Source of the DNA: Anaerolineae bacterium
GTDB lineage: Bacteria > Chloroflexota > Anaerolineae > Anaerolineales > Anaerolineaceae
NCBI GenBank assembly: GCA_013178095.1
Contig: JABLXK010000004.1
Span: 248,001 to 312,000, forward strand
Length of the DNA: 64,000 bases
Reading direction: 5' to 3'
Shown: in pieces, positions 1 to 64,000 of the stretch
How positions within the stretch are numbered: the stretch's first letter is position 1
Layout: every line of letters starts with the position of its first letter
Translations under genes and position numbers: made by a program
Notes under the pieces: model-generated
Seen by the model: only the letters and a program-made list of their open reading frames with translations
Told to the model about the DNA's origin: nothing
Databases searched by the model: none

Positions 1-660
1 TTCTCCCATTTTTGCCAAAACACTGGCAAGCCCGTAGAAATAATCGATCCCGGTTTCCATACCTTGGCTGAATCCGGCCGCAATCCGATCTGCGAATTCC
101 ATCTTCTCTCCCTCTTCCAGAGGGGGCACAAATCTGGCCTGCAGCAAATCAGCAGTCGCATGGCTCACGTAACCGGATGAATATGGCAGCGGCGCAGTGG
201 CCAGCAAAAGAGTGTCATCCACTTCCAGTTTAACGTCGCCCTTGTAGCTGCAGGAAGAAAGGATCATGGCTGAAATAGCTACCGCGCCGTGGCTCTCTTC
301 GTACATGCGGTCGGTCAACGGCACCCATTTGCATTTGTACTTACCCGACCTGCCGGATGTGCGCGCCCAACGGTAATGCTGTTTGGGCAGCTTGGATTCA
401 TCCTGCTCCAGGAGGAAATCCACGTAGTCCTCGTAAGTCGTCAACGGCACGCGTTCACGAAATTCCTGAACGGACTTTGGCATATTGTTGCCGAAGAAAT
501 GTTTCCCGATTTCACTATCCTTCCAAATGGCGAATTGTTCCAGGAGCAGCCGCTCCTGGATTTCCATATACTCCGGGATGCTCAGGTCATAATGACCGCA
601 ATATTTAGACCATAGCTTCTCCTTTTGCCCCTGTTTGATCCAATCTGCTGCTAACGACAT
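1..660 (-). CDS. GH3-like acyl-adenylating enzyme (C-terminal part off the window)
   Basis: The first 220 residues are visible and the gene runs off the left edge. Reading back from the ATG at 660, the frame stays open to base 1. Residues 101-107 read TSGRSGK and are followed by a VPLT segment, which matches the ATP/AMP-binding loop of the GH3 (auxin-responsive promoter) branch of adenylate-forming enzymes. The N-terminal part, with a run of aromatic residues and a VPLTTYEDY segment near 71-79, also fits GH3. Plant members conjugate acyl acids to amino acids; bacterial members are mostly uncharacterised, so the substrate is unknown. The start lies 3 bases after the stop of the methyltransferase gene at 664, so the two are probably co-transcribed. 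The family call is fairly secure; the role is not. Confidence 0.75.
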   Translation of the reverse strand, partial: MSLAADWIKQGQKEKLWSKYCGHYDLSIPEYMEIQERLLLEQFAIWKDSEIGKHFFGNNMPKSVQEFRERVPLTTYEDYVDFLLEQDESKLPKQHYRWARTSGRSGKYKCKWVPLTDRMYEESHGAVAISAMILSSCSYKGDVKLEVDDTLLLATAPLPYSSGYVSHATADLLQARFVPPLEEGEKMEFADRIAAGFSQGMETGIDYFYGLASVLAKMGE

Positions 661-663
661 ATC

Positions 664-1395
664 CTACTCATCCTCTCTTTTCTGAAATTTTAAAATGATT
701 GGGTTTGGCGCCCAGAATTTTTTGGATTTCATTTCCTTCGATTCCAGATGGCTGAACCCGGCCGCGACGATCATCTCTTCCCAATGTTGTATCGTGTGAA
801 TATTGGCGATGGATTGTGACTCAGCCACCGCCCGCGTAAAATTCTCGGTGAATAAAAAGTATAAAAAAGCAAGTGATTTAATACCAAATCGGATCAATCC
901 ATTTTTCCAACTGTTCGAACTGCCCGCGTCAGCCAGATGCGCAGTCCCCCCGTTCTTTAATGTAGTGAAGATATTGGATAAAAGCTTCTCAGCATCCATA
1001 TGGTGTGTCGCCAGGCAGCAAATCGCGCGGTCAACGCTTCCGGCTTTCAGGGGTAATTCATGCGCCGAGCCACACACCAGGGATAACCATTCTACTTTTC
1101 TAAAACCTAAATTTCGTTTGGCGTTCTGCAGCATCGATAAGGTGATATCGATTCCGATTATCTTTTTGAATTCTTTCCCGTGTTTATTCAGGTACGAAGG
1201 GATGAAAGCTGTTCCGGTGGCAATATCCAAAATCACTTCATCCGGCTTTGTATGGACACCCTCCAAGAGCTGCGCAACGAACCCTTCATAATTTATCCCC
1301 CAAAATCGATTGAGTTCATTATTCATTAACCCCTCATACCGAGGGGCCATTTCAGAAAAGGTTGCAATGATATTCCGCTGTTCTTCCAATGTCAT
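664..1395 (-). CDS. class I SAM-dependent methyltransferase
   Basis: A soluble Rossmann-fold methyltransferase. A motif I-like stretch reads VILDIATGTAFIPSYL, an acidic end of strand 2 reads IGIDITLSM, and a post-I segment reads RAICCLATHHM. The frame stays open to a TTG at 1494, but that would add a hydrophobic leader. A promoter (TTGGCA, 17 bases, TATAAT at 1442-1470) lies inside the extension, and AAGGA sits just before the ATG at 1395, so I take 1395 as the start. An ATG at 1437, right at the predicted transcription start, is the alternative. It heads a two-gene unit with the GH3-like gene, which suggests methylation and acyl activation of the same small molecule; that is inference. Confidence 0.75.
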   Translation of the reverse strand: MTLEEQRNIIATFSEMAPRYEGLMNNELNRFWGINYEGFVAQLLEGVHTKPDEVILDIATGTAFIPSYLNKHGKEFKKIIGIDITLSMLQNAKRNLGFRKVEWLSLVCGSAHELPLKAGSVDRAICCLATHHMDAEKLLSNIFTTLKNGGTAHLADAGSSNSWKNGLIRFGIKSLAFLYFLFTENFTRAVAESQSIANIHTIQHWEEMIVAAGFSHLESKEMKSKKFWAPNPIILKFQKREDE

Positions 1396-1441
1396 CTTCC
1401 TTAAATACCAATAATTTGTCCGCCCTCCGAACAACATAAAA

Positions 1442-1470
1442 ATTATAAACGATATTAACCGGACTGCCAA
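1442..1470 (-). promoter_or_regulatory. promoter of the methyltransferase/GH3 unit
   Basis: On the minus strand TTGGCA (1465-1470) and TATAAT (1442-1447) are separated by 17 bases, a good sigma-70-type match. Transcription would start near 1435, giving a leader of about 40 bases to the ATG at 1395. Confidence 0.55.
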
Positions 1471-1605
1471 CATAATCGGCAGTTTTTTTGACAATCAGGA
1501 AAATAAATGATCTTTCAGCAACGGAATTTGCGTGAAAGCCAACCTGCCTTCCGCTTCAGGTAATTTAGGGCAAGTTAATGGATGATTATCCTGCTTTTCC
1601 AGCAA

Positions 1606-3264
1606 TTACCCGCTGGATTTTTGAGCCAGGATGTACCATTGCGTAACGTTGTTGAAGCGATCGGGAGTGTCATACCATGATCCCAGGCGGATGCCCTGGA
1701 TGGATTTGTCTACCGCATAATTATAGACCGGATAGAATAACGGCAGCGCCGGGAGTTCGTCGGCGAAGACCACCTGGAAATTGCGATAGAGTTTTGCGCG
1801 TTCACTGGTATCCAGCAAAACCCGCGCTTCCTCGAGATATTGGCTGATGGTTCGATTTTCCCATTGCGAATAATTTTGCCCGCCGCTTTGTTCAGCCTGA
1901 TCCCAGAACGGGTACGGATCGGGATCGGGAGAATTCGTATAATCGATGTCAATCAGGGCAGCTTCGTAGGTCAACGGCTGCAGATGGTCCAAGATTAGCG
2001 TGTCGTAAGATAATGGAACAATTTCCACGTTCACACCTACCTTCAACCAATCGGCTTGGATAGCTTGCGCAATCGCCGTATGGGTTTCGTCATCCGGGTA
2101 GATCATTTTGAACGAAAGTTTCATGCCATCTTTGCTGCGAATGTCCGAGTTTTCGCCAACCACGTAACCCGCTTCTTTCAGCATTTTTTCGGCAGCGCTG
2201 ACGTCTTGATCCGTGCGGGTAATACCATGGTAGTATGCCCAATTATTTGGCAGCACCGGCACATCGGCGATTGCTCCCTGCCCGCCCAAAATCCGATCGA
2301 TCATTCCGCGCCGATCGAGCGCCAGCAGCAGCGCTTTTCGAATATTGGCGTCCTGAAGGAAACTGACGTCGCTGTTATCCAGGTTAAACAGAATTATGGA
2401 GAACCTGGGTTCGATTGCGCTGTATAGCGCCAGGTCTGAGTTATTGAGCACCTGCGGCAGAATTTCCAGGCTGACCTTGCTGATTCCCTGAACAATTCCT
2501 TCCTGGTAAGCGGCATAAGCGCTTGAAGCATCCGCGTAATACCGGAAAACAAAATCGTTGATGAACGCCGGTTCCAGGTAGTAATCCGGATTCGATGAAA
2601 GGATCACCCCTTTGATTTGGTTGTTTTCAACAATCAGGCTGTCGAACTGATATGGGCCGCTTCCCACCGGGTTCAGGTTGAATTGGGAATTGATCATTTC
2701 CATGTACGTCATGCCGCCCAGAATATGCTTGGGCAGGATGCCGAAATCCAGATAATCGATAAAAGGCGTGAAAGCTTCTTGCAGCTTGAACTGGAGGAGC
2801 GTGTCGCTTAGTACCACCACCTCGACGTCCGTCCAAATTTTCTTGATGTCCTCAGGCAAAACGGAATCCGGGTCGCGCATCAGGTCAATTGTGAAGAGCA
2901 CATCTTCAGCTTTGACCGGCGTCCCATCGTGCCATTTGGCATTTTCGCGCAGTTCGAAATTATAGGTCAGCCCGTCATACGAAATTCCCCACGTCTTCGC
3001 CAAATCCGCTTTGGGCAATCCTTTATCGTCAAACCTGATCAGGCTGCTGAAGATCAAGCGATCTACATCCCGGTCGGCGGCATTATAATAATCTAATACC
3101 GGATTCAGGCGCTGCAAGCTTCCTATCAAAGCCTCATTATATACACCTCCGCTGGTAGGCACCGGCGAAACCAGACGGAACCCGGTTTGCTCGCTGAGCA
3201 ATAACAATCCCATCACCAAGCCGGTAACGAGAATGATAATGATCTGCCAACGGAACTTTTTCAT
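1606..3264 (-). CDS. ABC transporter substrate-binding protein, family 5 (oligopeptide type)
   Basis: A 552-residue extracytoplasmic solute-binding protein of the DppA/OppA type. Residues about 7-25 form one hydrophobic signal segment after a basic start; no lipobox cysteine follows, so it is probably held by an uncleaved signal anchor or secreted. Family features include an early NPVLDYYNAADRDVDRLIF segment, YDGLTYNFELRENAKWHDGTPVKAEDVLFT near 90-125 (split here only in description) and a C-terminal LPLFYPV segment. No permease or ATPase gene adjoins it; upstream is secG, separated by a strong terminator. Ligand cannot be told: peptides are the default, but this family also carries nickel, heme and sugars. 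Confidence 0.85.
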   Translation of the reverse strand: MKKFRWQIIIILVTGLVMGLLLLSEQTGFRLVSPVPTSGGVYNEALIGSLQRLNPVLDYYNAADRDVDRLIFSSLIRFDDKGLPKADLAKTWGISYDGLTYNFELRENAKWHDGTPVKAEDVLFTIDLMRDPDSVLPEDIKKIWTDVEVVVLSDTLLQFKLQEAFTPFIDYLDFGILPKHILGGMTYMEMINSQFNLNPVGSGPYQFDSLIVENNQIKGVILSSNPDYYLEPAFINDFVFRYYADASSAYAAYQEGIVQGISKVSLEILPQVLNNSDLALYSAIEPRFSIILFNLDNSDVSFLQDANIRKALLLALDRRGMIDRILGGQGAIADVPVLPNNWAYYHGITRTDQDVSAAEKMLKEAGYVVGENSDIRSKDGMKLSFKMIYPDDETHTAIAQAIQADWLKVGVNVEIVPLSYDTLILDHLQPLTYEAALIDIDYTNSPDPDPYPFWDQAEQSGGQNYSQWENRTISQYLEEARVLLDTSERAKLYRNFQVVFADELPALPLFYPVYNYAVDKSIQGIRLGSWYDTPDRFNNVTQWYILAQKSSG

Positions 3265-3283
3265 AACAGAATGATTTTACATT

Positions 3284-3322
3284 AAAAAGGGCTGTCTTCC
3301 CGATCTCCGGGAAGAAGCCCTT
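3284..3322 (-). terminator. rho-independent terminator after secG
   Basis: Inverted repeat AAGGGCT-TCTTCCCG / CGGGAAGA-AGCCCTT at 3287-3322, followed on the minus strand by a T-run (3284-3288). It separates secG from the downstream binding-protein gene. Confidence 0.85.
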
Positions 3323-3343
3323 ATGTCATTGCGTAATAGAGGA

Positions 3344-3565
3344 TTAACCGATCGCGATAGTGGCAATAACCAGAATGACGAACAAAATCGCCATGACGAC
3401 GGTAATCCAGAACAAAGTCTTTTCAATGCCGCGCCGCTGGCCGAACACGCCGCCGGAATCAGCGCCGGTAAGGCCGCCCAGGCTGACTCCCTTGCTTTGC
3501 AGCACAACGCTGAGGATCAAAGCCAGTGAAGTTATAATCAATGCGATTTGAAAGAAAGTAACCAA
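3344..3565 (-). CDS. secG: SecG, preprotein translocase subunit
   Basis: A 73-residue protein with two membrane helices (about 4-24 and 52-72) joined by a glycine-rich loop. The SVVLQSKGVSLGG segment and the GQRRGIEK motif before the second helix are typical of SecG. It stimulates SecYEG-driven export in the inner membrane. The start is a TTG with GGAGG five bases upstream. It has its own promoter (3597-3626) and terminator, so it is a one-gene transcript. Length is normal for the family. Confidence 0.92.
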   Translation of the reverse strand: MVTFFQIALIITSLALILSVVLQSKGVSLGGLTGADSGGVFGQRRGIEKTLFWITVVMAILFVILVIATIAIG

Positions 3566-3596
3566 ACCTACCTCCGTTTAGTGTAAAACAGAAAGG

Positions 3597-3626
3597 ATTA
3601 TACCTGTTTTTTCAGGTAAACGTCAA
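3597..3626 (-). promoter_or_regulatory. secG promoter with an inverted repeat in the spacer
   Basis: TTGACG (3621-3626) and TATAAT (3597-3602) on the minus strand are 18 bases apart. The spacer carries ACCTG-N6-CAGGT (3602-3617), a perfect 5-base inverted repeat where a repressor could sit. The SD GGAGG and TTG start follow downstream. Confidence 0.6.
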
Positions 3627-3633
3627 CAGACCC

Positions 3634-4698
3634 ATGCAGGAAATTATTCTCAGCGCTCATATCCATTCAGTCTACTCCGACGGGCTGCTCACCCCGCCGG
3701 AAATTGCCGGTGAAGCCGCCCGCTGCGGCCTTGATGTGGTCTTGATGAGTGACCACAACGTTTTTCCGCTTGGGTTCGATGGGTATTATGACTTTGGGCG
3801 GAAAAAGGTCCTTCTTTTAACCGGTGAAGAAATTCATGACCAAACCCGCCAGCCTCAGAAAAATCACATGTTGGCTTTTGGAATTCACCAGGATTTCTCC
3901 CGGCTGGCGCAGAACCCGCAGGCTTTGATCGATGCCATTGCCGAAGCTGGTGGACTGACGTTCCTTGCGCACGCCTACGACCCCGCCCTGCCTATGGTGG
4001 GCGAGAGTGATCTTTCCTGGGTGGATTGGAATATCCACGGGTTCACCGGTCTGGAACTCTGGAATAATTTGAGTGAGTTGAAGATCCGCGTGGGGAAAGC
4101 CTGGCAGTTGGCTTTGTATGCGCTGCTACCGCAATTCATGGCGCTGGAACCCCCTGCGCAAATCCGCGCGATCTGGGATGATTTTCTTGCAAACGGGCAG
4201 CGCGTGGTCGCCTTGGGCGGCGTGGATGCCCATACGCTTCCCCAGCATTTCGGCCCAATCCAGATCAACGTTTTCCCCTACCGCTACCACTTCCGCACCA
4301 TCCGCAACCACGTTTTGCTGGAATCCGAATTAAGCGGCAACGCGCAGGAAGATGAACGCGCGATCATGCAGGCCTTGCGCGAGGGTCATGCTTTCATCAG
4401 CAACGATATGGTCTATTCCGCGAATGGTTTCCGGTTTTGTCTGGATACGGGTGAAAAGCAGGTCGAAATGGGCGGTTCTTCCGTTTTTCGCGGGGGGCTT
4501 GCGCTGGCCGCGGATATTCCCGCAGCGGCCGAATGCCGTCTACTCTGCAATGGAAAAATTATCGACCGCGCGCACATCCACGGACGGCATCGTTGGCCGG
4601 TCGCACAGCCAGGAGTTTATCGTTTGGAATGTTACCGCCGTTTTCTCGGCAGAAAGCGCGGTTGGATTTTCAGCAACGCCATTGCGGTTACCCCTTGA
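3634..4698 (+). CDS. PHP-domain metal-dependent phosphoesterase
   Basis: A 354-residue protein of the polymerase-and-histidinol-phosphatase superfamily. The metal-binding motifs are visible: HIHSVYSDG at 9-17, SDHNVF near 40-45, an internal TFLAHAYDP and a late GGVDAHTLP. Members hydrolyse phosphoesters; the substrate here is not evident. It has no clear Shine-Dalgarno sequence and faces away from secG. Its 3' end overlaps the end of rtcB by 11 bases in convergent orientation, with no terminator between them. Confidence 0.8.
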   Translation: MQEIILSAHIHSVYSDGLLTPPEIAGEAARCGLDVVLMSDHNVFPLGFDGYYDFGRKKVLLLTGEEIHDQTRQPQKNHMLAFGIHQDFSRLAQNPQALIDAIAEAGGLTFLAHAYDPALPMVGESDLSWVDWNIHGFTGLELWNNLSELKIRVGKAWQLALYALLPQFMALEPPAQIRAIWDDFLANGQRVVALGGVDAHTLPQHFGPIQINVFPYRYHFRTIRNHVLLESELSGNAQEDERAIMQALREGHAFISNDMVYSANGFRFCLDTGEKQVEMGGSSVFRGGLALAADIPAAAECRLLCNGKIIDRAHIHGRHRWPVAQPGVYRLECYRRFLGRKRGWIFSNAIAVTP

Positions 4699-6124
4699 TC
4701 ACGGCCAGCGGCGTAAGTCTTGCGATGCGGCGGCCCAAACCGGCGCCTTCGATACAGGCAATTACCGCGTTGATATCTTTATAAGCCTGCGGGGCTTCTT
4801 CCGCCAGCCCGCCCAGTGAACCCGCTTGCACGTAAATACCTTCGGCCATCAACCTCGAGCGCAATTCGTCGCCGCGGATTTGATGTTTGGCTTGTGTGCG
4901 GCTGAGCACCCTGCCGGCGCCGTGGCTGCATGAGCCGCAGGATTTCTCCATTGCCGCGGCTGTTCCCGCCAGCACCCATGATTCCGTGCCCATGCTGCCG
5001 GGCACCAGCACCGGTTGACCGGTTTTTTGGAATCTCGCCGGTAAAGCGGGGTGATCCGGCCCAAACGCGCGCGTGGCACCTTTGCGGTGCACACACACGT
5101 TGATTTTTTCTCCTCCAAACTGGTGGGATTCGATCTTGCCGATGTTATGCGCCAGATCGTAGACGTTCAAAAGATGCGCCCCGGGGAAAAATCTCTCAAA
5201 AACCATGCGGGCGGAATGCCCCAATAGCTGCCGGTTGCAGAAGGCATAATTGGCCGCGCAGCGCATGGCAGCCAGGTACTGCTGTCCTTCGGGTGATTTG
5301 AGTGGTGCGCACACCAATTCCCGGTCTGGCAAGTCAATTTGATATTTGCGCGCAACCGTTTGGAATTTCTGGACGAAATCTGTGCAGATTTGATGGCCAA
5401 AACCGCGTGAGCCGGAGTGGATCTGCAGGGCAAGGTTGCCTTGATGGATGCCCATAGCAAGCGCCGCCGCTGAATCGAAAACTTCCGCGACCAGATCGAT
5501 CTCAATAAAATGATTGCCCGCGCCCAGCGAGCCGGCCTGGTCGACGCCGCGTTCCAGCGCGCGGCTGCTGACCGCCTCCATGTCTGCCCCTTCCATGCAG
5601 CCGCTGTCTTCCGTGGTCTCAATGTCGCCGGCAGTGGCATACCCGTTCTTCAAAGCCCATCCCGACCCTTGTTCGCAGACCGCTTTCAATTCCCTTGCTT
5701 TCAAGGCAACAATTCCCCTGCCGCCTACGCCGCTGGGGCAGGCGTGGTACAAAGCAGCCGTGAAATCAGTGATGGCAGTTTTAACATCCTGCAAAGGCAG
5801 CGTCGAACAAAGCAGCCGCACGCCGCAATTGATGTCATAGCCGATTGCCCCCGGAGAGATCACGCCGGTCTCATAATCCGCGGCGGCCACTCCGCCGATT
5901 GGAAATCCGTAACCCTGATGGACGTCCGGCATAACGCACACATTCCCGCGCAGCCCCGGCAAGGCGGCAGCGTTGGCAGCCTGTTCCAAGGACCGGTCCT
6001 GAAGCGCTTCGTTCAACATGCGCTCGCTGGCAAAAACGACCACCGGCACGCGCATGCCCGGTTGTGTCTCGCGAGGCAGGCGCCATTCAAAATCATTGAT
6101 CTTTTCAAATTGTCCGATCTTCAT
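4688..6124 (-). CDS. rtcB: RtcB, RNA-splicing ligase
   Basis: A GTP- and Mn-dependent RNA ligase joining 2',3'-cyclic phosphate or 3'-phosphate ends to 5'-OH ends. Diagnostic segments are MPDVHQGYGFPIGG, GYDINCGVRL (metal cysteine), GAGNHF, GSMGTESW and SHGAGRVLSR, whose histidine is the residue guanylylated in the family. Length is normal. I prefer the ATG at 6124, with AGGA upstream, over the TTG at 6130. It follows the archease gene after a few bases, so the ligase and its activator are one operon. In bacteria the pair serves RNA repair rather than tRNA splicing. Confidence 0.95.
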   Translation of the reverse strand: MKIGQFEKINDFEWRLPRETQPGMRVPVVVFASERMLNEALQDRSLEQAANAAALPGLRGNVCVMPDVHQGYGFPIGGVAAADYETGVISPGAIGYDINCGVRLLCSTLPLQDVKTAITDFTAALYHACPSGVGGRGIVALKARELKAVCEQGSGWALKNGYATAGDIETTEDSGCMEGADMEAVSSRALERGVDQAGSLGAGNHFIEIDLVAEVFDSAAALAMGIHQGNLALQIHSGSRGFGHQICTDFVQKFQTVARKYQIDLPDRELVCAPLKSPEGQQYLAAMRCAANYAFCNRQLLGHSARMVFERFFPGAHLLNVYDLAHNIGKIESHQFGGEKINVCVHRKGATRAFGPDHPALPARFQKTGQPVLVPGSMGTESWVLAGTAAAMEKSCGSCSHGAGRVLSRTQAKHQIRGDELRSRLMAEGIYVQAGSLGGLAEEAPQAYKDINAVIACIEGAGLGRRIARLTPLAVIKG

Positions 6125-6135
6125 CAGCAATCCTG

Positions 6136-6552
6136 TTACACATCAAAGACGATGCGAGTATGAAATCCTTCAGCATCCTGTACGATCACGAGGTCATTGA
6201 AAGTAGCAGCCTTGACTTCTTTTTGCTGGCCTGTTTTTTCCAGCATAAGCAAATCAGCCTCCAGCTGGTATTCATTTATTTCCAGGCTGATGAATTCACC
6301 CGCTTGATTGTTCGCTGCATGAAAAAGTAGTTCGTTCAGCAGTGATACCATTAATCCCTCGCGGTCTTCCGCAACCATCGAGATATGGATGTTTTCTACT
6401 TCCTTAGTCCCTTTACGGATGCCGAGAATATGATATAAACCTTTTGCAGCGTTTATGAAAAGCTCTTCAAGGTTTGGCGCAAACACATCCAATGCGATGT
6501 CAGCCGTATGGGGAACCTCTGCGAATCCGGAGAATGGGCGGTTGGCGTCCAC
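6136..6552 (-). CDS. archease, RtcB activator
   Basis: A 138-residue protein with the archease N-terminal signature EVPHTADIALDVFAP and a C-terminal VIVQDAEGFHTRIVFDV strand. Archease speeds guanylylation of RtcB and lets it turn over repeatedly, and rtcB follows directly. The start codon is GTG at 6552. A TATAAT at 6559-6564 places the transcription start at or next to this GTG, so the message is probably leaderless. The gene is divergent from the FHA gene at 6569 with only 16 bases between them. Confidence 0.9.
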   Translation of the reverse strand: MDANRPFSGFAEVPHTADIALDVFAPNLEELFINAAKGLYHILGIRKGTKEVENIHISMVAEDREGLMVSLLNELLFHAANNQAGEFISLEINEYQLEADLLMLEKTGQQKEVKAATFNDLVIVQDAEGFHTRIVFDV

Positions 6553-6558
6553 GTAACC

Positions 6559-6586
6559 ATTATACGATATGAAAATCGATCTTCAA
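6559..6586 (-). promoter_or_regulatory. promoter of archease-rtcB (leaderless)
   Basis: TTGAAG (6581-6586), 16 bases, TATAAT (6559-6564) on the minus strand. The predicted first transcribed base coincides with the GTG of archease. The -35 box lies inside the coding region of the divergent FHA gene. Confidence 0.5.
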
Positions 6587-7342
6587 AAAATCGAAACGAC
6601 GCTTAGAGAGTTCTTTGAGAAAGACCTCCAAATTGTCGCGCACAAAAATCCATTGCAGAACATTACCAATGAAATGATCTCCGCCCTGGAGAGAAATCTC
6701 AAAACCTCCGGCGACAAAGTTTTCGCTCCCAATATGTTTCGTATCTATATCCGCGATAAAAACTTGTTCGATCAGAACGATGTTGTTGAATGGAAAAATA
6801 CCATCCAGGAAATCATCAAGGAAATCGCGCGCGATAATTCTTTTCAACTGGCCGGCCCGCTGCACATCCAGGTTTTCAACAACCCGAAAATTGAAAAGGA
6901 ATTCGAGATTGCTGTCTCAAATTCATCCATCCCGACCGGGAAGACGATCAATTTTTTTACCAGCCCTGAAAGAAAAGAAAAACCACCGCTTTTCGGTTAC
7001 CTGATCACAGCCGACGAAAATTATTTCACAATAGATAAATCCATCACCAATATCGGCAGGCGGGAGGATAACGACCTGGTGATCGATAATCTGCGTGTTT
7101 CGCGGGTGCATGCACAAATCCGGCAAATGAATAACAAGCATATCCTCTTCGACCTGGATTCGACGGCAGGCACAAAAGTGAATGGCATCAAGATCCGCCA
7201 GCATACGCTCAATCACGGCGATGTCATCGAGATCGCGGATGTCCCTCTGATTTATGGTTCCGATCAGGAACTGCCTGCGATTACGGAAAAATCGCATAAA
7301 ACCAGGGTGCTTTCCGAAAAAAAACCAAAGGGGCAGGCATGA
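6569..7342 (+). CDS. FhaA-like protein (DUF3662 plus FHA domain)
   Basis: A 257-residue cytoplasmic protein. Residues about 1-115 form the DUF3662/FhaA N-terminal domain, with LREFFEKDLQ near 11-20 and PNMFRIYIRDKN near 51-62. Residues about 160-235 are an FHA domain with the phosphothreonine-binding pattern IGRREDNDLVI then RVSRVHAQI. In Actinobacteria FhaA binds phosphorylated partners such as MviN and controls peptidoglycan synthesis. The next gene overlaps by 4 bases (ATGA). A cell-wall fusion gene lies two genes downstream, which supports a similar role. No Ser/Thr kinase gene is visible in the window. Confidence 0.85.
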   Translation: MKIDLQKIETTLREFFEKDLQIVAHKNPLQNITNEMISALERNLKTSGDKVFAPNMFRIYIRDKNLFDQNDVVEWKNTIQEIIKEIARDNSFQLAGPLHIQVFNNPKIEKEFEIAVSNSSIPTGKTINFFTSPERKEKPPLFGYLITADENYFTIDKSITNIGRREDNDLVIDNLRVSRVHAQIRQMNNKHILFDLDSTAGTKVNGIKIRQHTLNHGDVIEIADVPLIYGSDQELPAITEKSHKTRVLSEKKPKGQA

Positions 7343-7764
7343 ACGGCGCGGTTTTAATCCTGGTATTGCGGGGTTTGTTCGCGATTTCTCTTTTTGTCTT
7401 CCTTGGATGGATCTGTTACATCTTGTGGAAGGATTTGCGCCAAACCATTAAAAACAGCACGGAATATCAAATCCCTGCCATCAACCTGACGATCCATGAG
7501 AGCGGGATTTCCTATTCATTCAACCAGCCGGAAATTTTTATCGGTAGAGATCCGCAAGCCGATCTGTACATCCCGGATGATACGCTCTCCGGGATCCATG
7601 CGCGTGTATTTTATAAAAATAACCATTGGATGGTTGAAGACCTTCAATCAACCAATGGCACCCAGATCAACGAAGAGCGCTTGTCCACCCCGTCCGTTTT
7701 GATCGATGGGGATGAAATGGCTTGCGGACGGATCCGGCTGCACGTCCATCTCAATCAGGGTTAA
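7339..7764 (+). CDS. FhaB-like membrane-anchored FHA protein
   Basis: A 141-residue protein with one N-terminal membrane helix (about 5-28) and a cytoplasmic FHA domain (about 65-135): IFIGRDPQADLYI, then SGIHARVFYKN and LQSTNGTQIN. This is the layout of FhaB/FipA, which recruits phosphorylated division proteins to the membrane. It overlaps the FhaA-like gene by 4 bases, so the two are translationally coupled. The arginine, serine and histidine positions that bind phosphothreonine are kept. Confidence 0.85.
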   Translation: MNGAVLILVLRGLFAISLFVFLGWICYILWKDLRQTIKNSTEYQIPAINLTIHESGISYSFNQPEIFIGRDPQADLYIPDDTLSGIHARVFYKNNHWMVEDLQSTNGTQINEERLSTPSVLIDGDEMACGRIRLHVHLNQG

Positions 7765-7834
7765 CCGCAAGCGCTGAATTATAATGAACAGAAATGTCGC
7801 CTCTTGGAAAGCTTGATTAAACGGAGATTTTGAA

Positions 7835-8698
7835 ATGGAAAATAAACCGGTCTTGGCTGTGATTGGCGGTTCGGGGTTATACAACTTTTCAGCTCTGAAG
7901 AACACCCAATCCATCGAAGTGGACACGCCTTTCGGCAAACCCTCGTCCCCCATCCTCTTGGGCGAGCTGTCCGGTCGGAAAGTAGCTTTCCTGGCCCGTC
8001 ATGGCATCGGACACGTTTTCCTGCCCTCCGAAGTGAATTACCGCGCCAATATTTACGCGCTAAAAACATTGGGGGTCACGCGCGTTGTCAGCGTTTCTGC
8101 TTGCGGTTCATTGCGCGAGGATTATTCTCCCGGCCAAATTGTCATCCCCGACCAGTTAGTCGATCTCACCCATAAGCGCGAACGGACATTTTTCGGTGAC
8201 GGCATTGTGGCTCATATCGGCGCTGCCGACCCCTATTGCGAGCGCCTTTCCAACCTGGCTTATAATGCCTTGCTCGATAGCGGCGCAACCATTCACAAGG
8301 GTGGAACTTACATTACCATCGAAGGGCCCCGTTTTTCCACCAAAGCGGAATCCAACCTGTACCGCGAATGGGGTATGTCGGTGATCGGCATGACCGCCTG
8401 CCCCGAGGCCATTCTGGCCCGTGAGGCGGAAATGTGCTACACGACTATGGCGCACGTGACCGACTATGATGTTTGGCATGTCAGCGAAGAACCGGTCACA
8501 GTGGAAATGGTGGTGCGCGTGTTGCAGAAAAACACCCAGATCGCGCAGGAATCCATCCAAAGGTTGGTTGAGAGCCTGCCGGAAGAAAACACTTGCCCCT
8601 GCCAGCATATCCTGAAAGATTCCATCATGACCCAGCCCGATAAAATTCCTTTGGAAACCAGAAAAAAGCTGGATATTTTGATCAATAAATATATATAA
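7835..8698 (+). CDS. mtnP: S-methyl-5'-thioadenosine phosphorylase
   Basis: Cleaves methylthioadenosine to adenine and methylthioribose-1-phosphate in methionine salvage and polyamine metabolism. Family motifs are GGSGLYNF near the N-terminus, FLARHGIGH, SVSACGSLRE and TIEGPRFSTKAE. The C-terminal ATDYD-like segment reads HVTDYDVW; aspartates here select 6-aminopurines, supporting MTAP over the 6-oxopurine phosphorylase encoded at 21014. A good SD (GGAG) precedes the ATG, and a TATAAT at 7780-7785 may give it its own promoter. Its position between the FHA genes and the cell-wall fusion gene has no obvious metabolic reason. Confidence 0.88.
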   Translation: MENKPVLAVIGGSGLYNFSALKNTQSIEVDTPFGKPSSPILLGELSGRKVAFLARHGIGHVFLPSEVNYRANIYALKTLGVTRVVSVSACGSLREDYSPGQIVIPDQLVDLTHKRERTFFGDGIVAHIGAADPYCERLSNLAYNALLDSGATIHKGGTYITIEGPRFSTKAESNLYREWGMSVIGMTACPEAILAREAEMCYTTMAHVTDYDVWHVSEEPVTVEMVVRVLQKNTQIAQESIQRLVESLPEENTCPCQHILKDSIMTQPDKIPLETRKKLDILINKYI

Positions 8699-8699
8699 A

Positions 8700-11306
8700 G
8701 TGCAAATCTTTCCAACCACAAAAAACCGCAGCAGTGCGCTCCAAAGCCGATTATTCAGCCTGGCAGCCATCTGTTTGTTTCTACTGGCTATCGTCCTGAC
8801 ACTTTCTCCTGTTGTCCGCTATCGCTCCTGGAACGTGGACTTGCGCTGGTCGCATTGGGCGGCTTTTTTCATTTGGCTGGCCGGCGCCAGCTCTATTCAC
8901 CGCCTCACGCTGCGGCGTCTGGAAAATTGGGACGCGCTCATCCTGCCGGCGGCATTCCTGTTAGCCGGCTGGGGCATGCTCACCATTTGGCGGTTGAGCA
9001 TCATTTTCGGAATCCGCCAGACCTTGTGGTACATGGTCAGCATCGGCATGGCCGCCCTCTACTTCAGGATAGACGATGTGCTGGATATCCTGCGGCGTTT
9101 CAAATACGTCATCCTGACGCTGGGATTGATCCTGGCTATCCTGACCTTTTTCTTTGGAACATACCCCGGTGGTAACGGCCCCAATCTTTGGCTGGGGTTT
9201 CACGGAATCTATTTCCAGCCTTCTGAATTGCTGAAGTTGATTCTGATCATCTACCTCGCGGCTTTTTTCTCGGATAAATATTTCCTCCGCTTTAACCTGC
9301 TCCAAACCATCCTGCCTTCACTGATCCTTTTCTTGTCCGCTCTGTTCATCCTGGTGGGGCAGCGCGACATGGGAACCTCGCTCATCTTCATCGTGATTTA
9401 CGTTGGCATGCTCTATATAATCTTCGGGAAAAAGCGCATCCTGGCTTTCGGAGCGGTGGTGGTAGCGTTGGCGGCCGCGGTAGGTTACTTCTTGATCGAT
9501 CTCATCCGCATCCGTTTTCAGGCCTGGACACAGCCATGGCTGGACCCGCAGTCCGGCTCGTACCAGATCATCCAATCCACCATCGCCATTGCCGCCGGTG
9601 GGATTTTGGGCAGCGGCATCGGCATGGGGTACCCCGGTCTGGTTCCCATTCCGCACTCAGATTTTATTTACTCCTCGGTTATTGAAGAAACCGGAATGGT
9701 CGGTTCTATTGCGTTGATCGGTTTATTTACGCTGCTGATGTTCAGGGGCATTCAGGCGGCAATTAAGACCAATAACAAGTATTATCGCTTCCTGGCTTCC
9801 GGCATCACTATCTATCTGACATTTCAGACATTTCTGATCGTGGGCGGAAACATTCGCCTGCTGCCCATCACCGGGGTGACGCTGCCATTGATGTCTTACG
9901 GCGGTTCTTCCCTGGTCACTTCCATGTTGGCCATCCTGATACTGGTTAAAATCAGCGATTGCCGTGCAGACCTGGCGCGCGATCTTCACAGCTTGCTTCC
10001 CTTTCGCAATCTGGCCGCCCTGTGCTCCATCGGCCTGGCCTCCCTAGCATTGGTAACAGGATGGTGGGCAGTGGTGCGATCCCATGATCTGCAGCTCCGC
10101 CGCGACAATGCCAGGAATTTTATAGCCGCCCGTTACGTGGAACGTGGTTCAATCCTCGATCGCAACAATCAAGCCATCACCGCCACCTTGGGCTCCGTGG
10201 GAAATTTCTCGTATAACCTGCAATACCCGGCGCTCAGCAATACCATTGGTTATTTTGACTACGCCTTCGGTATGTCCAACCTCGAAGAAAAATACAACGA
10301 TTATCTCAGCGGCGAAAGGGGCTATTCCACTCCTGAGTTGTGGTTCAATTACCTGCTGTACAACCAGCCGCTGCCCGGCAGAGATATCCGCCTTACTCTC
10401 GACCTTCCCACTCAAAGCAGCCTGGATAATGCGCTGGGTGAAAGTCAGGGAGCCGCCTTGGTGATGAACGCTCAAACCGGTGAGATCCTGGCAATCTCCA
10501 GCTCACCCGCCTACAATGCCAACACCCTGGCCAGGAACTTTACGACCTGGAAAAGCGACGCAACCTCCCCTTTGCTCAACCGTGCCTCGCAAGGGTCTTA
10601 CCCTCTGGGCGAGCTGCTCACCCCTTTTCTGATTTCGGAAAATGAGGCGCTGCTTCAAACGGATTATTCCGAAACTGCCGGGGCAACCTCTCCCGCCTGC
10701 GCCATTAGGGATCAGCAGCCCCAATTATGGTCTGAAGCAGTCGCCAGTGGCTGCCGCGCCGCGCTGCGCCTGGCTGCGAATGGACAGAATGGTCCTTATA
10801 TTACCAGCCTGGTCTCCAAGTATGGCTTGACTGCTGTTTTTAATCTCGGATTGCCGGAAAATCCGGTTCAAAAATTAGATGAAGAGAGTAGTTGGCAAAA
10901 TTTGGTGTTGGGGCAAAATCGCATCCGGGTCAGCCCGCTGCAGGTAGCTTATGCTTTCAGTATCTTCAGCAACCAGGGGCGTCAATCTTCTCCGCATCTC
11001 CTGGCGGCTGTAAATCTGCAGCAAGAAGGTTGGGTGGAAGTGGAACAGGCAAGCGGTACGCAAGTGATCACGGCGGAAATCGCGGAAGATATTTCACGGC
11101 TGTTGGCCTCGCAGGAAATATCCGGTTGGGAACTGACCACGGAATCGCAAGATGCGAATGGCAGTTACGCGTGGTACGTGGCCGGCACGCCCGTCAATTG
11201 GCCGGGGACTCCAATGGTGCTGGTGATCGTGCGCGAGGATATGCAAGCAGAAAACCTGCAAGCGCTCGGCCGGCAGGTTTTCCAATCAATCACAAATTCG
11301 CTCTAA
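8700..11306 (+). CDS. SEDS glycosyltransferase (FtsW/RodA) fused to a degenerate PBP-like transpeptidase domain
   Basis: An 868-residue two-part protein. Residues about 15-430 are a polytopic SEDS domain. It keeps the critical aspartate in PHSDFIYSSVIEE (D321) and the signature PITGVTLPLMSYGGSS, so peptidoglycan polymerase activity is plausible. Residues about 440-868 resemble a PbpA-type class B PBP: a pedestal segment VERGSILDRNNQAI, then GAALVMNAQTGEILAISSSP, and GQNRIRVSPLQVAYAF. The active-site SxxK position reads YPLGELLTP (E638 where Ser is expected). The SxN position reads SGC and no KTG motif is found. Actinobacterial rodA and pbpA are adjacent separate genes. The start is a GTG one base after mtnP. 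The domain calls are secure; inactivity is inferred from missing residues. Confidence 0.88.
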   Translation: MQIFPTTKNRSSALQSRLFSLAAICLFLLAIVLTLSPVVRYRSWNVDLRWSHWAAFFIWLAGASSIHRLTLRRLENWDALILPAAFLLAGWGMLTIWRLSIIFGIRQTLWYMVSIGMAALYFRIDDVLDILRRFKYVILTLGLILAILTFFFGTYPGGNGPNLWLGFHGIYFQPSELLKLILIIYLAAFFSDKYFLRFNLLQTILPSLILFLSALFILVGQRDMGTSLIFIVIYVGMLYIIFGKKRILAFGAVVVALAAAVGYFLIDLIRIRFQAWTQPWLDPQSGSYQIIQSTIAIAAGGILGSGIGMGYPGLVPIPHSDFIYSSVIEETGMVGSIALIGLFTLLMFRGIQAAIKTNNKYYRFLASGITIYLTFQTFLIVGGNIRLLPITGVTLPLMSYGGSSLVTSMLAILILVKISDCRADLARDLHSLLPFRNLAALCSIGLASLALVTGWWAVVRSHDLQLRRDNARNFIAARYVERGSILDRNNQAITATLGSVGNFSYNLQYPALSNTIGYFDYAFGMSNLEEKYNDYLSGERGYSTPELWFNYLLYNQPLPGRDIRLTLDLPTQSSLDNALGESQGAALVMNAQTGEILAISSSPAYNANTLARNFTTWKSDATSPLLNRASQGSYPLGELLTPFLISENEALLQTDYSETAGATSPACAIRDQQPQLWSEAVASGCRAALRLAANGQNGPYITSLVSKYGLTAVFNLGLPENPVQKLDEESSWQNLVLGQNRIRVSPLQVAYAFSIFSNQGRQSSPHLLAAVNLQQEGWVEVEQASGTQVITAEIAEDISRLLASQEISGWELTTESQDANGSYAWYVAGTPVNWPGTPMVLVIVREDMQAENLQALGRQVFQSITNSL

Positions 11307-11307
11307 C

Positions 11308-12525
11308 CTAACCCGGTTTCACGAGGCGCAGGAATTTTCTCTTCCCCACTTGCAGCACGCCCGCTTCCAGGTCTGTGTTCCATTCGCTGATTGGCTTTTC
11401 ATTCAAACGCACGCCATTTTGGGCAATCAGGTTGCGTCCTTCGCTGCGGCTTTTCACCATGCCGGATTCCACCAGCACATCCAGGCAATTCAGGCTTCCC
11501 TTTAACTCATAGCTTTCCATCTCATCCGGGATAGCTTTCTGCTGGAACTTGACTACAAAATCCTGTTGGGCAGCTTTGGCTTTTTCGTCGCCGTAAAAAG
11601 CGCTGGTCACTTCCGCAGCCAGTTGCATCTTCGCATCGCGCGGATGCAAGCTGCCGTCTTTCAAAGCCTTTTCCATTTCCGCAACTTTTTCGGGAGACCA
11701 GCGCGTTACCAGCTTAAAATAAATCGGCATGGTCTGATCGGGAATGCTCATCAGTTTTCCGTACATATCTTCCGGCGTGGTGTTGATCGGAACGTGATTG
11801 CCCAGCGATTTGCTCATTTTTTCGGTTCCGTCCGTTCCGGGCAGGATTCCCAGGCAGATCGCAATATTGGGCAGCGCTCCCAGCGACGTCATCACTTTGC
11901 GGGCGGCGGTTACGATATTGAAAAATTGGTCAGTCCCGCCCACCTGAACGTCGGTTTTTAAACTGTAAGCGTCATAGCCCTGCATGATCGCATACAAAGT
12001 CTCGTGCACGTAAACCGCGTCGCCGCGTTCCCAGCGCAATTTGAACTTTTCTCGGCTGAGGAATTGCTGAACGGTGAAATTCTGTGCCAGGCGGATGATT
12101 TCCGCAAAATTCAATTTCGACAACCATTCCGAGTTGTAGCGTATGACCGTCTTTTTCGGGTCCAGGATGCGGAATGCCTGCTCGGCGTACGTTTGCGCGT
12201 TGGCCTTGATCACTTCCGAGGTCAACACCGGGCGGGTTGCATCTTTGTCGGAGGGATCGCCAATCAGGGCCGTGTAATCGCCGATCAAAAAAGTGACTTC
12301 GTGGCCGAATTCCTGGAATTGCTGCAATTTGCGCATGGTGACGGTATGCCCCAGGTGCAGGTCGGCTTTGGTTGGATCGTAGCCGCAGTAGACCTTCAAG
12401 GGACGATGTTCTTTTTCCGCCATGATCAACCGCTCGCGCAGTTCGGTTTCCATCACTTTTTTGATCTCATCGTCGCCGTATTCGGTGCCCTGCATGAGGA
12501 TCGCAACTTGGTCTTCGATTCGCAC
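11308..12525 (-). CDS. tyrS: tyrosyl-tRNA synthetase
   Basis: Class I synthetase of 405 residues charging tRNA-Tyr. HLGH at 57-60 is the HIGH motif, and EKMSKSLGN is the KMSKS loop. The C-terminus carries an S4 RNA-binding domain (LDVLVESGMVKSRSEGRNLI and on). The start is GTG at 12525, with GGAGG five bases upstream and TATAAT at 12556-12561. An open frame continues to 12915, but that region belongs to the divergent HNH gene. The gene ends 1 base from the stop of the convergent SEDS-PBP gene with no terminator between. Confidence 0.93.
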   Translation of the reverse strand: MRIEDQVAILMQGTEYGDDEIKKVMETELRERLIMAEKEHRPLKVYCGYDPTKADLHLGHTVTMRKLQQFQEFGHEVTFLIGDYTALIGDPSDKDATRPVLTSEVIKANAQTYAEQAFRILDPKKTVIRYNSEWLSKLNFAEIIRLAQNFTVQQFLSREKFKLRWERGDAVYVHETLYAIMQGYDAYSLKTDVQVGGTDQFFNIVTAARKVMTSLGALPNIAICLGILPGTDGTEKMSKSLGNHVPINTTPEDMYGKLMSIPDQTMPIYFKLVTRWSPEKVAEMEKALKDGSLHPRDAKMQLAAEVTSAFYGDEKAKAAQQDFVVKFQQKAIPDEMESYELKGSLNCLDVLVESGMVKSRSEGRNLIAQNGVRLNEKPISEWNTDLEAGVLQVGKRKFLRLVKPG

Positions 12526-12555
12526 AACTGCCTCCAGAAATAAAAATGATTTGGA

Positions 12556-12617
12556 ATTATACCAGCCCGAACCCTCAGCCATTCCCGGATTATGCAAAAA
12601 ATGACTCGTGCTATAAT
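12556..12617. promoter_or_regulatory. divergent promoters for tyrS (-) and the HNH gene (+)
   Basis: Minus strand: extended -10 TGGTATAAT (hexamer 12556-12561), giving a tyrS leader of about 25 bases with its SD. Plus strand: TATAAT at 12612-12617, giving a leader of about 11 bases to the ATG at 12635. The -35 boxes are weak in both. Confidence 0.5.
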
Positions 12618-12634
12618 CAGCGCAGGTTTTTGCC

Positions 12635-13135
12635 ATGGAAAGCGTTCTTGTTCTCAACGCCAACTTCGAACCATTGAACGTCTGCAATATGCACAAAGCG
12701 GTCTGCCTGATGGTGATGGAAAAAGCCCAATTGGTGATGAATGGCAGGGGAGAGATCCATACGATTGACCGGACCTTTCCGCGTCCATCCGTTATCCGGC
12801 TGGAAAACATGGTCCATCGCCCCAGGCCCAGAGTCAAACTGACCCGCAAGGAAATATTCAGGCGCGATGAGAACACTTGCCAGTACTGCGGTACCACCAG
12901 CGGAGTGCTGACCATTGACCATGTCGTGCCGCGCCATTTAAACGGCCCGCATTCCTGGGAAAACGTGGTGACAGCCTGCGCTTACTGCAATCATAAAAAA
13001 GGCGGCAGGACATTGGAACAATCCGGTTTAGCCTTAAAAAACCTCCCCAAAGAACCGCCTTCTTCAGCCATTTATTTATACAGCCATTATTTATCCGATA
13101 ACTCGGAATGGGTGGAATTCTTGCGCGGGTGGTAG
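12635..13135 (+). CDS. HNH endonuclease-family protein
   Basis: A 166-residue protein of the common bacterial McrA-like HNH family. Residues about 85-135 hold the zinc cysteines and the HNH core: CQYCG, LTIDHVVPRHL, NVVTACAYCNHKKG. The N-terminal half begins VLVLNANFEPLNVC, as is standard for these stand-alone proteins, whose role is undefined; proposals include DNA repair and nicking. It is transcribed alone, divergent from tyrS, and ends at a strong bidirectional terminator. Confidence 0.85.
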   Translation: MESVLVLNANFEPLNVCNMHKAVCLMVMEKAQLVMNGRGEIHTIDRTFPRPSVIRLENMVHRPRPRVKLTRKEIFRRDENTCQYCGTTSGVLTIDHVVPRHLNGPHSWENVVTACAYCNHKKGGRTLEQSGLALKNLPKEPPSSAIYLYSHYLSDNSEWVEFLRGW

Positions 13136-13159
13136 TAATCTTTAACCGTTCGTAATAAC

Positions 13160-13198
13160 AAAAACCGTACCTCATCAAAAATAAGGTACGGTTTTTTA
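13160..13198. terminator. bidirectional terminator between the HNH gene and lgt
   Basis: AAAAACCGTACCT and AGGTACGGTTTTTT form a 13-base stem with an 11-base loop, with T-runs on both strands, so it can end both converging transcripts. Confidence 0.88.
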
Positions 13199-13214
13199 TT
13201 CCCTGTAATTATGC

Positions 13215-14060
13215 TTATACGCCGGGAAGTTCGGTTTTTTCTTCCTCCGAAGATTCAACGGGATCCGCAGCCGCCCTCTTCGCGCGCAGATGGTTGAATA
13301 CCAACAGCGCCGCACCCAGCACCGCCACCACCGCCATCACCATTTGGTTGATATTGATACTGCCGACAAACGATGCATCCAAACGCAGGAATTCAAGCCC
13401 AAAACGTCCAATTGCATACACGATCATATAGATGTAAAGCAGATCGCCTGGCAGCAATTTTTCCTCTTTTGTCCGACCGATGGTGAGCAGCAGGAAAAAG
13501 TTGAACAAGTTCCAGATCGATTCATAAAGGAACATGGGGTGAAAAGTTGAAAAGCTCTCATACCCGGGTAATCTGTGCGCCAGGTCGATGGTGATTCCCC
13601 AGGGTAGATTGGTTGGAGGCCCATACAATTCCTGATTGAAGAAATTTCCCCAGCGGCCGATCGCTTGCGCCAGCGCCACACCGGGAATGATGATATCCGC
13701 CCAAGTGAGGAATTTCAATCCTTTGCGCTTGGTGTATATGAACAACGCCACAATTCCGCCGATGATCGCGCCCGGGATGCCCAACCCGCCATTGCGCGTA
13801 TTGAGAATCTCAAGCGGATGGCTGAAATAATATTCGGGCCCCACTCTCATCGACTGGGAGGGTGTAAAAACGTGCCAGAGGCGGGCGCCGACAATACCCA
13901 GGATCAACAGCCAGGGAACCATGTCCCAGACAATCTCGCTATCCAGTTCCCGCCGTTTCGCTTCGACAACGGCAATCCAAACTGCCACCAGGACCCCTAC
14001 CATTATGATGATGCCGTAAAAATAGATCTTCAATGGGCCGATCGTGAATCCATCAGGCAT
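13215..14060 (-). CDS. lgt: Lgt, prolipoprotein diacylglyceryl transferase
   Basis: A 281-residue polytopic inner-membrane enzyme that moves diacylglycerol from phosphatidylglycerol to the lipobox cysteine of prolipoproteins. The Lgt signature is clear: ARLWHVF, NGGLGIPGAIIGGI, and GRWGNFFNQELYG with its essential arginine and asparagine. The C-terminal half keeps FHPMFLYESIWNL. The C-terminal tail is acidic and cytoplasmic. With lspA at 23923 the window supplies the first two lipoprotein maturation steps, and three lipoprotein genes are also present here. Confidence 0.95.
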   Translation of the reverse strand: MPDGFTIGPLKIYFYGIIIMVGVLVAVWIAVVEAKRRELDSEIVWDMVPWLLILGIVGARLWHVFTPSQSMRVGPEYYFSHPLEILNTRNGGLGIPGAIIGGIVALFIYTKRKGLKFLTWADIIIPGVALAQAIGRWGNFFNQELYGPPTNLPWGITIDLAHRLPGYESFSTFHPMFLYESIWNLFNFFLLLTIGRTKEEKLLPGDLLYIYMIVYAIGRFGLEFLRLDASFVGSININQMVMAVVAVLGAALLVFNHLRAKRAAADPVESSEEEKTELPGV

Positions 14061-14101
14061 TTTTTATTCCTTTCTTTGATCAACAAGATTATGGGGTAAT
14101 T

Positions 14102-14680
14102 CTAATGCAATTCCTTCCAGGTAAACCATACACGTTGAAAAACTGTCACATAAGTCAGGATGGCCAGGATCCAGAGGCCGATGATGGGCTGCATCAAGAT
14201 CAGGCTTAACGAAGTCACCAGGTAACGTTCTACCCTCGTCAGGATTCCCAATTTGGGGTCGCAGCCCAGCGCTTGCGCTCTGGCTCGCACGTAAGATACC
14301 AGCAGGCTGCCGGTCAGGGCGGCAAACACCAGGATAGCTCCGTAGGAATGGTTCTGATTCAGGAAATGGATCAGCAAACCTGCCATGATCGCAATTTCCG
14401 ATACCCGGTCGGCCAGCGAATCCAGCAGCGCGCCAAATGGTTTGGGATTGCCTCCCAACCGGGCCAAAGAACCATCCAACGCGTCCAGCGGGCCGATGAG
14501 CAGCACCAGCCAACCGCCCATACGTACTTCTCCAATCGCCAAAAAATATCCCGCCAGGCAGTTGCCGGCCATCCCAATGATGGTAATGGTATCCGCTGTG
14601 AGTCCAATTTTCAGTAAAAATGCGCTGATCGAATTTAATAAGTCTCCAAAGATAGCGCGTAGTTTATCGGTCAACGTCAT
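14102..14680 (-). CDS. CDP-alcohol phosphatidyltransferase
   Basis: A 192-residue membrane enzyme that transfers a phosphatidyl group from CDP-diacylglycerol to an alcohol. The catalytic signature DxxDGxxAR...GxxxDxxxD is visible as DALDGSLAR followed by GALLDSLAD. About five membrane helices follow the usual plan. Acceptor choice cannot be told from this: phosphatidylinositol-phosphate synthase-like and PgsA-like forms share the motif. No clear SD is seen. It lies between ftsK and lgt, probably in one transcript. Confidence 0.85.
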   Translation of the reverse strand: MTLTDKLRAIFGDLLNSISAFLLKIGLTADTITIIGMAGNCLAGYFLAIGEVRMGGWLVLLIGPLDALDGSLARLGGNPKPFGALLDSLADRVSEIAIMAGLLIHFLNQNHSYGAILVFAALTGSLLVSYVRARAQALGCDPKLGILTRVERYLVTSLSLILMQPIIGLWILAILTYVTVFQRVWFTWKELH

Positions 14681-14708
14681 GGTTTAATCAATTCCGCTTT
14701 CAATATTT

Positions 14709-16844
14709 TTAATACTCGGCCGCATCCTCATCCGATGGCTGCCCGCTAAGCACTTCGCGTTCACGCCCGCCGGTTTCCGCCGGTCCCACAATCCCTCGCG
14801 CTTCTAATTCATCCATCAGGCGTGCTGCCCGCGGAAATCCGATGCGCATCTTGCGCTGCAGCCAGGATGTGGAAACGCGGGATTCCTGCCGCACCGCTTT
14901 AATGGCTTGTTCAATCAACCCGTCTGATCCCTCACTGAGCGTGGGCACCAGGTCTTCCCAGGGAGCTTCCTCTTCCTCCGTTGATTTCTCTTCTTGAACA
15001 GCATTCTGCCAGTAACCAATGACGTTTTCAATTTCGCGGTCGTCGATCAGCACTGCCTGGGCGCGTTTTAACCCGGCCGATTCGGGATCGAGGAAAAGCA
15101 GATCGCCGCGTCCCATCAGTGTCTCCGCACCATTTGTGTCCAGGATAACCCGCGAATCAACCGCGGAAGCCATCATGAAAGAAATTCTCGCCGGAAAATT
15201 GGCTTTGATCAAACCGGTGATGATATCCGTGCTCGGGCGTTGGGTAGCGACAATCAGATGAATTCCGGTCGCGCGCGCCATTTGCGCCAGCCGCACCACG
15301 TAACCCTCGGTTTGGTCGGGAGCCGATTGCATCAAATCGGCCAGCTCATCGATGAAAATCACAATCTTCGGTAAATGTTCCCCACCCCGCCGCTCCATTT
15401 TTGCGTTGTAAGCATCCAAATCGCGGGCATTGGCGGCCTCCAGTTTGCGATAGCGGTCTTCCATCTCCTTGATTCCCCAGGCCAGCACGCCCAACATGCG
15501 ATCCAGTTGGGTTTCAACTTTGCCCATCATATGCGGCAGGCCGTTGAAGCGCAGCAGTTCCACCATTTTGGGGTCCAGAATTGCCAGGCGCAGGTCATCC
15601 GGTGAATTATTCATCGCCAGGCACGTAATGAGAGAGGTCATGAAGACCGATTTCCCGGAACCGGTCGTGCCCGCCACCAGCATATGCGGCATGCGCGCCA
15701 GGTCCGCCGTAACGGGGCTTCCGGAAACGTTCAAACCCAACGCCAATTTCAATGGCGCAGGTTTGGCTTTGAATTCATGGCTGCCAAGGATGGACTTCAA
15801 GCGCACCAGGTTGCTGTTGGTGTTGGGGATCTCTATACCAACAAAAGAGGTGCCCGGAATAGGCGCTTCGATTCTGAGGCGGTCCACCGATAAAGCCAGG
15901 GTGAGATCGCGGTTTAGCTGCGATATCTGGGAAACGCGCACCTTTTTGCGAACAACGTCGCCCTCTTCGTTGACCTTTTCCACATAACCGGGTTCGACTG
16001 CGTACTGGATAATGGTGGGGCCGACACGGTATCCGGCCACCCGCGCCGGTACGCCGTACTCCTCAAGTGATTTTTCGATCTGGATGGCTTTGGCATGAAT
16101 GAACGATTCATCCGATAATGCTTTTTGAGGGTCAAGCAGCAATTCCAGAGGCGGTAATTTAAGCTTGCGTTGAGGGATTGGCATCGCCGGCATTTCCGGA
16201 CGTGAATCAGTCTCCCCGATGGATTCCTGGTCGGCCGTTGTAATGGCATCATCCTCAAAATGTTCGAGGGGATTTTCGGATGATCTCTGCGACAGCACAT
16301 CGGTAAAATAGCGATCGATTCTGCGAATCAAGGGCTTTATGAATCCCAGGCCATCCAGTGTGGATGCAAGCCAGATCAGCACGATCACAATGGTCGCCGG
16401 GATTTTCCCCGCAACGCTTTGAAAGATACGCGCCACACCCCAACCAACAATGCCGCCGTCCAAACCCAGGTGAGCGCGGTCGACTGAAAAGCCGAGCACC
16501 GCCGAAAACAGAGCTAACAGGGAAAAAAGTGAAATTTCAAGGGCAACAATCCGTTTCAGGTTAAGTTTTGGAAATTGCTCAATGCGGCGCAGCAGAATCA
16601 ATAGTCCGATATAAGCCACAAATCCTACCAGAATGTAACTGCCCCACCCGAAGCCACCGGCGATCCATTGGCTCCAGCGTTTGGATATTGTTCCGGCTGA
16701 GAGCCCCGCCAGACTCAATCCGGTGATGATTGACAGGCTGATCAGCACAATTCCAACCAGGTCCTGTCCGAAGCGCTGGATTGTTTGCGCAAGGATCTCC
16801 CGGATACCATTCCGCGCAGGCTGCGTTTTTCTCGAATTAACCAT
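14709..16844 (-). CDS. ftsK: FtsK/SpoIIIE DNA translocase
   Basis: A 711-residue membrane-anchored DNA pump that clears chromosomes from the closing septum. Four membrane helices fill residues about 30-175, followed by a short linker (about 195-235). The alpha-beta motor has Walker A GTTGSGKS (K398), the Walker B segment IVIFIDELADLM and TQRPSTDIITG. The C-terminal winged-helix gamma domain includes SWLQRKMRIGFPRAARLMDELE, which in the family reads KOPS-type orienting sites. The linker is short, as in SpoIIIE, so it needs no separate septal-ring domain. It starts 5 bases after the S1 gene. Confidence 0.95.
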   Translation of the reverse strand: MVNSRKTQPARNGIREILAQTIQRFGQDLVGIVLISLSIITGLSLAGLSAGTISKRWSQWIAGGFGWGSYILVGFVAYIGLLILLRRIEQFPKLNLKRIVALEISLFSLLALFSAVLGFSVDRAHLGLDGGIVGWGVARIFQSVAGKIPATIVIVLIWLASTLDGLGFIKPLIRRIDRYFTDVLSQRSSENPLEHFEDDAITTADQESIGETDSRPEMPAMPIPQRKLKLPPLELLLDPQKALSDESFIHAKAIQIEKSLEEYGVPARVAGYRVGPTIIQYAVEPGYVEKVNEEGDVVRKKVRVSQISQLNRDLTLALSVDRLRIEAPIPGTSFVGIEIPNTNSNLVRLKSILGSHEFKAKPAPLKLALGLNVSGSPVTADLARMPHMLVAGTTGSGKSVFMTSLITCLAMNNSPDDLRLAILDPKMVELLRFNGLPHMMGKVETQLDRMLGVLAWGIKEMEDRYRKLEAANARDLDAYNAKMERRGGEHLPKIVIFIDELADLMQSAPDQTEGYVVRLAQMARATGIHLIVATQRPSTDIITGLIKANFPARISFMMASAVDSRVILDTNGAETLMGRGDLLFLDPESAGLKRAQAVLIDDREIENVIGYWQNAVQEEKSTEEEEAPWEDLVPTLSEGSDGLIEQAIKAVRQESRVSTSWLQRKMRIGFPRAARLMDELEARGIVGPAETGGREREVLSGQPSDEDAAEY

Positions 16845-16849
16845 AAGCT

Positions 16850-17797
16850 CTAGTCAACTTTAACCAATGCCAAACCCAAACGATGTTTTTTAGAATCGAT
16901 TTGTAAAACCTCGGCAGTCACGTATTGGCCTGTCTGGATCAGGCAATTCAAGTCACTAATCTTATCATTCATTTTGAACGTCGAGATATGAATCAAGCCC
17001 TCAACGCCCTCTTCCAGTTCGGCGAATGCCCCGTAGGGCAGAATTTTAGAGACTCGTGCATGTACGATATCTCCGGGTTTATATTTCCGTTCAATTACCA
17101 ACCAGGGATTGGGCTGCAAACGTTTCAAACTCAAAGCCACATGCATCGTTTTTTCATCAACCGAAAGGATTAAAACAGAGATAATCTGATTCATGTGTAC
17201 GTAATCTGATGGACAGCGCACCCTGCCCCAGGAGAGTTCCGAAATGTGGATCAATCCCTCAATCCCGCCCAGGTCTACGAAAATGCCGAATTTGGTGATA
17301 TTGGTAACCCTGCCATCCACCACTTCGTCGGCTCGCAGCTTAGCCAGCAGCTCCCTGCGCCTGCCGTTCTCGGTTTGCGCTGCTCTTTCGGATAGGACGA
17401 TTTTATTCAATGCCGGTGTGCATTCAACCACTTTGACAGTCGTGGTGTCTCCGATCCTGGTTTTCAGATATTCAATAATCTCCTCTTGTTTAAAAGGCTG
17501 CCCTTCCGGCATGAGGATATGCGAATTTGGGATGAACCCCTGAAAATTATCACCCCGCACCAACAATCCGCCCTTGTTGTACCCGAAGATCGCCACCTGA
17601 AGGATTTCGTCGTTCAGGTATACTTTCTGAAGAAATTCCCACGATTTTACTCGAGCGCTTGTGCCTTCCTGCCCGGTTGGGAAATTGGTTCGCCCCCCCG
17701 GTTGGACCGGTTCATCGGAAAGGATAAATTCCCACCATCCATTGTCAAACTGAGTTCCATCAGTTTGCCGGTTATTAATATTTTTCTTTTCCTGCAT
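16850..17797 (-). CDS. S1-domain RNA-binding protein (RpsA-like)
   Basis: About 315 residues with three S1 beta-barrels at roughly 60-130, 150-220 and 235-310. The second and third show the typical KFGIFVDLGGIEGLIHISEL and PYGAFAELEEGVEGLIHIS patterns. The first is diverged. The protein is shorter than E. coli S1 (six repeats) and resembles the three- or four-repeat S1-like proteins of Gram-positives and Chloroflexota. It probably binds mRNA or the ribosome. The ATG at 17797 has GGAGGG five bases upstream and is preferred over the GTG at 17803. Confidence 0.85.
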   Translation of the reverse strand: MQEKKNINNRQTDGTQFDNGWWEFILSDEPVQPGGRTNFPTGQEGTSARVKSWEFLQKVYLNDEILQVAIFGYNKGGLLVRGDNFQGFIPNSHILMPEGQPFKQEEIIEYLKTRIGDTTTVKVVECTPALNKIVLSERAAQTENGRRRELLAKLRADEVVDGRVTNITKFGIFVDLGGIEGLIHISELSWGRVRCPSDYVHMNQIISVLILSVDEKTMHVALSLKRLQPNPWLVIERKYKPGDIVHARVSKILPYGAFAELEEGVEGLIHISTFKMNDKISDLNCLIQTGQYVTAEVLQIDSKKHRLGLALVKVD

Positions 17798-17827
17798 TCC
17801 CACCCTCCCAAAACATTCCTGTTAGTT

Positions 17828-19738
17828 TTATGTTTTTATTAAATTGCTTTTCTCCATGTCGATGATTTCTTGAGAAACAGCATTAATCGCGATTCGTTGT
17901 TTACGATAAAGATCGGCTTCCGATAATGCCAGTTTTCTGGCGATGTCTTTCACTTTCCATCCTGATAAATACTTTAATTCCAATAGATTATACAAAATCC
18001 ATTCATTGGTGAATTGGCGCTCTCCTTCTGGCTTGAGATGCTGGATAGCAGTCCTCAAGATCTCCCGCAAAGCGTTCACCGAGTTTTCCCTGGCTTCGCC
18101 GGCTTTTTCCTCCACAATTTTTAATTGGAGCATCGGACTTTGCGACAATTTGGGCCCGCCCCACAGATGATCCAAAGCATCCTTGACCCATTGGTCAAAA
18201 TCGGTGGATTCGATCACCGGATTTTCACTCATGATTCCTTTTTGGTTGATGCGCGAAGTTGCCAGCAGATCCTGAATGATCGACACCTGTGGAGTCAACA
18301 ATTCCAGTGAGACGAAAAGGGCTTCCTGGATCTTACGGTCATGCAAAGCCAGCGCCGTGCGCGCAGCCAGTCGATTGATGTAGCGCATTTTTTGGTCATC
18401 GATCCGCTCCATTTCAAGGTCATCTACAATAATTGCTCCCAGGAATTCCGCGGGTTGATCTTCAGGAATATAGAGGATCGGTAACAAATGTACATCGCCG
18501 TCAATTTTCAAAAACCGGTCCGCTGCGGGCAAGTGTTTTTCGTCGATCTGATTCAGGATGGAATCTTTTTGCTGGATGTAATCTTTCTTTTGCGTTCCTG
18601 CTTGAATGTCAAAATTACTGCTATTATTGCCATTCTTGATCAACAGGCATGCGCCGGAAACCTGTAGCAGATCGCAAAAGGTTGCTAATATTAGGTCGAT
18701 GAATTGGCGTAAATCGTTGCTGGTTAACAGGCGGTCTTCCAAAGCGCGGATTTTTTCCAGTTCCTCCCGTTCATTACCCCGGAACATAAACCGTTCCCAC
18801 ACACGCGCAAAAAGGGTGATGGAATATTCAAAAAGGATGATCACTCCTGCCATCGCGATCACGTTAATGGCAGAAACATTGATTTCCAACTGCCTTCCCA
18901 GGCGCGAGATAATCGTGGTTACTCCCAGCGTGAGGCTGGCCGTCACCGGACCGCGCATGACCCAGCGGAATAAGCGGCTCTTGATTACACGATCCGCCCA
19001 TGGGAATCCAAAGAAAGAAACCGCGTAAGTCATCGAGATCAGGGTGATATACACCAGCGCATTGGACAGGATGGAAAGCGTCCAAAATATCAGGGTGGCC
19101 CTGGAAGCAAATCCCGAACCGTATAGCAGATATGGGAATGAACCAAATGCCGGCCCAATGGCGCTTAAGATCAGATAAAGCATTCTGCGTCGGCTGGTTT
19201 GAGTTACCGTGCGCTGATAAGCCCGAATATAGTTATACCAGGATAACACCATAGTGCTGGTGAAAAATATGGTGAACAAATCGATCAACACCGTGCGTTC
19301 GAGATATGGCGCCGGTGGCTGATTGACAATCACGTTTCCCACCAGATGGTTGCTTAAGAGCATCATACTGAAAACAACGCTCACCAGAAAGCAAATCACT
19401 GCCACAAGGCTGCGCCTGCCGCGGCTGGGTTTGCCGGTCATTGACAGCAAAGCATCTGAAAAATGGAAATATGCCGTCGGAAGGAAGATCAAACCCAACC
19501 AATGGATTTTTAAAATTAATCGCAGTGTTTCCGAGCTGGCTGCCACCGTTGCGAACGCATCCGCCCCGAAAATAACCACGATGCTCAACAACAGCAATGT
19601 AAACGTAAGGGTTACCCGGTCATGCTGCTTGAAAGTAACCGCATAGATGAAAAGCGAAAACGCGATGATTGCCACCCCTGCCGTTAAAACATCGCTGATT
19701 GCTTTTAATAATGTCTCGAATTCGGCAATAAATCCCAT
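17828..19738 (-). CDS. 7TM-GAF membrane protein with a C-terminal helix-turn-helix-like region
   Basis: A 636-residue protein I do not recognise as a named family. Residues about 10-335 hold roughly eight to nine hydrophobic helices, resembling the 7TM sensor region of some histidine kinases plus extra segments. A linker with ERFMFRGNEREELEKI leads into a GAF-like domain (about 350-470). The C-terminal 100 residues include a helix pair, KVKDIARKLALSEADLYRKQ, that looks like a DNA-binding HTH. No DHp or HATPase region is present. This suggests a membrane-bound one-component regulator, but that is inference. Its stop is about 30 bases before the S1 gene. Confidence 0.6.
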   Translation of the reverse strand: MGFIAEFETLLKAISDVLTAGVAIIAFSLFIYAVTFKQHDRVTLTFTLLLLSIVVIFGADAFATVAASSETLRLILKIHWLGLIFLPTAYFHFSDALLSMTGKPSRGRRSLVAVICFLVSVVFSMMLLSNHLVGNVIVNQPPAPYLERTVLIDLFTIFFTSTMVLSWYNYIRAYQRTVTQTSRRRMLYLILSAIGPAFGSFPYLLYGSGFASRATLIFWTLSILSNALVYITLISMTYAVSFFGFPWADRVIKSRLFRWVMRGPVTASLTLGVTTIISRLGRQLEINVSAINVIAMAGVIILFEYSITLFARVWERFMFRGNEREELEKIRALEDRLLTSNDLRQFIDLILATFCDLLQVSGACLLIKNGNNSSNFDIQAGTQKKDYIQQKDSILNQIDEKHLPAADRFLKIDGDVHLLPILYIPEDQPAEFLGAIIVDDLEMERIDDQKMRYINRLAARTALALHDRKIQEALFVSLELLTPQVSIIQDLLATSRINQKGIMSENPVIESTDFDQWVKDALDHLWGGPKLSQSPMLQLKIVEEKAGEARENSVNALREILRTAIQHLKPEGERQFTNEWILYNLLELKYLSGWKVKDIARKLALSEADLYRKQRIAINAVSQEIIDMEKSNLIKT

Positions 19739-19747
19739 TTTCCCGAC

Positions 19748-20287
19748 TTACTTGATAAAACGTGAAAAAAATAATGCAATATCGCTATTATTAAAGTAAT
19801 TATCGTTAAATCCAGCATAATCGAACCCGCATTTTTTTGCAATACAGATCGCCGGATAATTCTTGGAAGACATTTCCATGGTGATGCGGACAAAACGACG
19901 GTCAGCGCCCCAATCAATGACAGCCTGGAGCAGCGAAGAACCCACACCCTTGCGCCGCCAGGGCTCATCCACCACCAGGTCTTTGATCCAGATCAATTCC
20001 GGCAGGAAGCTGGCCATCAGAGCAATGTAACCCACCGGGATATTATTAATCGAAGCCACGAACACATTGGAATAGTGTTTCCAGCGCTCGATCAGCATAT
20101 CCGGCGATTTCGGGTAAGGCAGCCGCATTTCTCGCGGAAGGTTGTTTTCAATGAATGAGGTCACAATGCGGCCTTCGTCCACACTCTGCATCATCTGCCA
20201 CACGCGTTCAGTCTTAACGGTGTGGTCAAATTTTGCCAGCAATTCGATATCCGGCGTCACCGCCTGACGTACCAATATTTCTGCCAT
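19748..20287 (-). CDS. GNAT-family N-acetyltransferase
   Basis: A 179-residue protein with a GNAT acetyl-CoA fold. The pyrophosphate-binding motif A is LVVDEPWRRKGVGSSLLQAV near 115-134, and motif B follows with KNYPAICIAKKCGFDYAGF. The substrate is unknown. It is preceded by a membrane protein gene that stops 4 bases upstream and followed by the 7TM-GAF gene 9 bases downstream, so it is likely part of one transcript. Confidence 0.8.
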   Translation of the reverse strand: MAEILVRQAVTPDIELLAKFDHTVKTERVWQMMQSVDEGRIVTSFIENNLPREMRLPYPKSPDMLIERWKHYSNVFVASINNIPVGYIALMASFLPELIWIKDLVVDEPWRRKGVGSSLLQAVIDWGADRRFVRITMEMSSKNYPAICIAKKCGFDYAGFNDNYFNNSDIALFFSRFIK

Positions 20288-20291
20288 ATGT

Positions 20292-20972
20292 TTATTGAGG
20301 TATCACCTTTACACTGATAACGCATGGTTGCAGCAGGTTGTTTTGGTTATCTGAAACCACCAGCCGCAGCGAGTAATTTCCCGGCTCCAATTGCTCGGTG
20401 TTCCAACGGCCGCCAAAAGCCTCCTCCACAATCGGGCGATTGCCTGCCGAGATCGGCGTCCACAAATCGTCCCCCTGCATTTGATATTCATACTTGTAGA
20501 ATCCCAGGTTGGGAGTGTTCACCGTACCTTTCAGCTCAACCGAACCGCTCACTTCGTCACCCGATTTGGGCTGCACCCATTCCAGTTGGCCTGGAACACA
20601 TCCGGTCAGGGCAATGGCAGTCTGCGTCTGGAAGAAAGTCTCCGGCGTTTGCGTGATGGCAGCCTGATCCAGGGGTTGTTGGGTGGCCAGCGGATCGATG
20701 GTCGGGGTTGCTATCCTGGAAATGCCGGGGAATTTTACCGACGCCACTGACACCAGAATGAAATTTGCTAAACCCAGAAGTGCTATCAAAACCACTACAG
20801 TGATGGATGATCGCAGGCTTTTCTGGGCTACTTCGCGCTCCAGGCCGAATTGCGCTTTTCCCAGTGCGCTTAACGCATCGAATAACCGCTTCAGGTAAAT
20901 CAAAATCACCGTACCCAAGACGATATAAATCCCCACTTCGTAATTCGCAAGGAATCTGAATAGCTCTTCCAT
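20292..20972 (-). CDS. two-helix membrane protein with an extracytoplasmic Ig-like domain
   Basis: A 226-residue protein of unknown function. Two membrane helices lie at about 13-30 and 55-78, joined by a basic cytoplasmic loop with FGLEREVAQKSLR. A low-complexity Thr/Gln/Pro linker (about 85-115) leads to a C-terminal beta-rich domain. Segments PKSGDEVSGSVELKGTV and LEPGNYSLRLVVSDNQNNL suggest an Ig-like or fibronectin-like fold outside the membrane. Two cysteines in that domain could pair. No enzyme motif is seen. Confidence 0.6.
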   Translation of the reverse strand: MEELFRFLANYEVGIYIVLGTVILIYLKRLFDALSALGKAQFGLEREVAQKSLRSSITVVVLIALLGLANFILVSVASVKFPGISRIATPTIDPLATQQPLDQAAITQTPETFFQTQTAIALTGCVPGQLEWVQPKSGDEVSGSVELKGTVNTPNLGFYKYEYQMQGDDLWTPISAGNRPIVEEAFGGRWNTEQLEPGNYSLRLVVSDNQNNLLQPCVISVKVIPQ

Positions 20973-21013
20973 TATTTACTTGTTAATACAATCTTCCCAA
21001 TATACTCTTAAAG

Positions 21014-21853
21014 TCAAGAGATCCTACGGAGCACTCCCCGCACAATCGCGTCCAACTTGGGAACTAACACCTTGCCTGCTTCCAGCACCTCTTCATGGGT
21101 GGTCACATTGGAACCGTCCAGGTTGGCCTTGTTGCTGATACCGGAAATACCCAGTACCTTGATGCCGCCATGGTGAGCTACGATCACTTCAGGGACGGTC
21201 GACATCCCCACCGCATCCGCGCCGATGGTGCGCAGGAATCGCAAGTCAGCGGGCGTTTCAAATGAAGGCCCTGAAAGACAAATATAAACACCCTCCCGCG
21301 CTTGAATACCTTTCTCCGCGGCAGCTTCCTTCGCCAATTTCAATAATGCGGGATTATAAGCCTGGCTCATGTCCGGGAAGCGTTCACCCAATTCATCGAT
21401 ATTCGGACCGCGCAGCGGATTCAAACCGCACATCCCTACCAGCGACAGGTGATCCTTGATCAGCATGAGATCTCCCGGCTGGTAATCCGGGTTCACAGCT
21501 CCGGCGGCATTGGTTACGATCAAATATTTAATACCCAGGCGGATCATCACCCTGATTGGAAAACCGACCACATGCATCGGATATCCTTCGTAATAATGAG
21601 CCCTGCCCTGCATGATCAGCACGGATTTGGATTCCAGTTCGCCGATCACCAGGCGTCCTTTATGACCCATGATCGTGGAACGCGGCCATTCCGGGATTTC
21701 GCGGTAATCAATGTAATCCGCGGGTTGAATGGAATCCGCCAAATCCCCTAATCCAGAACCCAGGATCAAACCAACCTCAGGTTTCCGGGAGGTTTTACTG
21801 CGAATGACGTCCACAGCCCGGTCGATCATTTCAAGCGTAATAAAATCGGACAT
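21014..21853 (-). CDS. punA: purine nucleoside phosphorylase (PunA type)
   Basis: Phosphorolysis of inosine and guanosine to base plus ribose-1-phosphate. Motifs are ILGSGLGDLAD near the start, GRAHYYEGYP, TNAAGAVNPDYQPGDLM, and the base-recognition region GMSTVPEVIVAHH with the later GISGISNKAN, whose asparagine marks 6-oxopurine specificity. Length (279) is that of trimeric PNPs. A good SD (AAGGAG) precedes the ATG and a TATAAT lies at 21892-21897. It complements mtnP (7835) and the pyrimidine phosphorylase (28467). Confidence 0.92.
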   Translation of the reverse strand: MSDFITLEMIDRAVDVIRSKTSRKPEVGLILGSGLGDLADSIQPADYIDYREIPEWPRSTIMGHKGRLVIGELESKSVLIMQGRAHYYEGYPMHVVGFPIRVMIRLGIKYLIVTNAAGAVNPDYQPGDLMLIKDHLSLVGMCGLNPLRGPNIDELGERFPDMSQAYNPALLKLAKEAAAEKGIQAREGVYICLSGPSFETPADLRFLRTIGADAVGMSTVPEVIVAHHGGIKVLGISGISNKANLDGSNVTTHEEVLEAGKVLVPKLDAIVRGVLRRIS

Positions 21854-21891
21854 GTGCTCTCCTTAGCAACCCAACCAATATAATTGTTTTG

Positions 21892-21900
21892 ATTATAACA
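21892..21900 (-). promoter_or_regulatory. extended -10 promoter of the purine phosphorylase gene
   Basis: Minus strand TGTTATAAT, an extended -10 with hexamer at 21892-21897. No convincing -35 box is seen. The SD AAGGAG and ATG follow about 40 bases downstream. Confidence 0.4.
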
Positions 21901-21933
21901 AAACCGAACCCACGTGCAGGTTTTTATTCCACG

Positions 21934-22980
21934 TTAAACGAACGCAGCGATCGTTTCAACCGTCTTTTCCACATCCGCGTCATTGATCCAGTAATGCGTG
22001 ACAAAGCGGAATTCATCCACCCCCGACATGCCTACCAGGATACCGGATTGTCTCAAATGATCTTTAATCGCGGCGCAATCCTTTCCCGCTTCCGGTTTGA
22101 CGCGCAGGAAAACCATATTGGTTTGCGCCCCGCCTTTTACAACCTCCAAACCCTTTATCCCTGCCAACCCCTCTTCCAGTTTTTTCGCTCGCCGGTGATC
22201 CTCGGTTAATCGGTCAACCATTTTCTCCAGCGCAACAATCCCCGCCGCGGCGATCACGCCTGCCTGGCGCATTCCCCCACCCAATTGTTTGCGTATCTTG
22301 CGCGCCCTGGCAATGAAATCCCGGCTGCCGCACAACATCGAGCCCACTGGAGCGCACAACCCCTTAGAAAGGCAGAACATGACCGAATCGACCGGTTCGC
22401 AAATATCCCGGGCCGCTACGTTCAGTGCTTTGGCGGCGTTGAATACCCGCGCCCCGTCTAAATGCAAATCCATGTGCAGGCTGTGGGCAATTGTTCCCGC
22501 AGACTTCATATAATCCACCGGCAGCGGAATTCCCCCGCATTGATTTTGGGTATTTTCAAGGATCAATAATCGCGACGGCGGATGGTGAATGTCCTCCTCT
22601 CTGAAAGCCGCCTGGATATCTTCAATAGAGAGAGTACCATCAGCCTGGTTCGGAATCAAGTGGGGGAAAACCCCTCCCAGGGCTGAAATGCCGCCGACTT
22701 CGTGTAAAAAAGTGTGGCCGTAGGTTCCCATTACAGCCTCGTCGCCGCGTCCGCAATGGGTCAATACGGCGATCAAATTACCCATCGTACCCGAAGCGAC
22801 AAATAAGGCAGCTTCCTTCCCTACCATCTCAGCCGCCCGTTGTTCCAACGCGATCACGGTCGGATCTTCGCCATAAACGTCATCCCCCACCGGTGCTGCC
22901 GCCATAGCCGCGCGCATCTCGGCGGTTGGCTGGGTTACCGTGTCCGAACGCAAATCAATGATTCCATTTTCAAACGCCAT
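21934..22980 (-). CDS. ltaE: low-specificity L-threonine aldolase
   Basis: PLP enzyme splitting L-threonine and allo-threonine to glycine and acetaldehyde. It opens with the family start [16 protein letters not shown]. The catalytic lysine lies in [13 protein letters not shown], and [10 protein letters not shown] supplies the cofactor aspartate. A conserved [12 protein letters not shown] follows. The ATG at 22980 has GGAG six bases upstream and is preferred to the ATG at 22992, which overlaps the end of the rluD-like gene. Translational coupling with that gene is likely. Confidence 0.9.
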
Positions 22981-22991
22981 ATCTTGCTCCA

Positions 22992-23945
22992 TTAAGAAAA
23001 AAGTGAATTTAGTACTGAAATCAGTTCCTCCGGCAATTCCGCCTGGAAGGTGCGCGGTTTGCGCTCATTCAACAGACAGATGCTGATCTGATGGGCATGT
23101 AAAAAATGCCTTTCCAGGGGAATGGAAGGATTGCGGTAACCGTAGACCTTGTCCCCTGCAATTGGGCAGCCAATCGAAGCCATATGCACTCTGATCTGGT
23201 GGGTGCGGCCGGTTAAAGGATGCACTTCCAGATACGTGTGAAATTTATATGCTTTCAAGGTGTGGTACTCCGTCTCGGCATAACGGCCCTCCCCCTCCGG
23301 AGCAATGGCCATTTTTTTGCGGTCAAAACGGTCGCGCATGATCGGCGCGATGATGCGTCCGCTGGGTGTCTTCGGATGTCCGTCCACCAAAGCCAGGTAT
23401 TTCTTCTCCACCCTGCGTTCCTTGAATTGCTTCTGCAGCCATTTATGCGCCGGTTCGTTTTTGGCAATCAGGATCAACCCGGAGGTATCTTTATCCAGGC
23501 GATGCACGATCCCCGGCCGCATTTTGCCGCCGATCCCGGACATGAAAGGCGCGTGGGCCAAGGCGGCATGCACCAGCGTGCCCTGATCGTGGCCGGCTGA
23601 TGGATGAACGACCATTCCGGCCGGTTTATTGACCATGACGACATTTTCGTCCTCATAAATAATAGCCAAATCGATATCTTCAGGAATCAGCTTAAGCGGT
23701 TCAGGAGGCGGTAGCTCCACCCAAATCCGGTCTCCGTTTTCCAGCATCGTTCCGCTCTTCCGCGGCATCTCATCATTCACCAGCACACACCCATTTTTTA
23801 CCAGCCGCTGGATTTGGCTGCGCGAAACTTCCGGCATGTGCTGCGTCAAAAAAATATCCAACCGCTGCGGTTGGTTATCGGTAAAGCAATAATCGCGTTT
23901 TAAACTTTCCACTTTTCCTGGTTCAACCGGATTGATCACCGGCAT
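22992..23945 (-). CDS. RluD-family 23S rRNA pseudouridine synthase
   Basis: 317 residues: an N-terminal S4 domain (about 27-75, [20 protein letters not shown]) and a RluA-type catalytic domain with HRLDKDTSG, where D151 is the catalytic aspartate. [13 protein letters not shown] is also present. Members modify U1911/1915/1917 in helix 69, but related paralogues act elsewhere, so the exact site is open. The proposed ATG lies 23 bases inside lspA; a GTG at 23912 with AGGA before it is possible. Confidence 0.88.
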
Positions 23946-24447
23946 GTTTGTTCTCAGCCAGCGCTTGCTGTGCTTTATCGTGCTTTTCCTGGTACCACAA
24001 TCCGAGGATCATGATGCCTACTCCTATGGTAACCGATGCATCCGCGATATTGAACACTGCAAAATTTCCGATGGAAATAAAATCAGTTACGTGCCCCAGG
24101 GTGAAGCGATCAATCAGGTTTCCAACCGCTCCGCCGAATTGCATGCTCAATGCTATCTTCAGGAACCAATCTCCTTCCGATAAGCGCGGGAAAAAGATCA
24201 GGATCAAAACCGCAATGATGCTATTCAATACTTTGAAAATCATGCCATGATCCTGGAACATACCAAATGCGACGCCTGTGTTGTACCAATGAACGACGCG
24301 CGCATAGGGTGAAAGCCAGGCCCAGGGTATCCAAATTTCTCCCATGGCAAGGTTTTCGCGCACCAGCGCCTTGGTCCATTGATCCAGAGCGATGATAATC
24401 GAGGCAATCAATAACAATATCAGGTAACTGTGGAGTTTTTTCTTCAA
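23923..24447 (-). CDS. lspA: LspA, lipoprotein signal peptidase
   Basis: A 174-residue inner-membrane aspartyl protease that cleaves the signal peptide of lipidated prolipoproteins. Four membrane helices are visible. The catalytic aspartates are D113 in GNLIDR and D136 in FNIADASV. The start is TTG with GAGG eight bases upstream. The pairing lspA-rluD is widespread in bacteria. The C-terminal tail is charged and slightly longer than usual. Confidence 0.94.
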   Translation of the reverse strand: MKKKLHSYLILLLIASIIIALDQWTKALVRENLAMGEIWIPWAWLSPYARVVHWYNTGVAFGMFQDHGMIFKVLNSIIAVLILIFFPRLSEGDWFLKIALSMQFGGAVGNLIDRFTLGHVTDFISIGNFAVFNIADASVTIGVGIMILGLWYQEKHDKAQQALAENKHAGDQSG

Positions 24448-24483
24448 CGTGAATTCCTCATTTCCTGTAGGATTTTAACCGAT

Positions 24484-24948
24484 TTAACCGGAATGCAGGA
24501 TTTCCCGCGCGTAAGATAATCCACTTTTTTGAAGGCAAGCAAAAATTGTATCCAGGTCGGTGGTGTCCGCAGGAAATCGTACCAGGTGAGCCGGGCAGCG
24601 GTTGCGGCAATCGCTGGCTCCGAATCCGGCCGCCGGGAAGCTTGCTCCCGGCAAGTCCGCCAGCGCGTGCACACTTTCACATTCCCGGTTGAGTGCATCC
24701 ACCTGCCACCATACTTCGCGGATATCGAGGTAATCCTTTAAATAATCGAAATGCCAGAATCGAACAGTTTGCGGATTAAGGTGGCGTTGAACACGTGCTT
24801 GTAATCCGCCCGGTCCATGCGCGGCTCCACAGTAAAAATAAATTCCGGCTGGCAGGATCCGCTTTTCAAAGGATTTTATAGATAAGGTTTGTTCCTGCCA
24901 CAGAGTTCCAACGATGAGATAATTACCGGATTGGTTGGGAATTTTCAT
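24484..24948 (-). CDS. DUF123 (GIY-YIG-like) protein
   Basis: A 154-residue protein of the DUF123 family, a GIY-YIG-related fold sometimes fused to endonuclease III. The N-terminal segment GNYLIVG and the GIYFYCGAAHGPGGLQARVQ core (near 35-54) are diagnostic; WHFDYL and a cysteine-rich SDCRNRCPAHLVRF follow. Function is unproven. It has no SD, and its ATG lies only a few bases after the T-run of the ileS terminator. It is therefore expressed only by readthrough or from an unseen promoter. Confidence 0.75.
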   Translation of the reverse strand: MKIPNQSGNYLIVGTLWQEQTLSIKSFEKRILPAGIYFYCGAAHGPGGLQARVQRHLNPQTVRFWHFDYLKDYLDIREVWWQVDALNRECESVHALADLPGASFPAAGFGASDCRNRCPAHLVRFPADTTDLDTIFACLQKSGLSYAREILHSG

Positions 24949-24950
24949 AT

Positions 24951-24989
24951 AAAAAAGGCGGGGTGAATTCTTGTGAAATTCATCCCGCC
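24951..24989 (-). terminator. terminator after ileS
   Basis: Minus strand GGCGGGATGAATTTC / GAATTCACCCCGCC, a stem of about 14 pairs with a few mismatches, followed by TTTTTT (24951-24956). It lies right before the ATG of the DUF123 gene. Confidence 0.85.
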
Positions 24990-24996
24990 GGTCTCT

Positions 24997-27900
24997 TTAT
25001 TTCTTTTCAAGCCAGATGGTCAGGCTTTCACCATCGAATTCATCGCTCATGTTCGGAAGCGTGTTTGGCGTCTTTTCGCCGTCCAGTTCCACCGCCAGGG
25101 TTTCATCCTTTATGTAGTCCTTGAAACCTTCAATGGCTTTCTTCAGTTTCGGCGAGCATGAATAGACCAATTTGATCCGATCGGCTATCTCAAAATCAGC
25201 CTGTTTACGGGCTTCCTGGACGCGCCTTACAAACTCGCGTACCAAACCCTCATCGACCAATTCGTCGGTCAAGGTAGTTACCAACGCGGCCAGGTAGGCG
25301 CCCTCGGAAGCCACTTCGAATCCCTGTCTGGCTTGCATGCGAACTTCAACCTCTTCAGGCAGAATTTCCAGCTCCGCGCCGTCAACTGCAACCTTCAATC
25401 CCTCGCCATTCAGCAAAGCAGCGGCTGATTTTTCGGCATTCTGTGCCAGGATCGCGCTGCGGATGGCGGGGTATTGGTCTTTATATTTCTGACCCAATTG
25501 CTTGGGCAGCGGAACCAGTTCATAGGCGGCCGCTTCGCTGGCAGCGCTCAGGGAACGGACGTTTTTAACGTTCAATTCGTCCTTCAACAATTCAGCGTAT
25601 TCTTCAACCACTTTGCTGTCGTGCAAATTGCTGACGGCAAACGCAGCTTCCTGCAGCGGTTGGCGCACCTTGATCTTGGATTTGTTGCGCGCGGCATGCC
25701 CCAGCGATACCAGTTTCATCACCAGGTTCATATCCGCCACCAGTTCGTCATTCAACCAATCGGCGTTGAAATCGGGCCAATCCGCCATGTGCACCGATTT
25801 AGGCGCGTCCGGCTCAACGCTCAACACCAGGTTGCGGTAAAGCTCATCCGCGATGAACGGCATGGAAGGCGCCAGCAATTTGCTAAGGGTCGCCAATGCT
25901 TCATACAACGTTGAATACGCGGCTTCTTTGTCGGCGTCCGATCCGCTCTTCCAGAAACGCCGGCGTGAACGGCGTAAATACCAATTGGAAAGATGATCGA
26001 CAAATGTTTCGATCGGGCGCGTGGCACCCAAAACGTCGTACGTTTCCAATGCCTGTGTTACATCACGCACCAGGCTGTTCAATTCTGCCAGCAGCCATTT
26101 ATCCAGTTTTGAATATTGGACCTTGGCGTCTTTGCGCGGCTGCCAGCCATCCAGGTTGGCATACGTGACGAAGAAAGAATAGGTATTCCAAAGCGTCAGG
26201 GTAAAGTTGCGCAGCACTTCCGAAACCAGATCGGCAGAAAAACGCCTTTCCTGCCCTGGCGGGCTGGCGGTGTAGAGATACCAGCGCATGGCGTCCGCAC
26301 CGTGTTTGTCGAGCACGTCCCATGGGTTGGCCACGTTGCCGCGCGATTTGGACATCTTCTGCCCATCACCGTCCAGGATCAGCCCCAGGCAGACCACGTT
26401 CCTGAAGCACTTCTCGCCGAATAATAAAGTGGCGATGGCGTGCAATGAGTAGAACCAACCGCGGGTTTGATCGACGGCTTCGCAGATGTAATCCGCCGGG
26501 AAATGTTCCTTGAATTCCTGTTCATTTTCAAAGGGGTAATGCCATTGCGCCACCGGCATCGAGCCCGAATCAAACCAGACGTCGATCAATTCCGGCACGC
26601 GCTGCATCTTCTCGCCGCATTGCGGACATTCATATTCGATCTCGTCCACGTACGGCCGGTGCAGATCGAGCCCGGTCAGATCCTTGTGGGTCTTCTCGGA
26701 TAATTCAGCCACCGAACCGATGCATTCCTGATGTTTGCAGCTCTCGCATTCCCAAACCGGCAAAGGCGTGCCCCAATACCGTTCACGGCCCAGCGCCCAA
26801 TCGATGTTGTTCTCCAGCCAGTTTCCAAAACGGCCGTCCTTGATGTGGTTGGGATACCAGTTGATTTCCTGATTGAGCCCCACCAGCTTATCCTTTAGGG
26901 CGCTGGTGCGGATATACCAGGTCGGGCGGGCATAGTACAGCAGCGGGGTATCGCAGCGCCAGCAGAAGGGATAGGTGTGGGTATACGCCACTGATTTGAA
27001 TAATAATCCGCGGCTGTTGAGGTCTTCAATAATGTAGGGATCCGCGTCCTTCACAAAACGCCCGGCCCAGTTGCGCACCTCCGGAATGAAAGTCCCGTTG
27101 GGCGCAACCGTCATCAGGATCGGTAAATCATTATCGATTGCCACCTGCATGTCATCCGCGCCGAAAGCCGGCGCCTGATGCACCAGGCCGGAACCGTCAT
27201 CGACCGTCACGAAATCCGCCAACACTACGCGATGCGCGGGTTTATCGGGCGGGAGGAAAGTGTACAAGGGTTGGTAGCGCTTGCCTTTCAGGTGCTTGCC
27301 CTTGAATTCGTTCACGATCTTCACTTCCTCATCGCCAAAAACAGATTTCAGCAGCGATTTTGCCAGAATCAATTTTTCGGTCTCTTCTTCCCCGCCGTTC
27401 TTTACCTTATGCTCCACCTCGACGTAATCGATGTCGGGATGGGCTGCCACAGCCACGTTTCCGGGCAGCGTCCAGGGGGTGGTTGTCCAAACCAATAAGG
27501 AAGTGCCGGGGTCATCCACCAGCGGCATGCGCACGTAAACCGACGGGTCGGTGGTTTCTTTATAACCAAGCGCGACCTCGTGGTCCGAGAGCGGCGTTCC
27601 GCAACGCGGGCAATAAGGCACTACCTTGAACCCCTGGTAAAGCAGGTCCTTTTCCCAGAAATTCTTGAGGATCCACCACACCGATTCGATGTAGGGATTT
27701 TTATATGTGATATATGCCGAATCGAGATCGACCCAAAAAGCGATCCTTTCTGTCAGTTTTTCCCATTCCTTGATGTAGGTAAAGGCGGATTCGCGGCAAA
27801 GTTGATTGAATTGAGCAATGCCATAATCCTCGATTTGCTGTTTATTGGTGAAGCCTAATTTCTTTTCAACTTCAATCTCTACCGGAAGCCCATGCGTATC

Positions 27901-28155
27901 CCAACCGCCGCGCCGGATGACATGGTAACCACGCATGGTGCGATAACGCGGGAAAATATCTTTGAACACGCGCGCCAGCACGTGGTGCACGCCGGGCTTG
28001 CCGTTGGCGGTCGGCGGACCTTCGAAAAACACGTATTCGGTTTTACCTTCCCGGTTCCTGGTCGAAGCGTGAAAAACATCCTCCTTCTTCCAGTATTCCA
28101 GGACTTCCAACTCCATTTGATTGACGTTCAGTTTTGATGAAACCGGTTTAAACAT
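24997..28155 (-). CDS. ileS: isoleucyl-tRNA synthetase, type 2
   Basis: A 1052-residue class I synthetase. The HIGH region reads GKPGVHHVLAR and the KMSKS loop GQKMSKSRGNV. The editing domain segment VWTTTPWTLPGN and the WDTHGLPVEIEVEK block are present. The HIGH region and overall length place it with type-2 (eukaryote-like) IleRS rather than the E. coli type; in the family this form resists mupirocin. It is a single-gene transcript controlled by the T-box leader at 28168-28430. A good SD (GGAGG) precedes the ATG. Confidence 0.95.
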   Translation of the reverse strand: MFKPVSSKLNVNQMELEVLEYWKKEDVFHASTRNREGKTEYVFFEGPPTANGKPGVHHVLARVFKDIFPRYRTMRGYHVIRRGGWDTHGLPVEIEVEKKLGFTNKQQIEDYGIAQFNQLCRESAFTYIKEWEKLTERIAFWVDLDSAYITYKNPYIESVWWILKNFWEKDLLYQGFKVVPYCPRCGTPLSDHEVALGYKETTDPSVYVRMPLVDDPGTSLLVWTTTPWTLPGNVAVAAHPDIDYVEVEHKVKNGGEEETEKLILAKSLLKSVFGDEEVKIVNEFKGKHLKGKRYQPLYTFLPPDKPAHRVVLADFVTVDDGSGLVHQAPAFGADDMQVAIDNDLPILMTVAPNGTFIPEVRNWAGRFVKDADPYIIEDLNSRGLLFKSVAYTHTYPFCWRCDTPLLYYARPTWYIRTSALKDKLVGLNQEINWYPNHIKDGRFGNWLENNIDWALGRERYWGTPLPVWECESCKHQECIGSVAELSEKTHKDLTGLDLHRPYVDEIEYECPQCGEKMQRVPELIDVWFDSGSMPVAQWHYPFENEQEFKEHFPADYICEAVDQTRGWFYSLHAIATLLFGEKCFRNVVCLGLILDGDGQKMSKSRGNVANPWDVLDKHGADAMRWYLYTASPPGQERRFSADLVSEVLRNFTLTLWNTYSFFVTYANLDGWQPRKDAKVQYSKLDKWLLAELNSLVRDVTQALETYDVLGATRPIETFVDHLSNWYLRRSRRRFWKSGSDADKEAAYSTLYEALATLSKLLAPSMPFIADELYRNLVLSVEPDAPKSVHMADWPDFNADWLNDELVADMNLVMKLVSLGHAARNKSKIKVRQPLQEAAFAVSNLHDSKVVEEYAELLKDELNVKNVRSLSAASEAAAYELVPLPKQLGQKYKDQYPAIRSAILAQNAEKSAAALLNGEGLKVAVDGAELEILPEEVEVRMQARQGFEVASEGAYLAALVTTLTDELVDEGLVREFVRRVQEARKQADFEIADRIKLVYSCSPKLKKAIEGFKDYIKDETLAVELDGEKTPNTLPNMSDEFDGESLTIWLEKK

Positions 28156-28167
28156 TCAACCTCCGAT

Positions 28168-28430
28168 AATAAAAATCCCGTCCCATCAGGGACGGGATTA
28201 ATTCCCGCGGTACCACCCGGATTCCTGCAAATGCAGGCGCTCTTCGGTATAACCTTACGGTTCTGCCTGTTGCATGATAACGGATGCTCTCCCGGCTTCC
28301 CTACTCGCTTTGGTTTTCAGGTCGCTGCTCCGGAGGGATTTTCAGCTTGCATTCCTTATCGAGCTTTCACTGTCCTCGATTCGCTGGCAAGGCTGCGCAA
28401 GCTTACTCGTCTCCATCGACGCACTTAGGC
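28168..28430 (-). promoter_or_regulatory. T-box riboswitch controlling ileS
   Basis: A tRNA-sensing leader. Reading the minus strand, stem I pairs GGAG with CTCC and AGCTTGC with GCAAGCT. Their internal loop has GACGAGTA on the 5' side and GAAAATC on the 3' side, so the specifier codon is ATC (28337-28339), which is isoleucine. Further down is the T-box GGGTGGTACCGCGG (28206-28219), whose TGGT can pair with an ACCA tRNA end. Then comes the terminator AATCCCGTCCC-TGAT-GGGACGGGATT plus T-run (28171-28202). Uncharged tRNA-Ile would stabilise the antiterminator and turn on ileS. Confidence 0.92.
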
Positions 28431-28434
28431 CGAA

Positions 28435-28463
28435 ATTATCTCATATTCTATACAAAAAATCAA
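28435..28463 (-). promoter_or_regulatory. promoter of the T-box/ileS transcript
   Basis: Minus strand TTGATT (28458-28463), 17 bases, GATAAT (28435-28440). Transcription would begin just before the first strand of T-box stem I. The boxes lie immediately after the stop of the pyrimidine phosphorylase gene. Confidence 0.6.
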
Positions 28464-28466
28464 ACC

Positions 28467-29771
28467 TCAGCCGATCGTCTCATAAAACAAAGGCAGCGCT
28501 TCTACTGGATTCTCCGACCATTTCAGGGAACTTAGCAAGCGGCCGGCTGCCGCTTGCGCTGAAGCGTCGTTCTTTGCCAGGATGGAGAACAAGGGATCGC
28601 CTTTCTTGATCTTTTCGCCAACCTTGATATGCACCAGGATGCCCACGCCCAGGTCAATACTGTCTTCTTTCTTCGCGCGGCCGGCTCCCAGCTCTACGGC
28701 GGTTTCACCCACCACCTGGGCGTTCACTTCCGCGATAAACCCATCCCGTTCCGCCTTCAAAATGATCTTTACCGGAGCGGATGGCAATTTTTCGGGATGG
28801 TCGATATACGAAACGTCCCCGCCCTGCGTAATGACCAGGCTGCGGAACATTTCCCAGGCAGAGCCATCGTTTAATTTTTGCTCCACGATTGCCCGCGCTT
28901 CCTGCAAGCTGCCGGCTTTATGCCCCAATACAAGCATGTGGCTGGCTGAAGACAGGCAATGCTCCAAAAAATCCTGAGGACCGTGCCCGTGCAAGGTATC
29001 GATGGCTTCGAGCAATTCCAGCGCGTTGCCCACCGCCACGCCCAAAGGCTGATTCATGTCCGAAAGTATGGCGCGAACTTTCCTGCCGCTTAGGTCGCCG
29101 ATGGCAACCATGATCTGCGCCAGTTTACGGGCATCTTCGAGTGTTTTCATGAAAGCGCCGTATCCCACCTTTACGTCCAGCAGGATGGCGTTCGCCCCGG
29201 CCGCCAGCTTCTTGCTCATGACTGACGAGGCAATCAAAGGCAGCGACTGCACGGTGCCGGTAACGTCGCGCAATTTGTAAAGGATTCTGTCCGCCGGTGC
29301 CAGGTCGGCGGATTGGCCGGTGAGCACAATTCCCAGGCGATCCAATTGATCCAGGAATTCCTGCTTGGAAAGATCGGTGCGGTATCCTGGGATGGAATCC
29401 AGTTTATCCAGTGTTCCGCCGCTGAAACCCAATCCCCTGCCGGACATCTTGCCGACCGGCAGACCGCAAGCAGCCACCAACGGCGCCACCACCAGGGTGG
29501 TTTTATCGCCCACCCCTCCGGTGGAATGTTTGTCCACGACAATAGGGGCAATGTGGGAAAGATCAAGCGTTTCTCCGGAAGCAGCCATTGCCTGGGTCAG
29601 GTCGGTGGTTTCCTGATCGGTCATGCCATTCAGCAGAACGGCCATTGCCCAGGCGGAAGCCTGATAATCAGGTATCGAACCATCTGTAATCCCCTGAATG
29701 AAAAAATTGATCTCCTCTTTCGATAATGCAAAATGATCTCTTTTTTTTATAATGATATCGACTGCTCGCAT
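28467..29771 (-). CDS. pyrimidine-nucleoside/thymidine phosphorylase
   Basis: About 434 residues of the nucleoside phosphorylase II family, splitting thymidine and uridine to base plus pentose-1-phosphate. Features are DKHSTGGVGDKTTL (phosphate loop), KMSGRGLGFSGGTLDKLDS, the SVMSKKLAAGANAILLDVK block and a C-terminal biotinyl-like barrel with VHIKVGEKIKKGDPLF. I take the ATG at 29771, which has GGAGG seven bases upstream; the ATG at 29777 is too close to it. Whether it is DeoA or Pdp specificity cannot be read from sequence alone. Confidence 0.9.
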   Translation of the reverse strand: MRAVDIIIKKRDHFALSKEEINFFIQGITDGSIPDYQASAWAMAVLLNGMTDQETTDLTQAMAASGETLDLSHIAPIVVDKHSTGGVGDKTTLVVAPLVAACGLPVGKMSGRGLGFSGGTLDKLDSIPGYRTDLSKQEFLDQLDRLGIVLTGQSADLAPADRILYKLRDVTGTVQSLPLIASSVMSKKLAAGANAILLDVKVGYGAFMKTLEDARKLAQIMVAIGDLSGRKVRAILSDMNQPLGVAVGNALELLEAIDTLHGHGPQDFLEHCLSSASHMLVLGHKAGSLQEARAIVEQKLNDGSAWEMFRSLVITQGGDVSYIDHPEKLPSAPVKIILKAERDGFIAEVNAQVVGETAVELGAGRAKKEDSIDLGVGILVHIKVGEKIKKGDPLFSILAKNDASAQAAAGRLLSSLKWSENPVEALPLFYETIG

Positions 29772-29810
29772 ATTCATTCCTCCATCCGGGAATATCGGTC
29801 ATTAGACGTG

Positions 29811-29832
29811 AAATCCCTCTTTCGAGGGAATT
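29811..29832 (-). terminator. hairpin at the end of the rpmH-jag operon
   Basis: Minus strand AATTCCCTC-GAAA-GAGGGATTT, a 9-base stem capped by a GAAA tetraloop, just after the jag stop. The following T-run is short, so it is a weak intrinsic terminator or a 3'-end stabiliser. Confidence 0.5.
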
Positions 29833-29867
29833 CCACTATTTTTCTTTTTAGATCGAAACAACGATTG

Positions 29868-30614
29868 TTATTCTTTTGGTTTGAGAATGATCGTTGTTCG
29901 TCGATTGGGCTCTTCTCCGATGCTCTCGGTGGTGACGAACGGGTGATAGCGCAATTCCAGGTGAATCAAACGCCTTTCATTGGCCGGCATCGGTTCGAGC
30001 ACCTGCTTGCGCCCGGTTTGGATGACCTGATCCGCCAGACGGCGCGCTAATTGACGTAATTGGCGTTCGCGGCGGAAACGATAACCCTGGACGTCAATCA
30101 TCAGGGGCATCCAATGCCCAATCTGTTGATTCAGGATCAAGCTGGTTACATATTGCAATGAATTGAGAGTTTCCGCCCGTTTGCCGATCAGAATACTCAG
30201 GTCTTTTCCGGACACTTCGATCAGGATCATCGGATGATCATGATCGTCTTCGGGCTCAAGAATGCGCGCAGCGACGGTAGCTTTCACCTTGGTTGCCCTC
30301 AGTAAATTCTCGACGATTTCCTTGGCTTTAAATTTGGCTTCTTCCAGTTCGTCCATATCTTCCGGATTAACCATCTCGGTACTGCTGCCGTTGAAATCCA
30401 CTTCCTGCGATTCCATATCAATTTCGGGATGCACCAAAGTCATGCGGATCCTCACCTGGCGGCTGCCGATTCCCAAAAAGCCATTCTGACCCTCATCCAG
30501 AATTTCTACGTCCACCGCATCGCGCGGGAGCCCCAATTGGTCCAGGCCGTTTTCAATAGCCTCTTCCACGCTGGGGCCGATTACTTCCAGAGTCGTTTTA
30601 TTTCCTTCTTCCAT
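29868..30614 (-). CDS. jag: KhpB/Jag RNA-binding protein
   Basis: 248 residues in the standard Jag order: Jag-N domain (1-55, with GFLGIGSRQVRIRM), linker with acidic stretch, KH domain (about 120-180, VSGKDLSILIGKRAETLNSL) and R3H domain (about 185-245, MPANERRLIHLELRYHP). It binds RNA and influences cell elongation in Gram-positives. It ends the operon rpmH-rnpA-yidD-lipoprotein-yidC-jag, a widely conserved arrangement. Confidence 0.93.
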   Translation of the reverse strand: MEEGNKTTLEVIGPSVEEAIENGLDQLGLPRDAVDVEILDEGQNGFLGIGSRQVRIRMTLVHPEIDMESQEVDFNGSSTEMVNPEDMDELEEAKFKAKEIVENLLRATKVKATVAARILEPEDDHDHPMILIEVSGKDLSILIGKRAETLNSLQYVTSLILNQQIGHWMPLMIDVQGYRFRRERQLRQLARRLADQVIQTGRKQVLEPMPANERRLIHLELRYHPFVTTESIGEEPNRRTTIILKPKE

Positions 30615-30627
30615 ATGTTCTCCAGAA

Positions 30628-31431
30628 TTATTTCTTGACCACTGCCTTTTTCTTCAACGCAAGGTTCGAGAAATTTAATTTTCCCAAAGCAGCGTATTGG
30701 ATTATGGTGATGACGTTAGAGGCGACAAAGTAAAGCGCCAAACCGGAAGCGAATGAATAAGCGAACCAACCCATCAATAACGGCATGTAGATATTCATCA
30801 TGCCCGTCATTTGCTTGGATTGATCATCCGCGCCGGGGTTCGACATCAATTTGGTTTGCAGGAAAGACGTGATCACTACGAACACAGCCAACAGCGGAAT
30901 GCCGAAGGAGATGCCGGGGATGTAAAACCGTTCCGGTCTGCCCAAATTCATCCAAAGGAATTCGCTGTTCAGGGGAATCAGGTTGATGGGTTGTTTTAAT
31001 CCGGGGATAAAAGAGAATACGTTCGTCAACCAGGGCGAGATCTTGGAAACCAGGTTCAACATCTGCAAGGGCGCATTCCCCATTGTTTGAATAATACTCT
31101 GGTACAAGCCGATGATGATCGGAAATTGGATCAGGGTTGGCAGGCAGGAGGCAAACGGGCTAATGCCCTTTTCCTTATAAAATTTCATTTGTTCCTGCGC
31201 AAGGCGGTCTTTGTCGTTCTTATATTTTTTCTGGATTTCGATCCAGTCCTTATCCGTCTGCATAGCTTGCAGGGCATTGCTGCTTTTGATCTGCTTGACG
31301 GTGATGGGGTGTGTGATCAACTTGATCATGATCGTGAACAAAATAATCGCGAGGCCGAAATTTTCTCCGATCAAATCGTAGATGAACAATAATCCGGAAA
31401 TGAAGGGTTTAATGATAAGGGTTTCCCACAT
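30628..31431 (-). CDS. yidC: YidC/Oxa1 membrane insertase
   Basis: 267 residues with the five-helix core of YidC1/SpoIIIJ-type insertases and no large periplasmic domain. Helix 1 precedes the conserved ITVKQIKSS and the cytoplasmic coiled hairpin with KYKNDKDRLAQEQMKFYKEK. The groove segment GISPFASCLPTLIQFPIIIGLY follows (described in pieces: PFASCLPTLIQFPI is the core). It inserts and folds membrane proteins alone or with SecYEG. The tail is short and basic. Confidence 0.95.
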   Translation of the reverse strand: MWETLIIKPFISGLLFIYDLIGENFGLAIILFTIMIKLITHPITVKQIKSSNALQAMQTDKDWIEIQKKYKNDKDRLAQEQMKFYKEKGISPFASCLPTLIQFPIIIGLYQSIIQTMGNAPLQMLNLVSKISPWLTNVFSFIPGLKQPINLIPLNSEFLWMNLGRPERFYIPGISFGIPLLAVFVVITSFLQTKLMSNPGADDQSKQMTGMMNIYMPLLMGWFAYSFASGLALYFVASNVITIIQYAALGKLNFSNLALKKKAVVKK

Positions 31432-31448
31432 GGCTCTATCCTCTCTCT

Positions 31449-32573
31449 TTATTTAGCAGGGTAAAAACTCCAGATTTCGTTGCCGTCGGCATTCAGCGCC
31501 AGGAAATATTTATCCTTCGACGCGGGAGCAACGAGAATCTTGTCGGTATCGAAACCCAATGGCGAGTAGAGTGTCGCTTCCAGAGTCACCAGGGTCTTGG
31601 GATCTTTATTCTCATCAATGGTAAAAATCTTGCCGGCATTGGAAGCAAAAGCCACCTTGCCGTCAATTGCCACACCGCCCGCAATGACAGGGGAACCGGC
31701 GGCAAACGGAGAATCCCACAAGGCTTTTCCATTCATCTTGTCAAGCGCATACACGTTGCCGTCCTCGTCGCCGAAGAATACCGCGCTTGCTGTGACTACA
31801 GGGCTGCCCCAGATTGAAGCCACCGTGCCGTCGCCGTTGAACGACCATTTGATCTTCTTGCCCGCCAGATCAATTGCATAAAGATGCCCGTCGATTGTAC
31901 CGGCATACAGAACGCCTTCCGAGATGACCGGATTGGCGGTTACGGCCGCGCCCAGGTCCAGGCTCCAAACCGGAGCGCTGACCAAGTTGCGATTGCCGTC
32001 TTTATCGGCAACCAGGGCGGAATCGGTGTATTCGAAATTCAAGGCATAGACAAAGTGATCCATGGAAACCAGGTAAAGGTACTGTTCGTCCGCAACGGGC
32101 TTGGTCCAGTTCGGACCGGCAGCCTTAAACCGCCAAAGGAGATCGCCATTTTCATCCAACGCGTAAAGATAATGGTCGGTGTTGGGAGCATAAATATTAC
32201 CCCCCGCCATCAGCGCGGAACCGATGTAGCGGTCATCCGCATCGGAAAACTGCCATTTTTCCTTGCCGCTTTGTTTATCCAAGGCAGCCAAAGTGTTGGT
32301 GTAATCGCCCACGATCACCAGGTTGCCGCTGACTTCGGGGGCTGCGTAGAATTGGCGCCCGGCGCTGGCTTCTTCGGGATATCTCCACAGCAGGCTGCCG
32401 TTCTTGTCTTCAAGCGCGAAGATTTGCGACCCATAGGCAAAATAGCCTTTGCCGTCCGAGATGCTGAACCCCGGCCAGCTGGATGCCGCACCGGCGCTGG
32501 AAGAACACGAACTGAGCAGCACTCCCAACATAATTGCACTTACGATTATTTTGATAAATTTTCGATTGATCAT
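31449..32573 (-). CDS. PQQ-like beta-propeller lipoprotein (BamB-like)
   Basis: 374 residues: a lipoprotein signal with lipobox LLSSC (cysteine near residue 23), then repeated outer-strand motifs such as GSLLWRYPEE, SGKEKWQFSD, NGDLLWRFKA, AGKKIKWSFN and NGKALWDSPF. This gives about seven blades of the PQQ-dehydrogenase type without catalytic residues. It resembles BamB in fold. The gene sits between yidC and yidD, where such a gene is not normally found, with short spacings, so it is co-transcribed with the insertion machinery. A role in handling exported proteins is inference. Confidence 0.82.
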   Translation of the reverse strand: MINRKFIKIIVSAIMLGVLLSSCSSSAGAASSWPGFSISDGKGYFAYGSQIFALEDKNGSLLWRYPEEASAGRQFYAAPEVSGNLVIVGDYTNTLAALDKQSGKEKWQFSDADDRYIGSALMAGGNIYAPNTDHYLYALDENGDLLWRFKAAGPNWTKPVADEQYLYLVSMDHFVYALNFEYTDSALVADKDGNRNLVSAPVWSLDLGAAVTANPVISEGVLYAGTIDGHLYAIDLAGKKIKWSFNGDGTVASIWGSPVVTASAVFFGDEDGNVYALDKMNGKALWDSPFAAGSPVIAGGVAIDGKVAFASNAGKIFTIDENKDPKTLVTLEATLYSPLGFDTDKILVAPASKDKYFLALNADGNEIWSFYPAK

Positions 32574-32599
32574 TCTCTTCTCATCCTGTCGTTTTAGTT

Positions 32600-32881
32600 T
32601 CAGGGGACGGGATCGTATCCGCCCGGATTGAATGGATTACAGCGTAAAACACGGGTTATAGCCAAGTAGAGGCCTTTAAAAAACCCATATTTGTAGATAG
32701 CTTGATAACCATAATGAGAACAGCTCGGGTAAAAACGGCAGGTATTACCCGGCAGCGCCTTGGAGATGGTCATTTGATAAAACCGAATACAAGCAAGCAG
32801 AATGAATTGAGGAACATTCAACCATGTTAGCTTGAAATCCCTTAATGGCGGATCATTAGGGTATTCGTTGTCAGAAAACAT
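32600..32881 (-). CDS. yidD: YidD membrane protein insertion efficiency factor
   Basis: A 93-residue member of the YidD (haemolysin-like, DUF37) family. The signature runs [19 protein letters not shown], then CSHYGYQAI, then [15 protein letters not shown] at the C-terminus. It has an amphipathic N-terminal helix that lies along the inner membrane near YidC. It follows rnpA by 14 bases. Length is typical. Confidence 0.93.
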
Positions 32882-32895
32882 GAAATTTTTATTTT

Positions 32896-33228
32896 TTATA
32901 AAGCACCTGCTTCTTCGAGCAGATGCAAAATCGCATTTTGAATCTCAGAAAATTGCGCGTCAACGACACGTTGCCTCGCGTAAAAAATAAAATCCCAACC
33001 GGGCTTGATATTCACCCATAAACCGCTCAGGCAACCGCGTATTCTGCGCCTGGCGCGATTGCGGATAACCGCGTTGCCGATTTTCTTGCTGGCAACGATG
33101 GCAGCCCTGGAATAATCCAACTCATTCCGAGCGTAAACCATCACCACCAATGAGTGGTGAATGGTCTGATGGTTGCTCTTTACCCTCGCGAAATCCCGCG
33201 ATTGGGTAAGATGGAATTTCCGATTCAC
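32896..33228 (-). CDS. rnpA: RnpA, ribonuclease P protein subunit
   Basis: A 110-residue basic protein that binds the RNase P RNA and helps 5' tRNA maturation. The RNR motif appears as [14 protein letters not shown], preceded by [10 protein letters not shown] and the N-terminal [12 protein letters not shown]. Length and order after rpmH are standard. The spacing of about 49 bases from rpmH is normal for the operon. Confidence 0.92.
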
Positions 33229-33277
33229 GCATCCTGCTGATTCGTTTTTTAAAAATGCAGATTAACTAATAACCGCT

Positions 33278-33448
33278 TTACCAGCGGCTATTCTTGCTAT
33301 TATTGTTTCGTTTTACAGTTAACTGATAACGGCCTTTGGCACGGCGGCGCTTTAAAACCTCGCGTCCATCCGCGGTTGCCATGCGGCTGCGAAAGCCATG
33401 CACACGTACACGGCGTCGAATTCTGGGTTGATAAGTCCTTTTTGGCAT
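33278..33448 (-). CDS. rpmH: ribosomal protein L34
   Basis: A 56-residue very basic protein of the large ribosomal subunit. It begins [19 protein letters not shown] and contains [20 protein letters not shown], the universal L34 block. The C-terminus carries an extra NNNSKNSRW tail beyond the usual 44-46 residues. It heads the rpmH-rnpA-yidD-lipoprotein-yidC-jag operon behind the promoter at 33489-33515; AGGTGATTGAGG supplies the ribosome site. Confidence 0.95.
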
Positions 33449-33488
33449 GTATTAATTACCTCAATCACCTTTTAAAAATAGCTCGCAA

Positions 33489-33515
33489 ATTATACCATAA
33501 CGAAAGAATGGACAA
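33489..33515 (-). promoter_or_regulatory. promoter of the rpmH operon
   Basis: Minus strand TTGTCC (33510-33515), 15 bases, and extended -10 TGGTATAAT (hexamer 33489-33494). The leader to the rpmH ATG would be about 35 bases and holds the SD. Confidence 0.6.
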
Positions 33516-33555
33516 GCAATACCGGGTTGTCCGACAAATCAGGCTCTATTGTACT

Positions 33556-34839
33556 TCATTTTTTACCCGGTAAAATTTTCCCGGCCACGAATGAGCTGCG
33601 TGATTCAAGCAGCAAAACATCGGATAATTCATTTTGCAGATTTGTCTCCGCTTCTGCCCGAATACGCAAATAATTATCCGTCAACCCTTCCACCTGCCAG
33701 ATCCCGTTATCCGCTATCGCTTGCTCCCATAAAACCTGCGCGACCTTACCTGAAAATCCGGAATGGTAAGCCAGCCTGCTGCTTTCGACCACAGCCCGCA
33801 TTCGTTCGCTGCGTTCTTTGCGCACAGCGGGCGGAATGCGGTCGGGGAATCGTTCCGCCGGCGTACCGGGGCGCAGTGAGAAATTGAAAACATGCCCGCC
33901 GGCTAAATTCAGGCTGCGCACGAATTCGAGACCTTCTTCGAATTCCGCCTCCGTCTCCCCGGGAAAACCGACCATGATATCTGTTGTGATTGCGATATCG
34001 GGCGCTGCCTTTCTGATCATTTCCAGCAGATTGAGAAAATCCTGCGGTGTGTTCCGCCTGCCCATGCGCTGCAGCACTCCTTGCGAACCGGATTGCAGCG
34101 GTAAATGCAAATGCCGGCAGAATCCCGGCAGGGTTAGCACTTCCAGAAAATTTTCATCGATATCCCAGGGCTCCAGCGAGGATAATCGCAGCCTGCTGGG
34201 AGAAAAATCTGCGATGATTCCCTTGATCAAATCCACCAGCGTTCCAGACGACGCTTTATCCCTGCCCCAGGAACCGAGGTTGACGCCGGTCAGGACAATC
34301 TCTTTCACCCCTCCCTTCAATGCAGCGCCGATGTCCCGATAAATTTCTTCTTTTGGTTGCGAAACGCTTCTTCCCCTGGCGATGCGCGTAATACAAAAGG
34401 TGCAGAAATTATCGCAGCCGTCCTGAACCTTGATGAACGCGCGCGTGCGGTGCTGCCTGCCCGGCAGCGGAACGCGCGCCGATGCCGCAGGTTCCCCACC
34501 GGCAGCCGGCTTGCCTAATATGCCCTGGATCAAATTGTCTTTTTCCTGATTGCAGATGATGTCGCTCACTTGCGGCAATTTTCCAACTTCTTCCGGGGCA
34601 ATCGTCGCGTAGCAGCCGGTGGCGATGATGCGCGCGCGCCCGGCGCGGGCGGCTTGCCGAATTTTCATACGCGAATCGGAACTGGCCGCCAGGGTGACCG
34701 CGCACGTATTAATAATCACCACATCGGCTTGCGCTGCCCGCGCAACCAACTCGTGGCCATTCGCGCGCGCCTGTGAAGCCATCTTCTCTATTTCGCTTTG
34801 GTTCAAGCGGCAGCCGATGGTGTCAAAATAAACTTTCAT
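33556..34839 (-). CDS. mtaB: MtaB-type tRNA methylthiotransferase
   Basis: A 427-residue radical SAM enzyme of the MiaB/MtaB family that adds a methylthio group to t6A at tRNA position 37. The N-terminal UPF0004 domain has cluster cysteines C10, C46 and C76. The radical SAM cluster is in DGCDNFCTFCI (C142, C146, C149). A short TRAM-like tail ends the protein. The start MKVYFDTIGCRLNQSE is typical of MtaB rather than MiaB. A TATAAT at 34898-34903 may drive it. It lies just upstream of the rpmH promoter but is probably a separate transcript. Confidence 0.88.
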   Translation of the reverse strand: MKVYFDTIGCRLNQSEIEKMASQARANGHELVARAAQADVVIINTCAVTLAASSDSRMKIRQAARAGRARIIATGCYATIAPEEVGKLPQVSDIICNQEKDNLIQGILGKPAAGGEPAASARVPLPGRQHRTRAFIKVQDGCDNFCTFCITRIARGRSVSQPKEEIYRDIGAALKGGVKEIVLTGVNLGSWGRDKASSGTLVDLIKGIIADFSPSRLRLSSLEPWDIDENFLEVLTLPGFCRHLHLPLQSGSQGVLQRMGRRNTPQDFLNLLEMIRKAAPDIAITTDIMVGFPGETEAEFEEGLEFVRSLNLAGGHVFNFSLRPGTPAERFPDRIPPAVRKERSERMRAVVESSRLAYHSGFSGKVAQVLWEQAIADNGIWQVEGLTDNYLRIRAEAETNLQNELSDVLLLESRSSFVAGKILPGKK

Positions 34840-34997
34840 GCGGATTGCATCATCCCTGACTTTACAAACCTTTTTTCATTAATCTCAGTTGGTTGAAATT
34901 ATACCCGCCGCGTATTCGATCGGAATTTTCAAAAACGCGAGACATTTTACTTGTTTTACTTACAACAACAGTGTTTACGGAAAATGATTTGCGAAAC

Positions 34998-35024
34998 TTG
35001 ACATCCATTTTTAAAAGTGATAAT
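34998..35024 (+). promoter_or_regulatory. cold-shock gene promoter
   Basis: TTGACA (34998-35003), 15 bases, GATAAT (35019-35024). A leader of about 100 bases to the ATG at 35130 is long, as in cold-shock mRNAs. The rest of the 34840-35129 gap holds only the mtaB upstream region; I see no other gene in it. Confidence 0.55.
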
Positions 35025-35129
35025 CTTTTCCTATCGGCGCAGGTGATTTGCTGCATCCTTAGTCTTTTCATCACGAAGCTAGCCTGCGAGAAATATTTAA
35101 GCAAGAAAATTAACAATGGAGTAAAAGCA

Positions 35130-35342
35130 ATGGCAGAACGTCTAACGGGAACCGTAAAATGGTTCAGCCCATCCAAAGGCTATGGGTTTATCGGCCGTGA
35201 AGATGGAGAGGATGTGTTCGTTCACTTCTCTTCAATCCAGATGGACGGATACCGGGTCCTCAAACAAGGACAGGTGGTTGAGTTTTCAGTGGAGGAAGGA
35301 CCAAAAGGACTTCAGGCAGCCGAAGTCGTGCCAGTATCGTAA
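35130..35342 (+). CDS. cold-shock protein (CspA family)
   Basis: A 70-residue OB-fold RNA chaperone. RNP1 appears as KGYGFIGRE and RNP2 as DVFVHFSSI; the start is [14 protein letters not shown]-like. The aromatic RNA-binding surface is kept. The ATG at 35130 has GGAG eight bases upstream; an open frame further upstream to 34893 is leader. It is a one-gene transcript with its own terminator. Long leaders of this kind often mediate cold induction, but that is not shown here. Confidence 0.94.
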
Positions 35343-35366
35343 TTCATTCCTGATTATAAAATATGG

Positions 35367-35395
35367 AGAGGACCCTGAAAGGTCCTCTTTTTTTA
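35367..35395 (+). terminator. terminator after the cold-shock gene
   Basis: AGAGGACC-CTGAAA-GGTCCTCT, an 8-base perfect stem, followed by seven T. It overlaps the stop of the converging DUF218 gene. Confidence 0.9.
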
Positions 35396-36040
35396 TTCAT
35401 CGATCCCGAATTTCATCGAGACCAGCTTCAAATATTCGGTTACTGTAAATTTCCAGCCTGTCCTGGATAAGAACCATGTCTGGGGATTGAACCAGGATGT
35501 CCGCACCGGGCGGATAATAATCTTGATGCCGCTGTCGCCGAACATTTCATGAAAGATCTTGGCCGCCCGGCGGGTATGATAAGGATCCGTAACCACGATG
35601 GCGCTGTTGTATTGGCGGTTCTTTAATAAATCCCGCACCGCCACTGCTTCATCCACCGTAGTATTAACGGAAAGATCCGTGATGATAATATTCCCGTTGG
35701 GGACACCGTTGTTCATCAGCTGGATGCGCATATCGAAGCTGTTCAGGTAATCGTATCCTTCGGTTTGCTGCCCGGTTTCAGTCAGGATAATGACCTTTCC
35801 ATATCCTTCCTTATAAAGCTGCAGCGCTTCATTCATGCGTGTTTCAGTGCCGCCGCTCAACACAACGATTGCGCTGGCCGGTTCCAATTCGTCGGAGTAA
35901 ACCAGGTAAGAACCGGCAGCCCGCAGCAGGATTAAGCCCCCCAGCACGGCAACCAGGATCACAACCATTAAACCGAACCCGGTGCCGAGGGTTTTTAAAC
36001 ATCCCCCTTGACTGGTTTTATTTTTCTCTTCGGGTTGCAT
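35393..36040 (-). CDS. YdcF/SanA-like DUF218 membrane protein
   Basis: A 215-residue protein with one N-terminal membrane helix (about 20-42) and an extracytoplasmic DUF218 domain. Typical segments are AIVVLSGGTETRMNEAL, GYGKVIILTETG and a late VVTDPYHTRRAAKIF. Members have been linked to envelope barrier function and vancomycin sensitivity, mechanism unknown. A good SD (AGGA) overlaps the stop of the upstream aminotransferase, so the two genes are coupled. Confidence 0.8.
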   Translation of the reverse strand: MQPEEKNKTSQGGCLKTLGTGFGLMVVILVAVLGGLILLRAAGSYLVYSDELEPASAIVVLSGGTETRMNEALQLYKEGYGKVIILTETGQQTEGYDYLNSFDMRIQLMNNGVPNGNIIITDLSVNTTVDEAVAVRDLLKNRQYNSAIVVTDPYHTRRAAKIFHEMFGDSGIKIIIRPVRTSWFNPQTWFLSRTGWKFTVTEYLKLVSMKFGIDE

Positions 36041-36042
36041 GC

Positions 36043-37212
36043 TTATCCTTTTCTGTCGGTTTTATCGAGCGCCTGCCGCATCCTCTCCAATGCACTGGCC
36101 AATGTTGACCGTGGGCAGCCGAAATTGAGCCGCACGAATCCCGCGCCATTGCTGCCGAAACTGAGCCCGTCGTTAAGCGCTACGCGCGCCTGTTCAAGGA
36201 AGAAACGATACGCGTCCGGCTGCAAATCCAACCGCCGGCAATCCAGCCAGGCAAGGTAAGTACCCTCCGGCGGATGGCAGATGATTTCAGGAAACTCGCG
36301 TTCCAAGTAGGATGTTAAATAATCCCGGTTGCCTTCTAGGTAAGTCAGCAAATCCGCCAGCCAGTCATCGCATTGCGTGAAAGCTGCTTTGGCCGCCGCG
36401 CAGGCGAAAATTTCGGGATGCCCGATCAATCCCGCTCCCATCGATTGCATCTTTTTTCGTAAATCAGCGTTGGGAACGATGGCAAAAGAGAAGTGCAAGC
36501 CGGGGATGTTGAAGGTCTTGCTGGCAGCCATCAGGGTGATGGTGTTGTTTTTCAATTCTTCACTCAATGACGCAATTGGCAAGTGGTGGAATCCGGAATA
36601 AACCAGGTCGCAATGGATCTCATCCGAACAGATCAATACCCCATGCCGCAGGCAGATTTCGCCCAATCTTTCCAACTCTTTCCGGTTGAAAACCCGCCCG
36701 ACCGGATTATGCGGATTGCACAAGATAAATACTTCGGGCTTTTCCAAAGCCACGCACCGTTCGAACGCGTCGAAATCAATCTCATATCGTCCGCCGGATT
36801 CAGTTAAAGGCGCCTCGATCAAGCGCAGCCCGGCGTTGGCTGCCGCCTGGAAAAACGGCGGGTAGACGGGAGTCTGGATCAGGTAACCGCTGCCACCTTT
36901 GCCAAACGTCCTGGCTACCCAATTGACCCCGGTAACCACGCCCGGCACCAAAAGAATTTCCGCCGGATCGATCCGCCAGCCGTGCCGGCGTTCCACCCAT
37001 GCGCAGATGACTTCCAGCAATTGTTCGTCATGCCCCTGGTATCCGAAGACAGGATGGTTCAAACGGTTCTGCAGGGCGTCGATTACCGCGGCGGGAGCCG
37101 GAAAATCCATGTCCGCCACCCACAACGGCAATACTTCCTGCCCATATAAATCCCATTTTATGCTGTTGGTATTGAGGCGATTAATAGTTTGATCAAATAG
37201 TTTTGCGTTCAT
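36043..37212 (-). CDS. PatB/MalY-type PLP-dependent lyase/aminotransferase
   Basis: A 389-residue fold-type I PLP enzyme. The start NRLNTNSIKWDLYG and LPLWVADMDFPAP are diagnostic of the PatB/MalY subgroup, typically cystathionine beta-lyases. The catalytic lysine lies in MAASKTFNIPGLHFSF, and NPHNPVGRVF is conserved. No SD is seen; TATAAT at 37228-37233 puts the transcription start about 9 bases before the ATG, giving a nearly leaderless message. MalY-type regulators cannot be excluded. Confidence 0.85.
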   Translation of the reverse strand: MNAKLFDQTINRLNTNSIKWDLYGQEVLPLWVADMDFPAPAAVIDALQNRLNHPVFGYQGHDEQLLEVICAWVERRHGWRIDPAEILLVPGVVTGVNWVARTFGKGGSGYLIQTPVYPPFFQAAANAGLRLIEAPLTESGGRYEIDFDAFERCVALEKPEVFILCNPHNPVGRVFNRKELERLGEICLRHGVLICSDEIHCDLVYSGFHHLPIASLSEELKNNTITLMAASKTFNIPGLHFSFAIVPNADLRKKMQSMGAGLIGHPEIFACAAAKAAFTQCDDWLADLLTYLEGNRDYLTSYLEREFPEIICHPPEGTYLAWLDCRRLDLQPDAYRFFLEQARVALNDGLSFGSNGAGFVRLNFGCPRSTLASALERMRQALDKTDRKG

Positions 37213-37227
37213 GGCTTAACGGGAAAG

Positions 37228-37233
37228 ATTATA
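37228..37233 (-). promoter_or_regulatory. -10 box of the PatB/MalY-type gene
   Basis: TATAAT on the minus strand, 15 bases from the ATG, with no SD in between and a weak -35. It suggests a very short leader. Confidence 0.4.
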
Positions 37234-37292
37234 CCCTCTCAAAAAGCAAATCTCGCCTCAGGTTCATTAGTGTATTATTAATGAAATCAATC

Positions 37293-38195
37293 ATGGCAAA
37301 AAGACAGTCATCCCAATTCGTAAGGCCTGATCCTGCCGAATGGAGCGCGTATACGCTGCTGGACAGCGGCGATCGGCGGAAATTGGAACAATTCGGCCGC
37401 TACCGCCTGATACGCTTTGAACCGCAAGCCGCATGGAAACCCGCTCTGCCGCCTGCTGAGTGGGAAAGGGCGCATGCTTCATTCACCATCCAGAAAGGCA
37501 GATCTTCCGGCCAGTGGCATTGTAAACCCGGCTTTCCGCGTGAATGGCAGATCGAATATGAAGATCTATGTTTTCAGTTGCGCGTTCAGGAATCGCGGCA
37601 TATCGGCCTTTTTCCCGAACAATTACCGAATTGGCTTTGGCTGCGTGAAAATATCGCTCATGCTGAATCGCAGCCGCGGTTGTTGAATCTTTTTGGGTAT
37701 ACAGGTGCCGCTTCCTTATTCGCCGTGCGTGCCGGCGCGTCCGTCACGCATGTGGATGCTTCGCGCTCTGCGGAAAAATGGGGCCAGGTCAACCAGGAGC
37801 TTTCCGGTTTGAAAGAAAAACCTCTGCGGTGGATCGTGGATGATGCATTGAAGTTCGTCGAACGCGAAATCCGCCGCGGATCGCTTTATGACGGTATCCT
37901 GCTCGATCCGCCCCGCTTCGGGCGCGGACCGCGCGGCGAGGTGTGGAAATTCGAGCAGGCAGTGCCGAATTTGCTGGCTGCGTGCACCTCGCTGCTGACG
38001 CCCTCTCCGCTCCTGGTAACGCTGACCGCTTATGACGTGCCAGCCGCTCCGCAGGAATTAGCTGGCTGGCTGGCGGATTTAACGCAGCCTCATCACGGCA
38101 GGCTGGAAAGCGGATGGTTAACTCAAAAAGAGAAATCCGCCGGTCGAATCCTGCCACAGGCTATGTTCGCCCGTTGGGCAGCCGATGGAGTCTAG
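37293..38195 (+). CDS. class I SAM-dependent methyltransferase (RlmI/RlmK-like)
   Basis: About 300 residues with the C-terminal half of RlmI-type 23S rRNA m5C methyltransferases. Motif I is LLNLFGYTGAASLFAVRAGA, followed by THVDASRSAEKWGQVN and the DPPRFGRG segment of amino- and base-methylating enzymes. The N-terminal PUA domain of RlmI is absent or diverged. The true start is uncertain between ATG codons at 37281 and 37293; TATTAT at 37273-37278 puts the transcription start next to them and no SD is seen, so a leaderless start is likely. It is followed after 16 bases by the DUF1028 gene. Confidence 0.8.
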   Translation: MAKRQSSQFVRPDPAEWSAYTLLDSGDRRKLEQFGRYRLIRFEPQAAWKPALPPAEWERAHASFTIQKGRSSGQWHCKPGFPREWQIEYEDLCFQLRVQESRHIGLFPEQLPNWLWLRENIAHAESQPRLLNLFGYTGAASLFAVRAGASVTHVDASRSAEKWGQVNQELSGLKEKPLRWIVDDALKFVEREIRRGSLYDGILLDPPRFGRGPRGEVWKFEQAVPNLLAACTSLLTPSPLLVTLTAYDVPAAPQELAGWLADLTQPHHGRLESGWLTQKEKSAGRILPQAMFARWAADGV

Positions 38196-38211
38196 AAACC
38201 AGGAGAAATAC

Positions 38212-39126
38212 ATGGCATTCTTGCATACTTACTCGATCATCGCCCGGGATGAAGCCAGCGGGCAATTGGGCGTGGCGGTGCAGTCGCATTGGTTTGCGGT
38301 TGGGGTGCTCTGCCCCTGGGTTGAAGCCGGCGTTGGCGCGATTGCCACGCAATCCATGGTAGAAGTCGATTACGGCCCCCGTGGTTTGGCGGCGCTGCGA
38401 TCCGGGCAAACGCCGCAGGAAGCGCTGCAAACGCTGCTCGCGCAGGATGAAGGCCGCGAGCTGCGCCAGGTAGCCATGTTGGACGCCCGCGGATTGACCG
38501 CCGTTCATACCGGCAGCCGCTGCATCGGCGCTGCCGGGCACTGCAGCGGACCGGGGTTTTCGGTGCAAGCCAATATGATGAAAAACGATACTGTCTGGCC
38601 GGCCATGGCAGCCGCCTATCAATCCGCGCAGGGTTCGCTGGCCGAGCGTATGCTGTCAGCCCTGAAAGCCGCCCAGGCAGCCGGCGGGGATATTCGCGGC
38701 AAGCAAAGTGCCGCTTTGCGCGTCGCTGATGGGATCCGCTCCGGGCAGCCCTGGAAGCACTTATTGGTCGATTTGCGCGTGGATGATTCTCCCGATCCGC
38801 TGAGAGAACTGGAGCGGCTGCTGCGCATTCATCAGGCTTACGAATTGATGAACGCCGGAGATGATGCCATCACCCGCGGTGATGCCCTGCTCGCGCGTGA
38901 GAAATATGATCAGGCTGCCCGCCTGGCGTCGCATATCGACGAGATCCCTTTTTGGCAGGCTGTCACGCTGGCGGATACGGGTAACCTGGAGCAGGCTCTC
39001 CCCATCTTCAAGCGCGTTTTCGCTTTGAATCCGGATTGGGCGGAATTGGTGCAAAGATTGCCCGCTTCCGGGTTATTAAAAGCTGACACTGAAATGATGG
39101 AAAAAATCATTTCCATGCGAAAATAA
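38212..39126 (+). CDS. DUF1028 Ntn-hydrolase-like protein
   Basis: About 304 residues. Residues 1-200 are a DUF1028 domain, with the opening THSI-like HTYSIIARDEASGQLGVAV, a GVGAIATQSMVEVDYG segment and GSRCIGAAGHCSG. The C-terminal part has VDDSPDPLRELERLL followed by two TPR-like repeats (about 230-290). Bacterial members are uncharacterised; the fold resembles Ntn hydrolases. The ATG at 38212 has AGGAG six bases upstream. The gene lies in a plus-strand run with the methyltransferase and PPK2. Confidence 0.82.
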   Translation: MAFLHTYSIIARDEASGQLGVAVQSHWFAVGVLCPWVEAGVGAIATQSMVEVDYGPRGLAALRSGQTPQEALQTLLAQDEGRELRQVAMLDARGLTAVHTGSRCIGAAGHCSGPGFSVQANMMKNDTVWPAMAAAYQSAQGSLAERMLSALKAAQAAGGDIRGKQSAALRVADGIRSGQPWKHLLVDLRVDDSPDPLRELERLLRIHQAYELMNAGDDAITRGDALLAREKYDQAARLASHIDEIPFWQAVTLADTGNLEQALPIFKRVFALNPDWAELVQRLPASGLLKADTEMMEKIISMRK

Positions 39127-39147
39127 ATTAAATCTGCGAGGAAAACG

Positions 39148-39963
39148 ATGAAAGAATATCTGGTCAAACCCAAAAAGGATTTCAGTCTTAAAAAATTCGA
39201 CGCCGGAGATACCAGCCTGGCAAAAGACGGCGAATCGGCAGCGAAAAAAGAATTGAAAGATCTGCGCAAGAAATTGATCAAACTCCAGCAGGTGCTTTAC
39301 GCAGAAAACAAGCATAAGCTGCTGATCGTCCTGCAAGCCATGGACAGCGGCGGAAAAGACGGAACCATTCGTTCAATTTTCAAGGGCGTCAATCCTCAGG
39401 GGGTCAAGGTGGCCAGTTTCAAGGTGCCTACGGAATTGGAACTCTCGCACGACTATCTCTGGCGTATTCACTCCAAAGTCCCCGCCAAAGGAGAAATCGT
39501 TATTTTCAACCGGTCTCATTATGAAGACGTGCTGGTCGTGCGGGTGCACGAATTGGTTCCGCAAGAGATCTGGATGAAACGTTATCAACAGATCAATGCA
39601 TTCGAACGCCTGCTGGTGCAGGAAGGCACCACAATCCTTAAATTCTTTTTATACATCAGCAAGGACGAACAAAAACGCCGGTTTATGGAGCGCATCGAAG
39701 ATCCGGAGAAACAGTGGAAATTCAATCCCAACGATATCGAGGAGCGCCAATATTGGGATGCTTACATGGGCGCTTATCAGGACGTATTGGAAAAAACCAG
39801 CACCCCGCAGGCGCCCTGGTATGTGATCCCCGCCAATCACAACTGGTATCGCGACCTGGTAATATCCCGCATCATCGTATCGCGTCTGAAGGAACTCAAA
39901 ATGGCCTATCCGCAGCCGGTGGAGAATATCGAACAGTACCTTGAAATCCTTAATAAATCTTGA
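39148..39963 (+). CDS. ppk2: polyphosphate:nucleotide phosphotransferase (PPK2)
   Basis: 271 residues using polyphosphate to phosphorylate nucleoside mono- or diphosphates. Walker A is MDSGGKDGTIRS (about 65-76), and Walker B plus lid regions are FNRSHYEDVLVVRV and KRRFMERIEDPEKQWKF. The NPQGVKVASFKVPTELEL-like segment places it in the PPK2 group that works on AMP/ADP. A good SD (GAGG) precedes the ATG, 20 bases after the DUF1028 stop. A T-rich hairpin follows. Confidence 0.92.
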   Translation: MKEYLVKPKKDFSLKKFDAGDTSLAKDGESAAKKELKDLRKKLIKLQQVLYAENKHKLLIVLQAMDSGGKDGTIRSIFKGVNPQGVKVASFKVPTELELSHDYLWRIHSKVPAKGEIVIFNRSHYEDVLVVRVHELVPQEIWMKRYQQINAFERLLVQEGTTILKFFLYISKDEQKRRFMERIEDPEKQWKFNPNDIEERQYWDAYMGAYQDVLEKTSTPQAPWYVIPANHNWYRDLVISRIIVSRLKELKMAYPQPVENIEQYLEILNKS

Positions 39964-39990
39964 TTGTCTCTAAAGCCCGCTGTCCCGCAG

Positions 39991-40011
39991 AAAAACCGGA
40001 GCGGTTTTTTT
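39991..40011 (+). terminator. terminator after ppk2
   Basis: AAAAACCG-GAG-CGGTTTTT followed by further T. The G-C core is only 3 pairs plus A-T pairs, so efficiency is uncertain. The remaining gap to 40088 has a T-rich stretch with no clear promoter box. Confidence 0.6.
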
Positions 40012-40087
40012 CCTTTACAACTGTCTATGAAGGATTCGTTGTTTCTATAAATATGCTAAACTAATAGGCAATTTCGTTTTTCTTCCT

Positions 40088-42772
40088 ATGGAAAAGGAAA
40101 TCCGCCTTCTTCAAACCAAGTTTTTTATACCGCGGATCAGTGGGAACCTGATTCACCGCAAACGCTTGACGCAAATCCTCGCGTCCGGAAAGAATTCTCG
40201 AATAATTTTGGTCTCTGCACCGGCTGGATTCGGAAAAACCAGCCTTTTATCCGATTGGATCTATGAAACCGGGGAAAAACCGGTTTGGTTGACGCTGGAT
40301 AACAACGATAATGATCCCACCCGGTTTATGGATTATCTGGTTAATGCATTTATTTACCGAAAACTACCTGTTTTGGGAAAGTTGCTATCCGAGAATCGGT
40401 CACAATTTCACGGCAATCTCCCACAGCAAATGGAGAGTCTGCTGAATTGTATTCTTGATTCTGGAGAGACCATCACCCTGGTATTAGATGATTTCCAACA
40501 TATTCACTCTCAACCGATCTTAGGATTGATCAATTTTTACATCGAAAATCTTCCTCCGAATGCAAGAATGATCATTCTGACTCGCAGTGATCCTTCGTTG
40601 AATCTAGCTAACTGGAGAGCGCGTGGTTACTTGGAAGAAATACGCCAAACCGATTTGTGTTTTTCTTTTGAAGAAGCAAGTGAATATTTCGCGTGTAATA
40701 TTCCTTTCAACCTATCGCGTGAACACCTTAGGAGTTTGTACTACAAGATTGAGGGTTGGCCTGCCGGAATGCTGCTTGCGATAAACGCCATCACCCGCCA
40801 GGGCAATAAAACAGATGCGGAGAAATTTATTGATACATTCAAGGGCACCAATCGTTTTATCCTGGAATACCTTCTGGAAGAGGTGCTCAACAACCAACCC
40901 GAACAGATCAGGAAATTTCTTTTTTACACTTCGCTCTTGGATAATTTTTGCGCTTCTCTATGCGATTATGTACTGGAGAAAAATGACAGCCAGGCGCAAT
41001 TGGACCTTTTGGAGCGCAGCAACCTCTTTATCGTTCCATTGGATAGCACGCGCACCTGGTATCGTTATCACCGTTTGTTTAGCGATTTGCTGAAAAGCCT
41101 AATGGGTTTTCAGGATCGCAAGAAAATTCTGCGAATTCACAAGTTGGCCAGCGAATGGTATGAATTGAACGGAGATTATTCTGAAGCCATCGAACACCGT
41201 TTTTTTGCGAACGACAATGAAAATGCCGCACGATTGATCCAATCACAGGCAAAAAACGTATTAAATCGCAGTCAATTTTTTACATTTGATAATTGGGTCC
41301 GCCAGCTGCCGCGCGAATATCTGGTTTCGCATCAAGATTTGTGCGCCTATTATGCCATCACCTTGATTGTTGAAGGCCGTCCGAACCATGAAATCCGGGA
41401 AATCCTTGAGATCATGGATCAGAAAAAGAATCCCGATAATTTCGATCAAACAATTATTCGCATCTTTCTTTTTATTCTTCAAGGAAATTTCCCCGAAGCA
41501 ATAAAAAATATCAAAATCATCAAAGAACAACCACCTGTGCAGGATGAATTCTTGATGAATCTGCTGGATATGCTGCAAGCCATCGTCTTTGAAAAAGACG
41601 CCAATTCGACCTTTAATCAATTATTGACAACCTCGCGCAGAGCCAAAGCTGCTGGAAATTATACGGTTGCCATCACCTCGCTTAGCTATGCTGGCGATCT
41701 GGTTAAAGCCCAGGGTAGATTGCATACGGCCCATGATATATACACCGAGGCTTTGCAGATGTCACAGTTGGATAAAGAAACCTACCTGCCCGCTGGCGGT
41801 ATTCCACTGGGTAATCTGGGAGAGCTCTATTACAAGTGGAACAGACTTGAAGAAGCTGAACAGTTTTTACGTCGTAGTCTGGAACTCTCTCCCAGTTTGG
41901 AGATATCACATTTCTTCAGTGTATTAACCACGCTTGCCCGTGTGGAAATTGCGCTCGATAAATATGACGAAGCCAACATACTCATGCAAAAAGCTGCTGC
42001 GCTTGCCCAACAATTCGATGCAACCGAAATGGATGATTTCATCGTCGCCTGCCGAATTATTCAATTACGTCTACTGATGGGTGAGGATCCTCAGATCGAA
42101 ATTTCCGAAGATCAATTAACTTACACAAATCCTTCAATGGATTTCAATAATAGCTGGCTGTTATTGACCATGGCACTTATGCAAGAAATCCGGCAATTGA
42201 CCCACGCATGGGTATTGCTTCACAAGAAGCAGTATGCTCAAGCAATCCCGCTCCTGACAGACCTATTAACTCGAGCCTCGAACAACCACCTCGAAGATTA
42301 CATAATTCAATATGCAGTTTTGCTGGCAATGGCTTACCACATGAACCTGAATGAAGAGGAGGCTCTGGAAAACATCGGAATCGCTTTAAAGTATGCCCAA
42401 AAAGAAGATCAAATCCAGGTTTTTCTGGAACAAGGTATTGAAATTATGGATCTCTTATACGCCGCCGCTAAACGGGGCATCGAACCTGATTTTGCCGGGA
42501 GAGTTTTATCACGTTTTCCACAGATGGATAAAATCGATCATCAGGAAAAGTTGATCCATTACGAAGATGAAATCATCGAGCCCCTAAGCCAACGTGAAAC
42601 TGAAATCCTTGAGTTGATTTCTCAAGGTCTTTCCAATCAAGAAATCGCCCTTGATCTGCATTTATCATTATCTACGGTGAAAGTCCACACGTATAATATT
42701 TTCAGAAAGCTAAATGTCCGCAGCCGTATCCAGGCAGTATCTAAGGCGCGCCTGATCAATTTTTTATCCTGA
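40088..42772 (+). CDS. MalT-like STAND/LuxR-family transcription regulator
   Basis: 894 residues in the MalT plan. A STAND NTPase domain has Walker A SAPAGFGKTSLL (K50) and the segment ITLVLDDFQHIHS as Walker B. A TPR-like superhelix spans about 350-800, and the C-terminal LuxR HTH is near 830-894 (SQRETEILELISQGLSNQEI, then STVKVHTYNIFRKL). The family activates transcription when a small ligand and ATP bind. The gene precedes a broken small gene and a radical SAM gene in the same orientation, the likely targets. No SD is visible before the ATG. Confidence 0.9.
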   Translation: MEKEIRLLQTKFFIPRISGNLIHRKRLTQILASGKNSRIILVSAPAGFGKTSLLSDWIYETGEKPVWLTLDNNDNDPTRFMDYLVNAFIYRKLPVLGKLLSENRSQFHGNLPQQMESLLNCILDSGETITLVLDDFQHIHSQPILGLINFYIENLPPNARMIILTRSDPSLNLANWRARGYLEEIRQTDLCFSFEEASEYFACNIPFNLSREHLRSLYYKIEGWPAGMLLAINAITRQGNKTDAEKFIDTFKGTNRFILEYLLEEVLNNQPEQIRKFLFYTSLLDNFCASLCDYVLEKNDSQAQLDLLERSNLFIVPLDSTRTWYRYHRLFSDLLKSLMGFQDRKKILRIHKLASEWYELNGDYSEAIEHRFFANDNENAARLIQSQAKNVLNRSQFFTFDNWVRQLPREYLVSHQDLCAYYAITLIVEGRPNHEIREILEIMDQKKNPDNFDQTIIRIFLFILQGNFPEAIKNIKIIKEQPPVQDEFLMNLLDMLQAIVFEKDANSTFNQLLTTSRRAKAAGNYTVAITSLSYAGDLVKAQGRLHTAHDIYTEALQMSQLDKETYLPAGGIPLGNLGELYYKWNRLEEAEQFLRRSLELSPSLEISHFFSVLTTLARVEIALDKYDEANILMQKAAALAQQFDATEMDDFIVACRIIQLRLLMGEDPQIEISEDQLTYTNPSMDFNNSWLLLTMALMQEIRQLTHAWVLLHKKQYAQAIPLLTDLLTRASNNHLEDYIIQYAVLLAMAYHMNLNEEEALENIGIALKYAQKEDQIQVFLEQGIEIMDLLYAAAKRGIEPDFAGRVLSRFPQMDKIDHQEKLIHYEDEIIEPLSQRETEILELISQGLSNQEIALDLHLSLSTVKVHTYNIFRKLNVRSRIQAVSKARLINFLS

Positions 42773-42864
42773 TGTTTCCCTAATACTTAATTAATACTTT
42801 CTCTTGTCGCGAATAATCCGGCAAGCAAGTATCTTAACGTCAATACGATGTTGAGGATGTCACC

Positions 42865-43161
42865 TTGACCGATCAATTGCTCTTTTATCAAATGCGGTTC
42901 AAAGGATACATCCATGTAAACTGGACAGTTTAGCTTAGTTCATTCTGCGTTTCTCAGAGAGAAGATGGTAATACGATCCTGATCGGCGCAGCGGTTGACC
43001 AGGCAGCTTTGCAGGGATTGCTGGATTATCTTTTCGGCTTTGGAATAATTCTGCTCTCTCTGAAACGCATGGAGAAAAACCCCATTCCAAATCCAGGTGG
43101 CAAATTACTCAATGAAATCTATCGTATGAAAGAAAGGTGGAGACAAGTACATGGCAAATAA
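42865..43161 (+). pseudogene. small conserved gene interrupted by an in-frame amber codon
   Basis: The 42773-43150 gap contains one continuous reading frame from a TTG at 42865, with GAGGA upstream, broken by TAG at 42931-42933. Before the stop it reads LFYQMRFKGYIHVNWTV; after it SQREDGNTILIGAAVDQAAL and GLLDYLFGFGIILLSLKRME. Both parts match, in register, small proteins I know from Chloroflexota and Cyanobacteria that read WSEWF...GL...DQAALHGLL...LG.PLLSV. The TAG falls where those have tryptophan, so one G-to-A change explains it. The frame ends inside the radical SAM gene. No restart codon is convincing. Confidence 0.6.
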
Positions 43162-44644
43162 TACGCTTCTTAGGATGGGAATCGATTACATTGCCAGGCA
43201 TGGGCAATCAATCGCGCATAATCCAATCGCCCGCAAATTAATCATGAATCAGGCTATGAAAGCCGCAGAAAACGGTTATCGGGCAAATCTTCAAGCGGAG
43301 GAGTATCCGATTGGTGTTTGTCGCGACCGGTATGAGATGAATAAAGCTATCATCTATACTGCGGAACGGATATTAACAGGGCCGCATCCCATTGCAAATA
43401 CCTATATCCGAAAATTATCTGAGATCATGATCCAGAATATTGCTATGGATGGCGGGTATGTAAGCGCGCAGAAATCCTTTTTTAATCGCCATGGGCAGAG
43501 GCCGCCGGGTTTGCTGGTAGTCAGTCCAACCAAATCCTGCAACCTGTTCTGCACCGGTTGTTATGCTAATTCAGGTAACGCGAGTGAAAAACTAACTTGG
43601 CAGGTTTTCGATGAATTATTGACACAAGCCAAAGAAATATATGGCAATTTGTTCATTGTCATCAGTGGTGGTGAACCTTTTACATATAAAGATCAGGGAA
43701 AAACGCTGCTGGATATGGTCGAAAAGCATGGAGACATGTTTTTCATGTCCTACACCAACGGTACCTTGATCGATGATGCCACCGCCCGACGCCTGGCGCT
43801 AACTGGAAATTTCTCGCCGGCAATTTCAGTCGAAGGCTGGCGTGAGCGTACTGACGAGCGCCGTGGAAAAGGAACCTACGACAAAATCCTGGTAGCCATG
43901 GATAACTTGCGCAAGTATGGTGTGCCTTTCGGCATCTCTCTGACAGCCACCAAATACAACTGCGAAGAAATTATGACCGATGAGTTCATTGATCATTTCT
44001 TTTTTCAACAGGGTGCTGCTTATGGTTGGATATTTCATTACATGCCAATCGGACGTTCATTTACGACAGAACTGATGCCTACGCCTGAACAACGTTTGAA
44101 AATGCAACAACGTTCCTGGGAACTGGTACGCGAAAAGCACATCTTCTTGCCAGACTTCTGGAATCACGGTACCTTGGTGGATGGCTGCATCGCCAGCGGG
44201 CGCAGCAATGGCGGAGGTTACTTATACATCAACTGGGATGGGAAGGTAATGCCATGTGTCTTTGTTCCTTATGCAGCCACAAACATCAATACCATCTTCG
44301 CGGAAGGCAAAGACCTAAACCACGTATATGAAGAACCGTTCTTTAATGATATCCGCTCATGGCAGGATGCTTATCGAAAAAAGAACGGGAGCGGAAAACA
44401 TGGCAACTTGTTAGCGCCCTGCTTCATCCGCGACCATCATGATGTCATGCGGGAAATCGTTGCCAGGAACGAACCGGATCCCGAAAACGAACCGGCCAGA
44501 GAAGCCCTGCTGGACAAGGAGTACCGCGATAGCATGATCAAATATGGAAAGGATTATCAGGAACTGTCCAACCCATTTTGGGAAGAACATTACCTGCGCA
44601 ATTACGATTATAAAAAAGCGCTGGCAGAATTGGAAAACAAATAA
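43151..44644 (+). CDS. radical SAM protein
   Basis: 497 residues. The radical SAM cluster is CNLFCTGC (C130, C134, C137), followed by the GGEPF motif in VISGGEPFTYKDQG and an SxxxGTL-type segment. The first 120 residues are a helical extension without recognised motifs. The C-terminal third keeps cysteines in VDGCIASG, WDGKVMPCVF and APCFIRDHHD, which may bind a second iron-sulfur cluster in the SPASM manner. The reaction is unknown. It has GGAG eight bases upstream and follows the MalT-like regulator and the broken small gene, so it may be their output enzyme. Confidence 0.85.
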   Translation: MANNTLLRMGIDYIARHGQSIAHNPIARKLIMNQAMKAAENGYRANLQAEEYPIGVCRDRYEMNKAIIYTAERILTGPHPIANTYIRKLSEIMIQNIAMDGGYVSAQKSFFNRHGQRPPGLLVVSPTKSCNLFCTGCYANSGNASEKLTWQVFDELLTQAKEIYGNLFIVISGGEPFTYKDQGKTLLDMVEKHGDMFFMSYTNGTLIDDATARRLALTGNFSPAISVEGWRERTDERRGKGTYDKILVAMDNLRKYGVPFGISLTATKYNCEEIMTDEFIDHFFFQQGAAYGWIFHYMPIGRSFTTELMPTPEQRLKMQQRSWELVREKHIFLPDFWNHGTLVDGCIASGRSNGGGYLYINWDGKVMPCVFVPYAATNINTIFAEGKDLNHVYEEPFFNDIRSWQDAYRKKNGSGKHGNLLAPCFIRDHHDVMREIVARNEPDPENEPAREALLDKEYRDSMIKYGKDYQELSNPFWEEHYLRNYDYKKALAELENK

Positions 44645-44662
44645 CAGGATTTAATTTTTGAA

Positions 44663-44700
44663 ATAGCAGGTCAGATATGAAATCTGACCTGCTATCTTTT
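44663..44700 (+). terminator. terminator after the radical SAM gene
   Basis: ATAGCAGGTCAGAT-ATGAA-ATCTGACCTGCTAT, a perfect 14-base stem with a 5-base loop, then CTTTTT. It also lies just before the stop of the converging lipoprotein gene. Confidence 0.9.
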
Positions 44701-44706
44701 TAAGCC

Positions 44707-45156
44707 TTAATTATTCAAGGCACCTTGTTTGATCCAGTCATAGATGGTTTGGATCATTTCGTCCGGTAAGGGCGCGTCCGGCGGCATGCGCTTCATCCCG
44801 TCGCCGATCAACGCTTTATATAACATGCTGTTTTCCGGATCACCCGGGGTAACGTATTTAAGGATATCGTCGTAACTCTCAAGAAATACGCCTCCTTTAC
44901 CGCCGTGCGCTGCCAGCGCGTATTTCTCGAGGATCGGCCACACGTCCATGCTAAAACTGACAGTGGCTGCCGCATCGCCAGGTGCTGCAGCAGTGCCTTC
45001 GGATGCGTCCATGCTCTCTTGCGCGGGCTGCTCAACTGCCGGCGCGGTAGCGGCTTCTACTGCCGGTGCTGCGTCGGCTGTTTCCGGCGCGGCGCTGGCG
45101 CAAGCTCCTAAAAGCAAAGCGCCCAAAATGATCAAACCGCTGATTTTTATTTTCAT
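44707..45156 (-). CDS. cytochrome c-like lipoprotein lacking the heme motif
   Basis: About 149 residues: lipoprotein signal with lipobox LLGAC, an Ala/Pro/Glu-rich linker, then a domain shaped like the small cytochromes c of Planctomycetes and Chloroflexota. Matching parts are SFSMDVWPILEKY, VFLESYDDIL, TPGDPENSMLYKAL, RMPPDAPLPDEMIQ and IYDWIKQGA. The CxxCH heme site is ALAAH: both cysteines are alanine, while the histidine and the MPP methionine remain. Heme cannot be covalently attached. The ATG at 45156 has GGAGG five bases upstream. Function is unknown; a non-redox binding role is possible. Confidence 0.72.
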   Translation of the reverse strand: MKIKISGLIILGALLLGACASAAPETADAAPAVEAATAPAVEQPAQESMDASEGTAAAPGDAAATVSFSMDVWPILEKYALAAHGGKGGVFLESYDDILKYVTPGDPENSMLYKALIGDGMKRMPPDAPLPDEMIQTIYDWIKQGALNN

Positions 45157-45226
45157 AACAACCTCCAAGTTTTGCACAAGCATAAATGGAACTATTGTTA
45201 TGTTTTATATGACAATTATTAATTTA

Positions 45227-46141
45227 TTAGCGCTTTACCGGCCATACTCCCGCTATTTTGGTGAGCTGATCGGGAGCGATTTGCACCAGCAGCGTACCGA
45301 TAAAAACAATCAGCATAGCTGCGCTCTGCAGCGGTGAAAGCGTCTCGTGTAAAGCGAAGAAAGCGATCATGGCCGTGAAAAATGGAGATAAATTCAGGAT
45401 CATATTCACCTGGATGGCTTTCAAGTGCATGATGGCCTGGTTGTATAGAATATAACCCAACAGCGTATTGACCAGGATCATCCAAAGCAGGATTCCCCCG
45501 GCTTGCGGGGATATAACCGGTATTCCTTCCACAGCCAGCCCCAGGATCAAAGTAACGCCGCCTCCAAAGAGTAAAGGAAAAGCGGTTTGCGCCAGAAAAT
45601 GGACCTGGCGGTCGCGCGCCATGGAACGCCCCAATGTGGTATACCCGGCAAATCCGAGAATGCCGATCGCCAGCACGAAAAATCCCGGATCGCTGACCGG
45701 GATCTGCTGCGGATAAAAATATAAAGCGGTTCCTGCCAGCGCGATGACAATGCCGCAGACCTGTAAAATACCCGGTATCTCGCGCAGCCAGGTGATCCCC
45801 ATGATCAAAACCAGCGGCGTGACAAAACTCGTTAGAAACGAGACCGTTGTGGATGGCAGGCTTTGCAGGGCAAAATAGGTGCAGCCGTTGCCGATTGAAA
45901 AAGACAGCACGCCCAGTGCGCATAATTTGAACCAATGCCCCTTGAGCGTAGAAAAATCGAATTTACGGTGCTTCAGGTAAATTACCAGGAACAATCCCGC
46001 GGAAAAGAAACGCAGCCCGCCCAGGCTGATCGGCCCGATCTCCCGCACCAGGATGCGCGCCAGCACATACGTGGACGCCCATATGGCAGCGGTGACGAAT
46101 AATTTCGCCGTCGCCAACAGGGTTGTTTTATGCGCGCTCAA
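45227..46141 (-). CDS. EamA-family (DMT) transporter
   Basis: 304 residues with ten predicted helices in two EamA repeats. The first has FVTAAIWASTYVLARILV and RFFSAGLFLVIYL, the second begins near GILGFAGYTTLGRSMA. Substrates of this superfamily are amino acids, nucleosides or drugs and cannot be read here. The start is a TTG with GAGGGA upstream, overlapping the stop of the desulfurase-SelD gene by 3 bases, so translation is coupled. Confidence 0.85.
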   Translation of the reverse strand: MSAHKTTLLATAKLFVTAAIWASTYVLARILVREIGPISLGGLRFFSAGLFLVIYLKHRKFDFSTLKGHWFKLCALGVLSFSIGNGCTYFALQSLPSTTVSFLTSFVTPLVLIMGITWLREIPGILQVCGIVIALAGTALYFYPQQIPVSDPGFFVLAIGILGFAGYTTLGRSMARDRQVHFLAQTAFPLLFGGGVTLILGLAVEGIPVISPQAGGILLWMILVNTLLGYILYNQAIMHLKAIQVNMILNLSPFFTAMIAFFALHETLSPLQSAAMLIVFIGTLLVQIAPDQLTKIAGVWPVKR

Positions 46142-48366
46142 TTGGTTCCCTCGCCCATCGCCGTCTCCACCCGGATAAAGTAGTCTTGTTTCTCGATTAC
46201 TTTACCAATGACTGCCGCCAATTCCGAATTGGCTTGCATGGTTTGCAGGAATTGCCGCGCCTGGTTCTGCGGCAGGCTGATCAGCAGCCCGCCCGAGGTT
46301 TGGGCGTCATTTAAAAAGTATTGCAGCGTCTTAGAGATGTCTTTGCTATACGCCACAAAAGGCTCCGTGAATTCGAAATTGTTTTTGCTTCCCCCTGGGA
46401 GAATCCCCCCTGCAGCCAGGTCGAAAGCCTGCCCGAGCTGCGGAACTGTATTCGCGTAAATCACCGCGCTGACGTCGGACGCGCGCATCATGCCCAACAA
46501 GTGTCCCAACAAGCCGAAACCGGTCACATCCGTGCAGGCGTTTGCTCCGCTTTGCCGCATCGCATCGGCTGCGGATCGGTTCAATTTTGCCATCCAACCG
46601 ATGGCTTCGCGTGCCTGTGTTTCAGTGACCGCTCCCTGTTTTAACGCAGTTGAAAGGATGCCGGTTCCGATCGGTTTGGTCAACACCAGCACATCTCCGG
46701 CTTTGGCGCCGGCGTTGGTGCGGATCTGGTGCGGGTCGAGCGAGCCGGTTACGGCCAGCCCGAACTTGGGTTCGGTATCGTCCACAGTGTGGCCGCCAAT
46801 AATGGAAATACCCGCCTCCGCGGCCTTGTCCGCTGCGCCGCGCAGGATTTCACCCAACACGCTGATCGGCAGGCGGTTGCCCGGAAACGCCACCACGCTC
46901 AAGGCGAACAAGGGGGTGCCGCCCATGGCATAGACGTCGCTCAAAGAGTTGGCCGCCGAGATCGCGCCGAACTGGTAAGGATCATCCACGATCGGCGTGA
47001 AAAAATCCACGGTCTGCACCAATGCCAGATCGTCATTGATTTTGTAGACTGCCGCATCATCCCCGGTCTCGGTGCCCACCAGCACACGGCTGTCGCTGGC
47101 CGGGGGTAGATTTTGCAGCACTTTTTCCAGCAGCTGCGGCCGCAATTTACAGGCGCAGCCCAAACCATGCGTGTATTGGGTCAGGCGGACCGCATTGCCG
47201 TCATCAACCACTGCCTCCCCTGGGGCTTCAGGCTGCAAATTGCGGATAACGCGCCCGATCTCCTCGCTGGCGCGTTCGATTTCCTCGCTGCTGGTAAAGC
47301 GGCCCACTGAAAACCGAATGGTACCCATGGCATACTCAATCGGGACATGCATGGCTTGCAGCACGTGCGATACGTCCACGCGGTCCGTGTGGCAGGCAGC
47401 CCCGGCTGACGCTGCTACGCCGCTCAATTCAGCCAGTATGGTATTGGCTTCGATATTTTTAAAACTAATGCTGGAAGTGTTCGGCAGGCGCTTTTCCGCA
47501 TGCCCGTTCAACTTTGCCCAGGGGAATTGCTCGAAAATCCTGCTTTCCAGTAAATCGCGCATCTCGCTCATGTGAGCGCTGTAAGCTTCGAGGTTCTGGC
47601 TGATCAATTCGCATGCCTGCCCCAACCCGACGATTTCCAGCACATTTTCGGTGCCGGCGCGCAAGTTGCTTTCGTGTGATGCTCCGTGGATAATTTTTTT
47701 CAATTCCGTACCCGTGCGGATGTAGAGCGCCCCGATTCCTTTGGGCGCGTACAGTTTGTGCCCCGCGATGGAAAGCAGGTCGACGCCCAAATCATCTACC
47801 CGCGCCGGGATCTTTCCGATGGATTGGGCAGCGTCGCAATGCAGGAGGATATTGTGCCTATGCGCAATTTCGGAGATTTCAGTGATCGGTTGAATGGTTC
47901 CCACTTCATTGTTGGCATGCATTACCGAGATCAGGATAGTTTGCGGAGTGATTGCCCGTTCCAAAGCTTCCAGGTCAACTAACCCGGTTTCGTCCACTCC
48001 GATATAGCTCACCCGAAAACCCTGTTCCTCTAAATACGCGCACACTTCCAGCACCGCCGGATGTTCGACAGCCGTAGTGATGATGTGGTTTCCACGTCCG
48101 CGCTGCGCGAACGCGGCGCCTTTGATCGCCATGTTGTTCGATTCCGAACCCCCGCTGGTGAAGACGATTTCTTCGGCATGGCAGCCCAGCATACCCGCAA
48201 CCTGGCGCCGGGCTTGCTCAACCGCCAGTTTGGCTTCCACGCCGTAGGCGTGGCTGCTGGAGGGATTGCCAAAACTGCCGTACAGGAAAGGCAGCATGGC
48301 TTCCGCCACTTTGGGGTCGATTGGCGTAGTGGCGTTGTAATCCAGATAAATGGGTTTCTCGGTCAT
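46138..48366 (-). CDS. cysteine desulfurase (NifS/IscS) fused to selenophosphate synthetase (SelD)
   Basis: 742 residues in two complete enzymes. Residues 1-380 are a PLP desulfurase: SSHAYGVEAK, the PLP lysine K204 in AGHKLYAPKG, and catalytic C325 in AGAACHTDRVDVSHVL. Residues 390-742 are SelD: RLTQYTHGLGCACKL, with C404 at the catalytic Cys/Sec site, then GDDAAVYKI, SDVYAMGG and TDVTGFGLLGHL. The desulfurase side can release selenium from selenocysteine and pass it to SelD, which makes selenophosphate from ATP. The SelD active site is cysteine, not selenocysteine. No selA, selB or selC is in the window. Confidence 0.92.
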   Translation of the reverse strand: MTEKPIYLDYNATTPIDPKVAEAMLPFLYGSFGNPSSSHAYGVEAKLAVEQARRQVAGMLGCHAEEIVFTSGGSESNNMAIKGAAFAQRGRGNHIITTAVEHPAVLEVCAYLEEQGFRVSYIGVDETGLVDLEALERAITPQTILISVMHANNEVGTIQPITEISEIAHRHNILLHCDAAQSIGKIPARVDDLGVDLLSIAGHKLYAPKGIGALYIRTGTELKKIIHGASHESNLRAGTENVLEIVGLGQACELISQNLEAYSAHMSEMRDLLESRIFEQFPWAKLNGHAEKRLPNTSSISFKNIEANTILAELSGVAASAGAACHTDRVDVSHVLQAMHVPIEYAMGTIRFSVGRFTSSEEIERASEEIGRVIRNLQPEAPGEAVVDDGNAVRLTQYTHGLGCACKLRPQLLEKVLQNLPPASDSRVLVGTETGDDAAVYKINDDLALVQTVDFFTPIVDDPYQFGAISAANSLSDVYAMGGTPLFALSVVAFPGNRLPISVLGEILRGAADKAAEAGISIIGGHTVDDTEPKFGLAVTGSLDPHQIRTNAGAKAGDVLVLTKPIGTGILSTALKQGAVTETQAREAIGWMAKLNRSAADAMRQSGANACTDVTGFGLLGHLLGMMRASDVSAVIYANTVPQLGQAFDLAAGGILPGGSKNNFEFTEPFVAYSKDISKTLQYFLNDAQTSGGLLISLPQNQARQFLQTMQANSELAAVIGKVIEKQDYFIRVETAMGEGTN

Positions 48367-48379
48367 ACTGGAATTGTAT

Positions 48380-49183
48380 CTAAAAAATATCCAGTGTGCC
48401 TAATTTCTTGGCTTGAATCTCAAATACCTTGAATAGAAAATATCCGAGAATGGTCAGGATGATCCCGATTAATAACTCTTCTTTCAGTAACGGCATGATT
48501 TCCGTCAATGATCCCCCGGCAATGATGGTGCGCGCGCAGGCCACCCCGCGCGTCAAAGGCAGTCCGTTGGCGATGACCTGCATCCACGCGGGCAGTTCTT
48601 CCACCGGGATGTTCGCTCCCGAAAAGATCAGCAGCGCAAAATAAACCGTGTTATTGACCAACATCACGTTGCGGGTGATCAGGCTCAGGCAGCCCATCAA
48701 CAATCCCAATCCGGACGTGCTGAAAGTGGTCACAAGGATGGTTAACAATAATGCCAGCGGATTCGCCTGCGAGAGATCCAGCTTGAACAGCAGGATGCCC
48801 CAACCCAACCCGATAAACACGCCCAGCATGCCATCCAGGATGTGCATGAACGCCCTGCCGATGAACATCGCTCCGCGGTTGGCTGGGCAGCCGAACAGGT
48901 ATGGCAGCGTTCCCGTCCATCGCTCTCCTCCCACGCTCATAGTTACTCCGAATATGCCGCTGGAAGCGGCAAAGATCAGGGAGTTGCCAATCACGTAAAA
49001 CGATGCGTTGTTGCTGCCGCTGGCGTACGCGCCGATGAAAACAAAAAAGATCATGATGGTGAGCGGCGCCAGCACCTTGGAAGCCAGGTAAGTGGCCGGA
49101 TTCAGCCATCGGAATAAAGCCTTGTAAGAATAAAAAGCGCCTTCAAAAAAAATGCGCGTATTGCGGGAGATGCGTTCCATCAT
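48380..49183 (-). CDS. ABC-2 type transporter permease
   Basis: About 267 residues with six predicted helices, ABC-2 membrane family. Segments include KVLAPLTIMIFFVFIG, a short cytoplasmic GGERWTGTLPYLFGCPANRG loop, and SLITRNVMLVNNTVYF. The ATG at 49183 has GGGG seven bases upstream and starts one base after the stop of the preceding permease, so the pair is coupled. It probably forms a heterodimeric export channel with that gene, driven by the ATPase at 49984. Cargo is unknown. Confidence 0.85.
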   Translation of the reverse strand: MMERISRNTRIFFEGAFYSYKALFRWLNPATYLASKVLAPLTIMIFFVFIGAYASGSNNASFYVIGNSLIFAASSGIFGVTMSVGGERWTGTLPYLFGCPANRGAMFIGRAFMHILDGMLGVFIGLGWGILLFKLDLSQANPLALLLTILVTTFSTSGLGLLMGCLSLITRNVMLVNNTVYFALLIFSGANIPVEELPAWMQVIANGLPLTRGVACARTIIAGGSLTEIMPLLKEELLIGIILTILGYFLFKVFEIQAKKLGTLDIF

Positions 49184-49184
49184 G

Positions 49185-49982
49185 TCAGTTCCCCACAATA
49201 TCCAGTGTAGCATCCACGCGCGCCTTGCGTAAAATCACCTGGTATAACTTTCCCGAAATCAGGATATAGCTCAGGCTGAATGCCAGCATCCAACCCCAAT
49301 CCGCCAGGATCTGCCCGGTGGTCAATGTTCCCTGCGCTGCGCCGTGCAGCGCTTGCGCAGCCCAATACGGCGATAGCAGATACGAAATCGGAGTTGTCCA
49401 ACCCGGCAGCAGCGCAATGGGGAAAAGGAATCCGCACAGGATGTAAATCGGAAATTCCAGCGTATTGACCATGCGCGCGAAATCCGGGATCAGGATAAAG
49501 AATGACGCCAGGATCAACCCGAAGCAAACCAGCGCGAAAACGGTGACCAACAGCGATACGGCGAATAATGCCGGGCGCGCCAGCGTCAAGGGATAACCCA
49601 GGATCGTCGAGATCAACAGGTAACTGCCGATCATCGAACCCAGTGATTGCGCCACGTTGGCCAGCACTTTGCCGAAAATGATCATGCGCAGGGATGCGGG
49701 AGAAGCCACAAGTGGTTCCAGCGTCCCTGTCCAACGCTCGCCGGTGATGCTGTTGCCGCCGTTGAACAACAACGTGGTCCATAAACCGGTCATGCCCGAC
49801 CCGACCACCACGAAAATGGCGTAGTCCGGCCCTTTGCCTTTCAGCATCCATAAAGCCATTAATGCTACCAAAAGTGGTTGGATCAGAATGCCGAATATCA
49901 CAAACCCATCGGTCAGATTTTGCCGCATCTCGACTTCGAATGCCAGCAGCATCACGCGCAGGTTTTTTTGAACCTGGTTCAT
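49185..49982 (-). CDS. ABC-2 type transporter permease
   Basis: 265 residues, six predicted helices, ABC-2 family. It shares GERWTGTLEPLVASPASL with its neighbour, the conserved loop before helix 3, showing that the two arose by duplication. The ATG at 49982 has GGAGGGG nine bases upstream; an upstream open frame to 50162 lies inside the ATPase gene and is not coding. It starts one base after the ATPase stop. Confidence 0.87.
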   Translation of the reverse strand: MNQVQKNLRVMLLAFEVEMRQNLTDGFVIFGILIQPLLVALMALWMLKGKGPDYAIFVVVGSGMTGLWTTLLFNGGNSITGERWTGTLEPLVASPASLRMIIFGKVLANVAQSLGSMIGSYLLISTILGYPLTLARPALFAVSLLVTVFALVCFGLILASFFILIPDFARMVNTLEFPIYILCGFLFPIALLPGWTTPISYLLSPYWAAQALHGAAQGTLTTGQILADWGWMLAFSLSYILISGKLYQVILRKARVDATLDIVGN

Positions 49983-49983
49983 T

Positions 49984-50955
49984 TTATTTCGCCCCTCCCA
50001 CCAGCCGCACATAGGCGTCTTCCAGGGTCGGTTCGCGCGTGATGATCCTGCCCAGGCGCAGCCCGTTGAGGTTTTCCACCAGCATCGGGATGGCTTCCGC
50101 CCCTTTGGGCGTGTGCACCTGCAGCACCTGTACCTGATCGCGGTTTTCCAATGAAACCTCAACTACCCACTCCAGAGTTTTGATCTTTTCAATCTGGTCA
50201 GGCGGCATGCCGTACACTTCCACCTCCACCACCGACAGGTCCTGGACGTTCTCTTTCAATCTTTCGGGGGTATCCAGCGCGACGATCCTGCCTTTGTTGA
50301 TGACGGCGATGCGCTGGCATAGCGCATCCGCTTCGAACATGTAGTGCGTGGTCAGCAGGATGGTTTTATTAGCTGATTGCAGATTTTTAACAGTGGTGCG
50401 CAGTTCGCGCGCACCCACCGGGTCCAGCCCCATGGTCGGTTCATCCAGGAACAAGACTTGCGGGTCGTGCAGCAGCGCACGCGCGATATGCAGGCGCTGG
50501 CGCATCCCGCGCGAATATCCTTCCACTTTTTCGCGCTCGCGCCCCTGTAAACCGACCAGCTCGATCAGTTCAGGAATGCGTTTGCGGGCAACCTGAGTGT
50601 CCACATAATACAGGCTGGCAAAATAGCGCAAATTATCCAGCGCCGAGAGCCGCCAATACAACCCGCGTTCGCCGCCGAAGATAAAGCCGATGCGCGGGCG
50701 CACCTTGCCGGCGTCTTTCACCACATCCAAATCCAGAATGGTGGCGCTGCCGCCGCTGGGAATCAACAGCGTCGTCAGCATTTTCACCGTGGTGGTCTTG
50801 CCGGCGCCGTTCGGCCCCAACAGTCCAAACAATTCACCCTGGTGGATTTCGAAAGAGACGTCTTCAACCGCAACAACTTCTTTGACCTTGCGTTTGATGA
50901 TGCCATCCGAGCTTTTATATACCCGGCGCAGATTTCTTACGATGATTGCATCCAT
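49984..50955 (-). CDS. ABC transporter ATP-binding protein (DrrA-like)
   Basis: 323 residues. Walker A is GPNGAGKTTTVKML (near 47-60), the signature is YSRGMRQRLHIA, and Walker B is VLFLDEPTMGLDP. After the ATPase core a C-terminal 90-residue regulatory region of the DrrA type follows (VQDLSVVEVEVYG onward). It powers the two permeases downstream. Members export drugs, lipids or polymers; nothing in the neighbourhood names the cargo. No promoter is clear upstream; the divergent gene starts 80 bases away. Confidence 0.9.
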   Translation of the reverse strand: MDAIIVRNLRRVYKSSDGIIKRKVKEVVAVEDVSFEIHQGELFGLLGPNGAGKTTTVKMLTTLLIPSGGSATILDLDVVKDAGKVRPRIGFIFGGERGLYWRLSALDNLRYFASLYYVDTQVARKRIPELIELVGLQGREREKVEGYSRGMRQRLHIARALLHDPQVLFLDEPTMGLDPVGARELRTTVKNLQSANKTILLTTHYMFEADALCQRIAVINKGRIVALDTPERLKENVQDLSVVEVEVYGMPPDQIEKIKTLEWVVEVSLENRDQVQVLQVHTPKGAEAIPMLVENLNGLRLGRIITREPTLEDAYVRLVGGAK

Positions 50956-50994
50956 AAGGGATAATTCTAAAACATTTTCGGTTGTGATTTCTTA

Positions 50995-51000
50995 TATAAT
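50995..51000 (+). promoter_or_regulatory. -10 box of the mini elongation-factor-like gene
   Basis: TATAAT about 34 bases before the ATG, followed by the strong SD AGGAGG. The -35 region is poor. Confidence 0.4.
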
Positions 51001-51034
51001 GATAAAAGAATGGTTAAATAAGGAGGATACCCTT

Positions 51035-51295
51035 ATGTCTGGCGAACGCGTGGGTGAAGTGACCCATTACTTTGACCGCATTGCCGTTGCCGCCATCCTG
51101 TTGACCGGAACATTGCATAAAGGCGACCAGGTGCATTTTCTGGGTCACGGTTCCGATTTCTCGCAGGAGATCACATCCATCCAGGTGGAACACGAAACCA
51201 TTGAGACCGCAGTCAAAGGACAGGAAATAGCGGTCAAGGTGATCAAACCCGTCAAGCAGCATACCGCTGTATTTCTGGTGACCGGCGAAGAGTGA
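51035..51295 (+). CDS. stand-alone EF-Tu domain-2-like beta-barrel protein
   Basis: An 86-residue protein made of one translation-factor domain 2 barrel. HYFDRIAVAAILLTGTLHKG, then VHFLGHGSDFSQEITSIQ and GQEIAVKVIKPVKQHTAVF follow the pattern of EF-Tu/IF2 second domains. Similar mini proteins are annotated as translation elongation factor-like. No GTPase domain is present. It has AGGAGG eight bases upstream and stands alone between divergent and convergent neighbours. Function is unknown. Confidence 0.75.
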   Translation: MSGERVGEVTHYFDRIAVAAILLTGTLHKGDQVHFLGHGSDFSQEITSIQVEHETIETAVKGQEIAVKVIKPVKQHTAVFLVTGEE

Positions 51296-51301
51296 TTTTG
51301 C

Positions 51302-51928
51302 TTATTCTTTCCGTGCGCCGCGATTGCTAAAGCGCGGCAGCAGCGCGCCGGTCTGCTGCATGTATTGCCGGTATTCGTCACCGAATTGCCCGATCAGCAT
51401 ACGTTCTTCATGCGGTATACGCAGGATCATGATCAGGATGATCGCGGCAAAACCCGGAACGCCTGCCAGCCAGTTGGGCACCATCAGGACCTGGGTCAAG
51501 CCCCACAATAGATGGGCGCTGTAAATCGGATGCCGGATGCTGCTGTAGATGCCCTGGGTGACCAAATGCTGGTTCTCCTTGATTTGCACCACCGCTGACC
51601 AGTTGCGGTCGAGGTCGGCGTGCGCGCGCCACAGGATCCACAGCACCAGGCCTGCCATGGCCAGGCCGGCATAGCCGCACCAGACAGGCAGGCTGTAATC
51701 GAAGCGATCAAACCAGTCTGTGGCGGCGTATATTCCGGGCAGGATGATGGCGGCGAAAAACCAAAACAACATCAGGATGCTCACTACCACGCCCTCCTGT
51801 CTCACCCGCTGCGCCTGGCTCAAGCGGTCCTTGCGGCTGCCGGTGCGTGCGTTCAGGAATACCGAAGGCAGCCGCACCAGGTAGGTTGCCAATACTTCGA
51901 ACAAATATAGATTCACGAACATCTTCAT
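51302..51928 (-). CDS. isoprenylcysteine carboxyl methyltransferase-like membrane protein
   Basis: 208 residues, about five membrane helices, with the ICMT/PEMT C-terminal signature: LVTQGIYSSIRHPIYSAHLL, then EERMLIGQFGDEYRQYM. Such enzymes bind SAM in the last helices and methylate lipids or unknown small molecules in bacteria. The N-terminal helices are followed by a basic cytoplasmic loop. Substrate is unknown. The gene is separated from the DinB gene by about 30 bases. Confidence 0.82.
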   Translation of the reverse strand: MKMFVNLYLFEVLATYLVRLPSVFLNARTGSRKDRLSQAQRVRQEGVVVSILMLFWFFAAIILPGIYAATDWFDRFDYSLPVWCGYAGLAMAGLVLWILWRAHADLDRNWSAVVQIKENQHLVTQGIYSSIRHPIYSAHLLWGLTQVLMVPNWLAGVPGFAAIILIMILRIPHEERMLIGQFGDEYRQYMQQTGALLPRFSNRGARKE

Positions 51929-51960
51929 GGTTTTTTTTATCCCTTTACCGGATTTCTTCT

Positions 51961-52470
51961 CTATTCGTCAAGATAGAACTTGCCGACAGTCTCGATATCG
52001 TCGCTGACGAAATCCGGCAATCCACTGTGTCCCAGCATTTGGCGCACAGCTTGCATTTCACCGGTGTGATACCAGTAATGATAGATCACTCGCGAGAGCA
52101 TGGTCCCTGTGTTGAAAGGCAGTTCCCTGCCATTCACGATAACGTTGGGCAGCAGATCTTTGGGTGTTAAGCTTTCCAGGAAAGGATCGGCTTCGCTGAT
52201 GATCTTCTCCCAACATGCAATCATTTCTTTCAATGAAGGTTGGCTGGCGGGGCCTTTGAAAGCCGCCAGGTCGTTCAGTTCAGGGATGGGCGTGCGGCCT
52301 TGCAGGCGGGTCAGCCAGTAAAGCTGCTCGTGCCAGGCCAGGTGGCCGACCATCCAGGCGATACAGTTGATCGGCATGAACCGCCGGCTGCCCTCTTCCT
52401 CGCTGACGCCGCTGAACCCTTTGCGGAATTCGGAACGCGTGAACTTTAATTGATTGACGATGTGCAGCAT
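51961..52470 (-). CDS. DinB-family metal-binding protein
   Basis: 169 residues in a four-helix DinB-like bundle. Candidate metal-ligand histidines are in GHLAWHEQLYW and YHYWYHTGEMQAV. DinB proteins act as thiol-dependent S-transferases or have unknown roles. It has about 60 bases to the divergent methyltransferase gene. Confidence 0.78.
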   Translation of the reverse strand: MLHIVNQLKFTRSEFRKGFSGVSEEEGSRRFMPINCIAWMVGHLAWHEQLYWLTRLQGRTPIPELNDLAAFKGPASQPSLKEMIACWEKIISEADPFLESLTPKDLLPNVIVNGRELPFNTGTMLSRVIYHYWYHTGEMQAVRQMLGHSGLPDFVSDDIETVGKFYLDE

Positions 52471-52530
52471 AATTTAACTCCCTTATAATAAGCATCTGCG
52501 CTCCATGATAACATTTTTTCAGGAGATCAA

Positions 52531-53310
52531 ATGCACACTCGACAGGAAATCACCCAATACAACAAGCAAGCCTGGAACCGCGAGGTGGATCTCGGTAATC
52601 CCTGGACCATTCCGGTTACGCCGGAAGAGGTTGCAGCCGCCCGGAAGGGCGATTTTCGTATCCTGCTCACTCCCTTGAAACCTGTGCCTCGCGATTGGTT
52701 CCCGCCGCTTAATGGCTGCCGGGTGCTATGTCTGGCTTCCGGGGGCGGCCAGCAAGGCCCGCTGTTGGCAGCCGCCGGCGCGCAGGTGACCGTTTTCGAC
52801 AACTCCCCGCGCCAATTAGACCGCGATCAAATGGTTGCTGCCAGAGAAAACCTGGCTCTGCGATTGGTGGAAGGCGATATGGCCGACCTCTCGCTGTTTT
52901 CCGACGCAGCTTTCGATTTCATCGTTCACCCCGTATCCAACTGTTTCGTCCCGGACGTGCGCCCGGTATGGAAAGAAGCCTTCCGCGTCCTGGCTCCCGG
53001 CGGTACGCTGATCGCGGGTTTCATGAATCCGGTTGAATACACTTTCGACCAGGATTTATACGATCAGGGAATTTACCAGGTGAAATACAGCCTGCCCTAT
53101 TCCGACCTGTCCAGCATATCCGAGGAAGAACGGTTGCGCCGCTTCAAGCATGAACCGGTGGAATTCAGCCATACACTTGAAACCCAGATTGGCGGCCAGA
53201 TGGAGGCTGGTTTTCATCTGATCGGTTTCTACGAAGATTATGTTCAAGATGAAAAAATAAAGGATTTCATGCCCTCGTTTATTGCCACGCGGGCATGGAA
53301 ACCTTCGTAA
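52531..53310 (+). CDS. class I SAM-dependent methyltransferase
   Basis: 259 residues. It begins [17 protein letters not shown], typical of a family of small-molecule methyltransferases. Motif I is [19 protein letters not shown], followed by [12 protein letters not shown] and [13 protein letters not shown]. The substrate is not evident. The gene lies alone on the plus strand, facing the DinB and cupin genes. Its stop is 3 bases from the stop of the convergent cupin gene. Confidence 0.82.
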
Positions 53311-53313
53311 TTA

Positions 53314-53688
53314 CTATTTCGAATTTTTGTCCTTGATGACGCATAGGAATCCCAGGGGTTCATTGCCGATGGGTGTAAACTGGTGCAGGTCATTGCCTGA
53401 AATGAAGATCGCGTCGTAAGGTTTTACCTCGAAGTATTCATTGTTGAGTTGCACGCGCGCCCGCCCGTGCAGGATAATCACGCCGTGTTCGTGCGGATGG
53501 CTCTCCAGATGGCTGTGAGAACCGGGTTCCAACCTGAAATAACGCAGGTGAAAATTATTGGAGGCATCCTCCGGCCCGATAATGATCTGGCGGGTGACGC
53601 CCAGGAATTCTTCATCATACTCCCTGACAGCCACGCCTTCCCAGCGGTAATCCTTGTCTTTTCCAATAAAGCGATGAATGACTGACAT
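53314..53688 (-). CDS. single-domain cupin protein
   Basis: 124 residues, one cupin barrel. Metal-binding histidines are in GSHSHLESHPHEHGVIIL, and the second motif reads DAIFISGNDLHQF. It has an AAGG SD. It follows the small membrane protein gene by 15 bases and so may be the last gene of the PTS-dehydrogenase run, where a sugar-phosphate isomerase-like role would fit, but this is only context. Confidence 0.8.
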   Translation of the reverse strand: MSVIHRFIGKDKDYRWEGVAVREYDEEFLGVTRQIIIGPEDASNNFHLRYFRLEPGSHSHLESHPHEHGVIILHGRARVQLNNEYFEVKPYDAIFISGNDLHQFTPIGNEPLGFLCVIKDKNSK

Positions 53689-53703
53689 CTCGACCTTCTT
53701 CTT

Positions 53704-54096
53704 TTACTTTTTGGTATCTTTGGCGGCTTGCAACATGCCTCGGATTTTTTCCTCAGTGAATAAATTTCGCAAAACCGGATTGGTCTTAAATCTGACCAGA
53801 AAACTACGCGGTTCGCATACCAGCGGGAAAAAATAACTGCGCCGCATGGCGTCCCAATCGAGCGATGCGTAACCCTCTTTGCGAATGGAATAATTGCTCT
53901 TAACGCTGCCCTCCAGTTTGATTCCCAGTGACTCCAGAATGCGCCGGTAGGCTTTCAGATAACTGATGTACGCTAGGTAAACGCAAGCGCCATATGCCAG
54001 GATGATGGCATTGATGACAAAACTGTTGGCTTCGTAAAAATCCAGCAGCATGCGTCCGAAACCCCCAATGTAACCGCGGATGAATGCATAGATCAT
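53704..54096 (-). CDS. small membrane protein of unknown function
   Basis: 130 residues, no family recognised. One membrane helix runs about 25-48 (FVINAIILAYGACVYLAYIS), and the remainder is cytoplasmic and basic with YASLDWDAMRRSYFFPLV. The SD (AGGG) lies directly after the hairpin at 54114-54150 that separates it from PTS IIC. It could be part of the PTS operon. Confidence 0.55.
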   Translation of the reverse strand: MIYAFIRGYIGGFGRMLLDFYEANSFVINAIILAYGACVYLAYISYLKAYRRILESLGIKLEGSVKSNYSIRKEGYASLDWDAMRRSYFFPLVCEPRSFLVRFKTNPVLRNLFTEEKIRGMLQAAKDTKK

Positions 54097-54113
54097 TTCA
54101 ATTTCCCTGTCCT

Positions 54114-54150
54114 AAGAATTGTGGCGGCCTTTACGACCGCCACAATTCTT
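54114..54150 (-). terminator. inverted repeat between PTS IIC and the downstream gene
   Basis: AAGAATTGTGGCGG / CCGCCACAATTCTT, a perfect 14-base stem with a 9-base loop. No long T-run follows, so it may protect the 3' end of the PTS message or attenuate readthrough instead of fully stopping it. Confidence 0.6.
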
Positions 54151-54176
54151 TGAACTTAACAATATTGATAAAACGG

Positions 54177-55559
54177 TTATTTCTTGGCAGGAGCGCCAGC
54201 GGCTTCTTCCCATTTGGCAGGGCTCTTCAGGTAGAAGATCCAGGCCACAACCAGGAGAGCAGCCACCACAACCAAACCGATCACGCCCAGGGCCTCAAAC
54301 AGTTTGGTGAAGACGAACTGCGGCCACAGGAAACCATCACCGATGCTGGTGATCTGGCTGGCGCCTTCCGGCATTGCGAAGCCGGCATTCTGCGCGGCGG
54401 CGGTGAACAGCGGAGCCATATTGGTAGCGATGTAGAAACCAGCGCCCAGTTCGAGGATACCAGCCACGATCATGCGGAAGATGTTGCCCTTCATCAGAGG
54501 GGCGAACAGGGCCACAACGAAGGGGATGATGGCCAGGTCAGCGAACAACAGGACGCGGTTGCCGGGCAGGATGATGCTCAGCAGGATGATGATCGGAACC
54601 AACACCAGCGAGGATGAAATCGCGGCGGGGTGGCCGATCAGGATGGCGGAATCCAAACCAATGTAGATTTCGCGATCGCTGGCGCGTTTCTTCATGAATT
54701 CGCGGGCAGCTTCGGAAACCGGGATTAAGCCTTCCATCAGGATCTGCACCATGCGGGGCAGCAGCAGCATAACAGCAGCCAGGTTCATGCCGGTTTGCAG
54801 GATCTTCACTGCAGCTTGCTCGGCATTATAATAACCCATGGCTCCCAGAATCAAGCCGATGACCAAGCCCAGGATAACGGGTTCACCGAATACGCCAAAG
54901 CGCTTCTGAATGGTGTCGGGGTCGACTTTCCAGTTCTTTACGCCGGGAATGCGGTCAATCAGCCAGTTGGTGAAAATTGCAAAGGGAACGCCAGGGGCCG
55001 TGGTAAGGTGCGGGATGGAAATGCCGGGAAGCTTGTAGAAATCTTGCACAGCCTTGGCTGTCCAGTCACCCAGAAAGAGAGCGAGCGCTGCAGCAATCGC
55101 GGCGGCGACCAGACCGTAGGTGAGGTTCTGGGAGACCATGTAGACCATCGAACCGAGGAAGGCAAAGTGCCAGTAGTTCCAGATGTCGATATTCAGGGTC
55201 TTGGTGACTTTCAGGACCAGCAGGACCAGGTTGACGATGATCGCAATCGGGATAACCCATAGGCCAACGTCAGTGCCGAACGCAATCGCCGCGGCAGAGG
55301 GCCAACCGACATCCACGACATCACGGGTGATCTTCCAGTTGGTTACCATTGCCTGGGCAACGCCGGAGAGCGTACCCCACATCAGGCCGATCACCAGGTT
55401 GATACCGATGAAAGCAATACCGATGGTGACGCCCGCGCGGAACGCTTTACCGGGTTTGGCTCCCATAATCAAAGCAACAAAGAAAATAATGATAGGGAGT
55501 ACTACAGTTGCGCCGAGATTATCAATCACGGCTTTTAAAGTCGTCAAAAAGACTTCCAT
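54177..55559 (-). CDS. PTS galactitol-type IIC component
   Basis: 460 residues, polytopic, GatC/SgcC family. Helical segments include VVLPIIIFFVALIMGAKPG, AFRAGVTIGIAFIGINLVIG and LGSMVYMVSQNLTYGLVAA. The GEPVILGLVIGLILGAMG segment matches the substrate-loop region of the family. It takes up and phosphorylates a sugar alcohol or related sugar with IIA and IIB. A good SD (GGAGG) is present. The sugar cannot be told from sequence; galactitol is the family name only. Confidence 0.88.
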   Translation of the reverse strand: MEVFLTTLKAVIDNLGATVVLPIIIFFVALIMGAKPGKAFRAGVTIGIAFIGINLVIGLMWGTLSGVAQAMVTNWKITRDVVDVGWPSAAAIAFGTDVGLWVIPIAIIVNLVLLVLKVTKTLNIDIWNYWHFAFLGSMVYMVSQNLTYGLVAAAIAAALALFLGDWTAKAVQDFYKLPGISIPHLTTAPGVPFAIFTNWLIDRIPGVKNWKVDPDTIQKRFGVFGEPVILGLVIGLILGAMGYYNAEQAAVKILQTGMNLAAVMLLLPRMVQILMEGLIPVSEAAREFMKKRASDREIYIGLDSAILIGHPAAISSSLVLVPIIILLSIILPGNRVLLFADLAIIPFVVALFAPLMKGNIFRMIVAGILELGAGFYIATNMAPLFTAAAQNAGFAMPEGASQITSIGDGFLWPQFVFTKLFEALGVIGLVVVAALLVVAWIFYLKSPAKWEEAAGAPAKK

Positions 55560-55608
55560 GCTATACCTCCAGTTATAAATTGATCAAATTGGTTAAAATA
55601 AATTGTTA

Positions 55609-55896
55609 CTACTTCTGCAATTCACTGATGATTTGCTCGATAACTTCCTCCTTTCCGATTCCAGTCAGGAATGCCAATGTTTGGATTACCGGAACGCCTA
55701 AATCGCTGGGTACCGGGGTAGTAGTCACAATCAGGTCAGCATCGCCCGCCAATGAACGTACTTCGGATGCCTTGCATTGGCGTGTAATTACTTGTATCCC
55801 TCTCTCCTTCAGGATTTCCTCGATTCCTTTTGCCACAACGGTAGAGGTGGCGATGGCGGTTCCGCAAGCGACTAAAATTCTTTTTGGTGTATCCAC
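55609..55896 (-). CDS. PTS galactitol-type IIB component
   Basis: 95 residues with the IIB phosphorylation site C11 in ILVACGTAIATSTVVAKG, characteristic of the GatB/lactose-like Rossmann-type IIB. The start is a GTG about 11 bases after AGGAG. It stands between IIA and IIC with short gaps. Confidence 0.88.
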   Translation of the reverse strand: MDTPKRILVACGTAIATSTVVAKGIEEILKERGIQVITRQCKASEVRSLAGDADLIVTTTPVPSDLGVPVIQTLAFLTGIGKEEVIEQIISELQK

Positions 55897-55993
55897 TTTT
55901 TCTATTTCTCCTCTTTAATTCAGATTTTGAAGGTCAGCATGTTAAAAATATTGTATTTCTTTTTACATAATTTTCAATCATGCCGATTTTCTT

Positions 55994-56458
55994 TTATTGC
56001 CTTAATACCTCGATTGCCTTCTCAAATGTTGTTGCTTCCAACAACCGTTTCACCAATACAGGATTTTGCAGGACGGATGCGATCTCTTGCAGCATTTCAA
56101 TTTGAGCTTTGGGCTGCTCCAGCGCCAGAACAAAAACCATCCTGACCGGTACGGATTCGCTGGGAGAAACCATATTTTGAAAATTGACTTCCTTCGCCAG
56201 GGTAACCAAGCCCAAAGCAGGCTTGATCACGTGTTCGATTTCGGTGTGGGGAATGGCTGCGTTCAAACCGCCTGCCAGCGGCAGACCCGTGGGAAGGTTT
56301 TTTTCTCGCTCAATTGCAGCCTGCGCGAAAGTTTCTTTAACAAAACCGGCTTTATAAAGCTCCGCGCCGACGGCCTGGATAATTTCTTCAGAATTCTCAT
56401 ACGTCCGGTTTAATAGAACACAAGAAGGCTGCAAAAGTTCCGCGATAATTTTGCTCAT
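55994..56458 (-). CDS. PTS IIA component, fructose/mannitol-like (GatA type)
   Basis: 154 residues of the EIIA type 2 fold. The phosphorylated histidine is H71 in GGLNAAIPHTEIEHV. It accepts phosphate from HPr and passes it to IIB C11. Its ATG overlaps the stop of the E2 gene by 4 bases (ATGA), so the PTS genes are translationally linked to the dehydrogenase genes. No ptsI or ptsH is in the window. Confidence 0.88.
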   Translation of the reverse strand: MSKIIAELLQPSCVLLNRTYENSEEIIQAVGAELYKAGFVKETFAQAAIEREKNLPTGLPLAGGLNAAIPHTEIEHVIKPALGLVTLAKEVNFQNMVSPSESVPVRMVFVLALEQPKAQIEMLQEIASVLQNPVLVKRLLEATTFEKAIEVLRQ

Positions 56459-57834
56459 TTTACAATTTCTCCCAGGTTGATTAGGTTATTTTTCAAATCG
56501 GTCAGGAACTTTGCTGCTTGTGAGCCATCCATCACGCGGTGATCGGCACTTAATGAGAAACTGACCACGCTGCGCAAAACCGGCTGCCCGTTCTCATCCG
56601 GGACAAACACCTGGTTCATTTTTCCAACTGCCAGGATGGCTGCTTGCGGCGGGTTGATGATCGCCGTGAAGCGGTCGATCCCGAACATTCCCAGGTTGGA
56701 TATGGTGAACGTACCATTCGCCAGATCATCCGGCTGTAATTTGTTATTGCGTGCGCGTAGCGCCAGGTCGCTCACTTCAAGAGAAATCTGCTTCAGGTCC
56801 TTGCGATCGGCGTTGTGAATGACAGGTACGATCAATCCGTTATCCAGCGCCGTGGCAACTCCCACGTTAATATCCTCGTAAAGGACAATTTTTTCGCTGG
56901 TAAACTGGCTATTAACAATCGGATTTTGCTTGAGAGCCTGGGCTACCGCCTTGACGATCAAAGCCGTCACGGATACCTTCGGGCTGTTCTCCATCTTGTT
57001 CTCATTGGCCAATTTACGCAGCCCTTCAGCCGCGTCCATCTCAACGTCCACTTGCAGGAACATGTGCGGTGCTTCCTGCATGCTGCGCTGCATGTTTTGC
57101 GCAATCGTGCGGCGCATACCGACCAAGGGAATTTCTTTAAGTACTTTCAGAGCTGGGTTGACTGCCTGGCTTCCCGCAGCGGCGGGTTTGACCTGCGCCG
57201 CGGGCGCTTCAGCTGTCCGGGCTGAAACCACATCGGCAGCCTGAATCCTGCCTGTGGGACCGCTGCCGGTAATTGTGCGCAGGTCAATTTGTTTCTCGCC
57301 GGCAATGCGGCGCGCGGCGGGCGTGGCTTTGACCTTGCCGCCGGTTTTTTCCTGGTTCGCCAGGTAATCCTCAACGTCCTTGCGTGTGATTTGCCCGTCC
57401 TTGCCGCTGCCCCTGACCAGATTGAGGTCCACCTGCTTGTCGTCGGCCAGCCTTTGGGCAACCGGCGATATGGAAACGCCAGCCGCTCTTTCCAGGCTTG
57501 GAGCGGGTTTTTGCGCAGTTTCCGTTTTCGGTTCTGTTGTAATTTCCGCTGTATGAGCAGCGGCGGGGGTTGAATCGCTTTCAGGAATTTTCTCGCCCGG
57601 CTGCAGTACGTAAGCGATGATCTGCGTCACCGGCACGGTATCGCCCACCTTATAGCGGATGCCGTCCAGGATACCGCTTTCGGGGGCTTCCACTTCCATG
57701 GAAACCTTGTCGGTGCTGACCACCGCGATCGGATCCCCTTTTTCAACTTTATCCCCGTTCTGTTTCAACCATTCCAGGATTTCGGATTCTTCCTGGGTGA
57801 AACCGAACTTGGGCATGATAATTTCTTTTGCCAA
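56455..57834 (-). CDS. E2 dihydrolipoamide acyltransferase of a 2-oxoacid dehydrogenase complex
   Basis: 459 residues: one lipoyl domain (1-80; lipoyl lysine K43 in STDKVSMEVEAPESG), two peripheral-subunit-binding domains (about 121-159 and 169-205), and an acyltransferase domain with ADHRVMDGSQ. Alanine-proline-rich linkers join the parts. Pyruvate or acetoin is the usual substrate class. Two binding domains in one chain are less common than one. The start is TTG with AGGAG seven bases upstream. No E3 gene is in the window. Confidence 0.9.
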   Translation of the reverse strand: MAKEIIMPKFGFTQEESEILEWLKQNGDKVEKGDPIAVVSTDKVSMEVEAPESGILDGIRYKVGDTVPVTQIIAYVLQPGEKIPESDSTPAAAHTAEITTEPKTETAQKPAPSLERAAGVSISPVAQRLADDKQVDLNLVRGSGKDGQITRKDVEDYLANQEKTGGKVKATPAARRIAGEKQIDLRTITGSGPTGRIQAADVVSARTAEAPAAQVKPAAAGSQAVNPALKVLKEIPLVGMRRTIAQNMQRSMQEAPHMFLQVDVEMDAAEGLRKLANENKMENSPKVSVTALIVKAVAQALKQNPIVNSQFTSEKIVLYEDINVGVATALDNGLIVPVIHNADRKDLKQISLEVSDLALRARNNKLQPDDLANGTFTISNLGMFGIDRFTAIINPPQAAILAVGKMNQVFVPDENGQPVLRSVVSFSLSADHRVMDGSQAAKFLTDLKNNLINLGEIVK

Positions 57835-57844
57835 GGTCTTTCTC

Positions 57845-58831
57845 CTAATACTGGCCCTTCACCAATTTACGCGCTTCCTCCACAATGTTTTCCACCTGCG
57901 GCACTGCGTGATATTCCAAATTGCGATTATAGGGAATGGGCATATCCAGGCCGGCCAGGCGCCGCACGGGCGCATCCAGGTAAGCGAATGCTTCGCTTTC
58001 CATGATGACCGCCGCCAGTTCGCCGCCGAAACCGCCGGTCTTGACGGCTTCGTGCACAATCAGGGCTTTGCCGGTCTTGATCACCGAATCTACGATCGGT
58101 TTCTCATCCAACGGTTTAAGGGTGCGCGGGTCGATGATTTCGATTTCGATGCCTTCCTCGGCCAATTGTTCGGCCGCCTGCTGCGCGCGCGACACCATAA
58201 TGGAAGTGGCGATCAGCGTTAAGTCCTTGCCTTCGCGCACCACGTGGCTTTGCCCCAGCGGGATGGTGTACATTTCCTCGGGAACCGGGCCTTTGGTTTT
58301 ATAGAGCAGCTTGTGTTCGAAGAACATGATCGGGTTATTATCCTGGATGGCTGCGAGCAGCAGCCCTTTCGCATCGTACGGCGACGAAGGCATCACTACT
58401 TTCAGCCCGGGCACATGCACGAACCAGTTCTCCAGGCTTTCGGAATGTTGTGCCGCGGCGCCTGTACCGGAACCGCCCGCCAGGCGCATCACGAAGGGTA
58501 CGTCGGCTTTGCCGCCGAACATGAAGCGCATTTTTGCGCCCTGCATCACCAACTGCTCCATCGAGATCACCACGAAATCGCTGAACTGGATCTCGCCGAT
58601 CGGGCGCATGCCCGTGATGGCTGCACCGATCACCGCGCCCGCGATGCCCGCTTCGGAAATGGGGGTGTCGATGATCCGCTTGGGGCCGAATTCGTCGATT
58701 AAGCCGGCCGTAACGCCGAAAGCGCCGCCGTATACGCCGATGTCTTCCCCAATGACAAAGACGCGTTCATCTTGTTGCATCGCCTGGCGCATGCCTTCGC
58801 GCAAGGCTTCCATGTAACTTATCTCACGCAT
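57845..58831 (-). CDS. E1 beta subunit of a 2-oxoacid dehydrogenase complex
   Basis: 328 residues. It begins [17 protein letters not shown] and has the family segments [32 protein letters not shown] and a C-terminal [15 protein letters not shown]. With E1 alpha it decarboxylates the 2-oxoacid and loads the lipoyl arm. The ATG at 58831 has GGAAGG five bases upstream and overlaps the end of the E1 alpha gene by 8 bases. Substrate, pyruvate versus acetoin, is not settled by sequence. Confidence 0.9.
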
Positions 58832-59807
58832 AGATACCTTCCAAAATCGTGCTGACGTCCGGTTCAGGGCTGGCTTCGGCAAATTCCACCGCCTTGCGGA
58901 TGTCTTCTTTAGCTTGTGCCTGGATTTCCTTCATCTGGGCTTCGTTCACACCCAGGACTTTAGCAAAACGCTGAATGGGGTCTTTTTCCATCCATTCCTT
59001 GACCTCTTCGCGCGTGCGGTAAAGCTGGCGGTCGCTCTTGGAATGTCCGCGCCAGCGATAGGTGACTGCCTCAATTAAAGTCGGTCCGTTGCCCTTGCGC
59101 GCCCGCTCCGCGGCTTCAGAAACCGCCTTGTATACCGCGATGACGTCGTTGCCGTCGATGGTCAGGCCAACCATGCCGTAGGCTGCCGCGCGTTCGCTCA
59201 CCTGCTCGATGCGGAAAGCGCGCTCGAAGGCCATCGACATAGCATATTGGTTGTTCTCGCACAGGTAGATCACCGGCAAGTCCCAGATGGCAGCCATATT
59301 GAGCGATTCGTGGAAAGCGCCTTCGTTGGAAGCGCCGTCGCCGAACAGGGTCAAAACCACCTGGTCGGTCTTGCGCATCTGGATGCTCAGGCCCACACCC
59401 ACCGAAATGGGCAGGTTGCCCGCCACGATACCCTGTGCGCCGAGGTTGTTGCTCTCGACGTCGGCAATGTGCATGGAACCGCCGCGCCCGCGGCAATAAC
59501 CGGCTTCTTTGCCCATGAATTCCGCCATCATACGGTTCAGGTCGCCGCCCCACATCAGGAAATGCCCGTGGCCGCGGTGGGTGTTCAGCAAATAATCGCT
59601 CTTTTTCAAAGCCGGGCTTGACCCGGCCGCAATGGCTTCCTGTCCGATCGACAGGTGCATGGTACCGTGCACTTTTCCGAGCGCATACATTTCTTCCGCG
59701 TTTTCTTCAAAGGTACGCGTCAGTACCATTTTGTACAATAAATCCCTGGCCTTGCTTTCAGGCAGGATACCCCCGATCAATTTTTCATTCTTGCTGTTTC
59801 CAGCCAT
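58824..59807 (-). CDS. E1 alpha subunit of a 2-oxoacid dehydrogenase complex
   Basis: 327 residues with the thiamine diphosphate motif [15 protein letters not shown] (from 156) closing at [14 protein letters not shown] and [12 protein letters not shown] supply other active-site parts. It is of pyruvate/acetoin dehydrogenase type. GGAGGTTGT precedes the ATG. It starts 18 bases after the SorC regulator gene ends. Confidence 0.92.
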
Positions 59808-59825
59808 ACAACCTCCAAACCTTAT

Positions 59826-60782
59826 TTACTGCAAAATCGGGCGTACAGCCGCCGAATCGGTGATTAGTACGTCCAACCAATTGCCATTCAACACAGATTC
59901 GATTGCCCCACTTTTCTTTTCACCTGCGGCAATCCCCACCACCATGCCGCAATTCTCGCGCAGCTGCTGCAAATCCACGGCCATGGTGCGCGAGCTGATC
60001 TCGTTATCCAGGATTTTGCCTTCTTTATCGAGGATCATGCCGCAAAAATTCCCCAATCCGCCCTGCCGCATCGCGGCGCGGATCTCTTCTTCAGCCAGGA
60101 AACCCGAGCGGAAAATACTTGAGTACAGCGGATCAATTTCCACAGTGCCAATTCCCAGCAGCGCGATGTCGCAATGGATGCCTTCGTTCAGCGTCTCCGC
60201 GATTTGTTTCTGGTTCTTGAGCGTTGTACAGGCGTCTTCGGTATCCAGGAACAACGGCGCGTGCAGGATGTGATAGCGGGCATTCAGCTTGCTGGCAAAA
60301 TTCGCCGCCACGCCCGGACCATCCACGCGGGGGTCGCTGCGCCCGCCCACCGATCCAAGCACCTGCACCACTTTAACATTCTCTAATTCCATTGGGGATA
60401 GAAAGCGCGCGACTTCGGAGATGGAAATACCCCAACCGATGCCGATAGTGATGCCGTCCTTTAAGGACTGCTCCAGGAATATTGCCCCCATGCGCCCGAC
60501 CAGTTGCTGGGCGTTGGCATAGGAAGTCCAGCCGGAATTAACCACGAACGCCGCATCCAGATGATATTTCTCCTTCAGGCGGCGTTCTAAATTGGCGTCA
60601 CGCGATAACGGGTATTTAATGGTGATCTCGACAATCCCCTGCTCTTCAGCTTCGGTCAGGATGCGGGAAATGGCTGATCGGGAATATCCCAAACGCCGCC
60701 CAATCTGGGATTGGGTTTTTTTCTCCTTATAATAAAGAGTTGCAATTTCAGCTAATAATTGCTTGCGTGTATCGCTGTCCAT
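59826..60782 (-). CDS. SorC/DeoR-type sugar-sensing transcription regulator
   Basis: 318 residues. The N-terminal HTH spans about 18-45 (KKTQSQIGRRLGYSRSAISR) and the rest is the SorC sugar-phosphate-binding domain with GIGWGISISEVARFL and LLGIGTVEIDPLYSS. Members sense a phosphorylated sugar. It heads the operon that includes the dehydrogenase and PTS genes, so it likely controls them through the palindromic site at 60848-60859 in its own promoter region. Confidence 0.88.
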   Translation of the reverse strand: MDSDTRKQLLAEIATLYYKEKKTQSQIGRRLGYSRSAISRILTEAEEQGIVEITIKYPLSRDANLERRLKEKYHLDAAFVVNSGWTSYANAQQLVGRMGAIFLEQSLKDGITIGIGWGISISEVARFLSPMELENVKVVQVLGSVGGRSDPRVDGPGVAANFASKLNARYHILHAPLFLDTEDACTTLKNQKQIAETLNEGIHCDIALLGIGTVEIDPLYSSIFRSGFLAEEEIRAAMRQGGLGNFCGMILDKEGKILDNEISSRTMAVDLQQLRENCGMVVGIAAGEKKSGAIESVLNGNWLDVLITDSAAVRPILQ

Positions 60783-60811
60783 ACACTTTCCAAAAGATCC
60801 ATGATGGTTTT

Positions 60812-60859
60812 AATATACCATAGCTGATTCACATCTGCTACATATATTCACATATGTGA
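60812..60859 (-). promoter_or_regulatory. promoter and operator region upstream of the SorC gene
   Basis: TATATT on the minus strand (60812-60817) without a good -35 box. Upstream are a perfect 12-base palindrome TCACATATGTGA (60848-60859) and a direct repeat ATTCACAT at 60827 and 60846, spaced 19 bases. This fits a site for the SorC regulator or a CRP-like activator. Confidence 0.5.
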
Positions 60860-60882
60860 TTTTTCTTGTTAGGGAATATCAT

Positions 60883-60904
60883 CGCCCCGGATCTCTCCGG
60901 GGCG
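60883..60904 (-). terminator. G-C rich hairpin after the binding-protein gene
   Basis: CGCCCCGG / CCGGGGCG, an 8-base stem with a 6-base loop. No T-run follows on the minus strand, so it is only a possible terminator. Confidence 0.45.
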
Positions 60905-60939
60905 CGTTAAACGTTGAACTCATTTACGGGTAAATTTTC

Positions 60940-62679
60940 TTATTTCAGGAATGCCCAATTTTCCAATTGCGGATACAACACCGGGAAGCTGGCATCCAGT
61001 TTGGGGTTCACCAGCCAAATCTGGCTGGACCACACCAGCGGTACGATCACCGTGTCCTGGTTGAGAATGATCTCCTCCGCCTGTTGATAATGCTGCACAC
61101 GTTCATTGAGGTTTACAGCGGCTTTTGCTTTGAGCAGCGCGTCCGAGAAATCGGCATTGGACCAGCGCATATTGGCCACGTCGGGAAAGAAATCTGTATC
61201 CAGCCAGCGATCCCACAGGTTTTGCGCATCCCCAAAATCCAGGCAGTAGCCCATCAGGTACATAGCGCCGGTGTAGTAGTTGTATCTGACACTGGACATA
61301 TAATCGGACCAGGAATATGAATCGATCGTTACCGTGACATCCAGGTTCTTTTCCAGGTCTTCCTTGATGCTCTCGGCCATAGCCAGGTAGTTGCTGGAAT
61401 CAGCCGTGATCAATGTCAAGGCTGTGCCGGTTGGGCTCTGGTCAACGAAGCGATTTTTGGCGTTTTCCGGTTCATACGAAATCCCGATCTTTTCATCGAA
61501 ATCTTCCGTACCTCTTATAAATGGCGGCGCGTACTGGTTCAGGGCATATCCCGTTCCGTTAAAGAGGGCTTGATTGATCTTTTCCTTATCGATCGCTGCC
61601 GCGATAGCCTGTCGATTCTGCGGATCGTTCAACGGGGCAGTATCGCTGTTCACAAACACCAAATAATACCCGCATGAACCCGGGCTGACCTGGAATTTAT
61701 CTTTCAAATCCGGATCGTCCTTGATGGACGCATACTCCTCCGCATACACGTTGACTGCGTCGATTTCTCCCCTCTTAAAGGCCGTGATGGCGTCCTGGTC
61801 TGTTTGCAGGTTGAAGTTGATCTCTTCAAGAACCGGCTGCAGCAATTCTTTCGCGTCCGGCCAGAAGGGATTGCGGACGAGGACCATCTTTTCGCTCGAA
61901 TTGTATTCCTTGATGGCGTAAGGTCCATAGAAATATTGCAAAGCATTGGGCGCGTAATCAACCCAGGAAGGATACGCCGAGAAAATGGCCAGTTCGGCGA
62001 GCGCGTCCAGATCCGATTCGGGCTGGCTCAATTGGATCACCAGCTCCGTATCTGAAGGAGTTTGAATGCCGACCCCCGCAGCCGAACCGTTGTAGGTGAA
62101 ATAATTCTGAGCGCCGACGATATTAAAAAGCAGGAAGGCATTACCCGAATAAGTGGCAGGGTCCAAAACGCGCAGCATGCCGGCTTTGAAATCGGCGGCG
62201 GTGACAATACGCGTGTTGCCCTGGTCATCCTTGACTTCGCTGACCTGCCCGGTGGCGCCGTCATACGCCACCCAGGGAACGCCCTCGCGCAGGGTAAAAG
62301 TCCAGGTCAACCCGTCGCTTGAAACTTCCCAGCTGGTTGCCATGGCCGGCAGGAATTCCTGCGTTTCAGGATCCTGCCGCGTGAGGCCGATAAAGAGCTG
62401 GTTGATCATGATCCATTCAAAATCGTAGGCGGTTGCCGGATCGATGTAGAAAAAGTCTCTGCCGCTCAGGTGCAGGATTTGCTCATCGGCCAAATTCCGC
62501 TTTGCCCCTGCTTTATCTTTTAAGGTTCCTTCCTTGGGCACCTTGGTCGGTTGGATCACTTGGGCGTAATGCTTCTGCGCCTGTTTGGCAATCTGTTCCT
62601 CGTTCATCGGCAGGCAGCCGGCTAGATTGAGAAAAATGGCTGCAACCAAGAATAATGTAATGCGCTTGATCCTTCTCAT
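60940..62679 (-). CDS. ABC transporter substrate-binding lipoprotein, family 5
   Basis: About 579 residues. A lipobox (LNLAGC) follows a basic and hydrophobic signal. Family 5 features include TWEVSSDGLTWTFTLREGVPW and the C-terminal segments VPLVWSSQIWLVNP. It binds peptides or related ligands and would need a permease pair encoded elsewhere. The ATG at 62679 overlaps the stop of the upstream TPR gene (ATGA), so the two are coupled. Confidence 0.85.
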   Translation of the reverse strand: MRRIKRITLFLVAAIFLNLAGCLPMNEEQIAKQAQKHYAQVIQPTKVPKEGTLKDKAGAKRNLADEQILHLSGRDFFYIDPATAYDFEWIMINQLFIGLTRQDPETQEFLPAMATSWEVSSDGLTWTFTLREGVPWVAYDGATGQVSEVKDDQGNTRIVTAADFKAGMLRVLDPATYSGNAFLLFNIVGAQNYFTYNGSAAGVGIQTPSDTELVIQLSQPESDLDALAELAIFSAYPSWVDYAPNALQYFYGPYAIKEYNSSEKMVLVRNPFWPDAKELLQPVLEEINFNLQTDQDAITAFKRGEIDAVNVYAEEYASIKDDPDLKDKFQVSPGSCGYYLVFVNSDTAPLNDPQNRQAIAAAIDKEKINQALFNGTGYALNQYAPPFIRGTEDFDEKIGISYEPENAKNRFVDQSPTGTALTLITADSSNYLAMAESIKEDLEKNLDVTVTIDSYSWSDYMSSVRYNYYTGAMYLMGYCLDFGDAQNLWDRWLDTDFFPDVANMRWSNADFSDALLKAKAAVNLNERVQHYQQAEEIILNQDTVIVPLVWSSQIWLVNPKLDASFPVLYPQLENWAFLK

Positions 62680-64000
62680 TTCAACACCTCTACCAGCCAT
62701 TCATTGATCTTGCTTTCATCAACGTAATCCCCCCAGGTTTCTTCGGTAAATCCGGAGAACCAATATTGCGAGGGGCATGATTCCGGGGATGTGCCGTAAA
62801 AGGTCTTGCCTTTAAATACCTTGCCGGATTTAACCTCTGTGATAGTCACCTTGGTCCCATACTGCCAACGCTCCAATGTGCGCCGGTCATAGGAAGTGAC
62901 GTAATCGCAGCTCTGCACGCGCCGATTAGCATTTTCTGCGCTGATTACATAGCGGAAGGTCCCGGGGATATCGGCCAGCACTTCAAATGGTACAAAGCTC
63001 ATGCTATAGCCGTCATCACAGGGCATTGCCATGCCTGGTTCCTCCGGGAATATGTCGACCGAGGGATCGGTGACCTTTTCACCGCCGCAGGCATATAAAC
63101 GCGCCTGCTCGATCACCACCTGCCCATCCGCGCCGCTGTCGCGCGCCAGTTCCGCCACAACCAGTTGGGTTTTCTCCTCCGCTTGCGCGATGAATTTTTC
63201 GTCTTTGGTAATCTCCGCTATGGATTGGAATTTTTCAATGGCTTTAAGGAATTGTTTATCATCCCGCAGGGAATCGCCCCAGGTGATCATCAAAGCCGGC
63301 AGATCGCCTTTGGCGGTAGCCGCCAGTTTGGATTGGTTGTACTTATCCAGGATCAGTTGCAAATGATCGTAAGCGCCCTGGTAATCCTGGCTGCTCTTCA
63401 GGCTGCCGCTCAAATCGTAGTGCGCCTGGGCGGCTGTCTGGTAAGCCTCGTCGAAAGAATCCGATTGGGGATATTCGTTAATCACTATTTCCAGTTTTTC
63501 CACTGCCTGGGCATAATCTTTATCCTCGCTCAGCGCCTGGCCCCATTTGAGGTAATTATCCGCCATGGCGGCGTCGATCTCATCTTTGCGCGCTGCCGCT
63601 TCTTCCGGATAATTCTTCATGGCTGTTTGGAAGTGTTCCAGGCAGCCCTGGTAATCCGCGGTTGACTGGAAATCCCTGGCCCAGGCCAGGTTGGTATCGA
63701 TCGCCAGGTTGTTCATCTCGCTGATCTTTGGTGAGGCGGGATAGAACTCATGGAATTTATTGACCGCATCCAATGCCTCAGCATATTTCTTCTCGGCGGC
63801 AAAGCTCTTGCCCGCCACGATCATGCTCACTTCGTCCAGCAGGCTTTTTTCTTCAACGATCTTTTTATTTAACGACAACCGGTAGAGCTGATTGGCGGAA
63901 TACAGGTCCTTGAAAGCCAGGGATTCATCGCCTTTATCATACGCGGCGCGCCCTTTCGTCAAAAGGACGTTGCCCGCCGCGCGGTAGCTGAAAAAACCGC
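62676..64000 (-). CDS. TPR-rich protein (5' end outside the window)
   Basis: The frame stays open to the right edge, so the start is missing. About 440 residues are visible. They begin with a FFSYRAAGN segment that may follow a membrane helix, then helical TPR-like repeats through about residue 300 (for example QAVEKLEIVINEYPQSDSFD and LKAIEKFQSIAEITK). The C-terminal 140 residues form a domain with several cysteines (GEKVTDPSVD, PCDDGYSMSF, VQSCDYVT, SCPSQYWF). It is coupled to the downstream binding-protein gene. Function unknown. Confidence 0.7.
   Translation of the reverse strand, partial: GFFSYRAAGNVLLTKGRAAYDKGDESLAFKDLYSANQLYRLSLNKKIVEEKSLLDEVSMIVAGKSFAAEKKYAEALDAVNKFHEFYPASPKISEMNNLAIDTNLAWARDFQSTADYQGCLEHFQTAMKNYPEEAAARKDEIDAAMADNYLKWGQALSEDKDYAQAVEKLEIVINEYPQSDSFDEAYQTAAQAHYDLSGSLKSSQDYQGAYDHLQLILDKYNQSKLAATAKGDLPALMITWGDSLRDDKQFLKAIEKFQSIAEITKDEKFIAQAEEKTQLVVAELARDSGADGQVVIEQARLYACGGEKVTDPSVDIFPEEPGMAMPCDDGYSMSFVPFEVLADIPGTFRYVISAENANRRVQSCDYVTSYDRRTLERWQYGTKVTITEVKSGKVFKGKTFYGTSPESCPSQYWFSGFTEETWGDYVDESKINEWLVEVLK

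What the first reader, a model, noticed from the sequence alone, without database searches (positions are those of the whole stretch)
8700..11306. SEDS glycosyltransferase fused to a transpeptidase domain that has lost all active-site motifs
The SEDS part keeps its catalytic aspartate (D321 in PHSDFIY). The fused PBP-like part reads YPLGELLTP where SxxK is expected, SGC where SxN is expected, and has no KTG motif. In known pairs the PBP both cross-links and activates the SEDS partner. Here the second function may remain in a single polypeptide while cross-linking is done elsewhere.
Basis: partly seen in the sequence, partly recalled or inferred. Interest (0 to 1): 0.75.

Follow-up and report, generated by a model that had tools for sequence, protein, structure and literature searches.

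The report
Wall polymerase fused to dead crosslinker
A cell-wall strand-making enzyme is joined in one protein to a partner that normally cross-links the strands but has lost every catalytic residue, and the loss is shared by most of a large class of bacteria (Anaerolineae), so evolution seems to have separated the partner's switching role from its chemistry.

Summary
ORF 8700-11306 (+, 868 aa) is a SEDS polymerase with intact catalytic residues, fused to a PbpA-type class B PBP. The PBP half contains no SxxK and no K[STD]G; the motif positions read E638..T641, G684-C685-R686 and about L812-T-T. This is inherited, not local: 0 of 62 PBP domains of the Anaerolineae-type group keep SxxK, against 24 of 24 orthologues elsewhere in Chloroflexota. 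On a SEDS tree 41 of 42 degenerate rows form one clade, and one clade for all is not rejected. The dead domain still folds (pLDDT 90; Z 39 to M. tuberculosis PbpA) and is under purifying selection. At matched SEDS divergence the pedestal is as conserved as in intact pairs, while the rest of the TP domain is relaxed. The genome also encodes FtsW-FtsI, RodA-PBP2, a MecA_N PBP, a class A PBP and five YkuD proteins. Best explanation: a third, FHA-linked RodA-PbpA pair whose PBP is now an allosteric pseudo-PBP, with cross-linking in trans. Sequence and predicted-fold facts are shown; activation and in-trans cross-linking are inferred. Natural SEDS-PBP fusions were known; a class-wide dead one was not found in the papers searched.

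The parts
8700..11306 (+). SEDS::pseudo-PBP fusion gene, 868 aa, GTG start
8925..9959 (+). SEDS glycosyltransferase core (residues 76-420)
   Evidence: PF01098; Z 36.8 to FtsW 8bh1_A; 81 of 345 columns at least 90% conserved
9660..9662 (+). catalytic Asp D321 of the SEDS half
   Evidence: invariant in 38 homologues; equivalent to RodA Asp262 / FtsW D297 (PMC10449877, PMC8765783)
9996..10076 (+). transmembrane helix of the PBP half (residues 433-459)
   Evidence: helix 433-459 in the model
10125..10379 (+). pedestal / PBP_dimer_2 region (residues 476-560)
   Evidence: PF21922; 19 columns at least 90% conserved in 461-560; constraint equal to intact pairs
10380..11303 (+). degenerate transpeptidase domain (residues 561-868)
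   Evidence: PF00905; PBP half of the model matches PbpA 3lo7, Z 39.0, rmsd 2.6 over 367 residues
10611..10622 (+). former SxxK position, now E638-L-L-T641
10749..10757 (+). former SxN position, now G684-C685-R686
11124..11147 (+). former KTG strand (residues 809-816, GWELTTES), no Lys
   Evidence: exact register alignment-dependent
10698..10700 (+). C667, co-conserved with C685 (probable disulfide)
   Evidence: both Cys present in 35 of 38 homologues; same pair in the M. tuberculosis PbpA alignment
10752..10754 (+). C685, at the middle position of the former SxN
6569..7342 (+). FhaA-like FHA protein, conserved neighbour
   Evidence: PF00498, PF12401; synteny
7339..7764 (+). FhaB-like FHA protein, conserved neighbour
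   Evidence: PF00498; synteny
7835..8698 (+). methylthioadenosine phosphorylase-like gene, ends just before the fusion gene; conserved neighbour
   Evidence: PF01048; synteny

Best explanation
This is the third SEDS-class B PBP pair of the cell, orthologous to the FHA-linked RodA-PbpA pair of Actinobacteria and other Chloroflexota. Its PBP is a pseudo-PBP: TM helix, pedestal and transpeptidase fold are kept to bind the polymerase and switch it on and off, while catalysis is lost. The SEDS half polymerises lipid II, and other enzymes of the cell cross-link the strands. The most attractive candidate is the MecA_N-type class B PBP, as B. subtilis PBP3 does for catalytically dead PBP 2B. Shown here: motif loss, its phylogenetic extent, predicted fold retention, purifying selection, intact SEDS residues. 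Inferred: polymerase activity, allosteric control, cross-linking in trans and by which enzyme.
For: SEDS catalytic residues invariant. 0/62 domains keep SxxK against 24/24 in intact relatives. 41 degenerate rows form one clade, and one clade for all 42 is not rejected (AU 0.65). At SEDS identity 35-50% pedestal identity is 0.36 in both degenerate and intact pairs, while the TP part after SxxK drops from 0.39 to 0.23. dN/dS is 0.11 SEDS, 0.13 pedestal, 0.12 TP-N, 0.20 rest of TP within one genus. Model pLDDT 89.8, pTM 0.83, PBP half Z 39 to PbpA. Unfused degenerate PBPs still sit next to the SEDS gene. Own genome has FtsI, PBP2, MecA_N PBP, a class A PBP and 5 YkuD proteins; MecA_N is found in 41/43 degenerate carriers. 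Literature: RodA is stimulated by the PBP2 TM helix alone (PMC10449877); PBP2 both activates and inhibits RodA through two interfaces (PMC10257715); pedestal mutations activate RodA (PMC6207328); PBP 2B S309A supports division if PBP3 is present (PMC5656894).
Against: No biochemical data. The later part of the TP domain evolves about twice as fast as the SEDS half, and one genus has lost about 60 residues around SxN, so part of the domain may be eroding. MecA_N also occurs in 12 of 24 intact carriers and in class members without the fusion, so the association may be shared ancestry. A few relatives show no orthologue (G005, G008, G016, G019, G050), so it is not universally needed.
Confidence: 0.62

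Rival explanations
1. The PBP half is a decaying remnant with no function, dragged along because it is fused to a needed polymerase.
For: TP half is relaxed relative to intact pairs and truncated in one genus; G138 has the SEDS gene with no PBP detected downstream.
Against: dN/dS 0.12-0.20 in all PBP regions; pedestal as constrained as in intact pairs; confident full fold; truncated form still predicted to fold; Cys pair kept; unfused copies retained beside the SEDS gene.
Confidence: 0.17
2. Only the TM helix and pedestal matter as activator; the TP fold is kept merely as a structural spacer or docking platform for a trans transpeptidase or another divisome/elongasome protein.
For: TM helix of PBP2 alone stimulates RodA (PMC10449877); PBP 2B has a structural role independent of catalysis (PMC5656894); constraint falls off C-terminally.
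Against: Several C-terminal positions (P746, G760, W825, E846) are invariant, but no partner is known.
Confidence: 0.13
3. The domain uses a different catalytic centre (for example the conserved cysteines) and still cross-links or hydrolyses.
For: C667 and C685 are nearly invariant.
Against: The two cysteines nearly always occur together, align with a Cys pair of M. tuberculosis PbpA and occur in several intact relatives, which points to a disulfide; the former SxxK positions are variable across the clade.
Confidence: 0.03

Closest known systems
Actinobacterial RodA-PbpA pair (FHA-linked locus)
   Same: Synteny FHA-FHA-rodA-pbpA; PBP_dimer_2 domain; best structural matches are PbpA-type proteins
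   Different: Here fused, and PbpA has lost SxxK, SxN and KTG; no PASTA match found in this genome
T. thermophilus and E. coli RodA-PBP2 complexes
   Same: SEDS polymerase with a PBP joined by TM helix and pedestal; two regulatory interfaces described (PMC10257715, PMC10449877)
   Different: Those PBP2s are active transpeptidases and separate chains
B. subtilis PBP 2B S309A with PBP3 (PMC5656894)
   Same: Catalytically dead class B PBP keeps its structural role and a MecA_N PBP supplies cross-linking
   Different: A laboratory point mutant of a division PBP; here a natural, class-wide loss in a third SEDS pair, and the trans enzyme is not identified
Natural SEDS-PBP single ORFs (cited in PMC10449877 with the Rhodococcus RHA1 genome) and G190/L078 found here
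   Same: SEDS and class B PBP in one polypeptide
   Different: L078 keeps PGSTFK, SSN and KTG; the motifs of the Rhodococcus protein were not checked

Membership tests
SEDS glycosyltransferase (FtsW/RodA) | PF01098 domain | tested here: met
   E 1.7e-69
SEDS glycosyltransferase (FtsW/RodA) | Catalytic Asp in ECL4 and conserved QPSE...K, QRD | tested here: met
   D321, E176, D223 invariant, K179 at least 90%
SEDS glycosyltransferase (FtsW/RodA) | Lipid II polymerisation | not testable with these tools
   needs biochemistry
Class B PBP transpeptidase | Pedestal plus transpeptidase fold | tested here: met
   PF21922 and PF00905; Z 39 to PbpA
Class B PBP transpeptidase | SxxK nucleophile motif | tested here: not met
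   E638..T641; no SxxK in residues 431-868
Class B PBP transpeptidase | SxN motif | tested here: not met
   G684-C685-R686
Class B PBP transpeptidase | KTG motif | tested here: not met
   no K[STD]G in residues 431-868
Class B PBP transpeptidase | Covalent penicillin binding | not testable with these tools
   needs a Bocillin assay
FHA-linked RodA-PbpA pair | FHA genes upstream of rodA-pbpA | tested here: met
FHA-linked RodA-PbpA pair | PASTA kinase in the genome | tested here: inconclusive
   no PASTA match in G000, which is 94% complete
FHA-linked RodA-PbpA pair | SEDS half groups with the RodAs of pbpA-linked pairs, away from FtsW and the MreC-linked RodA | tested here: met
   tree rooted on the genome's own FtsW and RodA; the two outgroup rows are long branches

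The most novel reading that the evidence does not exclude
A whole bacterial class has turned one SEDS-PBP synthase into a pure polymerase with a built-in allosteric pseudo-PBP, and its strands are cross-linked in trans by a MecA_N-type PBP: an ancient natural version of the engineered PBP 2B(S309A)/PBP3 arrangement, leaving a polymerase unit that beta-lactams cannot acylate.
Probability: 0.3. Interest if true: 0.8.

Novelty: new variant of a known kind. Interest (0 to 1): 0.62.

Why it matters
Whether the PBP partner's control of a SEDS polymerase can be separated from its transpeptidase chemistry has been studied with point mutants and truncations. Here evolution appears to have made the separation once and kept it across a class, giving dozens of natural proteins in which only non-catalytic roles of the PBP can be under selection. 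The residues still conserved in these domains are a ready map of what the polymerase needs from its partner. It also warns that a transpeptidase-domain annotation in Anaerolineae genomes does not mean a penicillin target.

Tried and rejected
Two independent losses (L076/G068 falls among intact rows in the free tree) were considered, but holding all degenerate rows together gives a higher likelihood (AU 0.65), so I do not claim convergence. A conserved Trp replacing the KTG Lys (W810 in MAFFT) is not claimed, because the HMM alignments to solved PBPs put W810 before the motif. A cysteine nucleophile was judged unlikely (see rivals). The MecA_N association is kept only as a lead. A profile of the PBP half alone could not be used for a collection scan; the full-length profile was used instead and mostly returned SEDS genes of other lineages. 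Literature searches for a described dead SEDS-PBP fusion, or for Chloroflexota cell-wall synthases, returned nothing on point; most subscription papers are not held.

Full report
WHAT IS THERE. The ORF at 8700-11306 (+) is 868 aa with a GTG start. Its first half is a SEDS glycosyltransferase (PF01098, E 1.7e-69), its second half a PBP_dimer_2 pedestal and a weak Transpeptidase match. The SEDS half keeps D321, E176, K179 and D223, invariant or nearly so in 38 homologues; D321 corresponds to E. coli RodA Asp262, whose Ala mutant is inactive (PMC10449877). The PBP half has no SxxK and no K[STD]G anywhere. Against solved E. coli PBP2 the SxxK becomes E638-L-L-T641.

HOW GENERAL. 56 of 61 related genomes encode an orthologue, mostly as one ORF of about 870 aa. 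In a sample of 350 Chloroflexota, orthologues outside the class are mostly split genes. Of 62 PBP domains from the Anaerolineae-type group none keeps SxxK, one keeps the SxN Ser and none the KTG Lys. Of 24 orthologues from other Chloroflexota (including L087, a class member that has kept the motifs) 24 keep SxxK and SxN, and 23 KTG, the exception being a gap in the alignment row. Fused and intact also exists (L078), as do split and degenerate (L054-L057, L085, L150, L153), so fusion and decay are separable. On a SEDS tree 41 degenerate rows form one clade (SH-aLRT 99); adding the last one, L076, is not rejected. Leptolinea sp. HRD-7 (AP024710) is a named member.

IS THE DEAD DOMAIN KEPT. The AlphaFold2 model has pLDDT 89.8 and pTM 0.83. 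The PBP half superposes on M. tuberculosis PbpA 3lo7 with Z 39.0, rmsd 2.6 over 367 residues, and the SEDS half on FtsW 8bh1_A with Z 36.8. C667 and C685 occur together in 35 of 38 homologues and align with a Cys pair of PbpA. Within one genus dN/dS is 0.106 (SEDS), 0.128 (pedestal), 0.121 (N-terminal TP) and 0.197 (rest of TP); dS is near saturation, so these are approximate. The control that matters most: for pairs with SEDS identity 35-50%, pedestal identity is 0.36 in both degenerate and intact sets, N-terminal TP 0.44 against 0.50, and the rest of the TP domain 0.23 against 0.39. So the pedestal has lost no constraint and the catalytic part has lost much. One genus has even deleted the SxN region (806 aa), yet the remainder is predicted to fold (pLDDT 84.9).

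CONTEXT. The genes FhaA-like, FhaB-like and MTA phosphorylase lie directly upstream and are conserved with the fusion; intact rodA-pbpA pairs in other Chloroflexota and Actinobacteria also follow FHA genes. The same genome has FtsI and FtsW in a dcw cluster with mraZ, mraW and mur genes, a MreC-PBP2-MinC-ParA/MinD-type-RodA cluster, a MecA_N class B PBP, a class A PBP and five YkuD proteins. FtsI, PBP2 and the MecA_N PBP keep SxxK and KTG. Cross-linking capacity is therefore present in trans. MecA_N occurs in 41 of 43 degenerate carriers, 12 of 24 verified intact ones and 64 of 298 other Chloroflexota; shared ancestry may explain this.

HOW IT PROBABLY WORKS. RodA is stimulated by the TM helix of PBP2 alone (PMC10449877); PBP2 activates through one interface and inhibits through another, toggled by TP-domain opening (PMC10257715); pedestal changes hyperactivate RodA, and synthetic RodA-PBP2 fusions work (PMC6207328). 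B. subtilis lives with catalytically dead PBP 2B as long as MecA_N-type PBP3 is present (PMC5656894). Together with the selection pattern this makes an allosteric pseudo-PBP with cross-linking in trans the most likely reading (about 0.6). Rivals are a decaying remnant (0.17) and a pure docking platform (0.13).

NOVELTY. Natural SEDS-PBP fusions are already mentioned (PMC10449877) and catalytically dead class B PBPs have been engineered. A class-wide fused pseudo-PBP, consistent with a single origin, was not found in the papers I could search, so I call it a new variant of a known kind.

Noticed in passing
L088 (G138, same class): The MTA-phosphorylase-linked SEDS gene (449 aa) has no PBP detected in 2.8 kb downstream; possibly the PBP was lost entirely. 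L059 and L066 look similar but contig ends or frameshifts are not excluded.
   Followed up: partly
L074:1436-3703 (own genome, contig C20): 755-aa MecA_N class B PBP with intact motifs; MecA_N is far commoner in carriers of the dead fusion than in the rest of the phylum.
   Followed up: partly
own genome G000: No PASTA domain match although an FHA-linked RodA-PbpA locus is present.
   Followed up: no
G209:C12:367114-369051 and G416:C2:1101659-1103897: Copies of the fusion carry in-frame stops or are split; sequencing error or pseudogene not resolved.
   Followed up: no
L078 (G190, other class): A natural RodA-PbpA fusion that keeps PGSTFK, SSN and KTG, a useful active counterpart for experiments.
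   Followed up: partly
window 4688-6552 (-): rtcB followed by an archease gene, a compact RNA-ligase pair.
   Followed up: no
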